Below are positions 1-64,000 of a DNA stretch of 64,000 nt, piece after piece (positions within the stretch are counted from its first letter, which is position 1; each line of letters begins with the position of its first letter). The stretch is from positions 1 through 64,000 of the forward strand of contig CAIRZD010000169.1 of NCBI GenBank assembly GCA_903882965.1, written 5' to 3'. The stretch comes from an uncultured Bacteroidota bacterium (GTDB taxonomy: Bacteria; Bacteroidota; Bacteroidia; Chitinophagales; Chitinophagaceae). Under the pieces are notes generated by a model, which was not told the origin of the DNA, ran no database searches, and worked only from the letters and a program-made list of their open reading frames with translations. A program made the translations under genes and the position numbers.

Positions 1-235
1 CAGCTGGTCATGGTTCGGCGGGGCTCACCAAGACATTATTAATTGGGCTTGCTGAGAAGTTAACCACCCCCTGCTCCCTCCTAAAAACAGGAGGGGGTTC
101 GTAGGGTACCGATGTAATTAATAGATATTTAACTCTAAAAGGCAGAAAACAATAAAATTAAATGCCTTTTTGAAAGGAAATATGGTTAATTTTGCATGCT
201 TTTCAAAAAGTAAATTCCAAATCTCATAAACATGG

Positions 236-1612
236 ATGGCAATGCTGGTTCAGGATCTAAAGGAGAAAATTCTGGAAGGCGACCTCAGCGAGTTGCTGCA
301 TCACAGCAAGGATGAAGACTATCCGGCTGAGGTAGCGAAGCTATTGGCTACGCTGCCGACAGACCATGCCATAAATACTTTTCTTTCGTTACCGGAAAAA
401 ATACAGGTACAGATATTCTCATTCCTGGATCATGTGCTGCAGATAGGGGTGATAGAGGAATTGCCACGGGCACAGGTATCGAATATTCTTAATAATCTGG
501 AGTCGAATGACCGGATAGCGTTTTTTGATACGCTGGACGGGGTGCAGGTAACGGAGTTTCTGAACCTGCTCAATGACAAGAACCGGCTGGCGACCTATGA
601 CTTGCTGGGCTACCCGGAGCAGAGTGTGGCGCGGCTGATAAATACGAATTTTACCACAGTAAGAAAAGAGTGGACGATAGGGCAAGCGATAGAGCACCTG
701 CGCCGCTTCTATACAGATACGCCTGCTGCGAATGTGATATTTGTGGTGGACAGTCATGGTAAGCTTGTGGATGATATACCGATAAGGCGGCTGGTGCTTA
801 ATGAGCACAGCAAGACGATAGAGGATATAATGGACGGCTTTTATGTGAAGCTGGACATACAGGACAGTATAGAGGACGCGATACAAAAGTTTAAAGAATA
901 TGACCGTGTGGCGCTGCCGGTAACGAACAGCAACAATGTGGTGATGGGGGTGGTGACGATAGATGATGTGATAGATGAGGCGGAGGAAAAAGACACGAAG
1001 GATATGCAGCAGTTTGGTGGTCTGGAATCGCTGGACCTGCCGTATGTGAAGACGGGTTTTGCGACGATGATACAAAAGCGGGCGGGGTGGCTGATCATCC
1101 TGTTTCTGAGTGAGATGCTGACGGCTACGGCGATGCAGCATTTTCAGACGGAGCTGGATAAGGCGCTGGTGCTGGCGATGTTTGTGCCCCTAATTATGAG
1201 TAGCGGCGGTAACAGCGGATCGCAGGCGGCAACACTGATCATACGTGCGATGGCGCTGAAAGAATTATCACCGCGCGACTGGTGGTATGTGATGCGGCGG
1301 GAGCTGTTTTCGGGGCTGACGCTGGGGGCGATATTGGGTACGATAGGTTTTATACGTATAGCGATATGGCAACAGTTGGGTTTTTATAATTATGGTGAGC
1401 ATTTCAACTGGATACTTGTGGGGCTGACTGTTTCGTTCTCGCTGGTAGGAATTGTGATGTGGGGTACGCTTAGCGGATCGATGATACCGATATTACTGAA
1501 GAAACTAAAACTGGACCCAGCGAGTGCATCGGCGCCGTTTGTAGCTACGCTTGTGGATGTAACCGGGCTTATCATTTATTTTAGTGTGGCTGCAATGATG
1601 CTGCATTTATAA
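236..1612 (+). CDS. mgtE: Magnesium transporter MgtE (N domain, CBS pair, TM domain)
   Basis: 458-aa ORF; CBS-like region (RRLVLNEHSKTIEDIMDG...VVTIDDVIDEAEEKDTKDMQQFGG) followed by a TM domain with SSGGNSGSQAATLIIRA, typical of MgtE. Confidence 0.95.
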   Translation: MAMLVQDLKEKILEGDLSELLHHSKDEDYPAEVAKLLATLPTDHAINTFLSLPEKIQVQIFSFLDHVLQIGVIEELPRAQVSNILNNLESNDRIAFFDTLDGVQVTEFLNLLNDKNRLATYDLLGYPEQSVARLINTNFTTVRKEWTIGQAIEHLRRFYTDTPAANVIFVVDSHGKLVDDIPIRRLVLNEHSKTIEDIMDGFYVKLDIQDSIEDAIQKFKEYDRVALPVTNSNNVVMGVVTIDDVIDEAEEKDTKDMQQFGGLESLDLPYVKTGFATMIQKRAGWLIILFLSEMLTATAMQHFQTELDKALVLAMFVPLIMSSGGNSGSQAATLIIRAMALKELSPRDWWYVMRRELFSGLTLGAILGTIGFIRIAIWQQLGFYNYGEHFNWILVGLTVSFSLVGIVMWGTLSGSMIPILLKKLKLDPASASAPFVATLVDVTGLIIYFSVAAMMLHL

Positions 1613-1693
1613 TAACAATTCCCTGAATTTATTGAATGCGGGTTATAATATTTACAGCATCGTAGTTACATTTGTTTTAAATTTTTTCATTAT

Positions 1694-3394
1694 TTGAAAC
1701 ATTCTGAAACATATAACCCCTCTATCGTTGCAAAAAAAGGGCCATCGCCGATTTTAGTATTCTGTGGGTTATGGGTTTTATTATTTTTACTTTATCTGCC
1801 TGCAGCGAGAGCGGGTTTTGTAACTGATTTTCTATACTGGCTCAACAGTATCAAATTTGACACCTTTAGTAGCTGGGTGAGCCGTTCCCACACAGATATT
1901 CATAGTTTATACCAGTTTGGAGAATTAATAACCTATCTGTTCTATTTAATACTGGGTACGCATGCCTGGTTGTGGCATTTATTATTTATCACGCTACAGG
2001 CCGTTAATGCCTTTCTTATATATACGCTCACAGGCCGACTGTTGCGGGATATGAACGTGAATAATAACCATATAATATCATTGGGCGGGGTACTATTGTT
2101 TTGTATATCTCCCTATATTTCAGAGGTTACGATCTGGAAAGCCTGTTACCATTATTTACAGGGGCAGATAATGATACTTTTGATATTGATATGGGTGCAG
2201 CAGTATGTGCATACTCAGAATAAAAAATACATTGTATGGGCAGTGATCGTTTATTTTTTATCAACCTACTCTCTTGAGGTATTCTATATTACTCCATGGC
2301 TGGTTTTGGTGCTGGGTTTGTTTTACGGGTATCAAGCGGGTTTTGATAAAAAAGTATTCAATAAAATATTGCTGTGGTTCTTTATACCTGAGCTGGTATT
2401 ATTTGCAGCCAATCTTGTAGTGTTCCGGGTTGTTTATGGCACATGGGCGGCCCATCTTACGGACAAAAATTCTTTCGCGCTGAAGATCGAAGATTTTGGA
2501 AAGCCGATACGGTATTTTTTTCATTTGATCTTTATGGGGAGGTTTTTCCCGGAACCTGTAAAAGACCAGATGTATCATTTTTGTGACAACGTAGGTTGCA
2601 TCTGTGTTTTCTGGGGGCTGATATTACTGGCGTCGATCAACATAGCGGTTCGTTTCGGGCGGATGAGTGGGAAAGGGCGGGTTGCGAGCCTTTTATTTGT
2701 GTGGATGCTGATGAATACGGTGTTGATGATCAGAGTGGGTTTCAATGGAGCGATGCAGGTAACATGCGACCGGTATGTATTCTGCACCGGAGCTTTTTTT
2801 TATATGCTGGTGGCAGTGTTGCTGTCATTTATAGGAAGTAATTTTATCCGTATAGGTGTATTTACGTTGTATGCAGTACCGAATCTTTGGTTTGGAATAT
2901 TGGTGAACAGGTATTGGGGCCAATCGCATCATGTACTATATGGGTTGGTGCATAACTTACCGACCGACGGCGACAAAAAAATCATTTTGCTTAATGTACC
3001 GGAAACAATGCATGGGGTGCCGATGATATACGCATGTGAAAACAGCGAGTATAAACTGATGCACGATATGCTGATGCCGGATGACCTGATAAGGCAGACG
3101 GTATTTGACGGGATGGGATATAATATGCTTACCCCCAATGATGGCGCTCATGTAACAGTGCTTAGCGATAATAAGGTGCGCGTTACACTGAATCAATTCG
3201 GGACGTGGTGGTGGTATAACGGGCAAGGTGCGGTGAAATATGAAAATGAGGATTACTGGGCGTATATAATGGACGTTGGGCATGAATACGATCTAACGCT
3301 GAAGAAGCCGGTAAGTAATTATTTACTGCTTTATAATGTGGGGGATAAATGGAAAGTAGTAGATATGAGTAAGAAGGATGTAGTGCAGTATTAG
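1694..3394 (+). CDS. Polytopic membrane protein, glycosyltransferase/ArnT-like architecture, function unknown
   Basis: 566-aa ORF with many hydrophobic segments and a soluble C-terminal domain; the listed start is TTG, so the true start is uncertain. Confidence 0.6.
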   Translation: MKHSETYNPSIVAKKGPSPILVFCGLWVLLFLLYLPAARAGFVTDFLYWLNSIKFDTFSSWVSRSHTDIHSLYQFGELITYLFYLILGTHAWLWHLLFITLQAVNAFLIYTLTGRLLRDMNVNNNHIISLGGVLLFCISPYISEVTIWKACYHYLQGQIMILLILIWVQQYVHTQNKKYIVWAVIVYFLSTYSLEVFYITPWLVLVLGLFYGYQAGFDKKVFNKILLWFFIPELVLFAANLVVFRVVYGTWAAHLTDKNSFALKIEDFGKPIRYFFHLIFMGRFFPEPVKDQMYHFCDNVGCICVFWGLILLASINIAVRFGRMSGKGRVASLLFVWMLMNTVLMIRVGFNGAMQVTCDRYVFCTGAFFYMLVAVLLSFIGSNFIRIGVFTLYAVPNLWFGILVNRYWGQSHHVLYGLVHNLPTDGDKKIILLNVPETMHGVPMIYACENSEYKLMHDMLMPDDLIRQTVFDGMGYNMLTPNDGAHVTVLSDNKVRVTLNQFGTWWWYNGQGAVKYENEDYWAYIMDVGHEYDLTLKKPVSNYLLLYNVGDKWKVVDMSKKDVVQY

Positions 3395-4437
3395 ATCTCT
3401 ATGGTTACATCTCCATATACGGGATGGCCAACGCAGGTGAGGATGCTGCCGTGCTCGAGGTCTTTATCCATGAGGACTTCGTTGTAAGAAAGCCATACTT
3501 TACCTTTTGTGCAGATGGCGGCACAACTGCCGCAGCGGCCCACCTCGCAACTATATGGCAACACCAATCCTATCTTTTTTGCCGCCTGTAAAATGGTATC
3601 GGGGTAGGTGATGGGGAAAGAGTATTCCCGGCCATTATATTTTATGGTGGCGGTATGTGTGGCCTTATCGGGTGATTCTATTTTTCTTACCAGGCGGTCG
3701 TTAGTATTGAAATTTTCTTTCCTGATCTGGTCGTCATGTATGCCTTGCTCTTCGAGCGACCATATTACCATGCGCATGTATGGGAATGGGCCGCAGATGT
3801 AAAAGAGTATTTCGTTTTTTGGTACAAGAGCATACTCCTGAAGTAATACGGGTACCAATGCTTTGCTCAGCCGTGCTCTTGAGAGATCGAAAGAAGTGCT
3901 GTAAAGAAATTCGAGTTTTAAATTATCGGGGAACTTTTCTGTCAGTGCCTGCAATTCGTTGTAGAAGACCACATCTTCCTGTGAGCGGTTGCTGTAGATG
4001 AGTGTTACTTTTTTATCGGGTTGGGTGTGCAGTAATGTTTTTATCAGTGAAAGTATGGGGGTGATACCTATACCTGCTGCAAAGAAAAATACCTGCTTGT
4101 ATATGGCTATATTTTGTGGTAAGGTAAAAAGCCCGGATGCGCCTGTGGTATATAATTTATCACCCACAACAGCGCGGTCTGTGAGCAGGCGGGAATAAGC
4201 GCCATTGTCTATGCGCTTTACAGTAAATGATAAAGGTTCTTGCAGAACAGCACAGGAGGATATGGAAAACGAGCGGCGCTCTTCTTTGCCATGATGGGTG
4301 AACACAAAGGTGATGAACTGGCCGGCAGTGTATGGGATATTACTGCCATCCTCATAAATGATGGTAAAGGTTTTTACACCGGGAGTTTCCTCCCGGATGG
4401 AAGTGATGATGGTTGTCTTATAATCTTGCAAAGTCAA
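3391..4437 (-). CDS. Ferredoxin-NADP reductase-like oxidoreductase with C-terminal 2Fe-2S domain (PaaE/Hmp-like)
   Basis: FAD/NAD domain (RRSFSISS, GIGITPILSLIKTLL) and plant-type 2Fe-2S motif PYSCEVGRCGSCAAICTKG...ILTCVGHPVYGDV. Confidence 0.88.
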   Translation of the reverse strand: MTLQDYKTTIITSIREETPGVKTFTIIYEDGSNIPYTAGQFITFVFTHHGKEERRSFSISSCAVLQEPLSFTVKRIDNGAYSRLLTDRAVVGDKLYTTGASGLFTLPQNIAIYKQVFFFAAGIGITPILSLIKTLLHTQPDKKVTLIYSNRSQEDVVFYNELQALTEKFPDNLKLEFLYSTSFDLSRARLSKALVPVLLQEYALVPKNEILFYICGPFPYMRMVIWSLEEQGIHDDQIRKENFNTNDRLVRKIESPDKATHTATIKYNGREYSFPITYPDTILQAAKKIGLVLPYSCEVGRCGSCAAICTKGKVWLSYNEVLMDKDLEHGSILTCVGHPVYGDVTIEI

Positions 4438-4518
4438 AGGTTAAAAGTCAAAATCTAAAAGTAAGTTGCAAATTCAAAAAGTTAAGATTTGCCAATAGAA
4501 TCAATTTACTATCTTTTT

Positions 4519-5064
4519 TTATTTCGACCTGACCCAGCCTATTTTGCTGCTGTCCGAAATCTGAATCTGCGGGTATAGGTCATCTCCTGTATTAGGAATA
4601 CCATCTTGCCCAGATGAAAACAACAGATATTTATTTCCAACCCTTTCATAGTTATAATATTTCCCAAGTTTATTAAAACCTGCGAATGGAATTATATCGT
4701 TGACCATGGCCGTAGGATCAACTTTTTTAAGTTGCTGTAAGTTATCTGGATATTGTCCATACTGCAACTTATAGTATTCAATGTTTTTTACGAGCATATT
4801 TAAATGAACTCGCGATGCCTGTTCAAGTCCTTTAACACTGGTAGATGACTTGCCAATAAAACAAAAATAAAAATAGAAATAAAGAGCTATCGTAAAAACA
4901 ATACCAAATATGCCAATAAAGGCCAACCACTTATCTTTAGAGTAGAAAATAGCATAAAGCAGTAATCCAAGACCTACAAAACCTCCTATTGTAGGCCACA
5001 AACATAACAAACCTAATAAATAAATAGATTTTGATTTTTTAGGTACATAAATATTATTGTTCAT
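4519..5064 (-). CDS. Membrane protein with GspG/pseudopilin-like C-terminal domain
   Basis: Several N-terminal TM segments followed by ...YKLQYGQYPDNLQQLKK...YLLFSSGQDGIPNTGDDLYP, resembling the T2SS GspG C-terminus. Confidence 0.55.
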   Translation of the reverse strand: MNNNIYVPKKSKSIYLLGLLCLWPTIGGFVGLGLLLYAIFYSKDKWLAFIGIFGIVFTIALYFYFYFCFIGKSSTSVKGLEQASRVHLNMLVKNIEYYKLQYGQYPDNLQQLKKVDPTAMVNDIIPFAGFNKLGKYYNYERVGNKYLLFSSGQDGIPNTGDDLYPQIQISDSSKIGWVRSK

Positions 5065-5198
5065 AACTACCGGAGTTTTTATCTGCCAACAATATAGAAA
5101 ATTTTATACAAGAAATTCATTGACCAATAATAACCGCTTCCTATACCGCAATAATTAGCCCTCGCAATTATTCAGTAATTTTACACCCTAAAGTTGTT

Positions 5199-6326
5199 TT
5201 GATGCAATTATCAGCGTTATATAAGCGGGCTTCGAATTTTGAGTTTTTGAGTGCCGAAGAGGGTGTTTTCTTATTTGAACATGCGCCATTGAGCGAATTG
5301 ATGTACATAGCCAATGAGCTACGCAAAATACAGGTGCCGCATGGTAAGGTGACTTGGCAAATAGACCGCAATGTGAATACTACCAATGTATGCGTGGCAA
5401 ACTGTAAGTTTTGCAATTTCTACCGCATACCGGGGCACGCTGAAGCATATATAACAGACATAGAAACTTATAAGAAGAAAATAGAAGAGACCTTTAAGTA
5501 TGGCGGCGACCAACTGCTGCTGCAGGGCGGCCACCACCCCGATTTGGGATTGGCCTACTATGTGGATCTTTTTAAAACACTGAAAGGATTATACCCTAAT
5601 CTAAAATTGCACGCACTGGGGCCACCGGAAGTGGCACATATAACCAAACTGGAAAAGAGTACACACCATGAGGTGCTGAAAGCACTGAAAGAGGCGGGCA
5701 TGGACAGCCTGCCGGGTGCAGGAGCGGAGATACTTAATGACCGGGTGCGCAGGCTGGTATCGAACGGGAAGTGCGGGGCGCAGGAGTGGCTTGATGTGAT
5801 GCGTGAGGCACATAAACTGGGGCTGACTACGAGCGCAACAATGATGTTCGGGCATGTGGAAACTGTGCTTGAGCGCTTTGAACACCTTGTGAAACTACGA
5901 GAAGTGCAGGCAGAAAAACCTGAAGGTGCAAAAGGCTTCCTTGCTTTTATACCATGGACGTTCCAGGGTGTGGATACACTGCTTGAGAAGATACGCGGAA
6001 TAAAAAACATGACAACCCCCGAAGAATATATACGCATGATAGCACTGAGCCGCATAATGCTGCCGAATGTGAAGAACATACAGGCATCGTGGCTTACAGT
6101 GGGTAAGCCGGTGGCGCAGATATGCCTGAATGCGGGTGCTAATGATTTTGGCTCTATAATGATAGAAGAGAATGTGGTGAGCGCAGCAGGTGCTCCGCAC
6201 CGGTTTACGGCGAAGAGCATACAACAATCTATACGTGATGCGGGTTTTGAACCACAACTACGCAACCAGCAATATGAATGGAGGAAGATGCCGGAAGCGG
6301 TGGAGGAGCAGGTGATAAATTATTAA
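5199..6326 (+). CDS. mqnC: Cyclic dehypoxanthine futalosine synthase (radical SAM, menaquinone futalosine pathway)
   Basis: WQIDRNVNTTNVCVANCKFCNFYR radical-SAM motif, QGGHHPDLGLAYY, DSLPGAGAEILNDRVR, typical of MqnC. Confidence 0.93.
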   Translation: MMQLSALYKRASNFEFLSAEEGVFLFEHAPLSELMYIANELRKIQVPHGKVTWQIDRNVNTTNVCVANCKFCNFYRIPGHAEAYITDIETYKKKIEETFKYGGDQLLLQGGHHPDLGLAYYVDLFKTLKGLYPNLKLHALGPPEVAHITKLEKSTHHEVLKALKEAGMDSLPGAGAEILNDRVRRLVSNGKCGAQEWLDVMREAHKLGLTTSATMMFGHVETVLERFEHLVKLREVQAEKPEGAKGFLAFIPWTFQGVDTLLEKIRGIKNMTTPEEYIRMIALSRIMLPNVKNIQASWLTVGKPVAQICLNAGANDFGSIMIEENVVSAAGAPHRFTAKSIQQSIRDAGFEPQLRNQQYEWRKMPEAVEEQVINY

Positions 6327-6524
6327 ACCCCCCTGTCCCCCTAAAGGGGGAACTATGCTTTTAGCTTCGGGAAAATACGGAAGAGAGTAAAAGTCCAAAG
6401 CATGATTATACATACTGAAATAATAAGCTCTAAAGGATTAATCTTTAAGACAGATTCACTATTTGAATGTTTAATATTTTCCGAAGTAGATTTTTAGAAT
6501 TTTTCTTTCGCGAACGGGATAAAC

Positions 6525-6842
6525 GTGACTATTGAAGGAGGATTTTGGCGGCTTCTAAAAAATAATAAAATTGCTAGTGTATCATATGATCACGGGCAAA
6601 AATTTGGCTTACCAGCACATATCGATTTAACTGAAAAAGTTACAGAGATACTGAAAGGCAAACATTTATCAGAACTAAAAGTAGTTGAAACTACAGGTGA
6701 TCTAATGCTTTCAGTTTCAGATAACATCGTAATTGAAATATTTATTGCGTCATCTGGCTATGAATCATACTCTTTTGGGATAAATAATAAAAGATATATT
6801 GGTATGGGTTCTGGACAAATTGGAGTGTACGATATTAAATAG
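6525..6842 (+). CDS. Hypothetical protein, DUF6188-like C-terminal half; possibly 5'-truncated
   Basis: 105-aa ORF with GTG start; LKVVETTGDLMLSVSDNIVIEIFIASSGYESYSFG resembles DUF6188-type proteins. Confidence 0.45.
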   Translation: MTIEGGFWRLLKNNKIASVSYDHGQKFGLPAHIDLTEKVTEILKGKHLSELKVVETTGDLMLSVSDNIVIEIFIASSGYESYSFGINNKRYIGMGSGQIGVYDIK

Positions 6843-6919
6843 TTAAACGTGTTATGTGATAAACTAATATTGTACAAGATTTGGAAATTCGTATTAAAAT
6901 GTATCTTTGTTAAAACAGG

Positions 6920-6942
6920 AAGGCCGGATTTCTCCGGCCCTT
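6920..6942. terminator. GC-rich hairpin, possible terminator
   Basis: AAGGCCGGA-TTTC-TCCGGCCCTT inverted repeat. Confidence 0.4.
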
Positions 6943-7095
6943 TACCTACCCAGATTTTCCGACCTGATAGGTTCCTGCTTCTAGAACAGAGTTGGTGTTC
7001 AAAAAATAGATAATGATTCTATTTTCAATATCCAAAACTCTAATGTGGTTCGCAGAATAATTTTGCTGCGCTTCTGTTCCAAAAACTATATTTAT

Positions 7096-7130
7096 AAAAC
7101 TCCTACATTTTGTAGGAGTTTTGTTTTTTT
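7096..7130 (+). terminator. Rho-independent terminator
   Basis: AAAACTCCTACATTTTGTAGGAGTTTTGTTTTTTT, perfect stem plus T-tract on the + strand; may serve both directions with dnaN. Confidence 0.8.
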
Positions 7131-7132
7131 AA

Positions 7133-8254
7133 TTAAACCCCTACCATCAGCGGCATGAGCAGCATGAGGAGGTCTTCGTTTTCTACTTTATCCATGGAGC
7201 GGAAGATGCCGGCACGGGTTGGGGTGCTGAGCTCAACCTGTATTTCATTGCCATCGAGGTTGCCAACCATTTCTACCATGAGTTTTGCGTTGAAAGCTAT
7301 TTTCATGTCCTCGCCGCTATACTGGCAACTGAGCATTTCCTTGCCTTCGTAAGAGAAGTCTACATCCTGTGCGCTGATCTGGAGGGCGTTGCCATTGATA
7401 TCAAGTACTACCTGGTTAGTGGTCTTATTTGCAAAGATGCTTACACGGCGCAGGGCGCTTACAAAATCGCCACGGTTGATGGTGAGCTTGTAAGGGTTAT
7501 CCAGTGGTATAACTGCTTTATAGTCGGGGAAGCGGGCATCTATGAGGCGACAGCTAAGGCTGAGGCGCTCGCTGGTAACAAATAAATGGCTGCCGTTGTA
7601 TGCGAGTTGTAAGATTGACTCATCGGCAGGTAAGGTGCCGCGTAATTGTTGTAATGGTTTTTTGGGTACTACGAAACCATCTTTTGCCGGGCAATTGATA
7701 TCGCTGCGACGGAACTGCACGAGGCGGTGTGCATCAGTAGAAACAAAGGTGATGCCTTTGGTATCGAGCTCAAAATAAACACCGGTCATAGCAGGGCGAA
7801 GTGTATCTCCGCTCACAGCAAACAGGGTTTTATTGATACACTCTATAAGTGCTATGGATGGTATGGTAAACCCTGTAGTATCCCCGGGGGCGGGTTCTTT
7901 AGGGAAATCATCAGCTTTTTCGCCGCCAATGCGGTATTTACCCACATCGCTCGACATTTCTATTGAAAGATCGCTTTCGTTAATGCTGAAAGTGATGGGC
8001 TGCTCTGGCAGGTTTTTCAGATAGTCTGTAAGAATTTTTGAAGGTATGCATATGCGGCCATCGCCCTGAGCATCGTTTACTTCCATGTGCACGCGCATCA
8101 TGGTTTCGAGGTCGGTGGCGGTGAGCGTGAGAGTATTGCCACGCAATTCAAAAAGGAAATCTTCCAGCACGGATAACACTGTATTAGCGCTGATAACGCC
8201 ACTGATCTGCTGCAAGTTCTTGAGCAACGCCGTTGAGGTAACTATGAAACGCAT
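7133..8254 (-). CDS. dnaN: DNA polymerase III beta subunit (sliding clamp)
   Basis: 373-aa ORF; MRFIVTSTALLKNLQQISGVI..., ...FVSTDAHRLVQFRR..., C-terminal LLMLLMPLMVGV. Confidence 0.97.
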   Translation of the reverse strand: MRFIVTSTALLKNLQQISGVISANTVLSVLEDFLFELRGNTLTLTATDLETMMRVHMEVNDAQGDGRICIPSKILTDYLKNLPEQPITFSINESDLSIEMSSDVGKYRIGGEKADDFPKEPAPGDTTGFTIPSIALIECINKTLFAVSGDTLRPAMTGVYFELDTKGITFVSTDAHRLVQFRRSDINCPAKDGFVVPKKPLQQLRGTLPADESILQLAYNGSHLFVTSERLSLSCRLIDARFPDYKAVIPLDNPYKLTINRGDFVSALRRVSIFANKTTNQVVLDINGNALQISAQDVDFSYEGKEMLSCQYSGEDMKIAFNAKLMVEMVGNLDGNEIQVELSTPTRAGIFRSMDKVENEDLLMLLMPLMVGV

Positions 8255-8347
8255 TGGTAAATATTGGTTTAGAACAAAGATATTTTAAATATAGTCAAAA
8301 TTGAAAGCCACGAACCATTTGTGGATAAATAAGGGCTGAATTGGGAA

Positions 8348-8518
8348 TTAGTCTATATCCTTACCGGGTTTGCGGGTAAGGGCAAGCACGAGGGATATAA
8401 CTGCAAGCACAGCGAGTATATGCACCATATGCCCTTCATGTTTCCACACTAAAAAGCCGAGTATCCAGCCGATAATGAGGAGTACCGCAATAAAGTATAA
8501 AAGGTTTCTGAGTATCAT
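8348..8518 (-). CDS. lmo0937-like small membrane protein (56 aa)
   Basis: My reverse-strand translation: MILRNLLYFIAVLLIIGWILGFLVWKHEGHMVHILAVLAVISLVLALTRKPGKDID*; two TM helices; below the ORF-track length cutoff. Confidence 0.75.
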   Translation of the reverse strand: MILRNLLYFIAVLLIIGWILGFLVWKHEGHMVHILAVLAVISLVLALTRKPGKDID

Positions 8519-8591
8519 GGTTAATCAGGTAAAAATAAGAAATCTAGGGAGAAAACCTATTGAATAATATGTTTCAGAAATTTTAAATAAG

Positions 8592-11219
8592 TTATAATAA
8601 ATTCTTCACTTTCTCTATCACTGCCTGCAAACCGGCTACATCCTGGCCGCCTGCTGTAGCAAGGGTTTTCTGGCCGCCGCCTCCACCTTTTATGAGCGGG
8701 GCTACCTGCTCCTTTATGATCTTGCCGGCATCGAGGCCTTTTGCAGCAAATACTTTCTCATCAACACCTACAGCTACGAATGGTTTGCCATCAATGTTGG
8801 CACATAAAACAATGACGTGATCGTTGAGATGAGATTTAAGATCGAGGCATAACCTTTTTAATGCATCGGCAGAACTTACTGATACTATTTGGCCTACGAA
8901 TGATACCTGGTTTATGATCTCATCTTTTGTAAGCAGTTCGTTGCGTATACCTACGAGCATACGAGACTCGAGATGCTCCACATGCTTTTCAAGCTGAGCG
9001 CGTTCTTCCTGTAATTTTTCTATTGCTTTTAGCGGGTCTTTTGCATTTTTTAGTTGTGCAGCTATGTTTGTAATGAGTTGTAACTGCTCATTTATAAAAT
9101 GCTCAGCCGCTTTGCCACTTACTGCTTCCATACGGCGAACGCCTGCAGCGACTGCAGCCTCGCTTGTTATTTTGAAAAAACCAAGCTGGCCGGTAGCACC
9201 AACATGTGTGCCGCCGCAAAGCTCTATGGAATATGCAGGGTCCATAATAACCACACGTACTACATTGCCATATTTTTCGCCAAACAAGGCCATGGCACCA
9301 AGTGCAACGGCTTCATCTTTCTGCATTTCTTTTATGACTACAGGAATGTTTTCGCGGATCTTTTCGTTCACTATGGTTTCAATGCGTGCGATCTCATCAT
9401 CTGTGACTTTAGCGAAATGGGAAAAATCGAAACGAAGATGCTCTTCGTTTACGAGCGAACCTTTTTGGGCTACGTGTGTGCCTAATACCTCGCGAAGAGC
9501 GGCATGTAATAAGTGCGTAGCGCTGTGGTGCACGGCAGTAGAAACCCTTTTTGCGGCATCTACTTTTGCATGTAAGGGCGCTGCGATATTTTCAGGCAGC
9601 ACTTCAGAAAAATGTATAGTGAGGCCATCTTCTTTCTTGGTATCAACTATTTGTATGCTTTCGTTGGGGAAAATAAATTCGCCGGTATCGCCCACCTGGC
9701 CACCGCTTTCGGCGTAGAAAGGAGTAGTGTCCAGTACCAGTTGGTAAGACTCTTTGCCTTTGGAAGTTACTTTACGGAATTTCAGAACAGAGGCATCTGC
9801 TTCGAGTTCATTGTAACCAACAAATTTTGTGGCATTGCCTTCTTTTACTATTACCCAATCCTGGGTATCCAGTGCTGTGGCTGCACGACTGCGGGTCTTC
9901 TGCTCCTGTAATGCTTTGTCAAAAGCTGCTTCATCAACATGTAGGCCATTCTCACCGCCTATCAATCTTGTAAGGTCTATAGGGAAACCGAAGGTATCGT
10001 AAAGTTCGAATGCGGCTTTACCATTTATTGTTTGTGTACTCTGATTTTTAGTTTCGGTAATTATATCGTCAATTTTTTTCAGGCCCTTATCCAGTGTACG
10101 GAGGAACGATTCTTCTTCTTCTTTTACTACGCGGCTTACCAGATCAATTTGTTTGTGCAATTCGGGGAATACATCTTCGAATTGCTTTGCGAGTACCGGC
10201 ATGAGGCGGTAAAGCAGTGGCTGCTTATGATCGAGGTAAGAATAATAATAACGAACCGCGCGGCGGAGTATACGGCGTATCACATAGCCTGCACCGGTAT
10301 TGGATGGTAACTGCCCATCAGCAATGGTGAAGCCTATAGCACGGATATGATCGGAGAGTACACGGAATGCAATGTCTTTTTTGCTATCGGTATAGGTGTA
10401 TTTTCTACCGGTCATGTGCTCTATATGTGAGATAGTGCCGGTAAAAAGATCAGTGTCGTAATTACTTTGCTTGCCCTGCAGAACACGCACCAGCCGCTCC
10501 AGTCCCATACCTGTATCCACATGCTTTGCGGGCAATGGTACGAGACTGCCATCTTTCTGGCGGTTGTACTGCATGAATACATTGTTCCATATTTCTATTA
10601 CTTGTGGGTGATCGGCATTTACGAGTGTGCTACCTGCCACCAGTTTCTTTTCTTCGTCCGTCCTGCAATCTACATGTATCTCAGAGCATGGGCCACAAGG
10701 GCCGGTATCGCCCATTTCCCAGAAATTATCTTTTTTATTGCCGAGGAGTATACGGTCTTCGGCTACGTGTTGTTTCCAGAAGTTGTAGGCTTCTTCATCT
10801 TTAGGCAGATTCTCAGATGCATCTCCCTGGAAAACGGTTACGTAGAGCTTATCTTTAGGGATACCGTATACTTCGGTAAGCAATTCCCAGCTCCATGCTA
10901 TAGCTTCTTCTTTAAAATAATCGCCGAAGCTCCAGTTGCCCAGCATTTCGAACATGGTATGGTGGTAAGTATCTACACCCACTTCTTCAAGGTCGTTATG
11001 TTTGCCACTTACACGCAGGCACTTTTGTGTGTCTGCAATACGCGTGTTGGATGGTGTGCCATTGCCGAGGAAAAAATCCTTGAACTGGTTCATACCCGCA
11101 TTGGTAAATAACAGGGTAGGATCATTCTTTATCACTATAGGGGCAGATGGCACGATCTCGTGGCCCTTGCTGCGAAAAAAATCTAAAAACTGTCTGCGTA
11201 TTTCGTTTGCGGATTGCAT
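8592..11219 (-). CDS. alaS: Alanyl-tRNA synthetase
   Basis: ORF track runs to 11324, but family alignment suggests the start MQSANEIRRQFLDFFRSKGHEIVPSAP at 11219; HSATHLLHAALREVLG and CGGTHV motifs present. Confidence 0.96.
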   Translation of the reverse strand: MQSANEIRRQFLDFFRSKGHEIVPSAPIVIKNDPTLLFTNAGMNQFKDFFLGNGTPSNTRIADTQKCLRVSGKHNDLEEVGVDTYHHTMFEMLGNWSFGDYFKEEAIAWSWELLTEVYGIPKDKLYVTVFQGDASENLPKDEEAYNFWKQHVAEDRILLGNKKDNFWEMGDTGPCGPCSEIHVDCRTDEEKKLVAGSTLVNADHPQVIEIWNNVFMQYNRQKDGSLVPLPAKHVDTGMGLERLVRVLQGKQSNYDTDLFTGTISHIEHMTGRKYTYTDSKKDIAFRVLSDHIRAIGFTIADGQLPSNTGAGYVIRRILRRAVRYYYSYLDHKQPLLYRLMPVLAKQFEDVFPELHKQIDLVSRVVKEEEESFLRTLDKGLKKIDDIITETKNQSTQTINGKAAFELYDTFGFPIDLTRLIGGENGLHVDEAAFDKALQEQKTRSRAATALDTQDWVIVKEGNATKFVGYNELEADASVLKFRKVTSKGKESYQLVLDTTPFYAESGGQVGDTGEFIFPNESIQIVDTKKEDGLTIHFSEVLPENIAAPLHAKVDAAKRVSTAVHHSATHLLHAALREVLGTHVAQKGSLVNEEHLRFDFSHFAKVTDDEIARIETIVNEKIRENIPVVIKEMQKDEAVALGAMALFGEKYGNVVRVVIMDPAYSIELCGGTHVGATGQLGFFKITSEAAVAAGVRRMEAVSGKAAEHFINEQLQLITNIAAQLKNAKDPLKAIEKLQEERAQLEKHVEHLESRMLVGIRNELLTKDEIINQVSFVGQIVSVSSADALKRLCLDLKSHLNDHVIVLCANIDGKPFVAVGVDEKVFAAKGLDAGKIIKEQVAPLIKGGGGGQKTLATAGGQDVAGLQAVIEKVKNLL

Positions 11220-11399
11220 TGTATGAAAAAGTAATAATGTGGGTGCAAAACTAATGTAAAAGGAGAAAGATTGGGAAAGATGTATATTATGATAATTTTT
11301 AAGCAGAAACTTTATGGTAATCACGGGATCACATCATTACCATCTCACTTCTATGCAGCTCTGGGATACTGTCTTGTTCAGATGATGAGTTACGTTGGT

Positions 11400-12152
11400 T
11401 TAAAGGCTTTTTTTTGTGATGAGGCTGTATAATACTATTGTGAATGTGGCGCCCTGGTTTATGCCTTTGCTTTCTGCGTAGAGTTTGCCATCATGTTTTT
11501 CTATCATTTTCTTGCTCAGGTACAGGCCAAGGCCTATAGAACCTTCACCATGAGTGCCCTTCTTCCCGGCGCTGGTGAAGCGGTCAAATATTTTTTCCAT
11601 ATCAGATGGCATGAAGCCCAAGCCTTCGTCCTGTATGGATAAAGAAACCTGGTCGTTATCCTGTTTTGCGGAAATAAAAATATTCCCCCCATCTGCGGAG
11701 AATTTTATGGCATTACCTATTATGTTACGTACGGCTTGTATAAACAATTCTTTCTGAACGCTTATATATATGGAGCTATCAACCGAAAGCTCGACATTTA
11801 ATTTTTTTTCAGTTAGCGCAAACCCAAAGAAATGTATGGTTTCGCGTATCATTTGATCAAGGTTTACGGGAGTAAGATTGAATGGGCGGCTATCTTCTTT
11901 AAGCATCAGAAGGATATTTTCCAGTACACTTAATAAGCTGTTGCACTCTTCTGTTATATAATCAGCATAGATGCTTTTTTTTGTTTCCGAATCTATTTTA
12001 ATAAGATTGCTAAGCCCCAGAATCCGGGTAACAGGACTCCTGAGATCATGTGATAACAGATCTATCATGTCGTTCTTCTCCGCAAGCATGGCATCCAGGT
12101 GCGCAATGGTATCCTGTATGCTGCTGAGCAATGTCCGGGCTTCATCGATCAT
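11400..12152 (-). CDS. Sensor histidine kinase (HisKA + HATPase_c)
   Basis: MIDLLSHDLRSPVTRILGLSNL H-box; NIIGNAIKFSADGG N-box; GSIGLGLYLSKKMIEKHDGKL G-box. Confidence 0.9.
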   Translation of the reverse strand: MIDEARTLLSSIQDTIAHLDAMLAEKNDMIDLLSHDLRSPVTRILGLSNLIKIDSETKKSIYADYITEECNSLLSVLENILLMLKEDSRPFNLTPVNLDQMIRETIHFFGFALTEKKLNVELSVDSSIYISVQKELFIQAVRNIIGNAIKFSADGGNIFISAKQDNDQVSLSIQDEGLGFMPSDMEKIFDRFTSAGKKGTHGEGSIGLGLYLSKKMIEKHDGKLYAESKGINQGATFTIVLYSLITKKSL

Positions 12153-12640
12153 AATGAATTAGTAATATTATTTCTCATCACTTCTAAAGTAAATTTTTAT
12201 GTATAATGTAACCTGGTATTCTTTAACGTTCAAAAAAGAAAAGCTATTTGTTAACAATATTTTTTTAAGCTGTTACTGTTTTACAAAAACCATTATTGTG
12301 CACTATCCATAATAAAAACAACTCGGCTGTATAAAATAATTATTTAAAAACTAGCTAATAAACATTCTGTTTATTGCTTTGCATGCATATTTCCTGTATA
12401 AAATAAGAGCTACAATTTTTAATTATTTAAAAAATAAATGTAGAACGATATATTGAGTGCATATGATTTTTCACTTTAATTAACAATTTATTTACAATTA
12501 ATAAATGAATTTAAATACGAATATAGCAAAAAATTGTTTCGTAATACCAGCTAATAATTTAAAACTCAGATTACATTATAGTAATTAATCTGTGTGCCAC
12601 TTATATTTTATGTAGCTTGCGCTAAAATATATTTCCTGTA

Positions 12641-13579
12641 ATGCATAGCCATGACCATAGCCACAGCCATGGAGACCACCATCACCATCATCACCATCAC
12701 GTTAGCCCCGGCGATGTAGCTAATAAAGCCTTTATTGCAGGCATCGTGCTGAACAGTGCGTATGTGATCGTACAATTTGTTGCTGGCCTAATGACGCATT
12801 CGATGGCATTGTTATCGGATGCCGGCCATAATTTGAGTGATGTAGCAAGCCTTGCGTTGTCTCTTATAGCTTTTAGGCTGGCGAAAGTGAAACCCACAGA
12901 ATCGTTTACCTACGGCTATAAAAAAACAACAATTCTTGCAGCACTTACCAATGCGGTATTTTTATTCATAGCTATAGGTATACTAGGCTATGAATCAGTG
13001 AACAGGCTGCTCCATCCACAACCTATAGCGGGCGGAATAGTGGCGATTGTTGCGGGTATAGGCATTGTTATAAATCTCGCATCTGCTTTTCTATTTTTCA
13101 AAAATAAAGACCACGATCTGAATACAAAGGGCGCATACCTGCACCTGCTTACAGATGCTATGGTTTCATTGGGTGTAGTGGTATCCGGGGTAATTATAAA
13201 GTTTACAAACTGGTATTGGCTTGATGGCGCAGTAAGTATAGTAGTGCTTGTTATAATATTATTTGGCACATGGTCGTTGCTTACGGCCAGTCTTCGCCTG
13301 TCGATGGATGCAGTACCGGAAAATATAGAAATGAGTGAGATAGAAAAAGTGATACAAAAAGTAAAAGGGGTGGAAAGCATACACCACATGCATATATGGG
13401 CTATGAGTACTACCGAAAACGCGCTTACCACTCACCTGGTGCTTAATGATGCGCTTAGTTTTGATGAGAAAATGAAAGTGGTACATCATATAAAGCATGA
13501 ATTGCAGCACAATAATATACAGCATGCCACTATAGAGCTTGAATCTGCAGCACAACCATGTGCGGATGAGGAGTGTTGA
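12641..13579 (+). CDS. Cation diffusion facilitator (Zn/Co/Cd efflux), His-rich N-terminus
   Basis: MHSHDHSHSHGDHHHHHHHHVSPGD; SMALLSDAGHNLSDVASLALSL; GAYLHLLTDAMVSLGVV, CDF family. Confidence 0.93.
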   Translation: MHSHDHSHSHGDHHHHHHHHVSPGDVANKAFIAGIVLNSAYVIVQFVAGLMTHSMALLSDAGHNLSDVASLALSLIAFRLAKVKPTESFTYGYKKTTILAALTNAVFLFIAIGILGYESVNRLLHPQPIAGGIVAIVAGIGIVINLASAFLFFKNKDHDLNTKGAYLHLLTDAMVSLGVVVSGVIIKFTNWYWLDGAVSIVVLVIILFGTWSLLTASLRLSMDAVPENIEMSEIEKVIQKVKGVESIHHMHIWAMSTTENALTTHLVLNDALSFDEKMKVVHHIKHELQHNNIQHATIELESAAQPCADEEC

Positions 13580-13627
13580 AATGATAATTTAGTTAGTTAA
13601 GATTCACTGGTTCAAACCCCCAAAACA

Positions 13628-14425
13628 ATGACTGTTGAACTACTTAACCGGGAATTCGAAAGCAGCAAAGGCCAATTGAAATCCTATCTTTTAAGAATTA
13701 CTGCAAGTGTAAATGATGCAGAAGACATTGTACACGATACGTATATAAAGGCAGTAGATAAGCTGAATACCTTCAGGGGGGAATCTTCTTTGAAGACATG
13801 GCTTTTTACCATTGCATCAAACCTGGCAAAAGACAACTTAAGAGCTCAAAGGCGCTGGACAGAGAACATAACGGATATAACCAAATCAGCGGCATTACAG
13901 AATAAAGAATTTTTTGGGGAAGCAATGCACATTGCTATGACCTCGCCCCAAGGCCAGTTCGAAGTAAAAGAACATATTGCTTTTTGTTTTACCTGCATTT
14001 CAAAATCTTTGCCACTGGAGCAACAGCTATGTATATTTCTGAAAGAAGTTTATGAATTTAAAGTAAGTGAGATCTCCGAGATCCTGAATACAAATGAAGC
14101 CATGGTAAAATATTACCTGCATACCGGGAGATCGAAAATGATAAACATTTATGACGGAAGATGTGCTTTGATCAATAAAGTGGGCGTGTGTCACCAATGC
14201 TCAGAATTAAATGGCATATTTAATCCAAAACAAAATACCCAGCAGGAATTGATGAAAATTGATCTGGTAAAAGAAGCCGAAAAAGGCGATAAAGAGCATT
14301 TGTTTGATCTGAGAATGAAAATATTAAAAGAAATTGACCCATTTGAATCTAAAGCATCAGAATTACAACTGCATCATTTAGAGCATAATAGGCAGGTAAT
14401 GGAAAAATATTTGGAGAAAAATTAA
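13628..14425 (+). CDS. ECF-type RNA polymerase sigma factor with Cys-containing C-terminal extension
   Basis: Region 2: VNDAEDIVHDTYIKAVDKLNTFRGESSLKTWLFTIASNLAKD; region 4: VYEFKVSEISEILNTNEAMVKYYLHTGR; tail GRCALINKVGVCHQC. Confidence 0.88.
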   Translation: MTVELLNREFESSKGQLKSYLLRITASVNDAEDIVHDTYIKAVDKLNTFRGESSLKTWLFTIASNLAKDNLRAQRRWTENITDITKSAALQNKEFFGEAMHIAMTSPQGQFEVKEHIAFCFTCISKSLPLEQQLCIFLKEVYEFKVSEISEILNTNEAMVKYYLHTGRSKMINIYDGRCALINKVGVCHQCSELNGIFNPKQNTQQELMKIDLVKEAEKGDKEHLFDLRMKILKEIDPFESKASELQLHHLEHNRQVMEKYLEKN

Positions 14426-14479
14426 GATCATCCTATCGTTTTGTTTCGCTCAATCGTCAAAATATAAAATAAACGAAAA

Positions 14480-14959
14480 ATGAGTGAGAACAAAACATTG
14501 CTTTCAAGAAACGGTAAAGCCACCACAGTAAAATCAACATTTAGCCGCCAAACTTCGATAAGTACAGACATCAATGCAGATGCATCAATCGTATGGGCTT
14601 TACTTACGAATGCTGCCGATTATCCGAGATGGAATTCAACGGTAATTTCCATTGATGGTAAGATAGCAATGGGTGAAAAGATCAATTTAAAATCTACACT
14701 TGACCCCAAAAGAACTTTTAAGTTGAAAGTAAAGGATTTTGAAATAGGTAAAAAACTAGTATGGGGAGATGCAATGGGGGAAAGGGTGTATACGATAAAA
14801 AATAATCAAAAAGATGGGGTGATATTTTCTATGAGCGAGAAAATAGGTGGCCCGTTATTCCCGTTGTTTGCTAAAATGATCCCGTCATTTGATAGCTCTT
14901 TTGAAAAGTTTGCTGCAGACCTGAAGAAGGAAGCAGAGATAATTATGACTTCAAAATAA
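14480..14959 (+). CDS. SRPBCC (START-like) family protein
   Basis: ISTDINADASIVWALLTNAADYPRWNSTVISIDG and overall length typical of SRPBCC proteins. Confidence 0.85.
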   Translation: MSENKTLLSRNGKATTVKSTFSRQTSISTDINADASIVWALLTNAADYPRWNSTVISIDGKIAMGEKINLKSTLDPKRTFKLKVKDFEIGKKLVWGDAMGERVYTIKNNQKDGVIFSMSEKIGGPLFPLFAKMIPSFDSSFEKFAADLKKEAEIIMTSK

Positions 14960-14985
14960 TTTATTCACCTAAAATATAAATCAAA

Positions 14986-15300
14986 ATGAAAATAGTAAAA
15001 GTTACATACACCACCAAGGCTGAGTATTCTGAGCAAAACCAGCAGAACATCAAACAGGTAATGACAGACCTGCAAGCGCTTAACCATCCGGGTATTTCAT
15101 ATAACACCTGTATGCAGGCCGATGGCAAGACCTTTATCCATACTGCGTTTTTCAAATCAGAGGACGACCAGAAAGTGCTTTTTGACCTGGCATCTTTTAA
15201 GCATTTCCAGGAGCAGCTTAAGGCGAGTATGCCTGAAGTGCCACCTAAGCAGGAATTATTAACTTTGGTAGGCTCATCAAACAATATTTTTAACGCATAA
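14986..15300 (+). CDS. Small protein, possibly ABM/dimeric alpha-beta barrel-like
   Basis: 104-aa ORF in the sigma-factor gene string with short intergenic gaps; YTTKAEYSEQNQQNIKQVMTDLQALNHPGISYNTCMQADGKTFIHTAFF. Confidence 0.6.
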   Translation: MKIVKVTYTTKAEYSEQNQQNIKQVMTDLQALNHPGISYNTCMQADGKTFIHTAFFKSEDDQKVLFDLASFKHFQEQLKASMPEVPPKQELLTLVGSSNNIFNA

Positions 15301-15305
15301 ACTAT

Positions 15306-15719
15306 TTGAAAATGAAAAAAAACATTGGAACAAAAGAAAAGCCAATGGCTTTAAAAACACCGCCACTTACATCTGAATACACGATGCATGTTGATGAAAA
15401 AGATGGTAAAGAAGTTTTAGTATGCACGGTTGGCAAAACTGTATTATTATACGACTACCGTTGTATTGATGATCTGCATACCATGCTAAAAAAGCATGGT
15501 GATTGGATGGAGCTTGGCAGCGCTGACGAACAGAAACCTGCGAAGGAAGGAACTGTTGAGGCATGGGGCCGCTCAGAAAAAAACCCTGTTGGCGGTTGGT
15601 ATGGCCTTAAAAAGGGACTTCGTGGACGTTTTGGCATGTATGTTCCGCCCTTGATGGAAAAGCTGGGACTTGCAGAAGTGACTCATGATGCAAAAGGAAA
15701 CAAAATGAAGGCTATATAG
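15306..15719 (+). CDS. Conserved hypothetical protein (DUF6855-like)
   Basis: 137-aa ORF 5 nt after the previous gene; the terminator follows. Confidence 0.55.
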   Translation: MKMKKNIGTKEKPMALKTPPLTSEYTMHVDEKDGKEVLVCTVGKTVLLYDYRCIDDLHTMLKKHGDWMELGSADEQKPAKEGTVEAWGRSEKNPVGGWYGLKKGLRGRFGMYVPPLMEKLGLAEVTHDAKGNKMKAI

Positions 15720-15762
15720 AATAATGTTTATTTGTGTGCGGTCATCTTATACTTATTAACAT

Positions 15763-15793
15763 AAAAAAACCCGGAACATGTTCCGGGTTTTTT
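15763..15793. terminator. Rho-independent terminator (bidirectional)
   Basis: AAAAAAACCCGGAACATGTTCCGGGTTTTTT, perfect palindrome with A- and T-tracts between convergent genes. Confidence 0.92.
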
Positions 15794-15813
15794 CTTTTCA
15801 GTAATATATTTTA

Positions 15814-16281
15814 TTACGGTGCGATAGCATAAGTAATATTGCATTTTTCAACTTCATCAGTTCTGATGAGCGTAAGGTGGTTTGTTTCAACCATTGGCAC
15901 CATGTATTTAGATGTGGTACCTGTTTTATTTTTCTTTAGGGTAAGAATAAGGTTACCTACCTCATCAGTTGTAAGCGAGTAAGTACCTGTTTCTTTTGGG
16001 TTATCACGCATATCCTTATAGGTCTTTACGTAAGTACCGTAATTGATATTATTGCTATTAGTTGCTGTAAGTTTAAGTGTAGAAAGAAAATGTATATACT
16101 CACCTTCAGAGCCTATTTTATCAGGGCACTTCATGCCTACAAAACACCAGTTTTTATCAAGCAGGTCGTACCTGTTGATAGGTTGTGTATTAGGTAATGG
16201 TGTATTAGTTTGCGAGAAAACGCTTACAGGTACAGCCATGAGGCAAACCAGAAGTATCTTTTTGAGCGAATTTTTCATCAT
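15814..16281 (-). CDS. Secreted lipocalin-like hypothetical protein
   Basis: Signal peptide MMKNSLKKILLVCLMAVPVSVFSQ; DLLDKNWCFVGMKCPDKIGSEGEYIHFLSTLKLT...ETGTYSLTTDE resembles lipocalin-like domains. Confidence 0.6.
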   Translation of the reverse strand: MMKNSLKKILLVCLMAVPVSVFSQTNTPLPNTQPINRYDLLDKNWCFVGMKCPDKIGSEGEYIHFLSTLKLTATNSNNINYGTYVKTYKDMRDNPKETGTYSLTTDEVGNLILTLKKNKTGTTSKYMVPMVETNHLTLIRTDEVEKCNITYAIAP

Positions 16282-16430
16282 AAAATTATTTCTTCGGGTA
16301 AAAGTAATAAAACCTGTGATTAATTATAAGAATAGATACGCAAAATAATCAATAATCTTTAAGTATGCTAATAACCTAAGGAAAGATACAAGGAAAATTG
16401 GAAAATTAGTTACCAGGTTTAATAAAGGAA

Positions 16431-16458
16431 AAAACCCTCCGGGGTTGCCGGAGGGTTT
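16431..16458 (-). terminator. Rho-independent terminator of cspA
   Basis: AAAACCCTCCGGGGTTGCCGGAGGGTTT; T-tract on the minus strand. Confidence 0.85.
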
Positions 16459-16483
16459 AGGGTAATGATATTAAAAGCAAATG

Positions 16484-16675
16484 TTAGATAACCTTAACAT
16501 TAGTAGCATTTAAACCTTTTTTACCATTTTGAACTTCGAAAGTCACCTTATCGTTCTCACGGATTTCATCCATAAGACCAGATACGTGTACGAAGATGTC
16601 TTGTCCGCCGTTTGACGGAGAAATGAAACCAAATCCTTTAGTTTCATTGAAAAATTTTACTGTTCCTTCTTGCAT
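16484..16675 (-). CDS. cspA: Cold shock protein
   Basis: MQEGTVKFFNETKGFGFISPSNGGQDIFVHVSGL, classic CSD with RNP1/RNP2. Confidence 0.97.
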   Translation of the reverse strand: MQEGTVKFFNETKGFGFISPSNGGQDIFVHVSGLMDEIRENDKVTFEVQNGKKGLNATNVKVI

Positions 16676-16764
16676 TGTTGTTTAAATAAATTGATTAAGA
16701 AAGTGCAAATGTACGCAAAATATTTGATAAACCTAAATAAGTCTGTTAAGAAATGAATAAATCC

Positions 16765-17466
16765 TTATGATTCTTCTTCATTATGTAACGTTTCGACCTT
16801 CGACCCGAAGAAATTGAGGAATAATACAATAAATGCTACTACCATCACTGCCTGTATACATACCATTAACTGGCCAAGGTGGGATACGGGGTGCATATCT
16901 CCATAACCTATAGTTGTGGAGGTAACAATACTGAAATATATGTAATCCATGGCAACCAAAGGTTTGTCGCCAAGTAAATGGAGACATGCATAGATCACAG
17001 CAAAGGACAAGGATATTTCCATATAGTTGAAAAACAGCATCAGAATGTTGCGCCGATAGGAGCGGGGTTTTACAAATATATCTGATACAAAAATGAGGGA
17101 TGCCACATAACAGATAGTCTCAATTAATAAATAGCAAGAGATAAACAGTGAGATCTTATATTTATACAAGCCGGATAAAAGGAAAAATACAGGCAGCATT
17201 GTTTTGAAAAAAACATAGAACTCAATAGCCACGTTTCTTTTTATCACGCCGAATTTCCCGAAAATATTCCGGATGTGCATGCCCGGGAAAAGTATTTGAG
17301 TGGCTACAAGAAACAACCTAAGTACTTTTTCAAACCCTATATCGTGATGTTTCTCATTATTCCAGATCCTTCTTACGTTTACTTTGTATGCAAGATATGC
17401 GGAGTGGTTGAGCGGTTTATTATACTCAGGTTTGCCAAAAAATAATTTATAAAGGACATCCTTCAT
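16765..17466 (-). CDS. Ion channel family protein (K+ channel pore domain)
   Basis: YFSIVTSTTIGYGDMHPVSHLGQLMVCIQAVMVV selectivity filter (TTIGYGD). Confidence 0.85.
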   Translation of the reverse strand: MKDVLYKLFFGKPEYNKPLNHSAYLAYKVNVRRIWNNEKHHDIGFEKVLRLFLVATQILFPGMHIRNIFGKFGVIKRNVAIEFYVFFKTMLPVFFLLSGLYKYKISLFISCYLLIETICYVASLIFVSDIFVKPRSYRRNILMLFFNYMEISLSFAVIYACLHLLGDKPLVAMDYIYFSIVTSTTIGYGDMHPVSHLGQLMVCIQAVMVVAFIVLFLNFFGSKVETLHNEEES

Positions 17467-17581
17467 AGTAGTAAAGTTAGTTGATTGGTTGATAAGTTAA
17501 ACACTAACATAGCCAGATATAATATATAATGCAGGGTGAAAATATTTGCTGTGGGTGTTTTTTGTACATTTGCAGCCATTT

Positions 17582-18670
17582 ATGTCTGCTCTGAAATTTT
17601 ACTCTTTAAAGGTTAAAGACGTACGGCCTGAAACGGCTGATTGTGTTTCCGTATCGCTGGAGGTACCTTCCGAGCTGGAAGAAAGCTTCGGCTTTGCTCC
17701 GGGCCAGTACCTCACTTTCCGCCGTCATTTTGATGGGTCGGAAGTGCGCCGGTCGTATTCTATATGCTCCAGTCCCAAAGATGGAGAATTACGTGTAGCC
17801 ATCAAAAAGGTGGAGCAAGGCAAATTTTCCACCTTTGCGCATGGTGAACTGAAAGCCGGTGATATCTTGGATGTAATGCCGCCGATGGGTAATTTCACTG
17901 CTAAGAACACGGAAGCCAAGCATAAAGAATACCTGGCATTTGCATCTGGTAGCGGTATTACACCTATAATGAGCATCATGAAGACGGTGCTGGAAGATGA
18001 ACCAAACAGCAGCTTTACACTGGTATATGGCAACCGCTCAAAAAATTCCATCATTTTCAGGGAAGCTATAGAAGCCCTGAAAAATAAGTATATGCTGCGC
18101 TTGCGTGTATACCATATTTTGAGCCGGGAGTATATGGAGATACCATTGTTCAGCGGCAGGATAAACGCAGAAAAATGTGCCGAATTCTGTAAAACGCTTA
18201 TTGATATCACTACGATCGATGAGGCATTTATTTGCGGGCCGGAAGAAATGATACTTTCTGTACGCCAGCAATTAATAGACCTGGGCATGCCATCCGGCCA
18301 TGTGCATATAGAACTCTTCACATCCCCCGACCAACCTAAGGCTTCCCACGAAAAATGGGCATCAAGCCATAAAAATGATAATGGCCCAGCGAGCAAAGTA
18401 AGCATTACACTGGACGGCACAACCTTTGATATGGAGGTGCCTTTTAATGGCGAAAGTATACTGGATGCGGCTTTAAAAGCCGGTGCCGACCTCCCTTATG
18501 CCTGCAAAGGTGGTGTATGCTGCACCTGCCGGGCGCTGGTAACCGAAGGTGAAGTAGAAATGGAAGTAAACTACGCCCTTGACGAGCATGAAGTACAAAA
18601 GGGATATGTGCTCACTTGCCAGTCGCACCCACGCACCGAAAGGGTCGTTATAGATTTTGATGCACGATAA
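17582..18670 (+). CDS. PaaE-like oxidoreductase (FAD/NAD + C-terminal 2Fe-2S)
   Basis: ORF track starts at 17546; likely start MSALKFYSLKVKDVRPET at 17582. RRSYSICSSP, GSGITPIMSIMKTVL, PYACKGGVCCTCRALVTEGEVEM...LTCQSHP. Confidence 0.9.
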   Translation: MSALKFYSLKVKDVRPETADCVSVSLEVPSELEESFGFAPGQYLTFRRHFDGSEVRRSYSICSSPKDGELRVAIKKVEQGKFSTFAHGELKAGDILDVMPPMGNFTAKNTEAKHKEYLAFASGSGITPIMSIMKTVLEDEPNSSFTLVYGNRSKNSIIFREAIEALKNKYMLRLRVYHILSREYMEIPLFSGRINAEKCAEFCKTLIDITTIDEAFICGPEEMILSVRQQLIDLGMPSGHVHIELFTSPDQPKASHEKWASSHKNDNGPASKVSITLDGTTFDMEVPFNGESILDAALKAGADLPYACKGGVCCTCRALVTEGEVEMEVNYALDEHEVQKGYVLTCQSHPRTERVVIDFDAR

Positions 18671-18733
18671 TACGGAGCAGTTTCTACAATATTTTTTTTA
18701 GACTTTACGGCTCAATCCCATTATTTTTGTTTT

Positions 18734-21700
18734 ATGAGTTCATTCCGCCGCGTTTTATTAATTACGCTGGGTATATTGTCTATTGCTGCAAATGTTTTGG
18801 CGCAACCAAAAAGCAAATCGAAACAGGTAGATAATACTGCTGCCAAAAATCATTGGGTAGATAGTGTGTATGATAAACTGACCCAGGAAGAACGGATAGG
18901 GCAGCTTTTTATGGTAGCGGCATATTCAGGTGGGAAAAATTATAATGAAGAGCAGGTTACAAAACTCATAAATGACCACCAGGTAGGCGGCCTTATTTTT
19001 ATGCAGGGCGGTCCGATACGGCAGGCCGTACTTACTAACCGATACCAGCATTTGGCACAGACACCGCTGCTCATAGCCATGGACGCTGAGTGGGGCATTG
19101 GTATGCGCCTCGACAGTTTAAAAAACTACCCGCGCGAAATGATGTTGGGTGCAACACACGATACCGACCTTGTGAACCGTATAGGTGGTGCAATAGCAGC
19201 GCAGTGTAAAAGACTGGGCGTAAATATAGATTTCGCACCAGATGTGGATGTGAATAATAATGCAGCTAACCCGGTAATTAATTCACGTTCTTTCGGTGAA
19301 GACAAAGTTTGGGTATCGCGATTAGGAATAGCATTTATGCGCGGCCTGCAGAAGAACGGCGTGATGGCCTGTGCCAAACATTTTCCGGGACACGGTAATA
19401 CGAGTGTTGATTCGCACAAAGACCTGCCGCTAGTATCGAGGTCATTACCTCAATTAGATTCTATAGAGCTTTACCCATTTAAACAAATGATAGCCGCAGG
19501 CGTGAAGAGTGTAATGATAGCACACCTCGAAGTACCCGCCCTCGATACCACGCCACATGTGCCCACTACACTTTCGAAAAATACAGTTACCGGGCTATTG
19601 AAAGAAAAGCTAGGTTTTAATGGATTGATATTTACAGATGCGCTCAATATGCAGGGTGTTACAAAATATTTTCCGGCAGGCGATGCAGACCTTCGTGCAT
19701 TTGAGGCAGGCAATGATGTTTTATTATTTTCACAAGATGTACCTGCTGCATTAGGAAAAATAAAGGCAGCTATTGACAGTGGCATTATACCGCAAACAGC
19801 GCTGGAAATAAGTGTGAAGAAAATATTAGGCGCAAAGTATGAGGCAGGTATATCAACATGGAAAGATATAGATACTACCCGGCTCACCTACGACCTTAAT
19901 AAATACGTTGATACTTTTAGGATACTGACCGCAAAAGCGGCTATAACACTTGTGAGAGACGATAACCAGGTGCTGAAAAAGATAAATGAAAATATGCGTA
20001 TAGGCTATGTGGGTGTGAACGCCAATACTTCTACCTCCCTATATGAAAGCCTGAACGATGAGTTTGATAACATAAAACCGGAGTGGCTACCCAAAGGCAG
20101 CCCGGCAGACACAATACAAAAGATACTTGATGGCCTTGCGAAGTATGATGTAACTATTATTGCTGTGCATAACCTCAGTTTTTCACCCGGTAATAATTAT
20201 GGTTTAAGTGATGAACAGGTAAATTTTTTGCAAATGGCCGGTTGCAGAAATAATGTGATGGTGATATTGCTGGGCAATGCTTATGCTATGCAGTATTTTT
20301 GTGGTGCAGGTTCTGTTATTGTTGGTTATGAAGATGATACGCTTGTGGAGCGTTCAGTAGCCAATATGTTGCTGAAGAAGATAAAGCCAAAAGGTAAGTT
20401 ACCTATAACCGCCTGTGTCAACGGACAGAGCGTTTGTCCAGCTCCGGTGAAAGCAGCGGTAGTATCTAAAGAGCCTTCAAATGAACTAAGGAAAGTTTTT
20501 TTCCCTGCTGATGCAGGTGTGGTGCAGCAAACTGCACTTGACCGGCTGGATATGTTTATGGCACGCAATATTGCAGATGGCGTATTCCCGGGCTGCAGGG
20601 TACTGGCGGCAATAAACGAAAAAGTTTTTTATGATAAAGCTTTTGGATATACCCGGTATGATAAAATACATCCGGTAGATACCAATACGCTGTATGACAT
20701 GGCCTCATGTACCAAGGTGTTGGCTACTACGCTTGCTATTATGAGGCTCTATGAACAGGGCAAGCTGAACCTTGATAAAACTATAGGCGATTACCTGCCA
20801 CAGGCAAAGGGAACCAACAAAGAAGGTTTGCACATAAGAGATATACTGCTGCACCAGGCAGGATTAAGAGGATGGATACCTTTTTATAAAGATGCTGTAA
20901 ATGATGATGGTATGCTGAAAAGTAACCTGTTCAGAAAAACCGCATCTGAAGGTTTTGGCGTGCAGGTGGCGAGAGGTGTATATATGCGCAGTGACTACAT
21001 AGATACCATGTGGAGCAGGATATATGCCAGCTCACTGGATAATGCCGGCAAGATGGTATACAGCGACCTGGATTTTTATTTTCTCGCTGCTATTGTGCAC
21101 CAAATCACAGGGCTCACAATTGATAAATACGTTGAAGAAGAATTTTACAAACCCATGGGCCTAAAACGGATTACTTACAACCCGCTCAATAAATTTGATA
21201 CTCTTCAAATAGCGCCAACTGAACTGGAAACTACTTTTCGTTGCCAGACATTATGCGGTTATGTACATGATCCGGGGGCAGCAATGCTGGGTGGTGTAGG
21301 CGGCCATGCAGGTGTGTTTGCTACTGCACATGATGTAGGAGCCATTTTCCAGATGCTGCTCAATAAGGGGGTGTACGGTAATAAGCGTTATTTCAAAACA
21401 ACTACAATAGACCTGTTTACCGCTTACAACAGTAAGATAAGTCACCGTGGTTTAGGGTTTGATAAACCATTGGCCGATGTAGATGACGGCGGCCCGGCGG
21501 GCGACCGTTGCAGCGGGCTGGCTTTCGGCCACCAGGGCTTTACGGGTACCTGTGTATGGGCAGATCCTGCAACGGGTATTGTATTTGTATTCTTATCTAA
21601 CCGGGTATATCCATCCGGTGCAAATACAAAGATCAATAAGCTGAATGTGCGCACCACCGCGCAGGATTATATTTATGAAGCACTTGGTGTCCCTATAGAC

Positions 21701-21742
21701 CATAACAGGCCAAGTGTGTATAAATCTGAAGTGAACCCTTGA
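18734..21742 (+). CDS. Fusion of GH3 beta-N-acetylhexosaminidase-like domain and class C beta-lactamase-like serine hydrolase
   Basis: GH3: GVMACAKHFPGHGNTSVDSHKDLP, GFNGLIFTDALNMQGVT; serine hydrolase: TLYDMASCTKVLATTLAIMRL (SxxK), VYSDLDFYFL (YxN-like), GHQGFTGT. Confidence 0.93.
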   Translation: MSSFRRVLLITLGILSIAANVLAQPKSKSKQVDNTAAKNHWVDSVYDKLTQEERIGQLFMVAAYSGGKNYNEEQVTKLINDHQVGGLIFMQGGPIRQAVLTNRYQHLAQTPLLIAMDAEWGIGMRLDSLKNYPREMMLGATHDTDLVNRIGGAIAAQCKRLGVNIDFAPDVDVNNNAANPVINSRSFGEDKVWVSRLGIAFMRGLQKNGVMACAKHFPGHGNTSVDSHKDLPLVSRSLPQLDSIELYPFKQMIAAGVKSVMIAHLEVPALDTTPHVPTTLSKNTVTGLLKEKLGFNGLIFTDALNMQGVTKYFPAGDADLRAFEAGNDVLLFSQDVPAALGKIKAAIDSGIIPQTALEISVKKILGAKYEAGISTWKDIDTTRLTYDLNKYVDTFRILTAKAAITLVRDDNQVLKKINENMRIGYVGVNANTSTSLYESLNDEFDNIKPEWLPKGSPADTIQKILDGLAKYDVTIIAVHNLSFSPGNNYGLSDEQVNFLQMAGCRNNVMVILLGNAYAMQYFCGAGSVIVGYEDDTLVERSVANMLLKKIKPKGKLPITACVNGQSVCPAPVKAAVVSKEPSNELRKVFFPADAGVVQQTALDRLDMFMARNIADGVFPGCRVLAAINEKVFYDKAFGYTRYDKIHPVDTNTLYDMASCTKVLATTLAIMRLYEQGKLNLDKTIGDYLPQAKGTNKEGLHIRDILLHQAGLRGWIPFYKDAVNDDGMLKSNLFRKTASEGFGVQVARGVYMRSDYIDTMWSRIYASSLDNAGKMVYSDLDFYFLAAIVHQITGLTIDKYVEEEFYKPMGLKRITYNPLNKFDTLQIAPTELETTFRCQTLCGYVHDPGAAMLGGVGGHAGVFATAHDVGAIFQMLLNKGVYGNKRYFKTTTIDLFTAYNSKISHRGLGFDKPLADVDDGGPAGDRCSGLAFGHQGFTGTCVWADPATGIVFVFLSNRVYPSGANTKINKLNVRTTAQDYIYEALGVPIDHNRPSVYKSEVNP

Positions 21743-21897
21743 GTAAATCATTAAACAGGATTGGTAAAGAAGTGTTAAAAGGTGTTTAATACCCCTATTA
21801 ATACCCCCTGCTCTTTAGTGTGCGTTAGCCGGAGTTTTTGTTCTTTTACAGATATATTTTTTGATTAGCAAACGAAATCCTTCATACATATACTACT

Positions 21898-24708
21898 ATG
21901 AGATATTTTTTTATCACTGCCATTTTCTTTTTATATTCTTTACAGCAAGGCATAGCGCAAACCTATAGTATTAAAGGCGCTGTATCTGATACGCTCAATA
22001 ATACCCCATTACAGCGGGCATCAGTGGTGATCATACGTACCTCAGATTCTGTGATACAATGCTTTACAAGAACTAAAGCAGACGGGAGTTTTGAATTAAA
22101 GGTGCCCGACCAGGGGAAATATATACTGCAGATCACCTTTCCAAGTTTTGCGGAATATGTCGATGTAATAAACGTAAAGAAAAATATTACTGATTATGGT
22201 CTGATACCAATGGTCTCCAAAGAGCACTTGCTGCAGGAATTTGTACTTAACCAACAGGTTGCTGCGATCAAAATTAAAGGTGATACAACAGAGTACATGG
22301 CCGATAGCTTTAAAGTGAAAGATAATGCTACAGTAGAAGACCTGCTGAAAAGACTGCCCGGGATACAGGTAGATAAGAACGGACAAATAACGGCACAGGG
22401 CGAAACAGTGCAGAAAGTACTTGTGGATGGAGAAGAATTTTTCTCTGACGATCCTAAAGTAGTAACAGAGGGGCTACAGGCCGGTGTAGTAAAAAAGGTG
22501 CAGGTATACGATAAGAAAAGCGACCAGACAGAATTTACCGGCATTGACGACGGGCAGAAAACAAAGACGATAAACCTGGAACTAAAAGACGATAAAAAGA
22601 AAGGTTACTTTGGCAAGATTGATGCAGGTGGTGGCACGGGAGGTTATTTCCAGGACCAGGGTATGATCAACGACTTTAAATCAAAAATGCAGCTTTCGGC
22701 ATTTGGTATCATGTCTAATACTGATAAAGTAGGGCTTGGCTGGCAAGACAATGACAACTTTAGCAGCGGCAATGGGGTAACTGAGATAACCGACGAAGGC
22801 CAGGTAACCATAACATCAAATAATACCGCCGAAGATATGGCAGGATGGGATGGGAAATATAATGGTGAAGGATTACCGCAAATATGGACCGGTGGGCTGC
22901 ACTTTGCTGATAAATGGGACCAGGATAAGGAACACTTTGCGGGTAACTACCGTTATGTCATGCAAAATGTAGATATAATAGGCAATACAGTGATTCAAAA
23001 CCCGCTCCCGAATGACTCAGAAAGTGTTACGCACCAATACAAAAACCAATTTAGCAGGGGCGATCGTAATGGACTCGATGGTATGTTTGAATGGAAAATA
23101 GACTCCATGACCTCTATAAAACTGACCGCTAATGCCGGCGAAAAAAACACAGACATATCTACGATGTATACAAGTGCTACACTGGCACAAAATATAGACA
23201 CATCAAACACTAACTGGCGTAAAGTAACGAGCAATGCAAATGCAGATTTTCTAAATGCCGATTTGCTGATAAGGAAAAAATTCGTAAAAAAAGGCAGATC
23301 ATTATCTGTTGACATAAAAGAGAATTATAAGGATTCAAAAAGCGATGGGTTCCTTTCCTCTTATACAAAATTATACCTCGTAGATACCTCGACCGGAGAT
23401 TCCATTAACCAGCGAAAATCCAGCAACACCAGTACGCTGGCATTTGCAGCCAAGGCTACTTATACAGAACCGTTGTCTAAAATTGCATACCTGGAAGCCG
23501 ACTATGGTATAACGATCAACAATAGCCGCACAACAAATTATTCATACGACAGTAGTGCGCCGGGCCAGTACAATGCTTTTGATAATTATTACAGCAGTGA
23601 TTACAAATACAATATACTTACCAACACTGGTGGGCTGGCATTGCGGTTTATTCCCAATAAAAAAGTTAATTTTTCTTTTGGCAGCGACATATCAAATTCA
23701 CAATACAACCAAACTGATCTGCTCCGCGACTCATCACGTAAGTATGCCTATCTCAATCTTTTCCCGAAGGCCACTTTTGTTTATACACTTGGCAGGGAAA
23801 CAAGCCTTAAATTCAATTACTTAGGCAGCACTACCCAGCCCACTATTGATGAAGTATCGCCATTGCACCAGGATACAGACCCCACAAACATTACTATAGG
23901 AAACACTGGCCTTAAAGAGCAATTCACTAACGCTTTTACATTACGTTTCAACAATTTCAAAATCCTTTCACAGCGCTATTTCTTTGCCAGTGCTACATTT
24001 GATGTTATCAATAACGCTATCAGTACCAACACTACCAATATAGAAGGTATCAGAACAACACAATATGTAAATGTAAACGGGAATTATAATGGCTTTGCAT
24101 TTGTGGGGTATGGCTTCAAGCTTAAAAAGATAGATTTGCAGATCGGTGCACACATTAATACCGGTATCAACCATATCAACAACTATATAAATGACACGCT
24201 CAACCACAGTAATAATAACACCTATACTTTCACACTCGACCTGGAATACTACAAGGATAAGAAGTTTGACCTGGAGTTTAACCCATCAGTTACATATAAC
24301 GACAACAGGTCTACGATAACAAGCTATGCCACGAGTTACTGGACCAGCAATAATGAGCTTACCGGGTCTTTTCAGTTACCATTAAAATTTGAAATCGGCA
24401 GCACCATCACCTGGTTTCTACGCCAACAAACAACCCTGTTTTACAAGGACAATAATGTACTTATCTGGAATGCTTATGTAGGGAAAAAATTCACAAAGAA
24501 AAGTAACCTGGAACTCCGCGCATCAGTATTTGATATGCTGAATCAAAACGTTGGGTATAACAGAACCGCACAGGCAGGTATAATTACTGAAGAGACCTAT
24601 AACACTATACGCCGTTATGGAATGCTTAGCCTCGTGTGGAATTTTTCGCATTTGCCTGCAGGTGCACCTCCTCCACAAGGTGGTGGCATGATGATGATGA
24701 GACGATAA
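21898..24708 (+). CDS. TonB-dependent receptor-like outer-membrane beta-barrel protein (CarboxypepD_reg-like N-terminus)
   Basis: Signal peptide; YSIKGAVSDTLNNTPLQRASVVII; plug-like DLLKRLPGIQVDKNGQITAQGETVQKVLVDGEEFF. Confidence 0.9.
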   Translation: MRYFFITAIFFLYSLQQGIAQTYSIKGAVSDTLNNTPLQRASVVIIRTSDSVIQCFTRTKADGSFELKVPDQGKYILQITFPSFAEYVDVINVKKNITDYGLIPMVSKEHLLQEFVLNQQVAAIKIKGDTTEYMADSFKVKDNATVEDLLKRLPGIQVDKNGQITAQGETVQKVLVDGEEFFSDDPKVVTEGLQAGVVKKVQVYDKKSDQTEFTGIDDGQKTKTINLELKDDKKKGYFGKIDAGGGTGGYFQDQGMINDFKSKMQLSAFGIMSNTDKVGLGWQDNDNFSSGNGVTEITDEGQVTITSNNTAEDMAGWDGKYNGEGLPQIWTGGLHFADKWDQDKEHFAGNYRYVMQNVDIIGNTVIQNPLPNDSESVTHQYKNQFSRGDRNGLDGMFEWKIDSMTSIKLTANAGEKNTDISTMYTSATLAQNIDTSNTNWRKVTSNANADFLNADLLIRKKFVKKGRSLSVDIKENYKDSKSDGFLSSYTKLYLVDTSTGDSINQRKSSNTSTLAFAAKATYTEPLSKIAYLEADYGITINNSRTTNYSYDSSAPGQYNAFDNYYSSDYKYNILTNTGGLALRFIPNKKVNFSFGSDISNSQYNQTDLLRDSSRKYAYLNLFPKATFVYTLGRETSLKFNYLGSTTQPTIDEVSPLHQDTDPTNITIGNTGLKEQFTNAFTLRFNNFKILSQRYFFASATFDVINNAISTNTTNIEGIRTTQYVNVNGNYNGFAFVGYGFKLKKIDLQIGAHINTGINHINNYINDTLNHSNNNTYTFTLDLEYYKDKKFDLEFNPSVTYNDNRSTITSYATSYWTSNNELTGSFQLPLKFEIGSTITWFLRQQTTLFYKDNNVLIWNAYVGKKFTKKSNLELRASVFDMLNQNVGYNRTAQAGIITEETYNTIRRYGMLSLVWNFSHLPAGAPPPQGGGMMMMRR

Positions 24709-24734
24709 AATTAAAAACGAAATAGTAGAATTAT

Positions 24735-25484
24735 ATGAAACAGTTTTTTTTAACGATAGGTATTTCCCTAAGTTTATTTGCAACGGCTAATGCACAGTTT
24801 ACCGCCGCCGGGAAAATAGAGTATGAACGCAGGGTGAATGTGTATGCGCAACTGAAAGAGATGGAAGAAGAAGGTGCAAATCCATTTATAGAACAGATGA
24901 AATCGAAGATACCAAAATTCAACTCTACCTATTTTGATCTTGTCTTTGATACCACCCATAGTATTTACAAACCCGGAAAGGAAATTGAAGGCAGCGTTTT
25001 TAAAATGTTTGGTGGTGGCCCGGCAACAGAGAATATTGTGCTTACCGATTTTGCAGCCAAAACCATTAAGGCAAATAAACAGGTTTTTGAGCAGAAAATT
25101 TTTATAGAAGACACAGCGCGGAATATAGAATGGCAGGTAAAAGATGAGATACGTACCATAGCTAATTTTAAATGCCATAAAGCCGTAGGTAAAATATGCG
25201 ACTCTGTTTATGTGGTAGCTTTTTATACCGAAGATATTATTGTAAGCGGTGGCCCGGAAATGTTTGGCGGTTTGCCCGGCATGATCATGGAACTGGCGAT
25301 TCCCCGCCTCCATTGTACCTGGACCGCCGATAAGGTGGAATTGGTAGCACCGAAAGAAACAGACTTTGCAATACCTGAAAAGGGAAAGAAAGTAACCGAG
25401 AAAAGCCTTTTCGAAACAGTTCAGGCCAGTTTTAAAGACTGGGGCAAAATGGCATCGAGAAATATATGGTGGACCGTTCTTTAG
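24735..25484 (+). CDS. GLPGLI family protein
   Basis: Contains GGLPGMIMELAIPRLHCTWTADKVEL and KCHKAVG; follows a TonB-like receptor, as usual for the family. Confidence 0.9.
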   Translation: MKQFFLTIGISLSLFATANAQFTAAGKIEYERRVNVYAQLKEMEEEGANPFIEQMKSKIPKFNSTYFDLVFDTTHSIYKPGKEIEGSVFKMFGGGPATENIVLTDFAAKTIKANKQVFEQKIFIEDTARNIEWQVKDEIRTIANFKCHKAVGKICDSVYVVAFYTEDIIVSGGPEMFGGLPGMIMELAIPRLHCTWTADKVELVAPKETDFAIPEKGKKVTEKSLFETVQASFKDWGKMASRNIWWTVL

Positions 25485-25534
25485 TTTAATGAAGGGAAAA
25501 TGCTGCGCATTTTCAAATTGCTTAATTTAGCAAA

Positions 25535-26992
25535 ATGAATCTCACTGCTCCAGCGCAAATAACTAACTATATAGCCGGCTCGTTGCAAGCGCCGATAAAC
25601 GGCAAATACATAGATAATATTAACCCCGCTACCGGGGAGATCTATAGCCAAACGCCCGATAGTGACATTAAAGATGTGGAAGAAGCAATAGGGGCCGCAC
25701 GTGCTGCCTTCCCGTTATGGAGTAATACGCCTGTCGAAGAGCGTTTCAAAATACTCAATCATATTGCACAGCTCATTGATGATAATCTTGATGCCCTTGC
25801 CCTTGCAGAGACCAATGACAATGGCAAGCCGTTATGGCTCAGCAAGCGTGTAGATATACCACGGGCATCCAGTAATTTTCGCTTTTTCGCCACGGGCATC
25901 ATGCACTTCAGCACAGATAGCCACCATATGGAAGATAAGGCCATCAATTACACCCTGCGCCAGCCAATAGGCGTGGTGGGCTGTATCTCCCCATGGAATT
26001 TGCCACTGTACTTGTTTACCTGGAAGATAGCGCCGGCTCTTGCAGCCGGCAATTGTGTGGTGGCCAAGCCCAGCGAGGTTACCCCGATGACCGCATACCT
26101 GCTCAGTGTAATTTGTAAAAAAGCTGGTTTGCCACCTGGAGTGTTAAATATTGTGCATGGCAACGGCCCAAATTGTGGCTCAGCTATTGTGGCGCATCCT
26201 GATATTAAAGCCATATCATTTACAGGCAGCACACGTGCAGGCCGGGATATTGCGGCAACTGCCGCGCCAATGTTCAAGAAAATATCATTGGAACTCGGAG
26301 GCAAAAACCCCAACATAATTTTTGCAGATTGCGACTGGGATAAGATGATGCGCACTACGCTGCAATCTTCATTCAGCAACCAGGGGCAAATATGCCTATG
26401 CGGTAGCCGCATATTGGTGGAAGAAAGCATTTATGAAAAATTTAAAACGGAATTTGTAGCCCGTGCCAAAAAGCTCACCAATGGAGATCCGCTTGAAGAA
26501 AATACCAAGCAAGGTGCAATAGTGAGCAAAATGCATTTCGACAAAGTGCTTAGCTGCATAGAACTCGCAAAACAGGAAGGTGGTACTATTCTCCTGGGTG
26601 GTAATCCTGTAAAGCTCACAGGCCGCTGTGCAAACGGCCTATTTATTGAGCCTACAATTATAGAAGGCCTTGGCCCGCATTGCCGCACTAATATGGAAGA
26701 GATATTCGGCCCGGTGGTTACACTGCAATCCTTCACCAACGAAGAAGAAGCCCTGATGCTTGCAAATACCAGCGACTACGGCCTTTCAGCCACCATCTGG
26801 TCGCAGGATGTGAGCCGTGCGAACCGGGTAGCCGCGCAGGTACATAGCGGCATCATCTGGGTAAATTGCTGGCTGCTCCGTGACCTCCGTACACCATTTG
26901 GTGGCTTCAAAAACAGTGGCATCGGCCGCGAAGGTGGGTGGGATGCACTGCGGTTCTTTACTGAGCCTAAGAATGTGTGTATAGAGTTGTAA
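25535..26992 (+). CDS. Aldehyde dehydrogenase (2-hydroxymuconic semialdehyde dehydrogenase-like)
   Basis: ISPWNLPLYLFTWKIAPALAAGNCVVAKPSEVTP; FTGSTRAGRDIA; LELGGKNPNIIF; NQGQICLCGSR. Confidence 0.95.
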   Translation: MNLTAPAQITNYIAGSLQAPINGKYIDNINPATGEIYSQTPDSDIKDVEEAIGAARAAFPLWSNTPVEERFKILNHIAQLIDDNLDALALAETNDNGKPLWLSKRVDIPRASSNFRFFATGIMHFSTDSHHMEDKAINYTLRQPIGVVGCISPWNLPLYLFTWKIAPALAAGNCVVAKPSEVTPMTAYLLSVICKKAGLPPGVLNIVHGNGPNCGSAIVAHPDIKAISFTGSTRAGRDIAATAAPMFKKISLELGGKNPNIIFADCDWDKMMRTTLQSSFSNQGQICLCGSRILVEESIYEKFKTEFVARAKKLTNGDPLEENTKQGAIVSKMHFDKVLSCIELAKQEGGTILLGGNPVKLTGRCANGLFIEPTIIEGLGPHCRTNMEEIFGPVVTLQSFTNEEEALMLANTSDYGLSATIWSQDVSRANRVAAQVHSGIIWVNCWLLRDLRTPFGGFKNSGIGREGGWDALRFFTEPKNVCIEL

Positions 26993-27026
26993 ACTTCAAA
27001 ATCCGGCGCATACTCAAAAAAGACAA

Positions 27027-27045
27027 AGCCCCGAAAATCAGGGCT
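27027..27045. terminator. Possible terminator hairpin after the aldehyde dehydrogenase gene
   Basis: AGCCCCGAAAATCAGGGCT stem-loop; no strong T-tract. Confidence 0.35.
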
Positions 27046-27284
27046 AATATCTTACAAATTGCAAGAAAGGGTTTAATAGAGGCGGGTTATAGTTACGATA
27101 GGTGTATAGGTTATAAAAAGGGTCTAAAGTATTTAGGGTATAGGTAATATTTTAGTTTTTTTAACCTCCACACTAGTATTGACGTAGTAACGAATGAAAA
27201 TGTTAGACTTTTTCAAAAAAATTTTTTTAAACCCTCTTTTCCGGCACCATTTCCTGCTTATAATATTTTCCCCACCTTTGTAGT

Positions 27285-28694
27285 ATGCCATTTCATAAAA
27301 TACAGCCCTCAGATATTATTTTTTTCAAATCCGTACTTGAAGAAAAGTATGTTTTAGCCGACGAAGAAAATCTGGATCGCTGTGCCAGCGACCAAACGGA
27401 AGACCTTCGTTACCTGCCGGAAGTAGTACTGCAACCCGGCACAGCCGAAGAAGTAAGTAAAATAATGAAGTATTGTAATGAGCACCGCATACCGGTTACC
27501 GCACGTGGTGCGGGTACCGGTCTCAGCGGAGGGGCATTACCGGTATTCGGGGGTGTATCGCTGGATATGAAGCGGTTTAATAAAATTCTAAATGTTGATA
27601 AACGAAATTTCCAGGTAACTACCGAGCCCGGTATAATAACACAGGAACTACAGGAACACCTCAAGGCCGAAGGCCTTTTTTATCCCCCGGATCCTGCAAG
27701 TAAAGGTTCATGCTTTATAGGTGGCAATGTATCTGAGAACAGCGGCGGCCCCCGTGCGGTAAAATATGGTGTGGTAAAAGATTACGTGCTTAACCTCGAA
27801 ATAGTTTTAGCCAATGGTGAGATAATATGGACCGGTGCTAATGTTTTAAAGAATGCCACAGGATACAACCTTACACAGTTGGTGGTAGGCAGCGAGGGTA
27901 CACTGGGTATCATTACCAAGATAGTGCTCCGGCTCATACCTGCGGTAAAGCATGATCTGCTGCTACTGGTACCTTTCCGCTCAGCGGTAGAGGCATGTGC
28001 TGCGGTCAATGCTATTTTTCTTGCAGGTTATACCCCCTCCGCACTAGAGTTTATGGAGCGCGATGCATTGGAATGGTCTATGCGCTATGTGCAGTCTACC
28101 GGTATCAACCTGCCTGCTGATATTGCAGCCCACCTGCTAATAGAAGTTGATGGCAACCATATGGATGAGCTATACCGGGATGCTGAAGCCATATCGCAAA
28201 TAGTGCAGCAATACGATACAGATGAAATATTATTTGCAGATAGCCATGAACAAAAACAAATGTTATGGACTCTGCGCAGAAAAGTGGGCGAAGCAGTAAA
28301 AAGCAATTCTATATACAAAGAGGAAGATACGGTGGTGCCCAGGGCAGAACTACCAGAACTGCTTAGCATTATAAAGGAACTTGGCACAGAATTTGGGTTT
28401 AAATCTGTGTGCTATGGTCATGCGGGCGATGGAAACCTGCATGTGAATATTGTAAAGGGTGATATGAGCGATGAAGATTGGAAAACAAAATTGCCAATTG
28501 GTATACGGAAACTGTTTAAAGAAGTGGTGCGGATGGGTGGTACCATATCCGGCGAGCATGGTATAGGGCTGGTACAAAAAGAATACATGGATATTGCCTT
28601 CAATAAGGTGCAATTGGATCTGATGCGGCAAATAAAACAGGTTTTTGACCCCAATGGCATCCTTAACCCCGGTAAAATCTTAATGAATACCTAA
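27285..28694 (+). CDS. FAD-binding oxidoreductase, GlcD/D-lactate dehydrogenase family
   Basis: PGTAEEVSKIMKYCNEHRIPVTARGAGTGLSGGALP; GEHGIGLVQKEYMD; FDPNGILNPGKI. Confidence 0.94.
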   Translation: MPFHKIQPSDIIFFKSVLEEKYVLADEENLDRCASDQTEDLRYLPEVVLQPGTAEEVSKIMKYCNEHRIPVTARGAGTGLSGGALPVFGGVSLDMKRFNKILNVDKRNFQVTTEPGIITQELQEHLKAEGLFYPPDPASKGSCFIGGNVSENSGGPRAVKYGVVKDYVLNLEIVLANGEIIWTGANVLKNATGYNLTQLVVGSEGTLGIITKIVLRLIPAVKHDLLLLVPFRSAVEACAAVNAIFLAGYTPSALEFMERDALEWSMRYVQSTGINLPADIAAHLLIEVDGNHMDELYRDAEAISQIVQQYDTDEILFADSHEQKQMLWTLRRKVGEAVKSNSIYKEEDTVVPRAELPELLSIIKELGTEFGFKSVCYGHAGDGNLHVNIVKGDMSDEDWKTKLPIGIRKLFKEVVRMGGTISGEHGIGLVQKEYMDIAFNKVQLDLMRQIKQVFDPNGILNPGKILMNT

Positions 28695-28756
28695 AATACA
28701 CTCAAAAGACCAATTAATATTAAATTATCCTAACTTCGTAATGGAAAATGCGACTT

Positions 28757-29380
28757 ATGAAAAATCTGATTTTTGTTTTGATCTTGTGTGCCGGATTTAC
28801 GTATGCGTCTGCTCAGGATGTTTATAATAGCAGTGGTAAACCCGGTTATCATAAACAAACAAAGAAGAAAAAGAAAGGATACGACCCTGATAAATTAATT
28901 CTCGGCGGTATGCCAAACCTTGATTTTGGCAATGGGTTTGTTGATGTGGGCGTTTCTGCGATCGTTGGTTACCGCCTTACAGATCATTTTTCAGCAGGGT
29001 TGGGCGTGGGGTATCTGTATTCTAAATCACCCATAGCTTATGACCCCAATAACTCTAATAATATTTTATACCAAAATGAAAATATTATCTACCCCAACTT
29101 ATGGGCCAGGTATTTTTTCTATAGGAACTTTTTTGCTACAGCCACTTATGAATATGATATAATCAGCCAGAAAGTGCCGTTTGACAATTTCGGAAATTTA
29201 TACCCTCCCACATCGCATTTTACAAATTCCTGTCTTTTCGTAGGTGCAGGATATAGGTGGCATATTGCCGGCCGGCTTTCTTTTTATGGCGAATTAGTTT
29301 ATGATGTCTTACAAGGCAAGAATAGCCCTTATTATCCCGGACAACCTACTATACATTTTGGTATAGCCGCCGGACTTTAA
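28757..29380 (+). CDS. Putative outer-membrane beta-barrel protein
   Basis: Signal peptide (likely start MKNLIFVLILCAGFTYASAQ at 28757); beta-barrel-like repeats ending in FGIAAGL. Confidence 0.65.
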   Translation: MKNLIFVLILCAGFTYASAQDVYNSSGKPGYHKQTKKKKKGYDPDKLILGGMPNLDFGNGFVDVGVSAIVGYRLTDHFSAGLGVGYLYSKSPIAYDPNNSNNILYQNENIIYPNLWARYFFYRNFFATATYEYDIISQKVPFDNFGNLYPPTSHFTNSCLFVGAGYRWHIAGRLSFYGELVYDVLQGKNSPYYPGQPTIHFGIAAGL

Positions 29381-29442
29381 GTTATAAACATATTAATTTA
29401 CAGACTTTGCTTTATTATGGCAAAGTCTTTTTATTTTACAAC

Positions 29443-30909
29443 ATGAGCCCGGGCATACTGCTGTTTATTATTCTTATTTATTTCTCAGTATTACTGGGTA
29501 TAGCCTTTTATACTTCACGCCATTCAAATAATGAATCATTTTTCATCGGTAACCGCAACAGCAAGTGGTGGTTGGTGGCATTTGGTATGATCGGCACATC
29601 GCTTTCGGGGATGACCTTTATATCGGTACCCGGCAAGGTAGGTACCAGCGGGTTTCAGTATTTTCAGGTAGTTATTGGTTATTGGCTGGGGTATTTTGTA
29701 GTGGCATTTATACTGTTACCACTTTATTACCGGCTTAATTTAACCTCAATATACTCCTACCTCGATAAGCGGCTAGGCATGGTCTCTTATAAAACAGGGG
29801 CTTTATTTTTTACACTGTCGCGCACGCTTGGCGCCACCCTTCGCTTGTATTTAGTGATCAAGGTGCTCGAAAAATTCATATTGCAGGATATGGGCATCCC
29901 GTTCGAATTAACGGCCGTTATTATACTGGCGTTGATTTTACTTTATACGTTCCGTGGCGGGGTAAAAACAATTGTTTGGACAGATACTTTGCAAACCACC
30001 TTTATGTTGCTTGCCTTGGTGATATGTGTGATATACATTATGAATACCCTGCACCTGGACATGAGTAGTACATGGGCAGCTATGCAGCAAAAAGGCTACA
30101 CAAAACTTATAAACACAGATTTCAACAGTCCTGCATTTTTTCTAAAGCAAGTACTTGGTGGCGCATTCATAACCATCGGCATGACAGGGCTTGACCAGGA
30201 AATGATGCAGAAAAATATTAGTGTCAGCAACCTGAAAGATTCCAAAAAGAATATGATCAGCTTTTGTTTCGTGCTGCTGCTGGCCAATTTCATTTTCTTA
30301 TTGCTGGGTGGTTTGCTTTACTTGTATGCTGATGCCAAAGGGATCTCTGCCACAAAAGATGACCTGTTCCCAATGATAGCTGTGAAGAGCGGGCTTCCTT
30401 TTTATATTACGGTATGTTTTATTATCGGGCTTATATCTGCGGTATTTCCAAGTGCCGATGGAGCGCTTACTGCTCTTACCTCTTCGTTTTGTATTGATAT
30501 ACTGGGCATCAGGAGAAAGCAGGCGAGCGAAAAACAACAAAAGCGCATCCGGCTAATTGTGCACAACTCATTTGCACTGGTCTTCCTTGCTTTTATTTTT
30601 ATATTCCGGGAAATTGATAATGGATCCCTTATAGATACCCTGCTTGATGTGGCAGGCTATACTTACGGGCCTTTACTGGCACTCTTTGCCTTTGGGATAT
30701 TCACTAAACGAAAACTTATAAATGAGCTGGTGCCGCTTATTTGTATTGCCGCTCCCGTAGCCTGCTATATACTTAAGCATAATGAAAAGCAATGGCTCGG
30801 AGGTTACACAATAGGCACCGAATTATTGATAATTAACGCTTCCCTTACTTTTTTACTGTTATTTTTATGTTCTAAAAAAGGCGGCCTGGTAGCAGCTGCA
30901 ACCACATGA
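29443..30909 (+). CDS. Sodium:solute symporter family protein
   Basis: Likely start MSPGILLFIILIYFSVLLGIAFYTSRHSNNESFFIGNRNSKWWLVAFGMIGTSLSGMTFISVPG (track start 29407); SSS family signatures. Confidence 0.92.
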   Translation: MSPGILLFIILIYFSVLLGIAFYTSRHSNNESFFIGNRNSKWWLVAFGMIGTSLSGMTFISVPGKVGTSGFQYFQVVIGYWLGYFVVAFILLPLYYRLNLTSIYSYLDKRLGMVSYKTGALFFTLSRTLGATLRLYLVIKVLEKFILQDMGIPFELTAVIILALILLYTFRGGVKTIVWTDTLQTTFMLLALVICVIYIMNTLHLDMSSTWAAMQQKGYTKLINTDFNSPAFFLKQVLGGAFITIGMTGLDQEMMQKNISVSNLKDSKKNMISFCFVLLLANFIFLLLGGLLYLYADAKGISATKDDLFPMIAVKSGLPFYITVCFIIGLISAVFPSADGALTALTSSFCIDILGIRRKQASEKQQKRIRLIVHNSFALVFLAFIFIFREIDNGSLIDTLLDVAGYTYGPLLALFAFGIFTKRKLINELVPLICIAAPVACYILKHNEKQWLGGYTIGTELLIINASLTFLLLFLCSKKGGLVAAATT

Positions 30910-30910
30910 A

Positions 30911-31609
30911 ATGAAAGACCAACTGACAACACTGAAAATGCGTGACTGGACAGAGACCAAGGCTCACTCCAGCTGGCAGATATTTAAGATCATGGCTGAA
31001 TTTGTGCAGGGTTTTGAAACCATGGCAAAAGTAGGCCCATGCATTTCTATATTCGGATCAGCGCGCACAAAGCCCGGGCATAAATATTATGAGCTGGCTG
31101 TGGACATTGCTAAACGTCTTGCAGAAGAGGGTTTTGGTGTTATCACCGGTGGCGGGCCGGGTATTATGGAAGCTGCTAATAAAGGTGCAAACATGGCTTC
31201 AGGCCGCTCAGTGGGGTTGAATATTGAATTGCCTTTTGAGCAATCAAGTAACGCCTATATTGATAGGGACACCTATATGAATTTTGATTACTTTTTTGTC
31301 CGGAAAGTAATGTTTACCAAGTATTCGCAAGGCTTTATTATGATGCCGGGTGGCTGGGGTACAATGGATGAATTTTTTGAAGTAGCCACCCTGATACAAA
31401 CCCGCAAATTCACCCAAACGCCTATGATATGTATTGGTTCCACTTATTGGAATGGGTTATTTAACTGGATGCGGGAGGCCATGTATGTAGGGGAGGGAAA
31501 CATTAGCCCCGGCGATCTCGAAATGATAAAAGTATTTGATACTGCAGAAGAGGTAGTAACCTATATACGTGAATTTTATACCCACAATAAATTGCAACCT
31601 AATTTCTAA
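30911..31609 (+). CDS. LOG/TIGR00730-family Rossmann-fold protein
   Basis: SIFGSARTKPGHKYYELAVDIAKRLAEEGFGVITGGGPGIMEAANKGA; MPGGWGTMDEFFE (PGGxGTxxE). Confidence 0.94.
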   Translation: MKDQLTTLKMRDWTETKAHSSWQIFKIMAEFVQGFETMAKVGPCISIFGSARTKPGHKYYELAVDIAKRLAEEGFGVITGGGPGIMEAANKGANMASGRSVGLNIELPFEQSSNAYIDRDTYMNFDYFFVRKVMFTKYSQGFIMMPGGWGTMDEFFEVATLIQTRKFTQTPMICIGSTYWNGLFNWMREAMYVGEGNISPGDLEMIKVFDTAEEVVTYIREFYTHNKLQPNF

Positions 31610-31623
31610 AAAAGCAGCAAACA

Positions 31624-32268
31624 ATGTTATCAAAAAAGCTTAGTGATTATACGGAAAGGTACACCAGTCCTGAGCTTCCATTACTTGCAGCTTTGAACCG
31701 GGAAACCAATTTGAAAAGAGGCGATGCGGTGATGCTGTCCGGGCATTTACAAGGTCAGTTCCTGCAAATGTTGAGCCACATGATACGCCCGAAGTGCATA
31801 TTGGAAATCGGAACGTTCACAGGCTACTCTGCAATATGCCTTGCACAGGGATTATTGCCCGGCGGTCATTTACATACCATAGAGATAGACGAAGAGCTAA
31901 AGGATATAGCATCCGGGTATATTGAAAAGGCAGGACTGGAAGATAAAATAGTGCAGCATATTGGCAATGCGGTAGAAATCATTTCTGCCCTGGATGAAAC
32001 CTTTGATATGGTATTCATTGATGCCGACAAAAGCAATTACGAACGATATTACGACCTCGTTTTTGACAAAGTTCCGGTAGGTGGGTACATCCTTGCAGAT
32101 AATGTATTGTATGACGGGGAAGTAGTATTGCCGGAAGCAAAGCAATGTAAAAATGCAAGGGCAATAAGCAGTTTCAACAATAAATTAAAGGCCGATAAAA
32201 GAATAGAACACCTGATCGTTCCATTAAGAGACGGGATTATGATAGCCAGGAAGATCAGTGAACGTTGA
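31624..32268 (+). CDS. O-methyltransferase (COMT-like, SAM-dependent)
   Basis: ILEIGTFTGYSAICLAQGL; MVFIDADKSNYERYYDLVFDKVPVGGYILADNVL. Confidence 0.93.
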   Translation: MLSKKLSDYTERYTSPELPLLAALNRETNLKRGDAVMLSGHLQGQFLQMLSHMIRPKCILEIGTFTGYSAICLAQGLLPGGHLHTIEIDEELKDIASGYIEKAGLEDKIVQHIGNAVEIISALDETFDMVFIDADKSNYERYYDLVFDKVPVGGYILADNVLYDGEVVLPEAKQCKNARAISSFNNKLKADKRIEHLIVPLRDGIMIARKISER

Positions 32269-32332
32269 TACCTTAAAAGAGTTTAACGAAGCAATAAGTT
32301 TTGTTGTTGTATTTTTGACTTGATTTTTACGT

Positions 32333-34216
32333 ATGTTATTAAACAGTAAACAAATACAAAGAAAAACATTTTTACTATCATGTATAGCTATGCTGCTGTT
32401 CTTTACAGTAAGGGTGGCTGCACAGGATGATTATAACGCGCGTGCAAAACTGTACATTGAAAAATATTACCAACTGGCTATTATTGAGCAAAGAAACTGT
32501 GGCATACCAGCCTGTATTACTTTGGGTCAGGGTATTTTAGAGACCGAGGCAGGTAACAGTGAATTAATGACAATGGCAAATAATCACTTTGGCATTAAAT
32601 GTAAAAATGGCTGGGATGGCGAAACTTTTTTACATACTGATGATGCTAAAGATGAGTGCTTTAAAAAATATAAATGCGCCGAAGATTCGTACAAGGATCA
32701 TTCTCAGCACCTGAAAATAAACCCGCGATACTCATCTTTATTCACTATTTCTCTTACTGACTATGCAAGCTGGGCGCGCGGGTTGAAAAGATGTGGTTAT
32801 GCTACTGACCCGCAATATGCACCAAGGCTCATTAAAATAATAGAAGACTTCGACTTGCAGCAATATACTTACGCTGCAATGGATAGCACGAAGAACGTGG
32901 CAACCGTTGCAAGTCAACAAACACCTGCTGCTCCCAATCCTACACTTGTAGACGTAATAGAGGATACTACCAAGTGGGTGATAGCGAAAAAAAATGATGC
33001 AACTCAACCATTAAATACGGTTGCTGCTGTTGTTGATACAAACAAAAAGGTGCCAGCAATTCAGGACACTGCTACAGCAAAAACTGCAGAAACAGCCCCC
33101 ATAAAAAATATTGCCGACAGTGCCCGAAATTTTATCCTTCATACCGAGCCGCCCGTATCACCTGTAACACCACCCGCTGATTTTGACAGCACCGAAATAG
33201 TAAAAATAAACGGTCTTAAAGCTTTTTATGCACACAAAGGCGATATGCTGTTGCAATATGCAATGAAGTATAACGTGCGCTATTCAAAACTGTTGGAGAT
33301 AAACGACCTGCAGGATGGCCCGTTGCCTGATAACGCTTACATATACCTCGAGAAAAAACTGAACAGCGGTATTAATTCTCAGCACACAGTTGCCTATGGC
33401 GAAACCTTATGGACGATCTCACAAAAAGAAAGCATACAACTGAAAAAATTAACTACCCTAAACCTGCTTAGTCCTGATGATGTGCCTGCGCCCGGAGCTG
33501 TGCTACAACTACAATTCCCTGCTGCAAAAAAACCTGCTGTAGTCATCACCCCATCAACTGCGCATAAAGACAATGCCATAATAATAATAACCTCTGAAGA
33601 TAAAAAAGCTGCTGCCCAACAGGATAGCGACTACGTTACTTTAAGAAAACCCGTAGAAACAAAACCGGAAATTGATACAGCAGGTTTTATACATAACACA
33701 GATACCACAGTAATTACAGATAATAAAACTGCCCCAAAGAAGCCAACCTTACAAACAGCTAAGACCTCAGGTTTCCCCTCACCAAGACCCACAACACCGG
33801 TTGTTGAAGCACCACCACCCGTAGTTATTGTAACCACCAAAGCACCTGCTGATAAAAATGCGCCGCTGCATTGGGCAGCAAATGACACTACTGCCGCTAT
33901 AAAAAAAGAAGTACCTACTGAAGACCAGGCATACGAAAAGCGCCAGGAGATGGCCAAACTAAAGGCACAACTGGATAAAGTAGTATACGCCGATGACAGC
34001 AAACTGGTAGCTACAATACAAAGCCAGCAGCCGGTACAAAAAATACCCGAAGAGCAACCTGCACTTAAAGGCGCTAAGTATTATACCATAAAAAAAGGCG
34101 ACACTGCTTTCTCCATAGCCAAAAGGAACAACATTACCATAAAGGAGCTATATAAATGGAACGATATCGATGCAAGTGATATAAAGCCCGGTAAAAAGCT
34201 GAAGGTGGCAAATTAG
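32333..34216 (+). CDS. Glucosaminidase domain protein with LysM repeats
   Basis: ACITLGQGILETEAGNSELMTMANNHFGIKCKNGW glucosaminidase; LysM-like HTVAYGETLWTISQKESIQLKKLTTLN and YTIKKGDTAFSIAKRNNITIKELYKWN. Confidence 0.93.
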   Translation: MLLNSKQIQRKTFLLSCIAMLLFFTVRVAAQDDYNARAKLYIEKYYQLAIIEQRNCGIPACITLGQGILETEAGNSELMTMANNHFGIKCKNGWDGETFLHTDDAKDECFKKYKCAEDSYKDHSQHLKINPRYSSLFTISLTDYASWARGLKRCGYATDPQYAPRLIKIIEDFDLQQYTYAAMDSTKNVATVASQQTPAAPNPTLVDVIEDTTKWVIAKKNDATQPLNTVAAVVDTNKKVPAIQDTATAKTAETAPIKNIADSARNFILHTEPPVSPVTPPADFDSTEIVKINGLKAFYAHKGDMLLQYAMKYNVRYSKLLEINDLQDGPLPDNAYIYLEKKLNSGINSQHTVAYGETLWTISQKESIQLKKLTTLNLLSPDDVPAPGAVLQLQFPAAKKPAVVITPSTAHKDNAIIIITSEDKKAAAQQDSDYVTLRKPVETKPEIDTAGFIHNTDTTVITDNKTAPKKPTLQTAKTSGFPSPRPTTPVVEAPPPVVIVTTKAPADKNAPLHWAANDTTAAIKKEVPTEDQAYEKRQEMAKLKAQLDKVVYADDSKLVATIQSQQPVQKIPEEQPALKGAKYYTIKKGDTAFSIAKRNNITIKELYKWNDIDASDIKPGKKLKVAN

Positions 34217-34292
34217 TTTTCCTCCGGTTATCTTTTTGTTACAGTTTTCTCTCCCTTTCTTTTTTGAAATTTTTACGTTTACTTTTGAATTT

Positions 34293-34826
34293 ATGATCCG
34301 GGTTCACGATAAAGTATTCATTCCTTTTATTTCCAAAACGGAGATACAAAAACGCGTACACGAGCTTGCCGAAATGATCAATGCCGAATATGCCGGGAAG
34401 AAGCCCCTCATACTTGGTGTCCTGAATGGTTCATTTATTTTCGCCGCCGATCTTTTTCGTGAGCTTACAATTGATGCCGAAATCTCTTTTATAAAACTGG
34501 CCTCTTACAAAGGTACCTCTTCTACCGGTAATGTGGTAACTGCTATAGGCCTGGAAGAAGACTTGCACGGGCGGCATATAATAATAGTGGAGGACATAAT
34601 AGATACCGGCAAAACAATGAGTGCTTTCCTTCCGGAGATTCATCACCGCCACCCAGAATCCGTAAAAATAGCTGTCTTCCTCACCAAACCTGAAGCATTA
34701 CAATATGATGTAAAGGCCGACTTTACTGCATTCCGGATAGAAGATAAATTTGTAGTAGGCTACGGACTGGATTATGATGGGCTAGGACGGAATTTACCTG
34801 ATTTGTATATCTTGAAGGATCAATAA
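34293..34826 (+). CDS. hpt: Hypoxanthine phosphoribosyltransferase
   Basis: Likely start MIRVHDKVFIPFISKTEIQKR (track start 34236); PRPP loop IIIVEDIIDTGKTMS. Confidence 0.92.
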   Translation: MIRVHDKVFIPFISKTEIQKRVHELAEMINAEYAGKKPLILGVLNGSFIFAADLFRELTIDAEISFIKLASYKGTSSTGNVVTAIGLEEDLHGRHIIIVEDIIDTGKTMSAFLPEIHHRHPESVKIAVFLTKPEALQYDVKADFTAFRIEDKFVVGYGLDYDGLGRNLPDLYILKDQ

Positions 34827-35650
34827 AAAATACTTTCCACCATTTCCCCCTTTATCAATCCCCCTGCTTTTGCTTTTTCAAAAAGTGTGGTGATGGCTAA
34901 TCTACCTGTGTCTCCGAGGTCGGTGGTGTACTTGTTCACATAAAGGTTTATGTGTTTGCGCATTACATCTTCTTCCATTTCCTGTGCGTTTTCAGTTATG
35001 AATGAGGATAGTTCGGGGTAGCGCTTCCACGAGTAAGCAAGGCTTTCCTTTATGATTCTGTCCACAATAGTACAGATCTCTTTATCAAAACTGCGGCGTA
35101 TCACAATGCCACCCAGGGGTATCGCGGCATTCGTTGTTTTCTCCCACCACTCCCCCATATCTATGAGTTTGGTGAGGCCTTTTTGCTGGTAAGTAAACCG
35201 CCCTTCGTGTATAATAAGCCCGGCATCATATTCCCCACTCAGCACTGCTGCTTCTATTTCACTGAACACCACTTCCGTCTTATTTTTCGCCTGCGGGAAT
35301 GCCAGTGTGAACAGCAGGTTGGCAGTAGTTTTAAATCCCGGTATAGCTATTTTGTAAGTATCTATTTTCGAGAGGTCCAGGGGTTGTTTGGATACCAGCA
35401 ATGGCCCTACCCCTTCGCCCAGGGCACTACCGCTATGTAATAGTGCATATTGGTTTACGGTATGGATAAATGTGTTGTAGCTGAGCTTCGTAATATCCAG
35501 TTTGCCTTCCTCCGCCCAGATATTAAGCGTCTCCACATCTTCCATCACATAGTCAAACTTGATGCCCAGGGTATCTATCTTACCATTAACCATCGCATCA
35601 AATATAAAAGTATCATTCGGGCAGGGACTGAAACCAAGCGTTAATTTCAT
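34820..35650 (-). CDS. mqnD: 1,4-dihydroxy-6-naphthoate synthase (futalosine menaquinone pathway)
   Basis: MKLTLGFSPCPNDTFIFDAMVNGKID...VEDVETLNIWAEEGKLDITKLSYNTF; GLIIHEGRFTYQQKGL. Confidence 0.93.
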   Translation of the reverse strand: MKLTLGFSPCPNDTFIFDAMVNGKIDTLGIKFDYVMEDVETLNIWAEEGKLDITKLSYNTFIHTVNQYALLHSGSALGEGVGPLLVSKQPLDLSKIDTYKIAIPGFKTTANLLFTLAFPQAKNKTEVVFSEIEAAVLSGEYDAGLIIHEGRFTYQQKGLTKLIDMGEWWEKTTNAAIPLGGIVIRRSFDKEICTIVDRIIKESLAYSWKRYPELSSFITENAQEMEEDVMRKHINLYVNKYTTDLGDTGRLAITTLFEKAKAGGLIKGEMVESIFY

Positions 35651-35710
35651 GGAGCAAAGTTAGGCAGAAAGAAAGCCCGGTGAGATAAATTTACTCCATA
35701 GCGCTATAAG

Positions 35711-36109
35711 CTACATTGTCTTTTTATTCGCAAAATAGGCGCACAGGCAAAATAGCCCAATGCCCAGCAGCCCACCTATACTATCAGCAACAGCATCCAT
35801 AAGCTCCATACTGCGGCCCAGGAAGGTGAGCAGCCCCTGCATCAGCTCTATGAATGAGCCGAGGGCTACACTGATAAGAAACAAACCAATAAGCGATTTG
35901 AAATTAATTACCGGCCGTGCGCAGAGCCACAGAAAAGCAAAACCACCAAATAAAACGAGGTGTACCCATTTATCTATAAGTGGCACATCCACTTTGGGTA
36001 TTTCTTTAGCAGGCATAAAGCAGCCAATAAAAATAAGCAAGGTCCACAGCATAGCTAAGAACCTTGCTTGTCTTTTATAAGGTGATTGCGGATGAAATAT
36101 CCGTTTCAT
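35711..36109 (-). CDS. VanZ-like family protein
   Basis: PLIDKWVHLVLFGGFAFLWL...GSFIELMQGLLTFLGRSMELMDAVADSIGGLLG. Confidence 0.88.
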   Translation of the reverse strand: MKRIFHPQSPYKRQARFLAMLWTLLIFIGCFMPAKEIPKVDVPLIDKWVHLVLFGGFAFLWLCARPVINFKSLIGLFLISVALGSFIELMQGLLTFLGRSMELMDAVADSIGGLLGIGLFCLCAYFANKKTM

Positions 36110-36111
36110 TA

Positions 36112-36492
36112 TTATTCTCCTATCAATGCCTTGTATGCAGCTGCGTCCAGCAGGTTATCAACCTCTGCAGGATTGTTTATGGTCATCTTCATCATCCAGC
36201 CTTTGCCATACGCGTCATTGTTCACGTTTTCCGGGTTGGCTTCCAGGTCTGCATTTACTTCATTAATCGTGCCGCTCATAGGCAGGTAAAGATCAGATAC
36301 AGTTTTCACAGCTTCTACCGTACCAAAAATTTCGTTTTCTTTAAGCGTCTTCCCAATAGTGTTTATATCTACAAACACTATATCGCCCAGTTCATGTTGT
36401 GCGAAATCAGTAATACCTACTGTAGCGGTAGTACCTTCTATTTTGATCCATTCGTGATCCTTCGTGTAGCGTAAATTGCCTGGAAATTCCAT
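36112..36492 (-). CDS. gcvH: Glycine cleavage system H protein
   Basis: [55 protein letters not shown] lipoyl-Lys site. Confidence 0.97.
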
Positions 36493-36558
36493 TTTATTAA
36501 AAGTTTGAGCGGTAAAAATAAAAGAAAAAAAGAGATTTTGTAATGATAGGCATCATTT

Positions 36559-37071
36559 TCACTTAAACCAGGAGCTATACATAAGATAATTATTAGCTAT
36601 ACGCTCCACTTCACCCTTTAATAGTTCGGGACTGATGTCTTTCACCTTTTTTGCGGGTACGCCTGCAAAGATGCTGCCTGCAGGTACTTCGGTGCCTTCA
36701 AGCACCACCGCACCTGCGGCTATAATGCTGCCCGTGCCTATGGTTACATTGTCCATTACTATGGCTCCCATGCCTATCAGCACATTATCTGCCACCGTGC
36801 AGCCATGCACCAGTGCATTATGCCCTATAGATACATTATTGCCAATAACTGTTTTTGTCTTTTCGTAGGTACAGTGTATGCAGGCTCCGTCCTGTATGTT
36901 TACCTTATCGCCTATCCGTATACTGTTCACATCACCCCGCACCACTGCGTTGAACCATATGCTGCAGTCATTGCCCATGATCACATCGCCTACTATAGTG
37001 GCATTGGGCGCTATAAAACAATTTTCTGGTATTTGCGGCGAAATTCCTTTTACAGGGAGGATAACTGGCAT
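36559..37071 (-). CDS. Gamma-carbonic anhydrase family protein (left-handed beta helix)
   Basis: NATIVGDVIMGNDCSIWFNAVVRGDVNSIRIGDKVNIQDGACIH hexapeptide repeats. Confidence 0.93.
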   Translation of the reverse strand: MPVILPVKGISPQIPENCFIAPNATIVGDVIMGNDCSIWFNAVVRGDVNSIRIGDKVNIQDGACIHCTYEKTKTVIGNNVSIGHNALVHGCTVADNVLIGMGAIVMDNVTIGTGSIIAAGAVVLEGTEVPAGSIFAGVPAKKVKDISPELLKGEVERIANNYLMYSSWFK

Positions 37072-37082
37072 ATTAACGGGTA

Positions 37083-37799
37083 TTATTTCTTGAACACATT
37101 ATACTTAATGATACAGTACAGTGCCCTGAACGCATCCTTCATACCTATTTTTTTACCTTCTTCATAGGTACGTCCGTAGTACGAGATTCCTACTTCATAT
37201 ATACGTACTTTAGGATAGCGTGATATTTTTGCCGTGACTTCAGGCTCAAAACCAAAACGTTTTTCTTCCAGTTTAATGTTTTGTATTATTTCACGACGAA
37301 AAACCTTGTAACAGGTTTCCATATCAGTCAGGTTCAGGTTGGTAAACATGTTGGATGCCGTAGTCAGCCATCTGTTGCCTATAGAATGCCAGAAAAATAA
37401 AATACGGTGCGGCTCTCCTCCCACAAACCGCGACCCAAACACCACATCGGCAAAATCGTTCAGTATCGGCTTTAAGAGTATATTATATTCCTCGGGGTCA
37501 TATTCCAGGTCGGCATCCTGTATTATTACATAGTCGCCGGTAGCTTTTTTGATACCGGTATGCAACGCGGCACCTTTTCCCTGGTTCACCTCGTGTTTGT
37601 AATACGAGATCGGCAGATCCTGGTTAGCTGCCTGGTAAGCCAGTATGGCTTCTTCGGTATTGTCTTTTGAGCAATCATTAACAATAATGATCTCCTTTTT
37701 CATACCATTGGTCAATACTACTGCCTTTATCTTATTCAGTATCCTATGAATAGTAGGGCCTTCGTTATAAGCAGGTATGACTATTGATAATGTGCTCAT
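37083..37799 (-). CDS. Glycosyltransferase family 2 (dolichyl-phosphate mannosyltransferase-like)
   Basis: [52 protein letters not shown]. Confidence 0.93.
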
Positions 37800-37948
37800 T
37801 TTAATAATAAATGGTAATTGGTATGTTTTAAGTATGCGAAAGTAAAAATTTTTGGCTGATAATAAGAGGTCACCACATAAATAAAGGAACTTATCACATT
37901 TATTTGAAATTGGTAATCAGTTTTATTAATTTCGATAAAAAAAATATC

Positions 37949-38428
37949 ATGGAAACTGTAAGCGCAAATAAGCGCATGCTTTTGCAACAATTTCTTTTGT
38001 GGTGGATGATATACTTCATCTTCATGTGCACGTTGATATTCTTAATGTGGTATGCTGGCAGAGAGAAGGAAATTCTTTTAAGAAATTTATTGGTAGGTGT
38101 AGAATGTACTGCGTTGGGGGCAGTAATGGCTGTCAGCCATTACTATGGGCTTTACACAAGATATTTTACCAGAAAAAAATATTTGATATACCTCATTCTA
38201 TCCGTTGGCTTTATTGCGCTATTTATTTTGCTCGATTTTATATTGTTTTATTTTCAAATAGGCAGAACAAAATTTTATAGTGATACCGTTGGTCACTTGC
38301 TATATATTAATTTACAACGTGTGATGTATGCATATACCCCTGTTGTTATCGTTTATATGTTTGTCCGCAATTATCAGATCAGGAAAAAAGAAAGAAAGAA
38401 TAACGCTAAATTTGTACTAGACTTTTAG
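37949..38428 (+). CDS. Four-TM hypothetical protein (DUF4199-like)
   Basis: Likely start [25 protein letters not shown] (track start 37904); the stop TAG lies inside the 32-nt leader repeat at 38421-38452. Confidence 0.55.
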
Positions 38429-38452
38429 GTTTTGACTTTTCACTTTTCACTT
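38421..38452 (+). repeat. Heptad-based leader repeat, copy B (before thyA)
   Basis: ACTTTTAGGTTTTGACTTTTCACTTTTCACTT; 2 nt before ATG at 38455. Confidence 0.85.
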
Positions 38453-38454
38453 CT

Positions 38455-39249
38455 ATGCAGGCTTATTTAGATCTCGTTCAGCATATAATAGATACAGGCG
38501 TTCAAAAAAGCGACCGTACCGGCACGGGCACCACAAGTTGCTTTGGTTACCAGATGCGGTTCGATCTCCAGAAAGGCTTCCCGATGGTCACCACCAAGAA
38601 GCTGCACCTGAAATCAATTATTTATGAGTTGCTGTGGTTCCTCAGAGGCGATACCAATACCGCCTACCTGCATGAGCATAACGTGAGCATATGGGATGAA
38701 TGGGCAGATAAAAACGGCGACCTTGGCCCTATATATGGCCACCAATGGCGCAGCTGGACAGGCGCCGACGGCAAAACTTACGACCAGATAAAAGATGTAC
38801 TTAATCAAATAAAGACAAATCCCGACAGCCGCCGGATGATCGTTAACGCTTGGAATGTTGCTGACCTGCCTAAAATGGGCCTCAACCCCTGCCATGCATT
38901 ATTCCAGTTTTATGTGGCTGATGGTAAGCTTAGCTGCCAGCTATACCAGCGTAGCGCTGATGTATTTCTTGGCGTACCGTTCAATATTGCTTCCTATGCT
39001 TTGCTCACCATGATGATGGCGCAGGTATGCGGTTTGCAGCCGGGAGAATTCGTGCATACCTTCGGTGATGTGCATCTTTACAGCAATCATATGGAGCAGG
39101 CCAAACTACAGCTCAGCCGCACGCCATATCCATTACCCACCATGAAATTAAACCCCGAAGTAAAAGACCTCTTCGATTTCAAATACGAAGATTTCACACT
39201 CGAAAATTATCAATGCCACCCTGCTATAAAAGCACCGGTAGCAGTTTAA
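38455..39249 (+). CDS. thyA: Thymidylate synthase
   Basis: [47 protein letters not shown] active site; [20 protein letters not shown]. Confidence 0.98.
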
Positions 39250-39332
39250 TGCAAAAATTAAAAGTGAGCAGCTAAAAGTTGTACTTTGTGTATGAATTAA
39301 GTACGCTTTAAATTTTTAAACTCCGCCCACCC

Positions 39333-39364
39333 ATTTTTTGGTTTTAACTTTTAACCTTTGAATT
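39333..39364 (+). repeat. Heptad-based leader repeat, copy E (before folA)
   Basis: ATTTTTTGGTTTTAACTTTTAACCTTTGAATT; 3 nt before ATG at 39368; most diverged copy. Confidence 0.7.
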
Positions 39365-39367
39365 AAA

Positions 39368-39871
39368 ATGATTCTTTCCTTTATTGTCGCTGTCTCTGAA
39401 AACAATGCCATTGGCAGGCATAATACATTACCATGGCATTTACCCGAAGACCTCAAATTTTTTAAACGTACCACCATGGGTAAGCCCGTTGTCATGGGCC
39501 GTAAAACTTTTGAATCGCTTGGAAGGCAGTTACCCGGCCGGCTAAATATCATACTCTCTCACAACAAGGATACAAAAGTGCCTGAAGGCGTAGTGCTCTG
39601 TGATGATATCAATGCAGCAATAGAACGCCTGCAACAAGAAAATACCGAAGAAGGATTTATAATTGGTGGCGGGAAAGTTTTTGAAACCACCATGTCCCTG
39701 GTCGACCGTATGTATATCACCCGTGTGCATACTACTATCAATGATGCCGATGCTTTTTTCCCGAATATTGACCACACCCATTGGAAACTGGTATGGGAAG
39801 AAAAACACCATGTAGACGATTTCCATCAATTCCCTTTTACTTTCCAGAAGTATGAGCGAATAGAACTATAA
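39368..39871 (+). CDS. folA: Dihydrofolate reductase
   Basis: LSFIVAVSENNAIGRHNTLPWHLPEDLKFFKRTTMGKPVVMGRKTFESLGR. Confidence 0.97.
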   Translation: MILSFIVAVSENNAIGRHNTLPWHLPEDLKFFKRTTMGKPVVMGRKTFESLGRQLPGRLNIILSHNKDTKVPEGVVLCDDINAAIERLQQENTEEGFIIGGGKVFETTMSLVDRMYITRVHTTINDADAFFPNIDHTHWKLVWEEKHHVDDFHQFPFTFQKYERIEL

Positions 39872-39899
39872 GCTGATTTTATTTTTTATTAAGTCGCTC

Positions 39900-39931
39900 A
39901 CTTTTAGGTTTTGACTTTTAACTTTTGACTT
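39900..39931 (+). repeat. Heptad-based leader repeat, copy C
   Basis: ACTTTTAGGTTTTGACTTTTAACTTTTGACTT; 5 nt before GTG at 39937. Confidence 0.85.
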
Positions 39932-39936
39932 AATCA

Positions 39937-40434
39937 GTGGCCTTACACTCCTTTATAGAATATCTCAAATATCAATGGAAAGCCAAAGGCCGCCATGGCA
40001 CACACTCTCCGTTTGTATACGATCTCATTGACAATGTATTGCTCGATAAAGATTATATCAGAAAAGAAGACGTTATAAAATGTCCGGCGGTAGCACTGAA
40101 GTACGAAAATCTTATCTGTCGTATAGCAGTCTATTATAACTATAAGGATATTGTACAATTGCCCGGAGCAATTCAAAGCAAAGCAACAGACCTGCTAATA
40201 ATAAATGCGCAGCCTAAAGAATGGGCTGCACTATTCAATGAACATTTACATTGTCTGAAAAATGAAAGCGCTGTAATAATAACAGGTATTCACAAAACAC
40301 CGGCATATAGTACTGCCTGGAAAAAGATCGCTACTCATGATAAAGTGCGCATGAGCATTGATCTGTATGGGATCGGGTTGTTATTTTTTAAAAAAGAATT
40401 TAAAGAAAAGCAACACTTCATCCTGAAGTATTAA
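39937..40434 (+). CDS. Shortened SAM-methyltransferase-family-like protein lacking an obvious SAM motif
   Basis: N-terminal YLKYQWKAKGRHGTHSPFVYDLIDNVL and C-terminal SIDLYGIGLLFFKKEFKEKQHFILKY resemble Bacteroidota class I methyltransferases; no glycine-rich motif I between them. Confidence 0.6.
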   Translation: MALHSFIEYLKYQWKAKGRHGTHSPFVYDLIDNVLLDKDYIRKEDVIKCPAVALKYENLICRIAVYYNYKDIVQLPGAIQSKATDLLIINAQPKEWAALFNEHLHCLKNESAVIITGIHKTPAYSTAWKKIATHDKVRMSIDLYGIGLLFFKKEFKEKQHFILKY

Positions 40435-40613
40435 CCCAGCGGATCTTCCTCCTCAGAAGCCTTACTTGCCTTTGCAAAAAAATTCTCTACAAAGCCGCTG
40501 AACATAGGAGGCACTTTACCCATCAGGTAATCCTTCATAGTTGCTATCACCTTTACAGCTTGCTCGTCTGTAAGGCCTGCATTATCTTTTAGTTGCTGAA
40601 CGAGATCCTCCAT
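40431..40613 (-). CDS. Small conserved hypothetical protein (60 aa)
   Basis: MEDLVQQLKDNAGLTDEQAVKVIATMKDYLMGKVPPMFSGFVENFF; downstream of clpX on the same strand. Confidence 0.7.
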   Translation of the reverse strand: MEDLVQQLKDNAGLTDEQAVKVIATMKDYLMGKVPPMFSGFVENFFAKASKASEEEDPLG

Positions 40614-40615
40614 TT

Positions 40616-40647
40616 AAGTCAAAAGTTTAAAGTCAAAACCTAAAAGT
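40616..40647 (-). repeat. Heptad-based leader repeat, copy D
   Basis: Reverse complement ACTTTTAGGTTTTGACTTTAAACTTTTGACTT; 2 nt before the ATG at 40613. Confidence 0.85.
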
Positions 40648-40723
40648 GTTTTTGTGTATTCGGTTTTACATAACCCTCATTATTTAACAATGTGGGGGAA
40701 GCCCCTTGAGGGGTTTGGGGTTT

Positions 40724-41968
40724 CTATGCTGCTTTCATATGTTCCAGCTTGGCATGCTCTACCATTTGCTGCGCATATTCAAGCGTAAGATGAAAAGTAC
40801 CATCATGCTTTTCAGATGGCATATCAAACATAGCATCCGTAAGGATCATTTCACAAATTGCCCGCAAACCACGTCCGCCAAGTTTGTATTGCAACGCTTT
40901 TCCTACCATATAGTCAAGCGCAGCATCTTCTACAGTCAGTTTTATATTTTCAAACTCAAATAATCTTGTGTACTGCTTTACCAATGCATTCTTAGGCTGT
41001 GTAAGTATCAGTTTCAGCGATGCGGCATCAAGCGGATTAAGATAAGTAACCACCGGCAACCTTCCCAAAAGTTCGGGTATCAACCCAAAGGTGCGCAGGT
41101 CCTGTGCGTTCACATATTGCAGCAGGTTTGCCCTGTCCAGGTCTTTAGTAGCTTTTATTGCATTATAACCTATGGCAGAGGTCTGTATCCTGCGGGCTAT
41201 CATTTTATCAATACCTTCAAAAGCACCTCCGCAAATGAACAGTATGTTTTGGGTATTTACTTTTATCATCTTCTGCTCCGGGTGTTTTCTGCCGCCTTGC
41301 GGTGGTACAAGCACTTCCGATCCTTCAAGCAGTTTCAGCATTGCCTGCTGCACACCTTCGCCACTCACATCCCTTGTTATAGACGGGTTATCGCCCTTGC
41401 GGCCTATTTTATCCAGCTCATCTATATATACAATACCACGCTCGGCTGCAGCAACATCATAATTACTTGCCTGTAGTAGTCTTGATAATATGCTTTCCAC
41501 ATCTTCGCCCACATAACCTGCTTCTGTAAATACCGTAGCATCAACTATAGCAAAAGGTACCTGTAAAAGTCGGGCAATCGTTTTTGCCAGCAACGTCTTG
41601 CCTGTTCCTGTTTCCCCTACCATCATGATGTTCGATTTTTCGATCTCCACATCATCCTGCATCGGCATAGTAAGCCGCTTATAATGGTTATATATAGCTA
41701 CAGACAGCACCTTTTTAGCATCATCCTGTCCTATTACATATTGGTCAAGGAATGCCTTTATTTCGCGTGGCTTGTAATTCGTATGTTTTCTGATATCTGC
41801 CTTCGGCTCTTCTTTCTTTACTTTCTCCCCGGTAGCCTCTGCAAGCAATGAATGGGCGTTCTCTATACATTGGTCACATATATTGCCTTTTATGCCTGTA
41901 AAAAGAATATTCACATCACTTTCTGTACGATCACAAAAAGAACACTTTTTTTCCGGTTGTTTTGCCAT
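40724..41968 (-). CDS. clpX: ATP-dependent Clp protease ATP-binding subunit ClpX
   Basis: Zinc finger [26 protein letters not shown]; Walker [25 protein letters not shown]. Confidence 0.98.
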
Positions 41969-42112
41969 TATGGATTACCTCTGATTATTGAGGCGCAAAG
42001 GTACGGCTTTCCAGCATGCAGCGAACAATTTGCTGATAACGGTACAGCTACAATATCAATAAAAATTTTTTATAATGCGTTCTCCGCATTCATCTTATGG
42101 AGTGATAGATAG

Positions 42113-42724
42113 TTATACAGCTACCTGCTGCATTACAGCTACCACATACTCGGACAGCACCTTTACATTATGATGCTCATACATGGGTATTTCAATAAAT
42201 CCTCCGGGGCCAAGCCGGTATACATTATCACCAATATGGCATTCACATTCTCCTTCCAGCACTAAAAAGCTTTCCCGTTCATTTTCATGAGTTTCATCCG
42301 GCACACCTGTTCTGCCTATCATTAATAGCTGCATTACCCCTCCCGAATTCCTTATTGGTGTTATAACAGGTTCATCAGGTATTTCTTTAGGCATAAGCGG
42401 CATTACAATTTTTTTCCACCTATTGTAGTCCGAATATTTATTGATAAGAGGCAAGTCGTTGAGATCACCTGCTTTTTCTTTATTCAGATTCTCTAATGTA
42501 CCCCAGATTTCTTCTTTTATCTGCGCTCCCGGCCATTTTGCGGCACCTTCAGCAAACTTTTCCAGCGCCTGCTGCATTTGCAATAACTCACTTTTTACCT
42601 CAGGGTATTCCGCACATACCTGCTCCACCTCAAGCCTTTTGGCTGCAGATAGGGTATTAATGCAATAATCGTGTAAAACACCACTATTTATATATTCCTC
42701 TATATCCAAGTTCCTCAATGACAT
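42113..42724 (-). CDS. Cupin-domain protein with anti-sigma-like N-terminus (ChrR/RskA-like)
   Basis: N-term EEYINSGVLHDYCINTLSAAKRLEVEQVCAEYPEVKSEL; C-term cupin HENERESFLVLEGECECHIGDNVYRLGPGGFIEIPMYEHHNV. Confidence 0.75.
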   Translation of the reverse strand: MSLRNLDIEEYINSGVLHDYCINTLSAAKRLEVEQVCAEYPEVKSELLQMQQALEKFAEGAAKWPGAQIKEEIWGTLENLNKEKAGDLNDLPLINKYSDYNRWKKIVMPLMPKEIPDEPVITPIRNSGGVMQLLMIGRTGVPDETHENERESFLVLEGECECHIGDNVYRLGPGGFIEIPMYEHHNVKVLSEYVVAVMQQVAV

Positions 42725-42737
42725 TTGGTGTTCTTAT

Positions 42738-44273
42738 TTATAAATTTACCGCTTTTATTCTTTTTATCGTTTCTTTCTTTCCTATCATTTCTGCAATAAT
42801 AAATACCCCCGGGCCGTATTTACCACCTACCAGCATTATCCGCAAAGGGAGCATCACATCTCCTTTTTTTAATCCGTTAAGTTGTGCAAGTTCATTAAAA
42901 CTGGTTTCAATGGCCTGCTCATTCCATTCAGTCTGTTGTTCAAGGGCTGTTGTCCATGCGCCAAAAAACTGCTTTTTCTGCTCATTCCATTTTTCCTTTA
43001 TCGTGGCCTCATCGATCGTAGCCGGTGTCAAAAAGAAAAAATGCCCCTGTGCCCAAAAGTCGGGCAGCAGTGTACACCTGTCTTTTACCAAACCCACCAC
43101 TTTTTCTAATAATGCCATTTCCAAAACCCCGTTTGCACGTGCCTTTTTCAATCCTTCTTCCATATAAGGCAGGGCAAGCTGAGCCAGCGTTTCATTATTC
43201 GTCTTATGTATATACTGATTATTGAACCATTTGGCTTTCTCAAAGTCAAATTTAGCTCCTCCTTTATGTACTCTTTCTATTGAAAATTTCGAAACAAGCT
43301 CCTCCAGTGAAAATATTTCCTGCTCCGTACCGCTATTCCAGCCCAGCATAGCCAGCATATTTACAAACGCTTGCGGCAAAAAACCCATTTCCCGGAAGCC
43401 GGTTGTGACATCACCTGTTTTAGGATCGGTCCAGTTCATCGCAAATACCGGGAAACCCAGCCTGTCCCCATCCCGCTTACTCAGTTTGCCATTACCATCC
43501 GGCTTTAGTATCAGTGGCAGGTGCGCCCATTGCGGCATATCTGCCTTCCAGCCCAGGTATTCCCAAAGCAATACATGTACCGGTGCGCTCGGCAACCACT
43601 CCTCACCTCTGAAAGCGTGCGTTATTTTCATAAGGTAATCGTCCACTACTACTGCAAGATGGTAAGTAGGCATACCATCTGCTTTCAATAGCACTTTATC
43701 GTCAACAAGAGAACTGTCAAACGATATTTCACCACGTATCATATCTGTGAGTGTTATCGTTTCATGTTCCGGCATTTTTATTCTTACTACATGAGGGGTG
43801 CCGTTAGCTACAAGTTCCGCAACCCTTTCCGGTGCCAGTGTCAGCGAATTGAGCATAAGGCCACGTGTGCGGTGGTCATATTGAGGGTTTGTATTGTGCT
43901 CGGTTTTATGTTCACTGCGCATTTTTTCAAGGTCTTCGGCAGTGTCAAAAGCTATATAGGCATGCCCTGAGTCTATCAGTTGTTCGGCATAATCTGCATA
44001 TAAATGTTTACGCTCGCTTTGGCGGTATGGGGCAAACGGCCCTCCCTTTTCAGGGCTCTCATCGGGTTCCAGTCCACACCATTTCAGGCAGTCCATGATA
44101 TACTGCTCTGCTCCTGCCACAAAGCGGCTTTGGTCAGTATCTTCTATGCGCAATACAAAATCGCCACCTTGTGAGCGGGCAAACAGGTAATTGTATAGCA
44201 CCGTACGTACACCACCCAGGTGCAATCCGCCGGTTGGGCTTGGTGCAAATCTTACACGTACTTTTTTACTCAT
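42738..44273 (-). CDS. gltX: Glutamyl-tRNA synthetase
   Basis: VRFAPSPTGGLHLGGVRTVLYNYLFAR (HIGH-like) and KLSKRDGD (KMSKS-like). Confidence 0.97.
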   Translation of the reverse strand: MSKKVRVRFAPSPTGGLHLGGVRTVLYNYLFARSQGGDFVLRIEDTDQSRFVAGAEQYIMDCLKWCGLEPDESPEKGGPFAPYRQSERKHLYADYAEQLIDSGHAYIAFDTAEDLEKMRSEHKTEHNTNPQYDHRTRGLMLNSLTLAPERVAELVANGTPHVVRIKMPEHETITLTDMIRGEISFDSSLVDDKVLLKADGMPTYHLAVVVDDYLMKITHAFRGEEWLPSAPVHVLLWEYLGWKADMPQWAHLPLILKPDGNGKLSKRDGDRLGFPVFAMNWTDPKTGDVTTGFREMGFLPQAFVNMLAMLGWNSGTEQEIFSLEELVSKFSIERVHKGGAKFDFEKAKWFNNQYIHKTNNETLAQLALPYMEEGLKKARANGVLEMALLEKVVGLVKDRCTLLPDFWAQGHFFFLTPATIDEATIKEKWNEQKKQFFGAWTTALEQQTEWNEQAIETSFNELAQLNGLKKGDVMLPLRIMLVGGKYGPGVFIIAEMIGKKETIKRIKAVNL

Positions 44274-44541
44274 AATAGCCGCAAAGGTACAACATGCCGG
44301 TAGGAGTATGAAAAATACCCAGTTTGACGCATGAACGCATTAAAAACGTGATGCGCTTTATAACTAAGTGTATTTTATGTTTATTATCGCTTTTTTAGAA
44401 ATGGCGTAACATTTTTACTATTGAGTATTTCATAGAATGATTAATTAAGTCTTGATTTTGATTCATGTTTGGCTTGCTTTGGTATTAACAACGGACCGTC
44501 AATTTGTTTAAACCAGTGCTATCCCCCTGCCTAATACATTA

Positions 44542-45480
44542 CTATTTTATAAAACGGTGAATTGCTTTATCTGCGTTATCTTGAAATGTAGTATTTTTCA
44601 AATCAGTATAAAAAGTGCTCTGGTCAACCACGTCCCCTGATAACTTACCCTCTTTACTTGCATAAAAAACGCCACTTTTATATCGATCTTCCGAAATGCC
44701 ATCTACAAAGCGTTTTACACCTACTTCCAATTTATGCACCATTCCTCCCATTAACGGAAATACAATAGGCATCATAAAATATTTCAACATAAAGCGCATT
44801 GGCGGGGGCAAATTATCCGGTGCCGCAGTCCCCGTTGTATTCCCGGGACTCATAACAACAAATTTGAGGTCAGGATATTTTCTTGCCATCGATAACGTCC
44901 ACATCGTCCCTACATATTTAACGTATCCGTATGCTTGCGTTACATCGAACTTATTACCAAAATATGAACCATCAAGAACACCAGCAAACTCATCTACAGA
45001 AGAAGTTCTCATTGCAACCGGCTTCATTCCGAGACTCTTTACTCCCGGTACAGCTTCTGCACTTACAAATAGCACTGCTTTTTTTAACTTATCATGTTTT
45101 ATTAATTCTTCTACTAAAATTACATGGCCTAAAATATTAGTTGCGGCTAATAGATTCATACCGGAAGACGTAATTTGAGCAGCAGTTTTCCCAACCATTC
45201 CACCGGCATTTAAAATTATTGCATCGATAGGTTCCTTTATTTTTTCTACTGCTTTTCTTACAGAATTTGCATCTGAAACATCCCCAATAACTATTTCAAA
45301 AATCCTTTTTCCCGTTTGTTGCTCAAGGTCTTTTTTTGCTGCCTCGGCTCTCGCTTGATTTCTACAGAAAAGGATTATCTTTTTTGTTTCTTTTTTCAAT
45401 GCTAACTGTCGGGCCGCCTCTTTCCCAAGCCCGTTATTTGCTCCGGTTATTAATATGCTTTCGTTCATTTTGTTTTCCAT
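44542..45480 (-). CDS. Short-chain dehydrogenase/reductase
   Basis: SILITGANNGLGKEAARQLA (TGxxxGxG); DAIILNAGGM; YGYVKYVGTMW. Confidence 0.9.
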   Translation of the reverse strand: MENKMNESILITGANNGLGKEAARQLALKKETKKIILFCRNQARAEAAKKDLEQQTGKRIFEIVIGDVSDANSVRKAVEKIKEPIDAIILNAGGMVGKTAAQITSSGMNLLAATNILGHVILVEELIKHDKLKKAVLFVSAEAVPGVKSLGMKPVAMRTSSVDEFAGVLDGSYFGNKFDVTQAYGYVKYVGTMWTLSMARKYPDLKFVVMSPGNTTGTAAPDNLPPPMRFMLKYFMMPIVFPLMGGMVHKLEVGVKRFVDGISEDRYKSGVFYASKEGKLSGDVVDQSTFYTDLKNTTFQDNADKAIHRFIK

Positions 45481-45728
45481 TTTATGTTTATGAATATTTT
45501 TTGAAGCTTGTGCTTGCGCATTTTGATAGCCGACCGTTAAGAGTAGTAATGCACCGATGTAATTATTGTTTTCATAATATGTTTAAGATGTTTTGCCATG
45601 AAAATTTAGGATGAATTGCAACGATTAGCTTATAAGATATATTAAGAAATACCCTTAATGTATATTAGGGAGGTAAAGCGGTTTTGTAACGATGCGTCTT
45701 CATAAAGTGTAGAATCAGGTATTAAAAA

Positions 45729-45742
45729 ACAGGTCGGTCTGT
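45729..45742. promoter_or_regulatory. Putative TetR operator upstream of the SDR gene
   Basis: ACAGGTCGGTCTGT; reverse complement ACAGACCGACCTGT contains CAGACCGNNCTGT. Confidence 0.5.
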
Positions 45743-45763
45743 TTTTTTTAATCGCAAAAAAAT

Positions 45764-46318
45764 TTACAGCAATTTTAGAGCACTTTTATGTGCTGCAACA
45801 ACAGGCCAAGAATCTCCATAGACTTTGCATGACATTATAGCACCATCAAATAACAAATAAAGGCCATCAGCTAAGCTTTCACCACTTTGCAATTCATGGT
45901 CTCCCATCGAATCAGATTTTAATATCTCGGCAAATAAAGCACGAAGCCCATTTTTTTGCTTTCGTATAACATCATAAACGCGAAGATTTTCAACAGGAAT
46001 CTCACCCGCAATATTTAAAAATTGACAGCCATGAAATCCTTTAGAATTGGTATTTAGGGATAAAAATTCAAAAATGGCAGATATTTTTTCCTTTGCCTCT
46101 ACTTTCGTTGATACTACATGCCTAAATCGGCTTATCGTTTGTTCAAACATAAACTCCAAGTATGCTATGAGCAAATCTTCTTTTGACTTGAAGTGCTCAT
46201 ATAAACTTGCCTTTGCCACACCAGCTTCCTCAATGATTTGATTGATACCAGTGGCATTATATCCCTGCTGATAAAACAGCCTGGAAGCAGTATCCAATAT
46301 TTTTTTTCTGGTATCCAT
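45764..46318 (-). CDS. TetR/AcrR family transcriptional regulator
   Basis: RKKILDTASRLFYQQGYNATGINQIIEEAGVAKASLYEHFKSKEDLL HTH. Confidence 0.95.
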   Translation of the reverse strand: MDTRKKILDTASRLFYQQGYNATGINQIIEEAGVAKASLYEHFKSKEDLLIAYLEFMFEQTISRFRHVVSTKVEAKEKISAIFEFLSLNTNSKGFHGCQFLNIAGEIPVENLRVYDVIRKQKNGLRALFAEILKSDSMGDHELQSGESLADGLYLLFDGAIMSCKVYGDSWPVVAAHKSALKLL

Positions 46319-46359
46319 TTTCCTTAATTACAGCAAAGGTATAGGATTATTTTATAAAT

Positions 46360-46372
46360 CAGACCGTTCTGT
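46360..46372. promoter_or_regulatory. Putative TetR operator upstream of the TetR gene
   Basis: CAGACCGTTCTGT, near-palindromic, matching CAGACCGNNCTGT at 45729-45742. Confidence 0.5.
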
Positions 46373-46531
46373 ATGAATTTTTATTGTTTATACTTGTTTG
46401 GCCTTTTAGCCTGCTTTGCAGACGATAGTGAATACATCGAATTACTACAGCGAGCGATCAATGAAAATATGAAGCCCGCAGATATTAAAAAGGCAATAAA
46501 GAAATGGAAAGCTGATCACCACAGGGCATAA
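46373..46531 (+). CDS. Unannotated small ORF (52 aa)
   Basis: My translation: MNFYCLYLFGLLACFADDSEYIELLQRAINENMKPADIKKAIKKWKADHHRA*; followed 9 nt later by a strong bidirectional terminator. Confidence 0.4.
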   Translation: MNFYCLYLFGLLACFADDSEYIELLQRAINENMKPADIKKAIKKWKADHHRA

Positions 46532-46540
46532 GCAAACCAC

Positions 46541-46590
46541 AAATCTCAAAAAAAATGCGGAGTATAGGCTCCGCATTTTTTTGAGATTTT
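46541..46590. terminator. Long bidirectional terminator
   Basis: AAATCTCAAAAAAAATGCGGAGTATAGGCTCCGCATTTTTTTGAGATTTT; stem about 20 bp with A/T tracts. Confidence 0.9.
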
Positions 46591-46599
46591 CACTTGTTT

Positions 46600-47430
46600 T
46601 TAAAAAGGTTCCTTAATCGCACTTTGTGAATTCGGATTAAAGCCTGGAAGCTTAGATGACAAGGTTACACTAACTGCACTTTGCGTATTAACATTAAAAT
46701 CCTTGGTTAACCCCGGTGAAAATTCCACATTTATCATATTGTTTTGGAGATTGGCAACAATTATACCGTACAAGTTTTGGTTAGAATTGCTTGTAATGAA
46801 AATGGTACCGTTTGTTGCCTGCGCATTTTCAAGCATTGCAGCATCTATACCATTTGTTATCCCGTTCATATCTAATAAGATCGCAGCCGCATAAGCCGGT
46901 TGATTTATAACCACATTACTTGTCCATACCGTATTCAGCACTATGGGTTCGTTGATTATCACCTGTACAGGAATTGGCTGCGCCGGAACTGCGATATTGC
47001 CTGTAGGGGGTACGCCAAAAACGCCACTCAGAGATAACGAATTTGTTCCGTTCAGCGGATTTAACCCTACAGCTAGTGATACACCTAAGTAATTATTAAA
47101 AGGCACATTTACCGTACCCAAAACCGGGTTGCTGAATAGATCCCATGTTCCCGATCCTTTCCCTTCAAATGTTTCTTTTGATACCATATTGCCTTCCAGA
47201 TGAGAACCGTAAAAAAACAGGCCACTGCTTGTAATAGATCCCTTATCCCATTTTATCAAAGTTCCGGCAGGTGGCAGTAGTGTCCTTAATTGGTAAGTTA
47301 CATTAGCCGAACCATTTGTTGCAGCAGCGGTACCGGTTAAGCCACTTTCAAGGCTGTTTTCCTTATTACATCCCGTAATTAAGGCCGCACTTATTATGCC
47401 TGCTGCTATCATATATTTTATCGTTTTCAT
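46600..47430 (-). CDS. Putative lipoprotein, paralogue of 50576..51334
   Basis: Lipobox-like AALITGCNKENS; shares IAVPxxPIPVQVIIxxPxxLNTxWxSN and NLYxIIxxNLQxNxxxVxF with the downstream gene. Confidence 0.75.
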   Translation of the reverse strand: MKTIKYMIAAGIISAALITGCNKENSLESGLTGTAAATNGSANVTYQLRTLLPPAGTLIKWDKGSITSSGLFFYGSHLEGNMVSKETFEGKGSGTWDLFSNPVLGTVNVPFNNYLGVSLAVGLNPLNGTNSLSLSGVFGVPPTGNIAVPAQPIPVQVIINEPIVLNTVWTSNVVINQPAYAAAILLDMNGITNGIDAAMLENAQATNGTIFITSNSNQNLYGIIVANLQNNMINVEFSPGLTKDFNVNTQSAVSVTLSSKLPGFNPNSQSAIKEPF

Positions 47431-47563
47431 GATCTGTCTTTTTAAAGGTTAACTTATTTCTGAATTATTCATCTTCCGCATTAGCTTTGCTGATAATGAT
47501 TAAAAATTGATGCCTTCCTGTGTCAACGGATTGCTAAAATTGTATTGCTTTTCTCAGAAAAAA

Positions 47564-50500
47564 ATGACCATGACTGCTCGTAAAAAATATTTCTTTCTCT
47601 TGTGCCTCGCACTAATATCAACAGGCACATTTGTATATGCTCAAAGCACTGATCCATCATTATTTAGCTTCCTTCGCTGGCGCATGATCGGCCCCTATCG
47701 GGGTGGCCGCACAGTGGGTTCGTCTGGCGATTTACAACACCCTAATATCTTTTATATCGGGGTCAACAACGGTGGTGTATGGAAAACCACCGATTTCGGC
47801 CGCACATGGCAACCCATTTTTGATGATCAACCTACTGGGTCTATAGGTGATGTAGCAGTGGCACCATCAAACCCAAACACAATTTATGTAGCAAGTGGGG
47901 AAGGATTGCAACGTCCTGATCTTTCGGTGGGTAATGGAATGTACAAATCACTTGATGCCGGCAAAACATGGCAGCACATCGGTTTATCAGAAGGCCTGCA
48001 AATAGGCGGCATTTCCGTTGACCCGCAAAATGAGAACCGGGTATTTGCCGCAGTCCTCGGCCATCCATACGGTCCCAATAAAGAGCGCGGTGTTTATCGT
48101 ACCACAGATGGTGGAAACAACTGGAAACAGGTTTTATACATTGATGAAAACACAGGTGCAGTACAGGTTACCATTGATCCAACCGATCCCAATATTGTTT
48201 ATGCCGACATGTTTGCGGGCAGATTAGCACCCTGGGAAAATGGCATGTGGGCAGGCCCGAATAGCGGTTTATATAAATCCACAGATGGCGGCAACACCTG
48301 GAAACAACTGACCACCGGCTTGCCAACTCCTGCCGATGGTCTCGACCGTATCGGCTTTTGTATAGCACCTTCTGATCACAACCGGCTCTATGCAGTAGTA
48401 AGTGCAAAAGAAAGATCAGGTGGTTTTTATCGCAGCAATGATGGCGGCCAATCATGGACAAGACTAAGCGGTGATATGCGCCTTTGGGATCGTGGCACCG
48501 ACTTTGCCGAAGTGAAAGTAGATCCTAAAAATGCAGATATCGTTTATGACGCAAATGTAGTAGTATGGAAATCTGTTGATGGCGGCACCACATGGAGCGG
48601 CTGGAAGGGCGCACCCGGTGGCGACGACTACCACAGGCTATGGATCAACCCGCAAAACCCCGATATTATTTTATTGTCCAGCGATCAGGGTTCAGGCATT
48701 ACGGTCAATGGTGGCACCACATGGAGCTCCTGGTACAACCAGCCCACTGCGCAACTCTATCACGTAAGTGCCGACAATGCTTTCCCCTACAATGTATACA
48801 GCGGCCAGCAGGAAAGTGGATCCGTTTGCATCTCTTCCCGCGGCAATGATGGTGCTATCACTTTCCGCGACTGGCATCCGGTATCTGCCTCCGAATATGG
48901 CTATGTCGTAGCAGATCCGCTCAACCCCAATATTGTTTATGGTGGAAACATAAGCAGGTATGATAAACGCACAGGCCAGGTACAGGATATTACACCTGCC
49001 GCCAAACACCGCCACCTGCGCACTGCCCCCGTTGTTTTTTCTCCCATCGATAATAAGACCCTCTTTTTTGCAGGCAATCTTTTATTCAAAACACATGATG
49101 GCGGTAATTCCTGGCAAACCATCAGCCCCGATCTTACACGCACCACTTATGATGTCGATCCATGCATCGGTATATACCGCACAGACTCAATGGGCCGCAT
49201 GCCACAACGCGGCGTTATCTATACTATTGCATTATCCCCACTCGATAGCAATATTATATGGGCGGGCACTGACGATGGCCTCATACACGTAACTCATAAT
49301 AGCGGAAAAAGCTGGGAAAATGTCACCCCACCTTCACTAAATTCATGGAGCAAAATATCCCTCATGGATGCAAGCCATACCGATAAAAACACAGCCTATG
49401 CCGCCGTCAACCGTATCCGGCTTGATGATCTGCACCCGCATATTTTTCGTACCCATGATGGCGGAAAAACATGGCAGGAAATTGTAAATGGCCTGCCAAA
49501 CGATCCCATCAATGTGGTGAAAGAAGACCCCATCTGTAAAGGCCTTTTATTTGCCGGTTCGGAGCGTGCGGTCTATGTGTCTTTTGATGACGGCGAAAAC
49601 TGGCAACCCTTAAGAATGAACATGCCCGCCACTTCCATACGTGACCTCGTGATAAAGGATAATGACTTGGTAGTAGCTACGCATGGCCGTTCTTTCTGGA
49701 TCATGGATGATATTACTTCACTCCGGCAAATTGCTACAGAAAATGCACAACAAAACGTAATGCTCTACAAGCCCGCAAATGCATACCGCGTCCGCTGGAA
49801 TATGTACCCCGATACCCCAATGCCTGCAGACGAGCCGGTTGGCGAAAACCCACCCGATGGCGCAATCATAGAATACTATCTCAAAGAAAAAACTACAGAA
49901 ATAGCACTCGATATCACTAATGAAAAAGGAGAAGTTATCCGTCACTATAGTTCAAAAGATACATTATACACCATTCCAAATGTAAATATCCCTTTGTACT
50001 GGATACGCCCGCAGCAAATACCTTCCGCCGCCGCAGGTGCCCACCGTTTCTTATGGGATATGCATTACCAGCCGTTAAATGAACCTCCCGCTTACCCTAT
50101 ATCTGCGGTGTACCAGAATACTGCCCCCGAACCAACCTCACCATCGGTTATGCCCGGTAAGTATACCGCTAAATTATCCGTCAATGGAAAAGTATATTCA
50201 GAAACCTTTTCAGTACTATTGGACCCCCGTGTTAAAACAAGCCACCACGACCTGCAATTACAGCACGATCTTTCTTATCAATGTTATACAGACATTATAA
50301 CTTCTAAGCAACTCAGGTCTGCGATAAAAAATGGTCCGCAGGAAGCTCAGAAAAAACAACTTGAAGACATTTCCACAATTGAAAGAACTTTAAAAACAGT
50401 ACTTAATAAATTACAACAGGCTGATGAAACCCCGTTGCCCGAATGGATAACCACAATAAATGATGCGCACAGTAAACTGGAGAAAATGCATCTTAAATAA
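47564..50500 (+). CDS. Sortilin/VPS10-like BNR-repeat beta-propeller protein (secreted)
   Basis: Likely start MTMTARKKYFFLLCLALISTGTFVYAQ (track start 47507); repeated T.DGG.TW motifs (TTDGGNNWKQ, STDGGNTWKQ, SNDGGQSWTR, THDGGKTWQE). Confidence 0.92.
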   Translation: MTMTARKKYFFLLCLALISTGTFVYAQSTDPSLFSFLRWRMIGPYRGGRTVGSSGDLQHPNIFYIGVNNGGVWKTTDFGRTWQPIFDDQPTGSIGDVAVAPSNPNTIYVASGEGLQRPDLSVGNGMYKSLDAGKTWQHIGLSEGLQIGGISVDPQNENRVFAAVLGHPYGPNKERGVYRTTDGGNNWKQVLYIDENTGAVQVTIDPTDPNIVYADMFAGRLAPWENGMWAGPNSGLYKSTDGGNTWKQLTTGLPTPADGLDRIGFCIAPSDHNRLYAVVSAKERSGGFYRSNDGGQSWTRLSGDMRLWDRGTDFAEVKVDPKNADIVYDANVVVWKSVDGGTTWSGWKGAPGGDDYHRLWINPQNPDIILLSSDQGSGITVNGGTTWSSWYNQPTAQLYHVSADNAFPYNVYSGQQESGSVCISSRGNDGAITFRDWHPVSASEYGYVVADPLNPNIVYGGNISRYDKRTGQVQDITPAAKHRHLRTAPVVFSPIDNKTLFFAGNLLFKTHDGGNSWQTISPDLTRTTYDVDPCIGIYRTDSMGRMPQRGVIYTIALSPLDSNIIWAGTDDGLIHVTHNSGKSWENVTPPSLNSWSKISLMDASHTDKNTAYAAVNRIRLDDLHPHIFRTHDGGKTWQEIVNGLPNDPINVVKEDPICKGLLFAGSERAVYVSFDDGENWQPLRMNMPATSIRDLVIKDNDLVVATHGRSFWIMDDITSLRQIATENAQQNVMLYKPANAYRVRWNMYPDTPMPADEPVGENPPDGAIIEYYLKEKTTEIALDITNEKGEVIRHYSSKDTLYTIPNVNIPLYWIRPQQIPSAAAGAHRFLWDMHYQPLNEPPAYPISAVYQNTAPEPTSPSVMPGKYTAKLSVNGKVYSETFSVLLDPRVKTSHHDLQLQHDLSYQCYTDIITSKQLRSAIKNGPQEAQKKQLEDISTIERTLKTVLNKLQQADETPLPEWITTINDAHSKLEKMHLK

Positions 50501-50525
50501 TAATGCTACCATAAAATTTATACTC

Positions 50526-50564
50526 AAAAAAAAACCGCAGGGCAACAGCCCTGCGGTTTTTTTT
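50526..50564. terminator. Bidirectional rho-independent terminator
   Basis: AAAAAAAAACCGCAGGGCAACAGCCCTGCGGTTTTTTTT between convergent genes. Confidence 0.95.
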
Positions 50565-50575
50565 ACCCACTTGCA

Positions 50576-51334
50576 CTATAAAGCAGCTGAATTAGAGGTA
50601 ACCATATTTTGCGGCACAAATTGCACCGGCATGAGGTTACCCTGAAGGTTATTGAGTATTATCTGGTAAAGGTTTGCGTTAGAGGTACCCGAAATTATTA
50701 TAGTGCCACCTGTTCTTGCTGCACCACTCAGCATACCGGCATTTATGCCATTTATCAGTTGGTCTGTGCTCAGTATAATTGATGCTTCCCAGTAATTCAT
50801 GGTATACGTTGTTATATTACTTACATAAGCCGTATTCAATTGTGCAGGCCCTGTAATGATCACCTGCACGGGTACATTGGGAACCGCTATAGCTCCACTC
50901 ATTGGTATGTATGTCCCGTTAAGCAGCAATGAATTATTTGTGCGCGTTGTGCCTAAACTTATTGTAAATGATCCATTATTACAGGTCAGCTGCGGCACAT
51001 ATACATTACCCAGTACTTGTGTCTCAGCCAGTGCTGTTACTGCTCCTATTTTTGTACCATAACTCATGCGGGTCATTTTCTCACCATTATTATAGTCCGC
51101 ATTAAAAACAATTTCGTTCGCATTTACATACCCGTTATTCCACTGTATAAGCGATCCACCATTCGAGGGTTGTATAGATAATTTATAATTGATGGCCGCA
51201 GGGTATGCAGCGCTGCCGTTGGTATAAATAACTTCGCTACTCACACTTTGAGGATTATTATTGTTGTCTTTTTTACAGCCTGCAAATATTGCAACGCTCA
51301 AAAGCAACCCGGTTAAAATATTTATCTGTTTCAT
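50576..51334 (-). CDS. Putative lipoprotein, paralogue of 46600..47430
   Basis: Lipobox-like VAIFAGCKKDNN; NGGSLIQWNNGYVNANEIVF, IAVPNVPVQVIITGPAQLNTAYVSN, NLYQIILNNLQGNLMPVQF. Confidence 0.75.
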   Translation of the reverse strand: MKQINILTGLLLSVAIFAGCKKDNNNNPQSVSSEVIYTNGSAAYPAAINYKLSIQPSNGGSLIQWNNGYVNANEIVFNADYNNGEKMTRMSYGTKIGAVTALAETQVLGNVYVPQLTCNNGSFTISLGTTRTNNSLLLNGTYIPMSGAIAVPNVPVQVIITGPAQLNTAYVSNITTYTMNYWEASIILSTDQLINGINAGMLSGAARTGGTIIISGTSNANLYQIILNNLQGNLMPVQFVPQNMVTSNSAAL

Positions 51335-51561
51335 AAAAATAGTTTTTAGTCTCTACTCACCATTAGGGTACAAAACCCGTTCCATCAGGTTTATCCGGAA
51401 ATGTTATTAATTAGTCTGGGCGCTGATTTTGCTACTATTTGGAAAAAACAACTTTTATCTGAATATATATTATTCATAAATTTATTTGTTAATGATTGAT
51501 TAATGCATGGATATTTATTTAGCTTTGCTAACTGTTTGTTAATGAAAACAAAAACTAATCT

Positions 51562-51987
51562 ATGAGAAAAATATTTTTACTACTTATATTCCTGTTTACT
51601 GCATCCGCCTCTTTTGCCCAGTCCAACCCCAGGCAGTATCTCGCTAACGAGATCAATGAACTACTGTTCTCAAATGTTGATTCAAACTTAAACGAGATAC
51701 TCAATATAGATAAGCAAGGCACATTGAACATTATGTATAAAACCATTGATGAAAATGTAGATTTTAATATCCTCGACATTTCAAATATCGAACTGAAAGA
51801 CCCGGAAGATAAAAGTCCATACCTCACACTTGTTTTTCATTGCCATCATTGTATGCACCTTACTTCTCCCTGGGACGACAGACGGGCGAAATTTGAAAAC
51901 AGCAACTTCACCCTGCCTGTTAAGTATAAGGCACTGGGGATGAAACTCATCTCCAAAATTGATAAACTAAAAGGGCAGATCAGGTAA
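51562..51987 (+). CDS. Secreted hypothetical protein with CxxC motif; tandem paralogue 1
   Basis: Signal peptide ...FTASASFAQ; FNILDISNIELKDPEDKSPYLTLVFHCHHCMHLTSP. Confidence 0.75.
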   Translation: MRKIFLLLIFLFTASASFAQSNPRQYLANEINELLFSNVDSNLNEILNIDKQGTLNIMYKTIDENVDFNILDISNIELKDPEDKSPYLTLVFHCHHCMHLTSPWDDRRAKFENSNFTLPVKYKALGMKLISKIDKLKGQIR

Positions 51988-52083
51988 GTGAATACCTGGA
52001 TAACCACCCGGTAAAAACAATTCCAAATCATAGCTAAGATATTTGGTTTAATTTCGCTAACAAGCCAATGATTGCCAAAGCCT

Positions 52084-52515
52084 ATGAAAAAAATAGTTAT
52101 CCTTACGGCATTTCTCTTCTGCTCAGCTGCTTCTTTTTGCCAAACCAATAATGTCAGGCAAAACCTTGCAAAACAAATAAATGCCCTGTTTTTGTCTTGC
52201 GTTGATTCCACCCTCAATGAGGTCATTAATATAGATAAGCTCGGCACCATCAATATCATGTATAAAGACAGGAACGAGAGTATTGATTTTAATATCCTTG
52301 ATGTTTCTGACATCGAATTGTTAGATGAAAAAAACGAAACACCACCTGTACTCAATATATTTTTTAAGTGCAAACACTGCATACATTTCACCACCCCCTA
52401 CCCCAATCGGAAATCAGGTTTTGATAACAGCACACTCACACTGCCAGTAATGTATAAATCACTTGCCCTCAAACTCGTCACCAAGCTCGAAGAACTACAA
52501 AAAGAAAATAGGTAA
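52084..52515 (+). CDS. Secreted hypothetical protein with CxxC motif; tandem paralogue 2
   Basis: Likely start MKKIVILTAFLFCSAASFCQ (track start 52072); FNILDVSDIELLDEKNETPPVLNIFFKCKHCIHFTTP. Confidence 0.75.
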   Translation: MKKIVILTAFLFCSAASFCQTNNVRQNLAKQINALFLSCVDSTLNEVINIDKLGTINIMYKDRNESIDFNILDVSDIELLDEKNETPPVLNIFFKCKHCIHFTTPYPNRKSGFDNSTLTLPVMYKSLALKLVTKLEELQKENR

Positions 52516-52746
52516 CTGCTAATTTTTTTTTGCTTTCGGCTATTTGCAGCCATTTGTATCTGTGACTCCGATCCCAAGGTTATATTCCAGAGACACAATT
52601 CTACAAAAAAGGATTTCTAATCGAAGTTGGCGGAAATGCATTGATCCGGTGGACAATTGAGCATATCAATAATATATGCTTACATTTATTTTTTCATTGC
52701 ATTTAATTGATATTAATCAGGTAAAAAACCGTTTAAGACAAAACCT

Positions 52747-54279
52747 ATGATGAACTTCAAAAACCCCCAAACCCCGGGAGTATATATCCAGGAGTTAAAT
52801 GCCTTCCCTAATTCAATAGTCGAGGTTGCAACCGCCATACCTGCATTTATAGGATATACACAGCGCGCTGATTATAACGGACAATCTCTGAAAGGAACTG
52901 CCGTTAAAGTCACTTCACTGAATGATTTTACAACTTATTTTGGCGGTGGCCTCGGTTCAAAACTGCAATTTACGTTAAGTGCTGCTTCCTCTGATTTGCC
53001 GAATGTACATGATCCATTAAAACCAATTTTAACACTGAATAAAATACAATACCAACTTGCAATTTCTTCCACCACTTATTACCTATACAACAGTATCCGT
53101 CTGTTTTACCAAAATGGCGGTGGCACATGCTATATTATTCCTCTAGGTCTGTATAGTGGCGGTGCAATTGCTCTTGCGGATTTCCAAAGCGGCCTCTCCA
53201 CACTTGATAACGAGCAAGATCCTACTATCATAGTTTTCCCGGATGGTCTGTCGTTAAGCAAAAGCGATTATGCAAGTCTTATGCAAGCGGCCATAAAAAA
53301 TGCATCGTCTGCTCAAAATAAAGTAGCCATATTTGATGTATGGGGTGGCGCTGTTGCCGATCCTAATCTTTGCCAGCCTATTATAGATAATTTCAGGAAC
53401 GATGTAGGTGCAGATAATCTCAATTACGGAGCTGCTTATTTCCCCTGGCTGCAAACAAGCATAATTCAGAATGGCGAAGTAACATTCGCAAATTTCGGAA
53501 CACTGACAAATTATCTTGAAACTGACTTCCCTGATACAATAACTACTGACCTGATTGCACCTGCGAATGTGGCGGTTGCAGCCGACCCTTATATGACGGA
53601 TACAAAGACACAGCTTGCTGTTACATTGGCTCATAATGCAATGATGTCTGCAAGCCGTAATTATAAAAATCTTATTCTATGGGCATCAAATATTGCAAAT
53701 GTTTTGCCTGCATCACCGGCAATGGCAGGGATATATACATACGTGGATAGCATGTTGGGCGTATGGAAAGCGCCTGCAAATGTCAGCTTGACGGCAGTAG
53801 TCGCACCCACTATTAACCTAAACGATACACAGCAGGGAGACTTCAATGTAGATGCTGTATCGGGCAAATCTATAAATGTGATCAGGTCTTTTACCGGTCA
53901 GGGTGTATTAGTATGGGGCGCAAGAACGCTCGATGGCAATAGTCAGGACTGGCGCTACATCAATGTTCGCCGAACCATGATCATGATAGAGCAATCAGTA
54001 AAGCTCGCGGCAAGAGCATATGTATTTGAACCAAATACAGCCAATACCTGGGCTTCAGTAAAAAGTATGATCGGTAATTTTCTCAATGGCCTCTGGAAAC
54101 AAGGAGCTTTCGCAGGCGCGAAACCAGAAGACGCGTATAGCATCGCGGTAGGCTTGGGTAGTACAATGACAGGAGATGATATATTGAACGGAAAAATGAA
54201 TATTACAGTACTCGTCGCTGTTTCTCATCCCGCTGAATTTATTATGATCACTTTCCAACAGCAAATGCAAAAATCATAG
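52747..54279 (+). CDS. Contractile tail/injection-system sheath protein
   Basis: KNPQTPGVYIQELNAFPNSIVEVATAIPAFIGYT; YINVRRTMIMIEQSVKLAARAYVFEPNTANTWASVKSMIGNFLNGLWKQGAFAGAKPEDAYSI, the canonical sheath N- and C-terminal motifs. Confidence 0.95.
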   Translation: MMNFKNPQTPGVYIQELNAFPNSIVEVATAIPAFIGYTQRADYNGQSLKGTAVKVTSLNDFTTYFGGGLGSKLQFTLSAASSDLPNVHDPLKPILTLNKIQYQLAISSTTYYLYNSIRLFYQNGGGTCYIIPLGLYSGGAIALADFQSGLSTLDNEQDPTIIVFPDGLSLSKSDYASLMQAAIKNASSAQNKVAIFDVWGGAVADPNLCQPIIDNFRNDVGADNLNYGAAYFPWLQTSIIQNGEVTFANFGTLTNYLETDFPDTITTDLIAPANVAVAADPYMTDTKTQLAVTLAHNAMMSASRNYKNLILWASNIANVLPASPAMAGIYTYVDSMLGVWKAPANVSLTAVVAPTINLNDTQQGDFNVDAVSGKSINVIRSFTGQGVLVWGARTLDGNSQDWRYINVRRTMIMIEQSVKLAARAYVFEPNTANTWASVKSMIGNFLNGLWKQGAFAGAKPEDAYSIAVGLGSTMTGDDILNGKMNITVLVAVSHPAEFIMITFQQQMQKS

Positions 54280-54317
54280 TTATTATTGATCACAGTTTTA
54301 TAAAATAACCCACTGGT

Positions 54318-54334
54318 CCAAGGGTCTCCCTTGG
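54318..54334. repeat. Perfect hairpin CCAAGGG-TCT-CCCTTGG
   Basis: 7-bp perfect stem, 3-nt loop. Confidence 0.85.
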
Positions 54335-54346
54335 TCCCCAAATTCC

Positions 54347-54363
54347 GCAAGCATCCTGCTTGC
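54347..54363. repeat. Perfect hairpin GCAAGCA-TCC-TGCTTGC
   Basis: 7-bp perfect stem, 3-nt loop. Confidence 0.85.
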
Positions 54364-54498
54364 CACTAACTACATCGCGCAGTAAACGCTAAAAAGGTAT
54401 ATACACTTCCCCTCCATTACCCCCTCATCCCGCTAACTTTATTCCTTAAATACAATAAATGCAAAATCAGCCATACTACATCCCCAACGCTCATTCGA

Positions 54499-54557
54499 CC
54501 TCACCCTCTCTACAGCCTGCCCTGAGCGAAGCCGAAGGGGAGAGGGAAGGGGTGAGG
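54499..54557. repeat. Nested imperfect inverted repeat containing CCCTGAGCGAAGCCGAAGGG
   Basis: CCTCACCCTCTC...GAGAGGGAAGGGGTGAGG outer arms; inner 54520-54539 resembles the CCCTGAGCGAAG(T/C)CGAAGGG intergenic repeat seen across many bacteria. Confidence 0.65.
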
Positions 54558-54739
54558 CCCTTATACATTTACACAATCACAATTAATAAAAAAAACATTT
54601 TAATATCCACATAATATCGACACCAGATTTTTTAAACAAACAATATATGAAGAAAAACAACCACCATAAATGCTACGCAGCTCAAAATATATTCCCAAGC
54701 GAAGTCCCTTTAGGGATTTAGGGTTCTTAACTTTGCCCC

Positions 54740-56662
54740 ATGGCATACAAATCGCTGCGCGCATTTATAGATGCGCTCGAACAGGCAGGTGAATTAGTAA
54801 GGATAAAAACTTTCGTCGATCCCGTACTCGAAATTGCAGAAATAACCGACCGCATTTCAAAAACCCCCGACAGAAATAAAGCGCTCCTTTTCGAGAATAC
54901 CGGCACAGATTTTCCCTTGCTAATTAACTCCATGGGCAGTGAGCGCCGCATGTGCATAGCCCTTGGTGTCAACGCGCTTGATGATGTTACCCGCGATATA
55001 GAAGACCTCTTCAAAAAACTCTCCGCACCCAAAAACGGTATGCTCGAAAAGCTGGCCATGCTCCCGCAACTCAGCAAATTCGCCTCATGGATGCCCAAAG
55101 TGATCGGTGGCCGTGGTGCATGCCAGGAAGTGGTCATGGAAAAACCCAACCTCGATTTGCTGCCCATCCTCAAGTGCTGGCCCGAAGATGGTGGCCGCTT
55201 CATCACACTCCCTGCCATACACACCAAAGACCCCAACAATGGCATCCGCAATATCGGCATGTACCGCATGCAGGTATTCGATCCCACTATGACCGGTATG
55301 CACTGGCACAAACATAAAGTCTCTGCACGCCATTTCAATGAATATAAAAAGCTCGGCAAGCGCATGCCCGTAGCCGTAGCCCTCGGTGGCGACCCGGTTT
55401 ACACATACGCTGCCACAGCCCCACTCCCCGAAAATGTGGATGAGTATATGCTCGCAGGCTTCCTCCGCAAAAAGAAAGTAGAAATGGTGCGCTGCATCAC
55501 CCAGCCCGACCTCGAAGTACCCGCTGATGCCGATTTCATTATCGAAGGCTACGTTGATCCGGGCGAAGATCTTATATGGGAGGGCCCCTTCGGCGATCAC
55601 ACCGGCTACTACTCACTCCCTGATTTTTATCCCCGGTTTCATGTCACTGCCATTACGCACCGTAAGGATGCCGTATACCCCGCCACAATTGTAGGCATAC
55701 CCCCGCAGGAAGATGCATGGCTCGGCAAAGCCACAGAGCGCATATTCCTCACACCTATCAAGATGACCATGGTACCCGAGATCACAGACATGAATATGCC
55801 GGTTGAAGGAGTTTTTCATAATCTCGTTATCACTACCATCAATAAAGAATACGCCGGCCAGGGCCAGAAGGTGATGAATGCCATGTGGGGCGCCGGCCAA
55901 ATGATGTTCAATAAAATTCTTGTGCTCACTGATGGCCCTGCTGCCAGCGGCATAAAAATAGACGACTATAAAGCGCTTACCCATTACGTACTTAATAATG
56001 TAAACCCCGTCACCGATATTTATTTCAGCCAGGGTCCTATGGACGTACTTGACCATAGCTGCTCAAAACTCGGCTTCGGTGGCAAAATGTGCATCGATGG
56101 CACCAGAAAAATGGAAGAAGAAATAACTACACCCTTGCTTCCGTTCAAACTCCATACTTCCTTCTCAAAAAATAATATATTGTCCGGTTTCCACGAAATT
56201 ACCGGTATCAACGAAAAACTTGCCGGTGAGTGGGATATGCCCATATTAATGGTTGCGGTCAAAAAAACAAGGCCAAATCAAATAATAGAATTGCATGAAA
56301 AACTTGCCTCCCAACCCGGCCTTGACGGAATAAAAATTATATTATATGTCGAACACACTATAAATACTGATGATATAGCAGACGTATTATGGCGTTTTTG
56401 CAATAACCTCGACCCAAAAAGAGACCATTTTTATGGCGGGGAGCAAAAAAATATATTAGGCCTCGATGGTACACGCAAAACAAAAAAATTCGATAACTTT
56501 GATAGGCCGTGGCCCAATATCATAGTCGCTGATGACAAAACAATAGCAGCTGTTGATAACAAATGGAATAGCTTAGGATTGGGTGAAAAAATTATTTCTC
56601 CATCTTTTCGGTATAAAACCCAACTATATAGGGGGGGTGCGACTGTCTTAGATAGTGAGTAA
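54740..56662 (+). CDS. UbiD family decarboxylase (possibly menaquinone-pathway)
   Basis: MAYKSLRAFIDALEQAGELVRIKTFVDPVLEIAEITDRISKTP; IWEGPFGDHTGYYSLPDFYPRFHVTAITHRKDAVYPATIVGIPPQED. Confidence 0.93.
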   Translation: MAYKSLRAFIDALEQAGELVRIKTFVDPVLEIAEITDRISKTPDRNKALLFENTGTDFPLLINSMGSERRMCIALGVNALDDVTRDIEDLFKKLSAPKNGMLEKLAMLPQLSKFASWMPKVIGGRGACQEVVMEKPNLDLLPILKCWPEDGGRFITLPAIHTKDPNNGIRNIGMYRMQVFDPTMTGMHWHKHKVSARHFNEYKKLGKRMPVAVALGGDPVYTYAATAPLPENVDEYMLAGFLRKKKVEMVRCITQPDLEVPADADFIIEGYVDPGEDLIWEGPFGDHTGYYSLPDFYPRFHVTAITHRKDAVYPATIVGIPPQEDAWLGKATERIFLTPIKMTMVPEITDMNMPVEGVFHNLVITTINKEYAGQGQKVMNAMWGAGQMMFNKILVLTDGPAASGIKIDDYKALTHYVLNNVNPVTDIYFSQGPMDVLDHSCSKLGFGGKMCIDGTRKMEEEITTPLLPFKLHTSFSKNNILSGFHEITGINEKLAGEWDMPILMVAVKKTRPNQIIELHEKLASQPGLDGIKIILYVEHTINTDDIADVLWRFCNNLDPKRDHFYGGEQKNILGLDGTRKTKKFDNFDRPWPNIIVADDKTIAAVDNKWNSLGLGEKIISPSFRYKTQLYRGGATVLDSE

Positions 56663-56698
56663 CGATTTTTTTTATAACTTTAATAAAATTTAAAAACA

Positions 56699-57088
56699 AT
56701 GAAACGTATTCTATTAGCTTGTATCCTGGTTGCAGCTACCTGCACAGTTGGTTCTATTCAACGCGCATCTGCGCAAACAGTAACTCATATTTCTGCGTCC
56801 GCTTTTACGGCAGAGATCAATCTGCTTGACTCATACATAGGCGCAGGTAATATGACAGCTGCACAATCTACTTGGGATACTGTTAATAATATGATGATAT
56901 CTGTCCTTGGTTACACCAAAAACAGCATCAGGACTGCAGCTACACCTGCCGACAAAACAACATATACCAATCTCGTTACAAATCAAAGGACTATTTATCA
57001 AACGATTTGGACACTTAAAACTGATCTTGCTGCAAATCGTGTAGCACTCCATACCAAACTCGGTGAGTTTGATGCAACGATCTATTGA
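56699..57088 (+). CDS. Secreted hypothetical protein
   Basis: Signal peptide MKRILLACILVAATCTVGSIQRASAQ, short helical mature region; terminator follows. Confidence 0.65.
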   Translation: MKRILLACILVAATCTVGSIQRASAQTVTHISASAFTAEINLLDSYIGAGNMTAAQSTWDTVNNMMISVLGYTKNSIRTAATPADKTTYTNLVTNQRTIYQTIWTLKTDLAANRVALHTKLGEFDATIY

Positions 57089-57114
57089 TCCTAACTTAGA
57101 TAATATAATGGTTT

Positions 57115-57143
57115 ATAAAGTTCCGGCATCCCCGGAACTTTAT
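57115..57143. terminator. Terminator hairpin
   Basis: ATAAAGTTCCGGCATCCCCGGAACTTTAT. Confidence 0.8.
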
Positions 57144-57215
57144 ATGTTTATTATACACTTATAGTATTTATTTTTACCTTTAACCTTTAGCTTCTCACCC
57201 TTCATTTATTACCAT

Positions 57216-57602
57216 ATGCCAAAAAGAGTTACAAACCTCGGAGGTATTTTCTTCAAATGCGATAACCCTGCTGCTGTCCGCAGTTGGTACGCCACTCATC
57301 TGGGCCTTGATACAAACGATTATGGCGCCACCTTCGAATGGCGAGATGCCGCTGAGCCTGATAAAAAAGGCTCTACCGTTTGGAGCCCTTTCGCTAAAGA
57401 AACTAAATATTTTGAGCCCTCCGGAAAAGATTTCATGATCAACTTCCGTGTGGAAAACCTCGAATGGCTCTTAACAGAACTAAAGAAAGAAGGCATTGAG
57501 CCCCTCGGCGAAATGCAGGTATTTGATTACGGAAAATTCGCCCACATCGTTGACCCCGAAGGCAACAAAATAGAATTATGGGAAGCCAATGATGGTGAAT
57601 AA
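57216..57602 (+). CDS. VOC/glyoxalase family protein
   Basis: LGGIFFKCDNPAAVRSWYATHLGLDTNDYGATFEWRD; FAHIVDPEGNKIELWE. Confidence 0.93.
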   Translation: MPKRVTNLGGIFFKCDNPAAVRSWYATHLGLDTNDYGATFEWRDAAEPDKKGSTVWSPFAKETKYFEPSGKDFMINFRVENLEWLLTELKKEGIEPLGEMQVFDYGKFAHIVDPEGNKIELWEANDGE

Positions 57603-57635
57603 AGAATAATGATCAGCGATAAAAATATTAAGTGA

Positions 57636-57980
57636 TCACAGTGACAGAATAACGCCACTTATCAGCGTCATTATTTCGTCCAGCTTTGTCGACAATTTTT
57701 TATCAAAACCATGCCCTTCTGAATGTTCGCACAAATAAAACCAGTACCATGTATCATGCGCTGCTTTATCTGCTTCTTTCATCCTGTAAATAAAGTCTTT
57801 TTCAGCGTCAGCACTGCGTGCACCTATAATGTGCGCGCCTATACTCGTGCCACTGATTAAAACCTGGTTTGCCAATACATGCTTCTGCTTACCTTCCAGT
57901 TCCTCCACATACTTAATGACCATCAACGAAAACTCTATAGATTGTTGAATAATCGCATCTTTTGAATGGTCTTTTTTCAT
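57636..57980 (-). CDS. Four-helix bundle protein (23S rRNA intervening-sequence-protein family)
   Basis: Likely start MKKDHSKDAIIQQSIEFSLMVIKYVEEL (track start 58028); NQVLISGTSIGAHIIGARSADAEKDFIYRMKEADKAAHDTWYWFYL. Confidence 0.88.
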   Translation of the reverse strand: MKKDHSKDAIIQQSIEFSLMVIKYVEELEGKQKHVLANQVLISGTSIGAHIIGARSADAEKDFIYRMKEADKAAHDTWYWFYLCEHSEGHGFDKKLSTKLDEIMTLISGVILSL

Positions 57981-58229
57981 GTTTCGGTTTTCTTTTATGG
58001 ATACCAAATATAACCACATTATTAACATGTGGCGCGTTTTCTAACCCATTTCACATAAATCAATAATAAATGGTTCAAAAAGTGAAATCGGCCGGCATAA
58101 AGTAATCAAGCTATATCGCATATAATTATTGCAAACTTGTTTAACATTTTGCTGAAAACTTACTCATTATTTGTTGGTAAATTCGCGTTTGGATATATTC
58201 AGTGTACGTTTGTTATTTAAGTGTGTTTC

Positions 58230-60752
58230 ATGAAGTTTAAAGGACTTTTTTTACTTTTTTTTACTTTCTTTTATATCCACCATTCATTTGCCCAGCTAAA
58301 GGGCGAACTCACCCAGTCACGCATTCTAATCTTGCTCGATGAATCATCCAGCATGATACAAAAATGGCCAAGCGGCAAAGAAAAATACAAAGCAGCTGAT
58401 GAGCTCATCCTACATCTTATGGATAGCATTTATGCCATAAATCCTGATGTTGAGTTTTCACTCCGTGTTTTCGGACACCAGTACACCGTTGAGCAAAACA
58501 ACTGCTACGATACAAAAAACGAGGTCCCGTTCAGTAAAGACAACAGGGTACAAATGTCTTTGCGCCTTGATGACATACGCCCGCTTGGAGTTACACCTAT
58601 TTCTTATGCCCTGTTGCAGGCCGCAAAATTCGATCTTGTTGATGAGGAGCACAATGCATATAGCATTATCCTTTTTACAGACGGAGGCGAAAGTTGTGGT
58701 GGTGATATCTGCGAGGTGATGAAGAAGCTTATGAAATATAAAGTCTACTTCAAACCATACATCGTTAGCCTCGAAGATGACGCCACCCTGAAAACTACTT
58801 ACTCCTGTATGGGCGATTTTCTACAGGTAACAAAAGATGCCGACATGCCCAAAGCGGTTAGCACCATTGTTAATGCATTCCGTCCTGCAATAAAGATCAC
58901 CAAAACAGATTATAAGCAAATACAAACCCTGGCCGCAAATGTGCCCAGCGCGTTGAAAGTAAACATCCCGGTAACAGATCTCGACCAACATCCGGATACT
59001 AAAGTCATTAAAAAAGAATCTGAAGAAATACCGCTTCCAAAACCAGTAAAAACATTTAAGGATTCTACTGCTAATTCAGTAGTGAAAGAAACACCCAAAA
59101 CAGACACCGTAGTTGCACCAAAACCCGTTTCCAAAATAAAGGTCGACGAAGCACCCGTAAAACCACCCACAGAAAAGATCGCACCGGTTGCTACTGCAAC
59201 ATGCATTTTATTATACACATCAGCACCCTTTGCAAAAGCACCTAAAAGCACCCTTGTTCCTTCTGTAGAAATAATAGTCCTGCCTCCGGCTGAGAATATT
59301 TCTGCTGCCATACCTGCACAACCCATACAAAGTAATACACCTGCTCCATCAACGATCGTCTTGAAAAATGTGCCTGTTCCTCAAGTAGAAATAATCACAA
59401 AGCCGGAACCTGAGCATATAACTGCTATCACGCCGCTGAATCTTAAAATGGCAAACTATTTTTTACCTCCGGCAAAACAAATGATTTTCATTGCGCCGCC
59501 ACCGCCACCGGTAATTGAAGTTCCCGTAACCCTTACAGCTGAGAAAATAACTGGCATATCATTATCTCCGTTGATCACAGTGCCGGTTACTAACGTCAGG
59601 GCGCCAAAGCCGGTTGCCATCAATGTACCACCCGTGCCGCAAATCCAGGTCCAGCTAACAGCCGAAAGTATTAACCGTGTGTCTGTAATGCAACAAAGAC
59701 CGGTTGCAACCGTAGACCTCGCAACTACAAAACCACAGGTAAGGCCTCTTGCACCATTACCCGCTCTTGTTATAGATAACCCGGTTGCTCCAAACAACCC
59801 TGATCAGATTACCCGTTTAAAAATTACAGAGATCAGGCCAAGACAAAATATTTTTGTGATCGAAGATAAAGGTATCTTTCCCCGTAAATTACCTCCGTTA
59901 CCGCCGCTTAAAATTGATATCCCTAAGGTCACGGTTAGCCAATCTACCGCACTGCCTGTAAAAGATGCTGCTCCATTTAAACCTGCAGAATTCACTGTTG
60001 TAACAGAAGATGCCAAAGAAACCTCGCTTGAAATTTATATCACTAACGGGCATGGAAAATTTTTTAACTCTACACCACAAATGTTGTTGCTGGAACCGGG
60101 TACAAACAAAGTAATTAAAACCTTCTACCGCACCGTTGATGCTAACGGAAACCCTGATCCACAAACCAATTTACCGGTAGGGACTTACAATATTGCTCTT
60201 TCAGCAAAGAAGACACTCGGCGTCAACAACGTAAAAATAGAACAGAATAAAAAGAAGAAGATCACGATCACCGTATTGCCGGCAAGCCTTAGTTTTGCTT
60301 ATGCAGATGCGCCCAAAAGACCTATAAACGAGTTCGTTGCAAGGGTCACCGAACGCAACAAAGCTCAAGGTCGCGTGCAGGATCAGAAATGCACTGCAGC
60401 CCTCGAATACGATGCAGGCAATTACCATATCATGATAAATACTTTTCCGCAAATAGACCGCAATGTGGATCTGGATTTTGAAGAAACCGTCATTACCATC
60501 CCGCAGCCCGGCTTCGTAAAATTCAACCACGACGACAACCTGAAGTCTGTTACGCTCTACAATCAGCAAGGCGATAAATTTGCATTTTTACAAACCATAA
60601 ACCTCAACGACCCTGCTGCACAGCCGCTCAGGATACAACCGGGCGAATACCAGGCGCACTACCACAAAGGCCCAGGCCAGGCTTCCGTTTCTGAAAAAGT
60701 TGTAATTTTTTTCGTAAAAGCTACCCAGACAACAGAGGTTGAATTAAATTAG
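58230..60752 (+). CDS. von Willebrand factor A domain protein with long proline-rich degenerate-repeat region
   Basis: vWA: ILILLDESSSMIQKW (DxSxS), IILFTDGGESCGGD; proline/valine-rich repeats about residues 300-560. Confidence 0.88.
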   Translation: MKFKGLFLLFFTFFYIHHSFAQLKGELTQSRILILLDESSSMIQKWPSGKEKYKAADELILHLMDSIYAINPDVEFSLRVFGHQYTVEQNNCYDTKNEVPFSKDNRVQMSLRLDDIRPLGVTPISYALLQAAKFDLVDEEHNAYSIILFTDGGESCGGDICEVMKKLMKYKVYFKPYIVSLEDDATLKTTYSCMGDFLQVTKDADMPKAVSTIVNAFRPAIKITKTDYKQIQTLAANVPSALKVNIPVTDLDQHPDTKVIKKESEEIPLPKPVKTFKDSTANSVVKETPKTDTVVAPKPVSKIKVDEAPVKPPTEKIAPVATATCILLYTSAPFAKAPKSTLVPSVEIIVLPPAENISAAIPAQPIQSNTPAPSTIVLKNVPVPQVEIITKPEPEHITAITPLNLKMANYFLPPAKQMIFIAPPPPPVIEVPVTLTAEKITGISLSPLITVPVTNVRAPKPVAINVPPVPQIQVQLTAESINRVSVMQQRPVATVDLATTKPQVRPLAPLPALVIDNPVAPNNPDQITRLKITEIRPRQNIFVIEDKGIFPRKLPPLPPLKIDIPKVTVSQSTALPVKDAAPFKPAEFTVVTEDAKETSLEIYITNGHGKFFNSTPQMLLLEPGTNKVIKTFYRTVDANGNPDPQTNLPVGTYNIALSAKKTLGVNNVKIEQNKKKKITITVLPASLSFAYADAPKRPINEFVARVTERNKAQGRVQDQKCTAALEYDAGNYHIMINTFPQIDRNVDLDFEETVITIPQPGFVKFNHDDNLKSVTLYNQQGDKFAFLQTINLNDPAAQPLRIQPGEYQAHYHKGPGQASVSEKVVIFFVKATQTTEVELN

Positions 60753-60756
60753 TGTC

Positions 60757-61206
60757 ATGAACGATATCACCATATCCATCATATCCTCCGCTTCCCCTAA
60801 ATATCAGCCGGTATTTGATTTGCGCGATGAGATACTTCGTAAGCCACTCGGTCTTTCTCTAAAGGATGAAGACATGAGCCGCGATCACAAAAACATTATT
60901 TTTATTGCAGAGCATAACGATAAAATTATTGGTTGCGTTCTTCTCGAGCCCAAAGACCCCGGTACTGCCCAGCTCCGGGCCATGGCAGTATACAACGAAT
61001 GGCAGGGCAAAGGCATTGGCAAAATGTTAGTACAGGCCCTCGAAGATTATGCATGGCAAAACAACTACAAAAAAATTATCCTCCACGCCCGCAAAGTGAT
61101 CCATCCCTTTTACCTCAGCATGAATTATACGATCGTCGGTGATGAATTTAAAGAAGTCGGTATCCCCCACTTCCATATGGAAAAGGCTGAACCTAGTTTC
61201 ACTTGA
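60757..61206 (+). CDS. GNAT family N-acetyltransferase
   Basis: AQLRAMAVYNEWQGKGIGKMLVQALEDYAWQNNYKKIILHAR (Q/RxxGxG/A). Confidence 0.94.
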   Translation: MNDITISIISSASPKYQPVFDLRDEILRKPLGLSLKDEDMSRDHKNIIFIAEHNDKIIGCVLLEPKDPGTAQLRAMAVYNEWQGKGIGKMLVQALEDYAWQNNYKKIILHARKVIHPFYLSMNYTIVGDEFKEVGIPHFHMEKAEPSFT

Positions 61207-61255
61207 TTAAAAGAAATCATGATAATCCATTAATCCTTTAATCATGGTTCAGACG

Positions 61256-64000
61256 TCAATGCGCCTCCAGCCAGTTATCACCCTTTCCTGTTTCCACGTT
61301 CAGTGGCACCTCATGTGGTAATTTCATAGCATTGCTCATGCCAGTTTTTATCAATAACTGTGCTTCTTCCACCTCTTCCAGCGGCACGTCAAACACAAGC
61401 TCATCGTGCACTTGTAGTATCATACGCGTTTTCATGCCCCTGTTCACCAGGTCTTTATGAATAGTTATCATCGCCAGCTTTATCATATCAGCGGCTGTAC
61501 CTTGTATCGGCATATTGATGGCGTTGCGTTCTGCATATCCGCGCACCGTAAAGTTAGCACTGTATATATCCTTTAGCCAGCGCTTGCGGCCCATTACTGT
61601 TTCCACATAGCCATGTTCTTTGGCAAAATTTATGGAGCGGTCCATGTATTGTTTTATAGAGGAGTACTGCGTAAAATAATTATCTATGATCGTCTTCGCT
61701 TCCGTCCTGCTTACACCTATATTCTCTGCCAGCCCAAATGCCGACTGCCCGTATATGATCCCAAAGTTCACCGCTTTTGCTGCCCTGCGCATCGCGCTGG
61801 TCACTTCACTTTCTGCTACTCCATATACCTTTGCTGCAGTAGCTGTATGTATGTCTTTATTCTCTTTAAATGCAGCTATCATATTTTCATCCCCGCTTAT
61901 CGCAGCCACTATGCGCAATTCTATTTGCGAATAATCCGCAGATACCAGCGTATACCCACTCCCACGTGATATGAATGCCCTGCGTATCTCTCTGCCCCTG
62001 TCTGTACGTATTGGTATGTTTTGTAGGTTAGGGTTATTGCTGCTCAGTCTGCCCGTTACCGCTACTGCCTGGTTAAAGCTGGTATGCAGCCTGCCCGTCC
62101 TTGGGTTTATCAGGTCCGGCAGTGAGTCCACATAAGTACTCTTCAGTTTGGTAAGCTCACGGTAAGCAAGTATATCTTCCACTATCTGGTGCTTGTTACG
62201 AAGCTTCTGCAGCACATCTTCCCCCGTAGCATATTGGCCCGTCTTGGTCTTCTTTTGCCCGGCATCTATTTTCATCACTTCAAACAATACTTCTCCAAGC
62301 TGCTTCGGCGAACCGATATTAAACTTCACTCCCGCATGCTTATACACATTCTCTTCCGCCTGCTGTATATCCACCCCCAACACTTTTGAGTATTCTCTAA
62401 GGAAAGGCACATCCAATCCCACACCCTCATACTCTATATCTATCAGCACCGGCACCAGTGGATTTTCCACCTGTTCAAACACACGCCTTACGTCCTTTTC
62501 ATCCAGCAGCGGGTCAAATGCCTTTTTCAGTTGCAGCGTTATGTCTGCATCCTCTGCCGCATATTCTTTCACCGCTTCTATAGGCGCTTCGCGCATGCTG
62601 GTTTGCCCCTTGCCTTTTTTTCCTATCAGTGTTTCTATACTCACCGGCGCATAGCTCAGGTACTTCATACTTAGCATATCCATGCTTCTCTTGCCATCAG
62701 GGTCTATCACATAGTTGGCAAGCATGGTATCATATATAGGCCCTTTTAGCCCAAAACCATACCACTTCAGCATGATCATATCATACTTAATGTTCTGCCC
62801 CACCCAAAGTATATCCGGTGTTTCAAACAGTGGCCTGAATCTTTCCAGGATTTTTTTGACGCCGAAGGCGTCTTCCGGAACCACTACAAACCAAGCCACA
62901 TTTTTCTCATAACAAAAACTCATACCCACCAGGTCCGCTAGGTTAGGGTCTATATTAGTTGTCTCAGTATCGAATGCTATTTCTTTCTTACCGGCCAATT
63001 GTTTCAACAATTCTGTTATCTCATCATCGGTCTGCACGAGTGTATAAGTATGAGGCACCTGCTCCAGCGTAGTAAGATTAGCCGGCAAATTATCAAATGC
63101 TTCTGTTTCCGTTTCTTCACTATCCAGCGCACGCTCACTCACCGCCGGTGCACTCTTCTGTGGCACCGGGTTCCCAAAAAGGTCCAGGCTACGGCTGTTA
63201 TCCACAGCCGTGGTTTTCTGGTTGCCCGTTTTGCCCGGTTGTTCGCCGTTCCAGATATCCTGCCCCTGCTCTGTACCCAATACGCGCTTGGTCAGTGCCC
63301 TGAATTCCAGCTCATCAAATATCTGTTTTATGGCCTCCACATTTTTCTCTTTCACCCTGAAGTCCTCATCATGAAAAGGCACAGGCACATTCGTTATTAT
63401 TGTTGCCAGCTTTTTGCTCATCAGCGCCAGATCCTTACCGTTGCGTATCTTCTCGCCCATTGCCCCCTTTATCTTATCAGCATTTGCAAGTATGTTCTCA
63501 ATATTGTCGTATTCCGCCAGCAGCTTTGCAGCAGTCTTTTCACCTACTCCCGGTATCCCGGGAATATTATCCACCGCATCGCCCATCAGGCCCAGCATAT
63601 CTATCACTTGGTCTACACGCTTTATGCCCCACTTCGCACACACTTCTTTTTCACCCAGTGTTTCCTGGTCACTGAATGCACTTTTTGGTTTGTAAATAAA
63701 AATTTTCTCTCTTACTATCTGCCCGTAATCCTTATCAGGTGTCACCATATATACCGTATAGCCCAGGTCTGCGGCTTCAAGTGCCAGCGACCCTATTATA
63801 TCATCAGCCTCATACCCATCAAGTTCCAGGCACGGCAGGTTGAAACCTTTTATGATTCGCTTTATATCCGGCACTGCTGCAATCAGGTCTTCAGGTGTCT
63901 CCTGTCTGTTCGCTTTGTAATCCGCAAAATCCGTATGCCGCTCCGTAGGTGCCGCTGTATCAAAAACCACCGCAAGGTGTGTAGGTTTTTCCTTGTTCAG
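61256..64000 (-). CDS. polA: DNA polymerase I (5' end lies beyond the window)
   Basis: SADYSQIELRIVAAISGDENMI; AAKAVNFGIIYGQSAFGLA; QVHDELVFDVP. The frame stays open to the window edge (LNKEKPTHLAVVFDTAAPTERH), so the track Met is not the true start. Confidence 0.97.
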   Translation of the reverse strand: MNKEKPTHLAVVFDTAAPTERHTDFADYKANRQETPEDLIAAVPDIKRIIKGFNLPCLELDGYEADDIIGSLALEAADLGYTVYMVTPDKDYGQIVREKIFIYKPKSAFSDQETLGEKEVCAKWGIKRVDQVIDMLGLMGDAVDNIPGIPGVGEKTAAKLLAEYDNIENILANADKIKGAMGEKIRNGKDLALMSKKLATIITNVPVPFHDEDFRVKEKNVEAIKQIFDELEFRALTKRVLGTEQGQDIWNGEQPGKTGNQKTTAVDNSRSLDLFGNPVPQKSAPAVSERALDSEETETEAFDNLPANLTTLEQVPHTYTLVQTDDEITELLKQLAGKKEIAFDTETTNIDPNLADLVGMSFCYEKNVAWFVVVPEDAFGVKKILERFRPLFETPDILWVGQNIKYDMIMLKWYGFGLKGPIYDTMLANYVIDPDGKRSMDMLSMKYLSYAPVSIETLIGKKGKGQTSMREAPIEAVKEYAAEDADITLQLKKAFDPLLDEKDVRRVFEQVENPLVPVLIDIEYEGVGLDVPFLREYSKVLGVDIQQAEENVYKHAGVKFNIGSPKQLGEVLFEVMKIDAGQKKTKTGQYATGEDVLQKLRNKHQIVEDILAYRELTKLKSTYVDSLPDLINPRTGRLHTSFNQAVAVTGRLSSNNPNLQNIPIRTDRGREIRRAFISRGSGYTLVSADYSQIELRIVAAISGDENMIAAFKENKDIHTATAAKVYGVAESEVTSAMRRAAKAVNFGIIYGQSAFGLAENIGVSRTEAKTIIDNYFTQYSSIKQYMDRSINFAKEHGYVETVMGRKRWLKDIYSANFTVRGYAERNAINMPIQGTAADMIKLAMITIHKDLVNRGMKTRMILQVHDELVFDVPLEEVEEAQLLIKTGMSNAMKLPHEVPLNVETGKGDNWLEAH

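What the first reader, a model, noticed from the sequence alone, without database searches (positions are those of the whole stretch)
52747..54279. Orphan contractile-tail/injection-system sheath gene
The protein carries clear sheath signatures at both ends. The flanks are two small secreted CxxC proteins and a UbiD decarboxylase; no tube, baseplate, spike, LysM adaptor, AAA+ ATPase or terminase ORF is nearby. In phages and eCIS the sheath is normally clustered with the tube gene. Either the system is dispersed, this is a domesticated remnant, or the sheath has an independent role.
Basis: partly seen in the sequence, partly recalled or inferred. Interest (0 to 1): 0.62.

Follow-up and report, generated by a model that had tools for sequence, protein, structure and literature searches.

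The report
Lone injection-machine sheath gene
This bacterium carries an intact gene for the spring-like outer sleeve of a phage-tail-like injection machine but, as far as its genome is assembled, none of the main other parts tested; the same has happened repeatedly in related bacteria, where the lone gene is kept intact by selection, so it may do a job on its own.

Summary
[quoted passage not shown] It is the only sheath in the host assembly (4.8-Mb MAG, 95.3% complete). Profile searches found no tube, spike, gp25 or J-type baseplate gene there, although the same profiles found them in other genomes. The gene sits in a 4.2-kb block absent from the closest relative, where the two flanking genes lie 103 bp apart, so a recent gain is likely. 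It is not a one-off: 18 distinct sheaths of this family lie without a neighbouring tube gene, spread over the tree, and 12 other genomes with such sheaths, several of them cultured isolates, lack the baseplate genes tested. Orphans are not decaying: they evolve no faster than sheaths of complete machines, the window copy keeps 105 of 110 conserved positions, and two orphan pairs show purifying selection (dN/dS 0.27, 0.29). Best reading: a sheath retained as a stand-alone, polymer-forming protein. Rivals: a young relic, or part of a dispersed machine; some relatives keep single scattered parts, including a lone tube gene with a conserved membrane anchor. Cellular function is not shown.

The parts
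52747..54279 (+). eCIS-type sheath protein, 510 aa, intact
50501..54739 (.). Block of 4239 bp between two conserved genes; in the closest relative (G163, L149) the same two genes are 103 bp apart. Exact edges could not be aligned
51562..51987 (+). Small secreted-looking protein with one CxxC, paralogue of the next; inside the block, not linked to sheaths elsewhere
52084..52515 (+). Second CxxC paralogue, inside the block
50576..51334 (-). Lipoprotein-like protein, 35% identical paralogue of 46600-47430; inside the block
47507..50500 (+). Left conserved flank: Sortilin/BNR repeat protein (81% identical in G163)
54740..56662 (+). Right conserved flank: UbiD decarboxylase (92.5% identical in G163; found in 33 of 35 genus genomes)

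Best explanation
The gene encodes a complete eCIS-type sheath subunit that reached this genome without its machine, in a small block inserted upstream of ubiD, and is retained as a stand-alone protein. SHOWN: it is full-length, has sheath homology from end to end, is the only sheath, four other core parts are absent from the assembly, an empty site exists in the nearest relative, and orphan sheaths elsewhere are under purifying selection. INFERRED: because the arms by which neighbouring sheath subunits interlock are intact, the protein should polymerise by itself into sheath-like tubes in the cytoplasm, as phage sheath proteins do when made alone; with no tube or baseplate it cannot fire as a syringe. 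UNKNOWN: what such a polymer does for the cell; a structural or stress role inside the cell is a guess.
For: Tube, spike, gp25 and baseplate-J profiles find nothing in the genome but find parts in other genomes in the same searches. Orphan sheaths recur, needing at least seven separate changes of state on the tree, in 12 other genomes without gp25 and baseplate J. Orphans evolve at the same rate as cluster-borne sheaths (p = 0.87); the window copy keeps 105 of 110 conserved positions, all in both terminal arms. Orphan pairs at shared sites have dN/dS 0.27 and 0.29, p = 3e-10 and 9e-8 against neutrality. The nearest relative of the gene, in another species of the genus, is also an orphan. Phage sheath proteins self-assemble alone (PMC6357053).
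Against: No expression, structure or phenotype data. Selection on the window copy itself cannot be measured: its only close relative is 57% identical with saturated dS. Orphan pairs have higher dN/dS than cluster-borne pairs (0.03-0.18), so constraint may be partly relaxed. Only 2 of 35 genomes of the genus carry the gene.
Confidence: 0.42

Rival explanations
1. Young relic: a fragment of an eCIS locus was transferred or left behind, the sheath gene happens to be the intact piece, and it is on its way out with no function in this cell.
For: Gene absent from nearly all of the genus and inserted in a block missing in the sister species; no partner genes; higher dN/dS in orphan pairs than in cluster-borne pairs. 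A recent arrival would still look fully conserved.
Against: Two orphan pairs were kept under purifying selection while orphaned. All orphans in the tree are full-length, and internal stops are rare in the family (one match). Decay would be expected to leave more broken sheaths.
Confidence: 0.3
2. Part of a dispersed, still working machine: sheath here, other parts encoded singly elsewhere, some too diverged for the profiles or missing from the assembly.
For: Scattered single parts are real in relatives: a lone spike+PAAR pair in G151 (same genus) and in Pedobacter foliorum, lone tubes in two Ferruginibacter genomes and G081, a tape-measure end beside the Roseivirga sheath, a CIS ATPase beside the G297 sheath.
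Against: gp25 and baseplate J are absent from all twelve other genomes with lone sheaths and no complete machine, and this genome also lacks tube and spike. In PVC, losing single baseplate, tube or sheath-initiator genes stops particle formation (reported in PMC12210884).
Confidence: 0.2
3. Assembly gap: an ordinary complete cluster exists but was not assembled or binned, and this is merely an extra sheath copy.
For: 508 contigs, 95.3% complete. Some relatives (G098, G189) have both a complete cluster and an orphan sheath.
Against: The gene lies inside a 71-kb contig whose flanking genes are syntenic with the sister species at up to 96% identity. The same orphan state occurs in better assemblies, for example G081 (8 contigs, 100% complete).
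Confidence: 0.06

Closest known systems
AlgoCIS (Algoriphagus machipongonensis), sheath Alg2 (7adz)
   Same: Single-sheath eCIS of Bacteroidota; the C-terminal sheath core aligns strongly and it is the best Foldseek hit
   Different: AlgoCIS has a full cluster of 18 proteins (PMC8894135); here no tube, spike or baseplate gene was found. Alg2 is longer (692 aa) with extra domains
Thylakoid-anchored CIS of Anabaena, sheath All3325 (7b5h)
   Same: Similar length (484 aa) and second-best sequence match in the PDB
   Different: Works with tube All3324 and a baseplate; none found here
Bacteroidales/Bacteroidetes injection systems (BIS), e.g. Parabacteroides distasonis
   Same: A P. distasonis plasmid encodes a 44% identical full-length sheath
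   Different: There it lies between DUF4255 and two tube genes
Phage polysheaths (e.g. gp053 of phage FV3, PMC6357053)
   Same: Sheath protein without other machine parts; a model for what the lone protein may do
   Different: A laboratory over-expression product, not a natural lone gene; sequence only distantly related
Orphan hcp/vgrG/PAAR islands of type VI secretion (PMC13098142)
   Same: Single parts of a contractile machine encoded away from it
   Different: Those parts can load onto a complete machine in the same cell; a sheath is not exported cargo, and here no machine was found to load onto

Membership tests
eCIS sheath protein family | Sheath core and both terminal regions homologous to solved eCIS sheaths over full length | tested here: met
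   9r9h_T aligned over residues 8-510; eCIS sheaths rank first; 105 of 110 conserved positions kept
eCIS (complete system) | Tube (gp19-like) gene in the genome | tested here: not met
   Alignment A1: none in this genome, found in 11 of 20 genomes searched
eCIS (complete system) | Spike / VgrG-like gene in the genome | tested here: not met
   Alignment A2: none here, found in 10 of 20
eCIS (complete system) | Baseplate gp25 and J-type genes in the genome | tested here: not met
   Alignments A3 and A4: none here, found in 8 and 7 of 20
eCIS (complete system) | Cap/terminator DUF4255 (Pvc16_N) | tested here: inconclusive
   PF14065 found nothing, but no control genome rang either
eCIS (complete system) | CIS AAA+ ATPase, tape measure and LysM adaptor in the genome | not tested
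   No genome searches left. Adaptor, tape-measure and ATPase queries gave no match in the window or its contig
Myophage tail / prophage | Full-length relatives in phages, or phage genes around it | tested here: not met
   No phage record covers 80% of the protein; no relatives in viral contigs; no phage genes in the neighbourhood
Type VI secretion sheath (TssB/TssC) | Match to TssB/TssC families | tested here: not met
   Pfam, PHROGs and PDB sequence searches return only the eCIS/phage-type sheath
Polysheath-forming protein | Self-assembly without tube or baseplate | not testable with these tools
   Known for a phage sheath (PMC6357053); needs expression and EM

The most novel reading that the evidence does not exclude
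Bacteroidota contain a baseplate-free use of the contractile sheath: a stand-alone sheath polymer, in some lineages paired with a separately encoded, membrane-anchored tube protein, that is selected for without ever forming an injection machine.
Probability: 0.2. Interest if true: 0.82.

Novelty: new variant of a known kind. Interest (0 to 1): 0.52.

Why it matters
Two large CIS surveys keep only loci with many core genes together (at least ten in PMC8213781; candidates lacking baseplate, tube or initiator genes are dropped in PMC12210884), so lone sheaths fall outside them. If lone sheaths are selected for, the sheath has a role apart from firing a needle, which is testable by expressing one protein and looking in the microscope. 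If they are relics, they document how eCIS loci break up. The membrane-anchored lone tube in relatives is a concrete new lead either way.

Tried and rejected
Phage or prophage origin: rejected. Functional link with the CxxC proteins or UbiD: not supported, since they do not recur next to other sheaths and the UbiD site exists without them. Foreign or misbinned contig: unlikely. A promoter scan gave no more sites than shuffles, and the Bacteroidota -33/-7 pattern has no match near the gene. Repeats at the block edges: only short, chance-like ones. tRNA genes near orphans: none complete beside a sheath; one apparent 3' half in G151, read by eye. A search for the paper behind structure 9r9h found nothing relevant. 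Pfam PF06841 and PF14065 in the own genome gave no hits, but their controls did not ring, so profiles built from loci fetched here were used instead. The AlphaFold model is only moderate (pLDDT 64) and was used only to confirm the fold class.

Full report
WHAT IS THERE. Window 52747-54279 (+) is one open frame of 510 codons. It is a sheath protein over its whole length. Pfam and PHROGs match sheath families, and the best solved structure (9r9h_T) aligns from residue 8 to the last residue at E 2.7e-141, ahead of the Anabaena thylakoid CIS, AlgoCIS, AFP and PVC sheaths. Phage sheaths match only the C-terminal part, at 23-34% identity in the listed hits, and no contig of the viral collection encodes a relative. 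An AlphaFold model (pLDDT 64, modest) retrieves only CIS sheaths among its best 26 Foldseek hits. So it belongs to the eCIS lineage, not to phages or type VI systems.

IS IT REALLY ALONE? The window is part of a 71,137-base contig of a 4.8-Mb MAG with 508 contigs, 95.3% complete. No other CIS profile hits the contig. The whole assembly has no second sheath. With alignments built from complete clusters of relatives, tube, spike, gp25 and J-type baseplate are all absent from this genome, while the same four searches hit 11, 10, 8 and 7 of the 20 genomes searched. One unassembled cluster cannot be excluded (roughly a 5% chance, judged from completeness). ATPase, tape measure and LysM adaptor were not searched genome-wide, and DUF4255 is inconclusive.

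HOW IT GOT THERE. In G163, whose UbiD is 92.5% identical, the two genes that flank the block in the window (a Sortilin/BNR gene and ubiD) lie 103 bp apart. In the window 4239 bp lie between them, with the sheath, two CxxC paralogues and a lipoprotein-like paralogue. ubiD is present in 33 of 35 genus genomes, whereas a full-length sheath of this family is in only two. The second, in G151 (57% identical), is also an orphan, at another place. There it lies about 100 bp downstream of a sequence that reads as the 3' half of a tRNA-Lys gene, beside prophage-like genes (the tRNA was identified by eye, not by ARAGORN). Gain with a mobile block is the simpler reading; loss in all the others is possible.

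A RECURRENT PATTERN. Among relatives most sheaths sit in classical clusters. But 19 sheaths in the tree (18 distinct sequences, the window's included) have no tube gene beside them, and the tree needs at least seven separate changes of state. For five of these (L162, L163, L164, L168, L170) only about 1.5 kb on each side was seen. Partner searches sort the genomes with lone sheaths into groups. Sheath with none of the four parts: the window's genome, Roseivirga seohaensis, Roseovarius marisflavi, Brumimicrobium mesophilum and two MAGs; Herbaspirillum autotrophicum has only a weak, partial spike-like hit. Sheath plus a tube encoded elsewhere but no spike or baseplate: Ferruginibacter paludis, a second Ferruginibacter, and G081. 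Sheath with an adjacent tube only: G088. Sheath plus a distant spike+PAAR pair: G151 and Pedobacter foliorum. A complete machine elsewhere as well: G098 and G189. Other single parts occur near such sheaths: a short tape-measure end in Roseivirga, the CIS ATPase in G297 (46% identical to the Aureibacter CIS ATPase) and near the P. foliorum sheath.

IS IT DECAYING? Orphan sheaths are as deep in the tree as cluster-borne ones (medians 1.07 and 1.06 changes per site, p = 0.87). The window protein keeps 105 of 110 positions that are at least 95% conserved in cluster-borne sheaths (95.5%), within the leave-one-out range of those sheaths themselves (94-100%). Its five departures are P52A, L183I, L366F, L455F and V466I; none falls in the first 45 or last 35 residues. 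Two pairs of orphans, each in the same genomic place in two species and so orphaned before they diverged, have dN/dS 0.27 and 0.29, with a synonymous excess at p = 3e-10 and 9e-8. This is weaker constraint than in cluster-borne pairs (0.03-0.18) but clearly purifying. For the window gene itself only G151 is available, and dS is saturated (dN/dS about 0.12), so selection on this copy is not proven. Internal stops are rare among family matches (one).

MECHANISM. In AlgoCIS, sheath subunits interlock by a conserved 'handshake' and hold the tube by an attachment helix in domain I (PMC8894135). Phage sheath proteins made alone can build long polysheaths (PMC6357053). The window protein keeps both terminal regions, so self-assembly into tubes is the most likely molecular behaviour (inferred). 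Without tube and baseplate it cannot act as an injector. Whether the polymer has a job, or the gene is a young relic, is not settled; I put stand-alone retention at 0.42, relic at 0.30, dispersed machine at 0.20 and an assembly gap at 0.06.

AN UNEXPECTED SIDE FINDING. The lone tube genes of the two Ferruginibacter genomes and of G081 carry an N-terminal membrane-type segment that the cluster-borne tubes examined lack. Between the two Ferruginibacter species the first 27 codons have pS 0.74 but pN 0.09 (p = 7e-6), so the segment is coding and selected. A membrane-anchored tube plus a separately encoded sheath without a baseplate would be an unusual arrangement. No tube gene of any kind was found in the window's genome.

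COMPARISON AND NOVELTY. By sequence the protein is an ordinary member of the eCIS sheath family; the machine-level definition of an eCIS was tested and is not met. I found no description of lone eCIS sheaths in the papers searched. Two surveys filter for many core genes (PMC8213781, PMC12210884). Hence 'new variant of a known kind'. The host is a member of Bacteroidota, probably Chitinophagales (inference: the family loci include one identical to a named Chitinophagales MAG, L049/L068).

Noticed in passing
L108 8832-9338 (F. paludis), L109 8928-9434, L107 9102-9644: Lone CIS tube genes with an N-terminal membrane-type segment that is conserved at protein level, in genomes with a lone sheath and no baseplate or spike.
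   Followed up: partly
L036 9300-9854, L070 8681-9205, L037 12070-12606: Short (174-184 aa) genes matching only the C-terminal part of the CIS tape-measure family (PF19268), next to sheath genes; in Roseivirga directly upstream of the orphan sheath.
   Followed up: partly
L162 3115-4470; L052 13262-14608: CIS-type AAA+ ATPase directly downstream of an orphan sheath (G297) and near one in Pedobacter foliorum.
   Followed up: partly
L111 8615-10054; L106 5198-7420: Stand-alone spike+PAAR gene pairs far from the lone sheath; the P. foliorum spike is shortened to 376 aa.
   Followed up: partly
L084 10412-10462: Apparent 3' half of a tRNA-Lys gene about 100 bp upstream of the G151 orphan sheath, beside prophage-like genes: looks like an integration scar.
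   Followed up: no
window 50501-54739 and matching sites in L149, L152, L153, L154, L156: The interval upstream of ubiD is a variable site in the genus: empty in one species, filled with genes of about 370-380 aa in others, and with the sheath block here.
   Followed up: partly
window 57636-58028 (-): 23S rRNA-intervening-sequence (four-helix) protein standing outside any rRNA gene.
   Followed up: no
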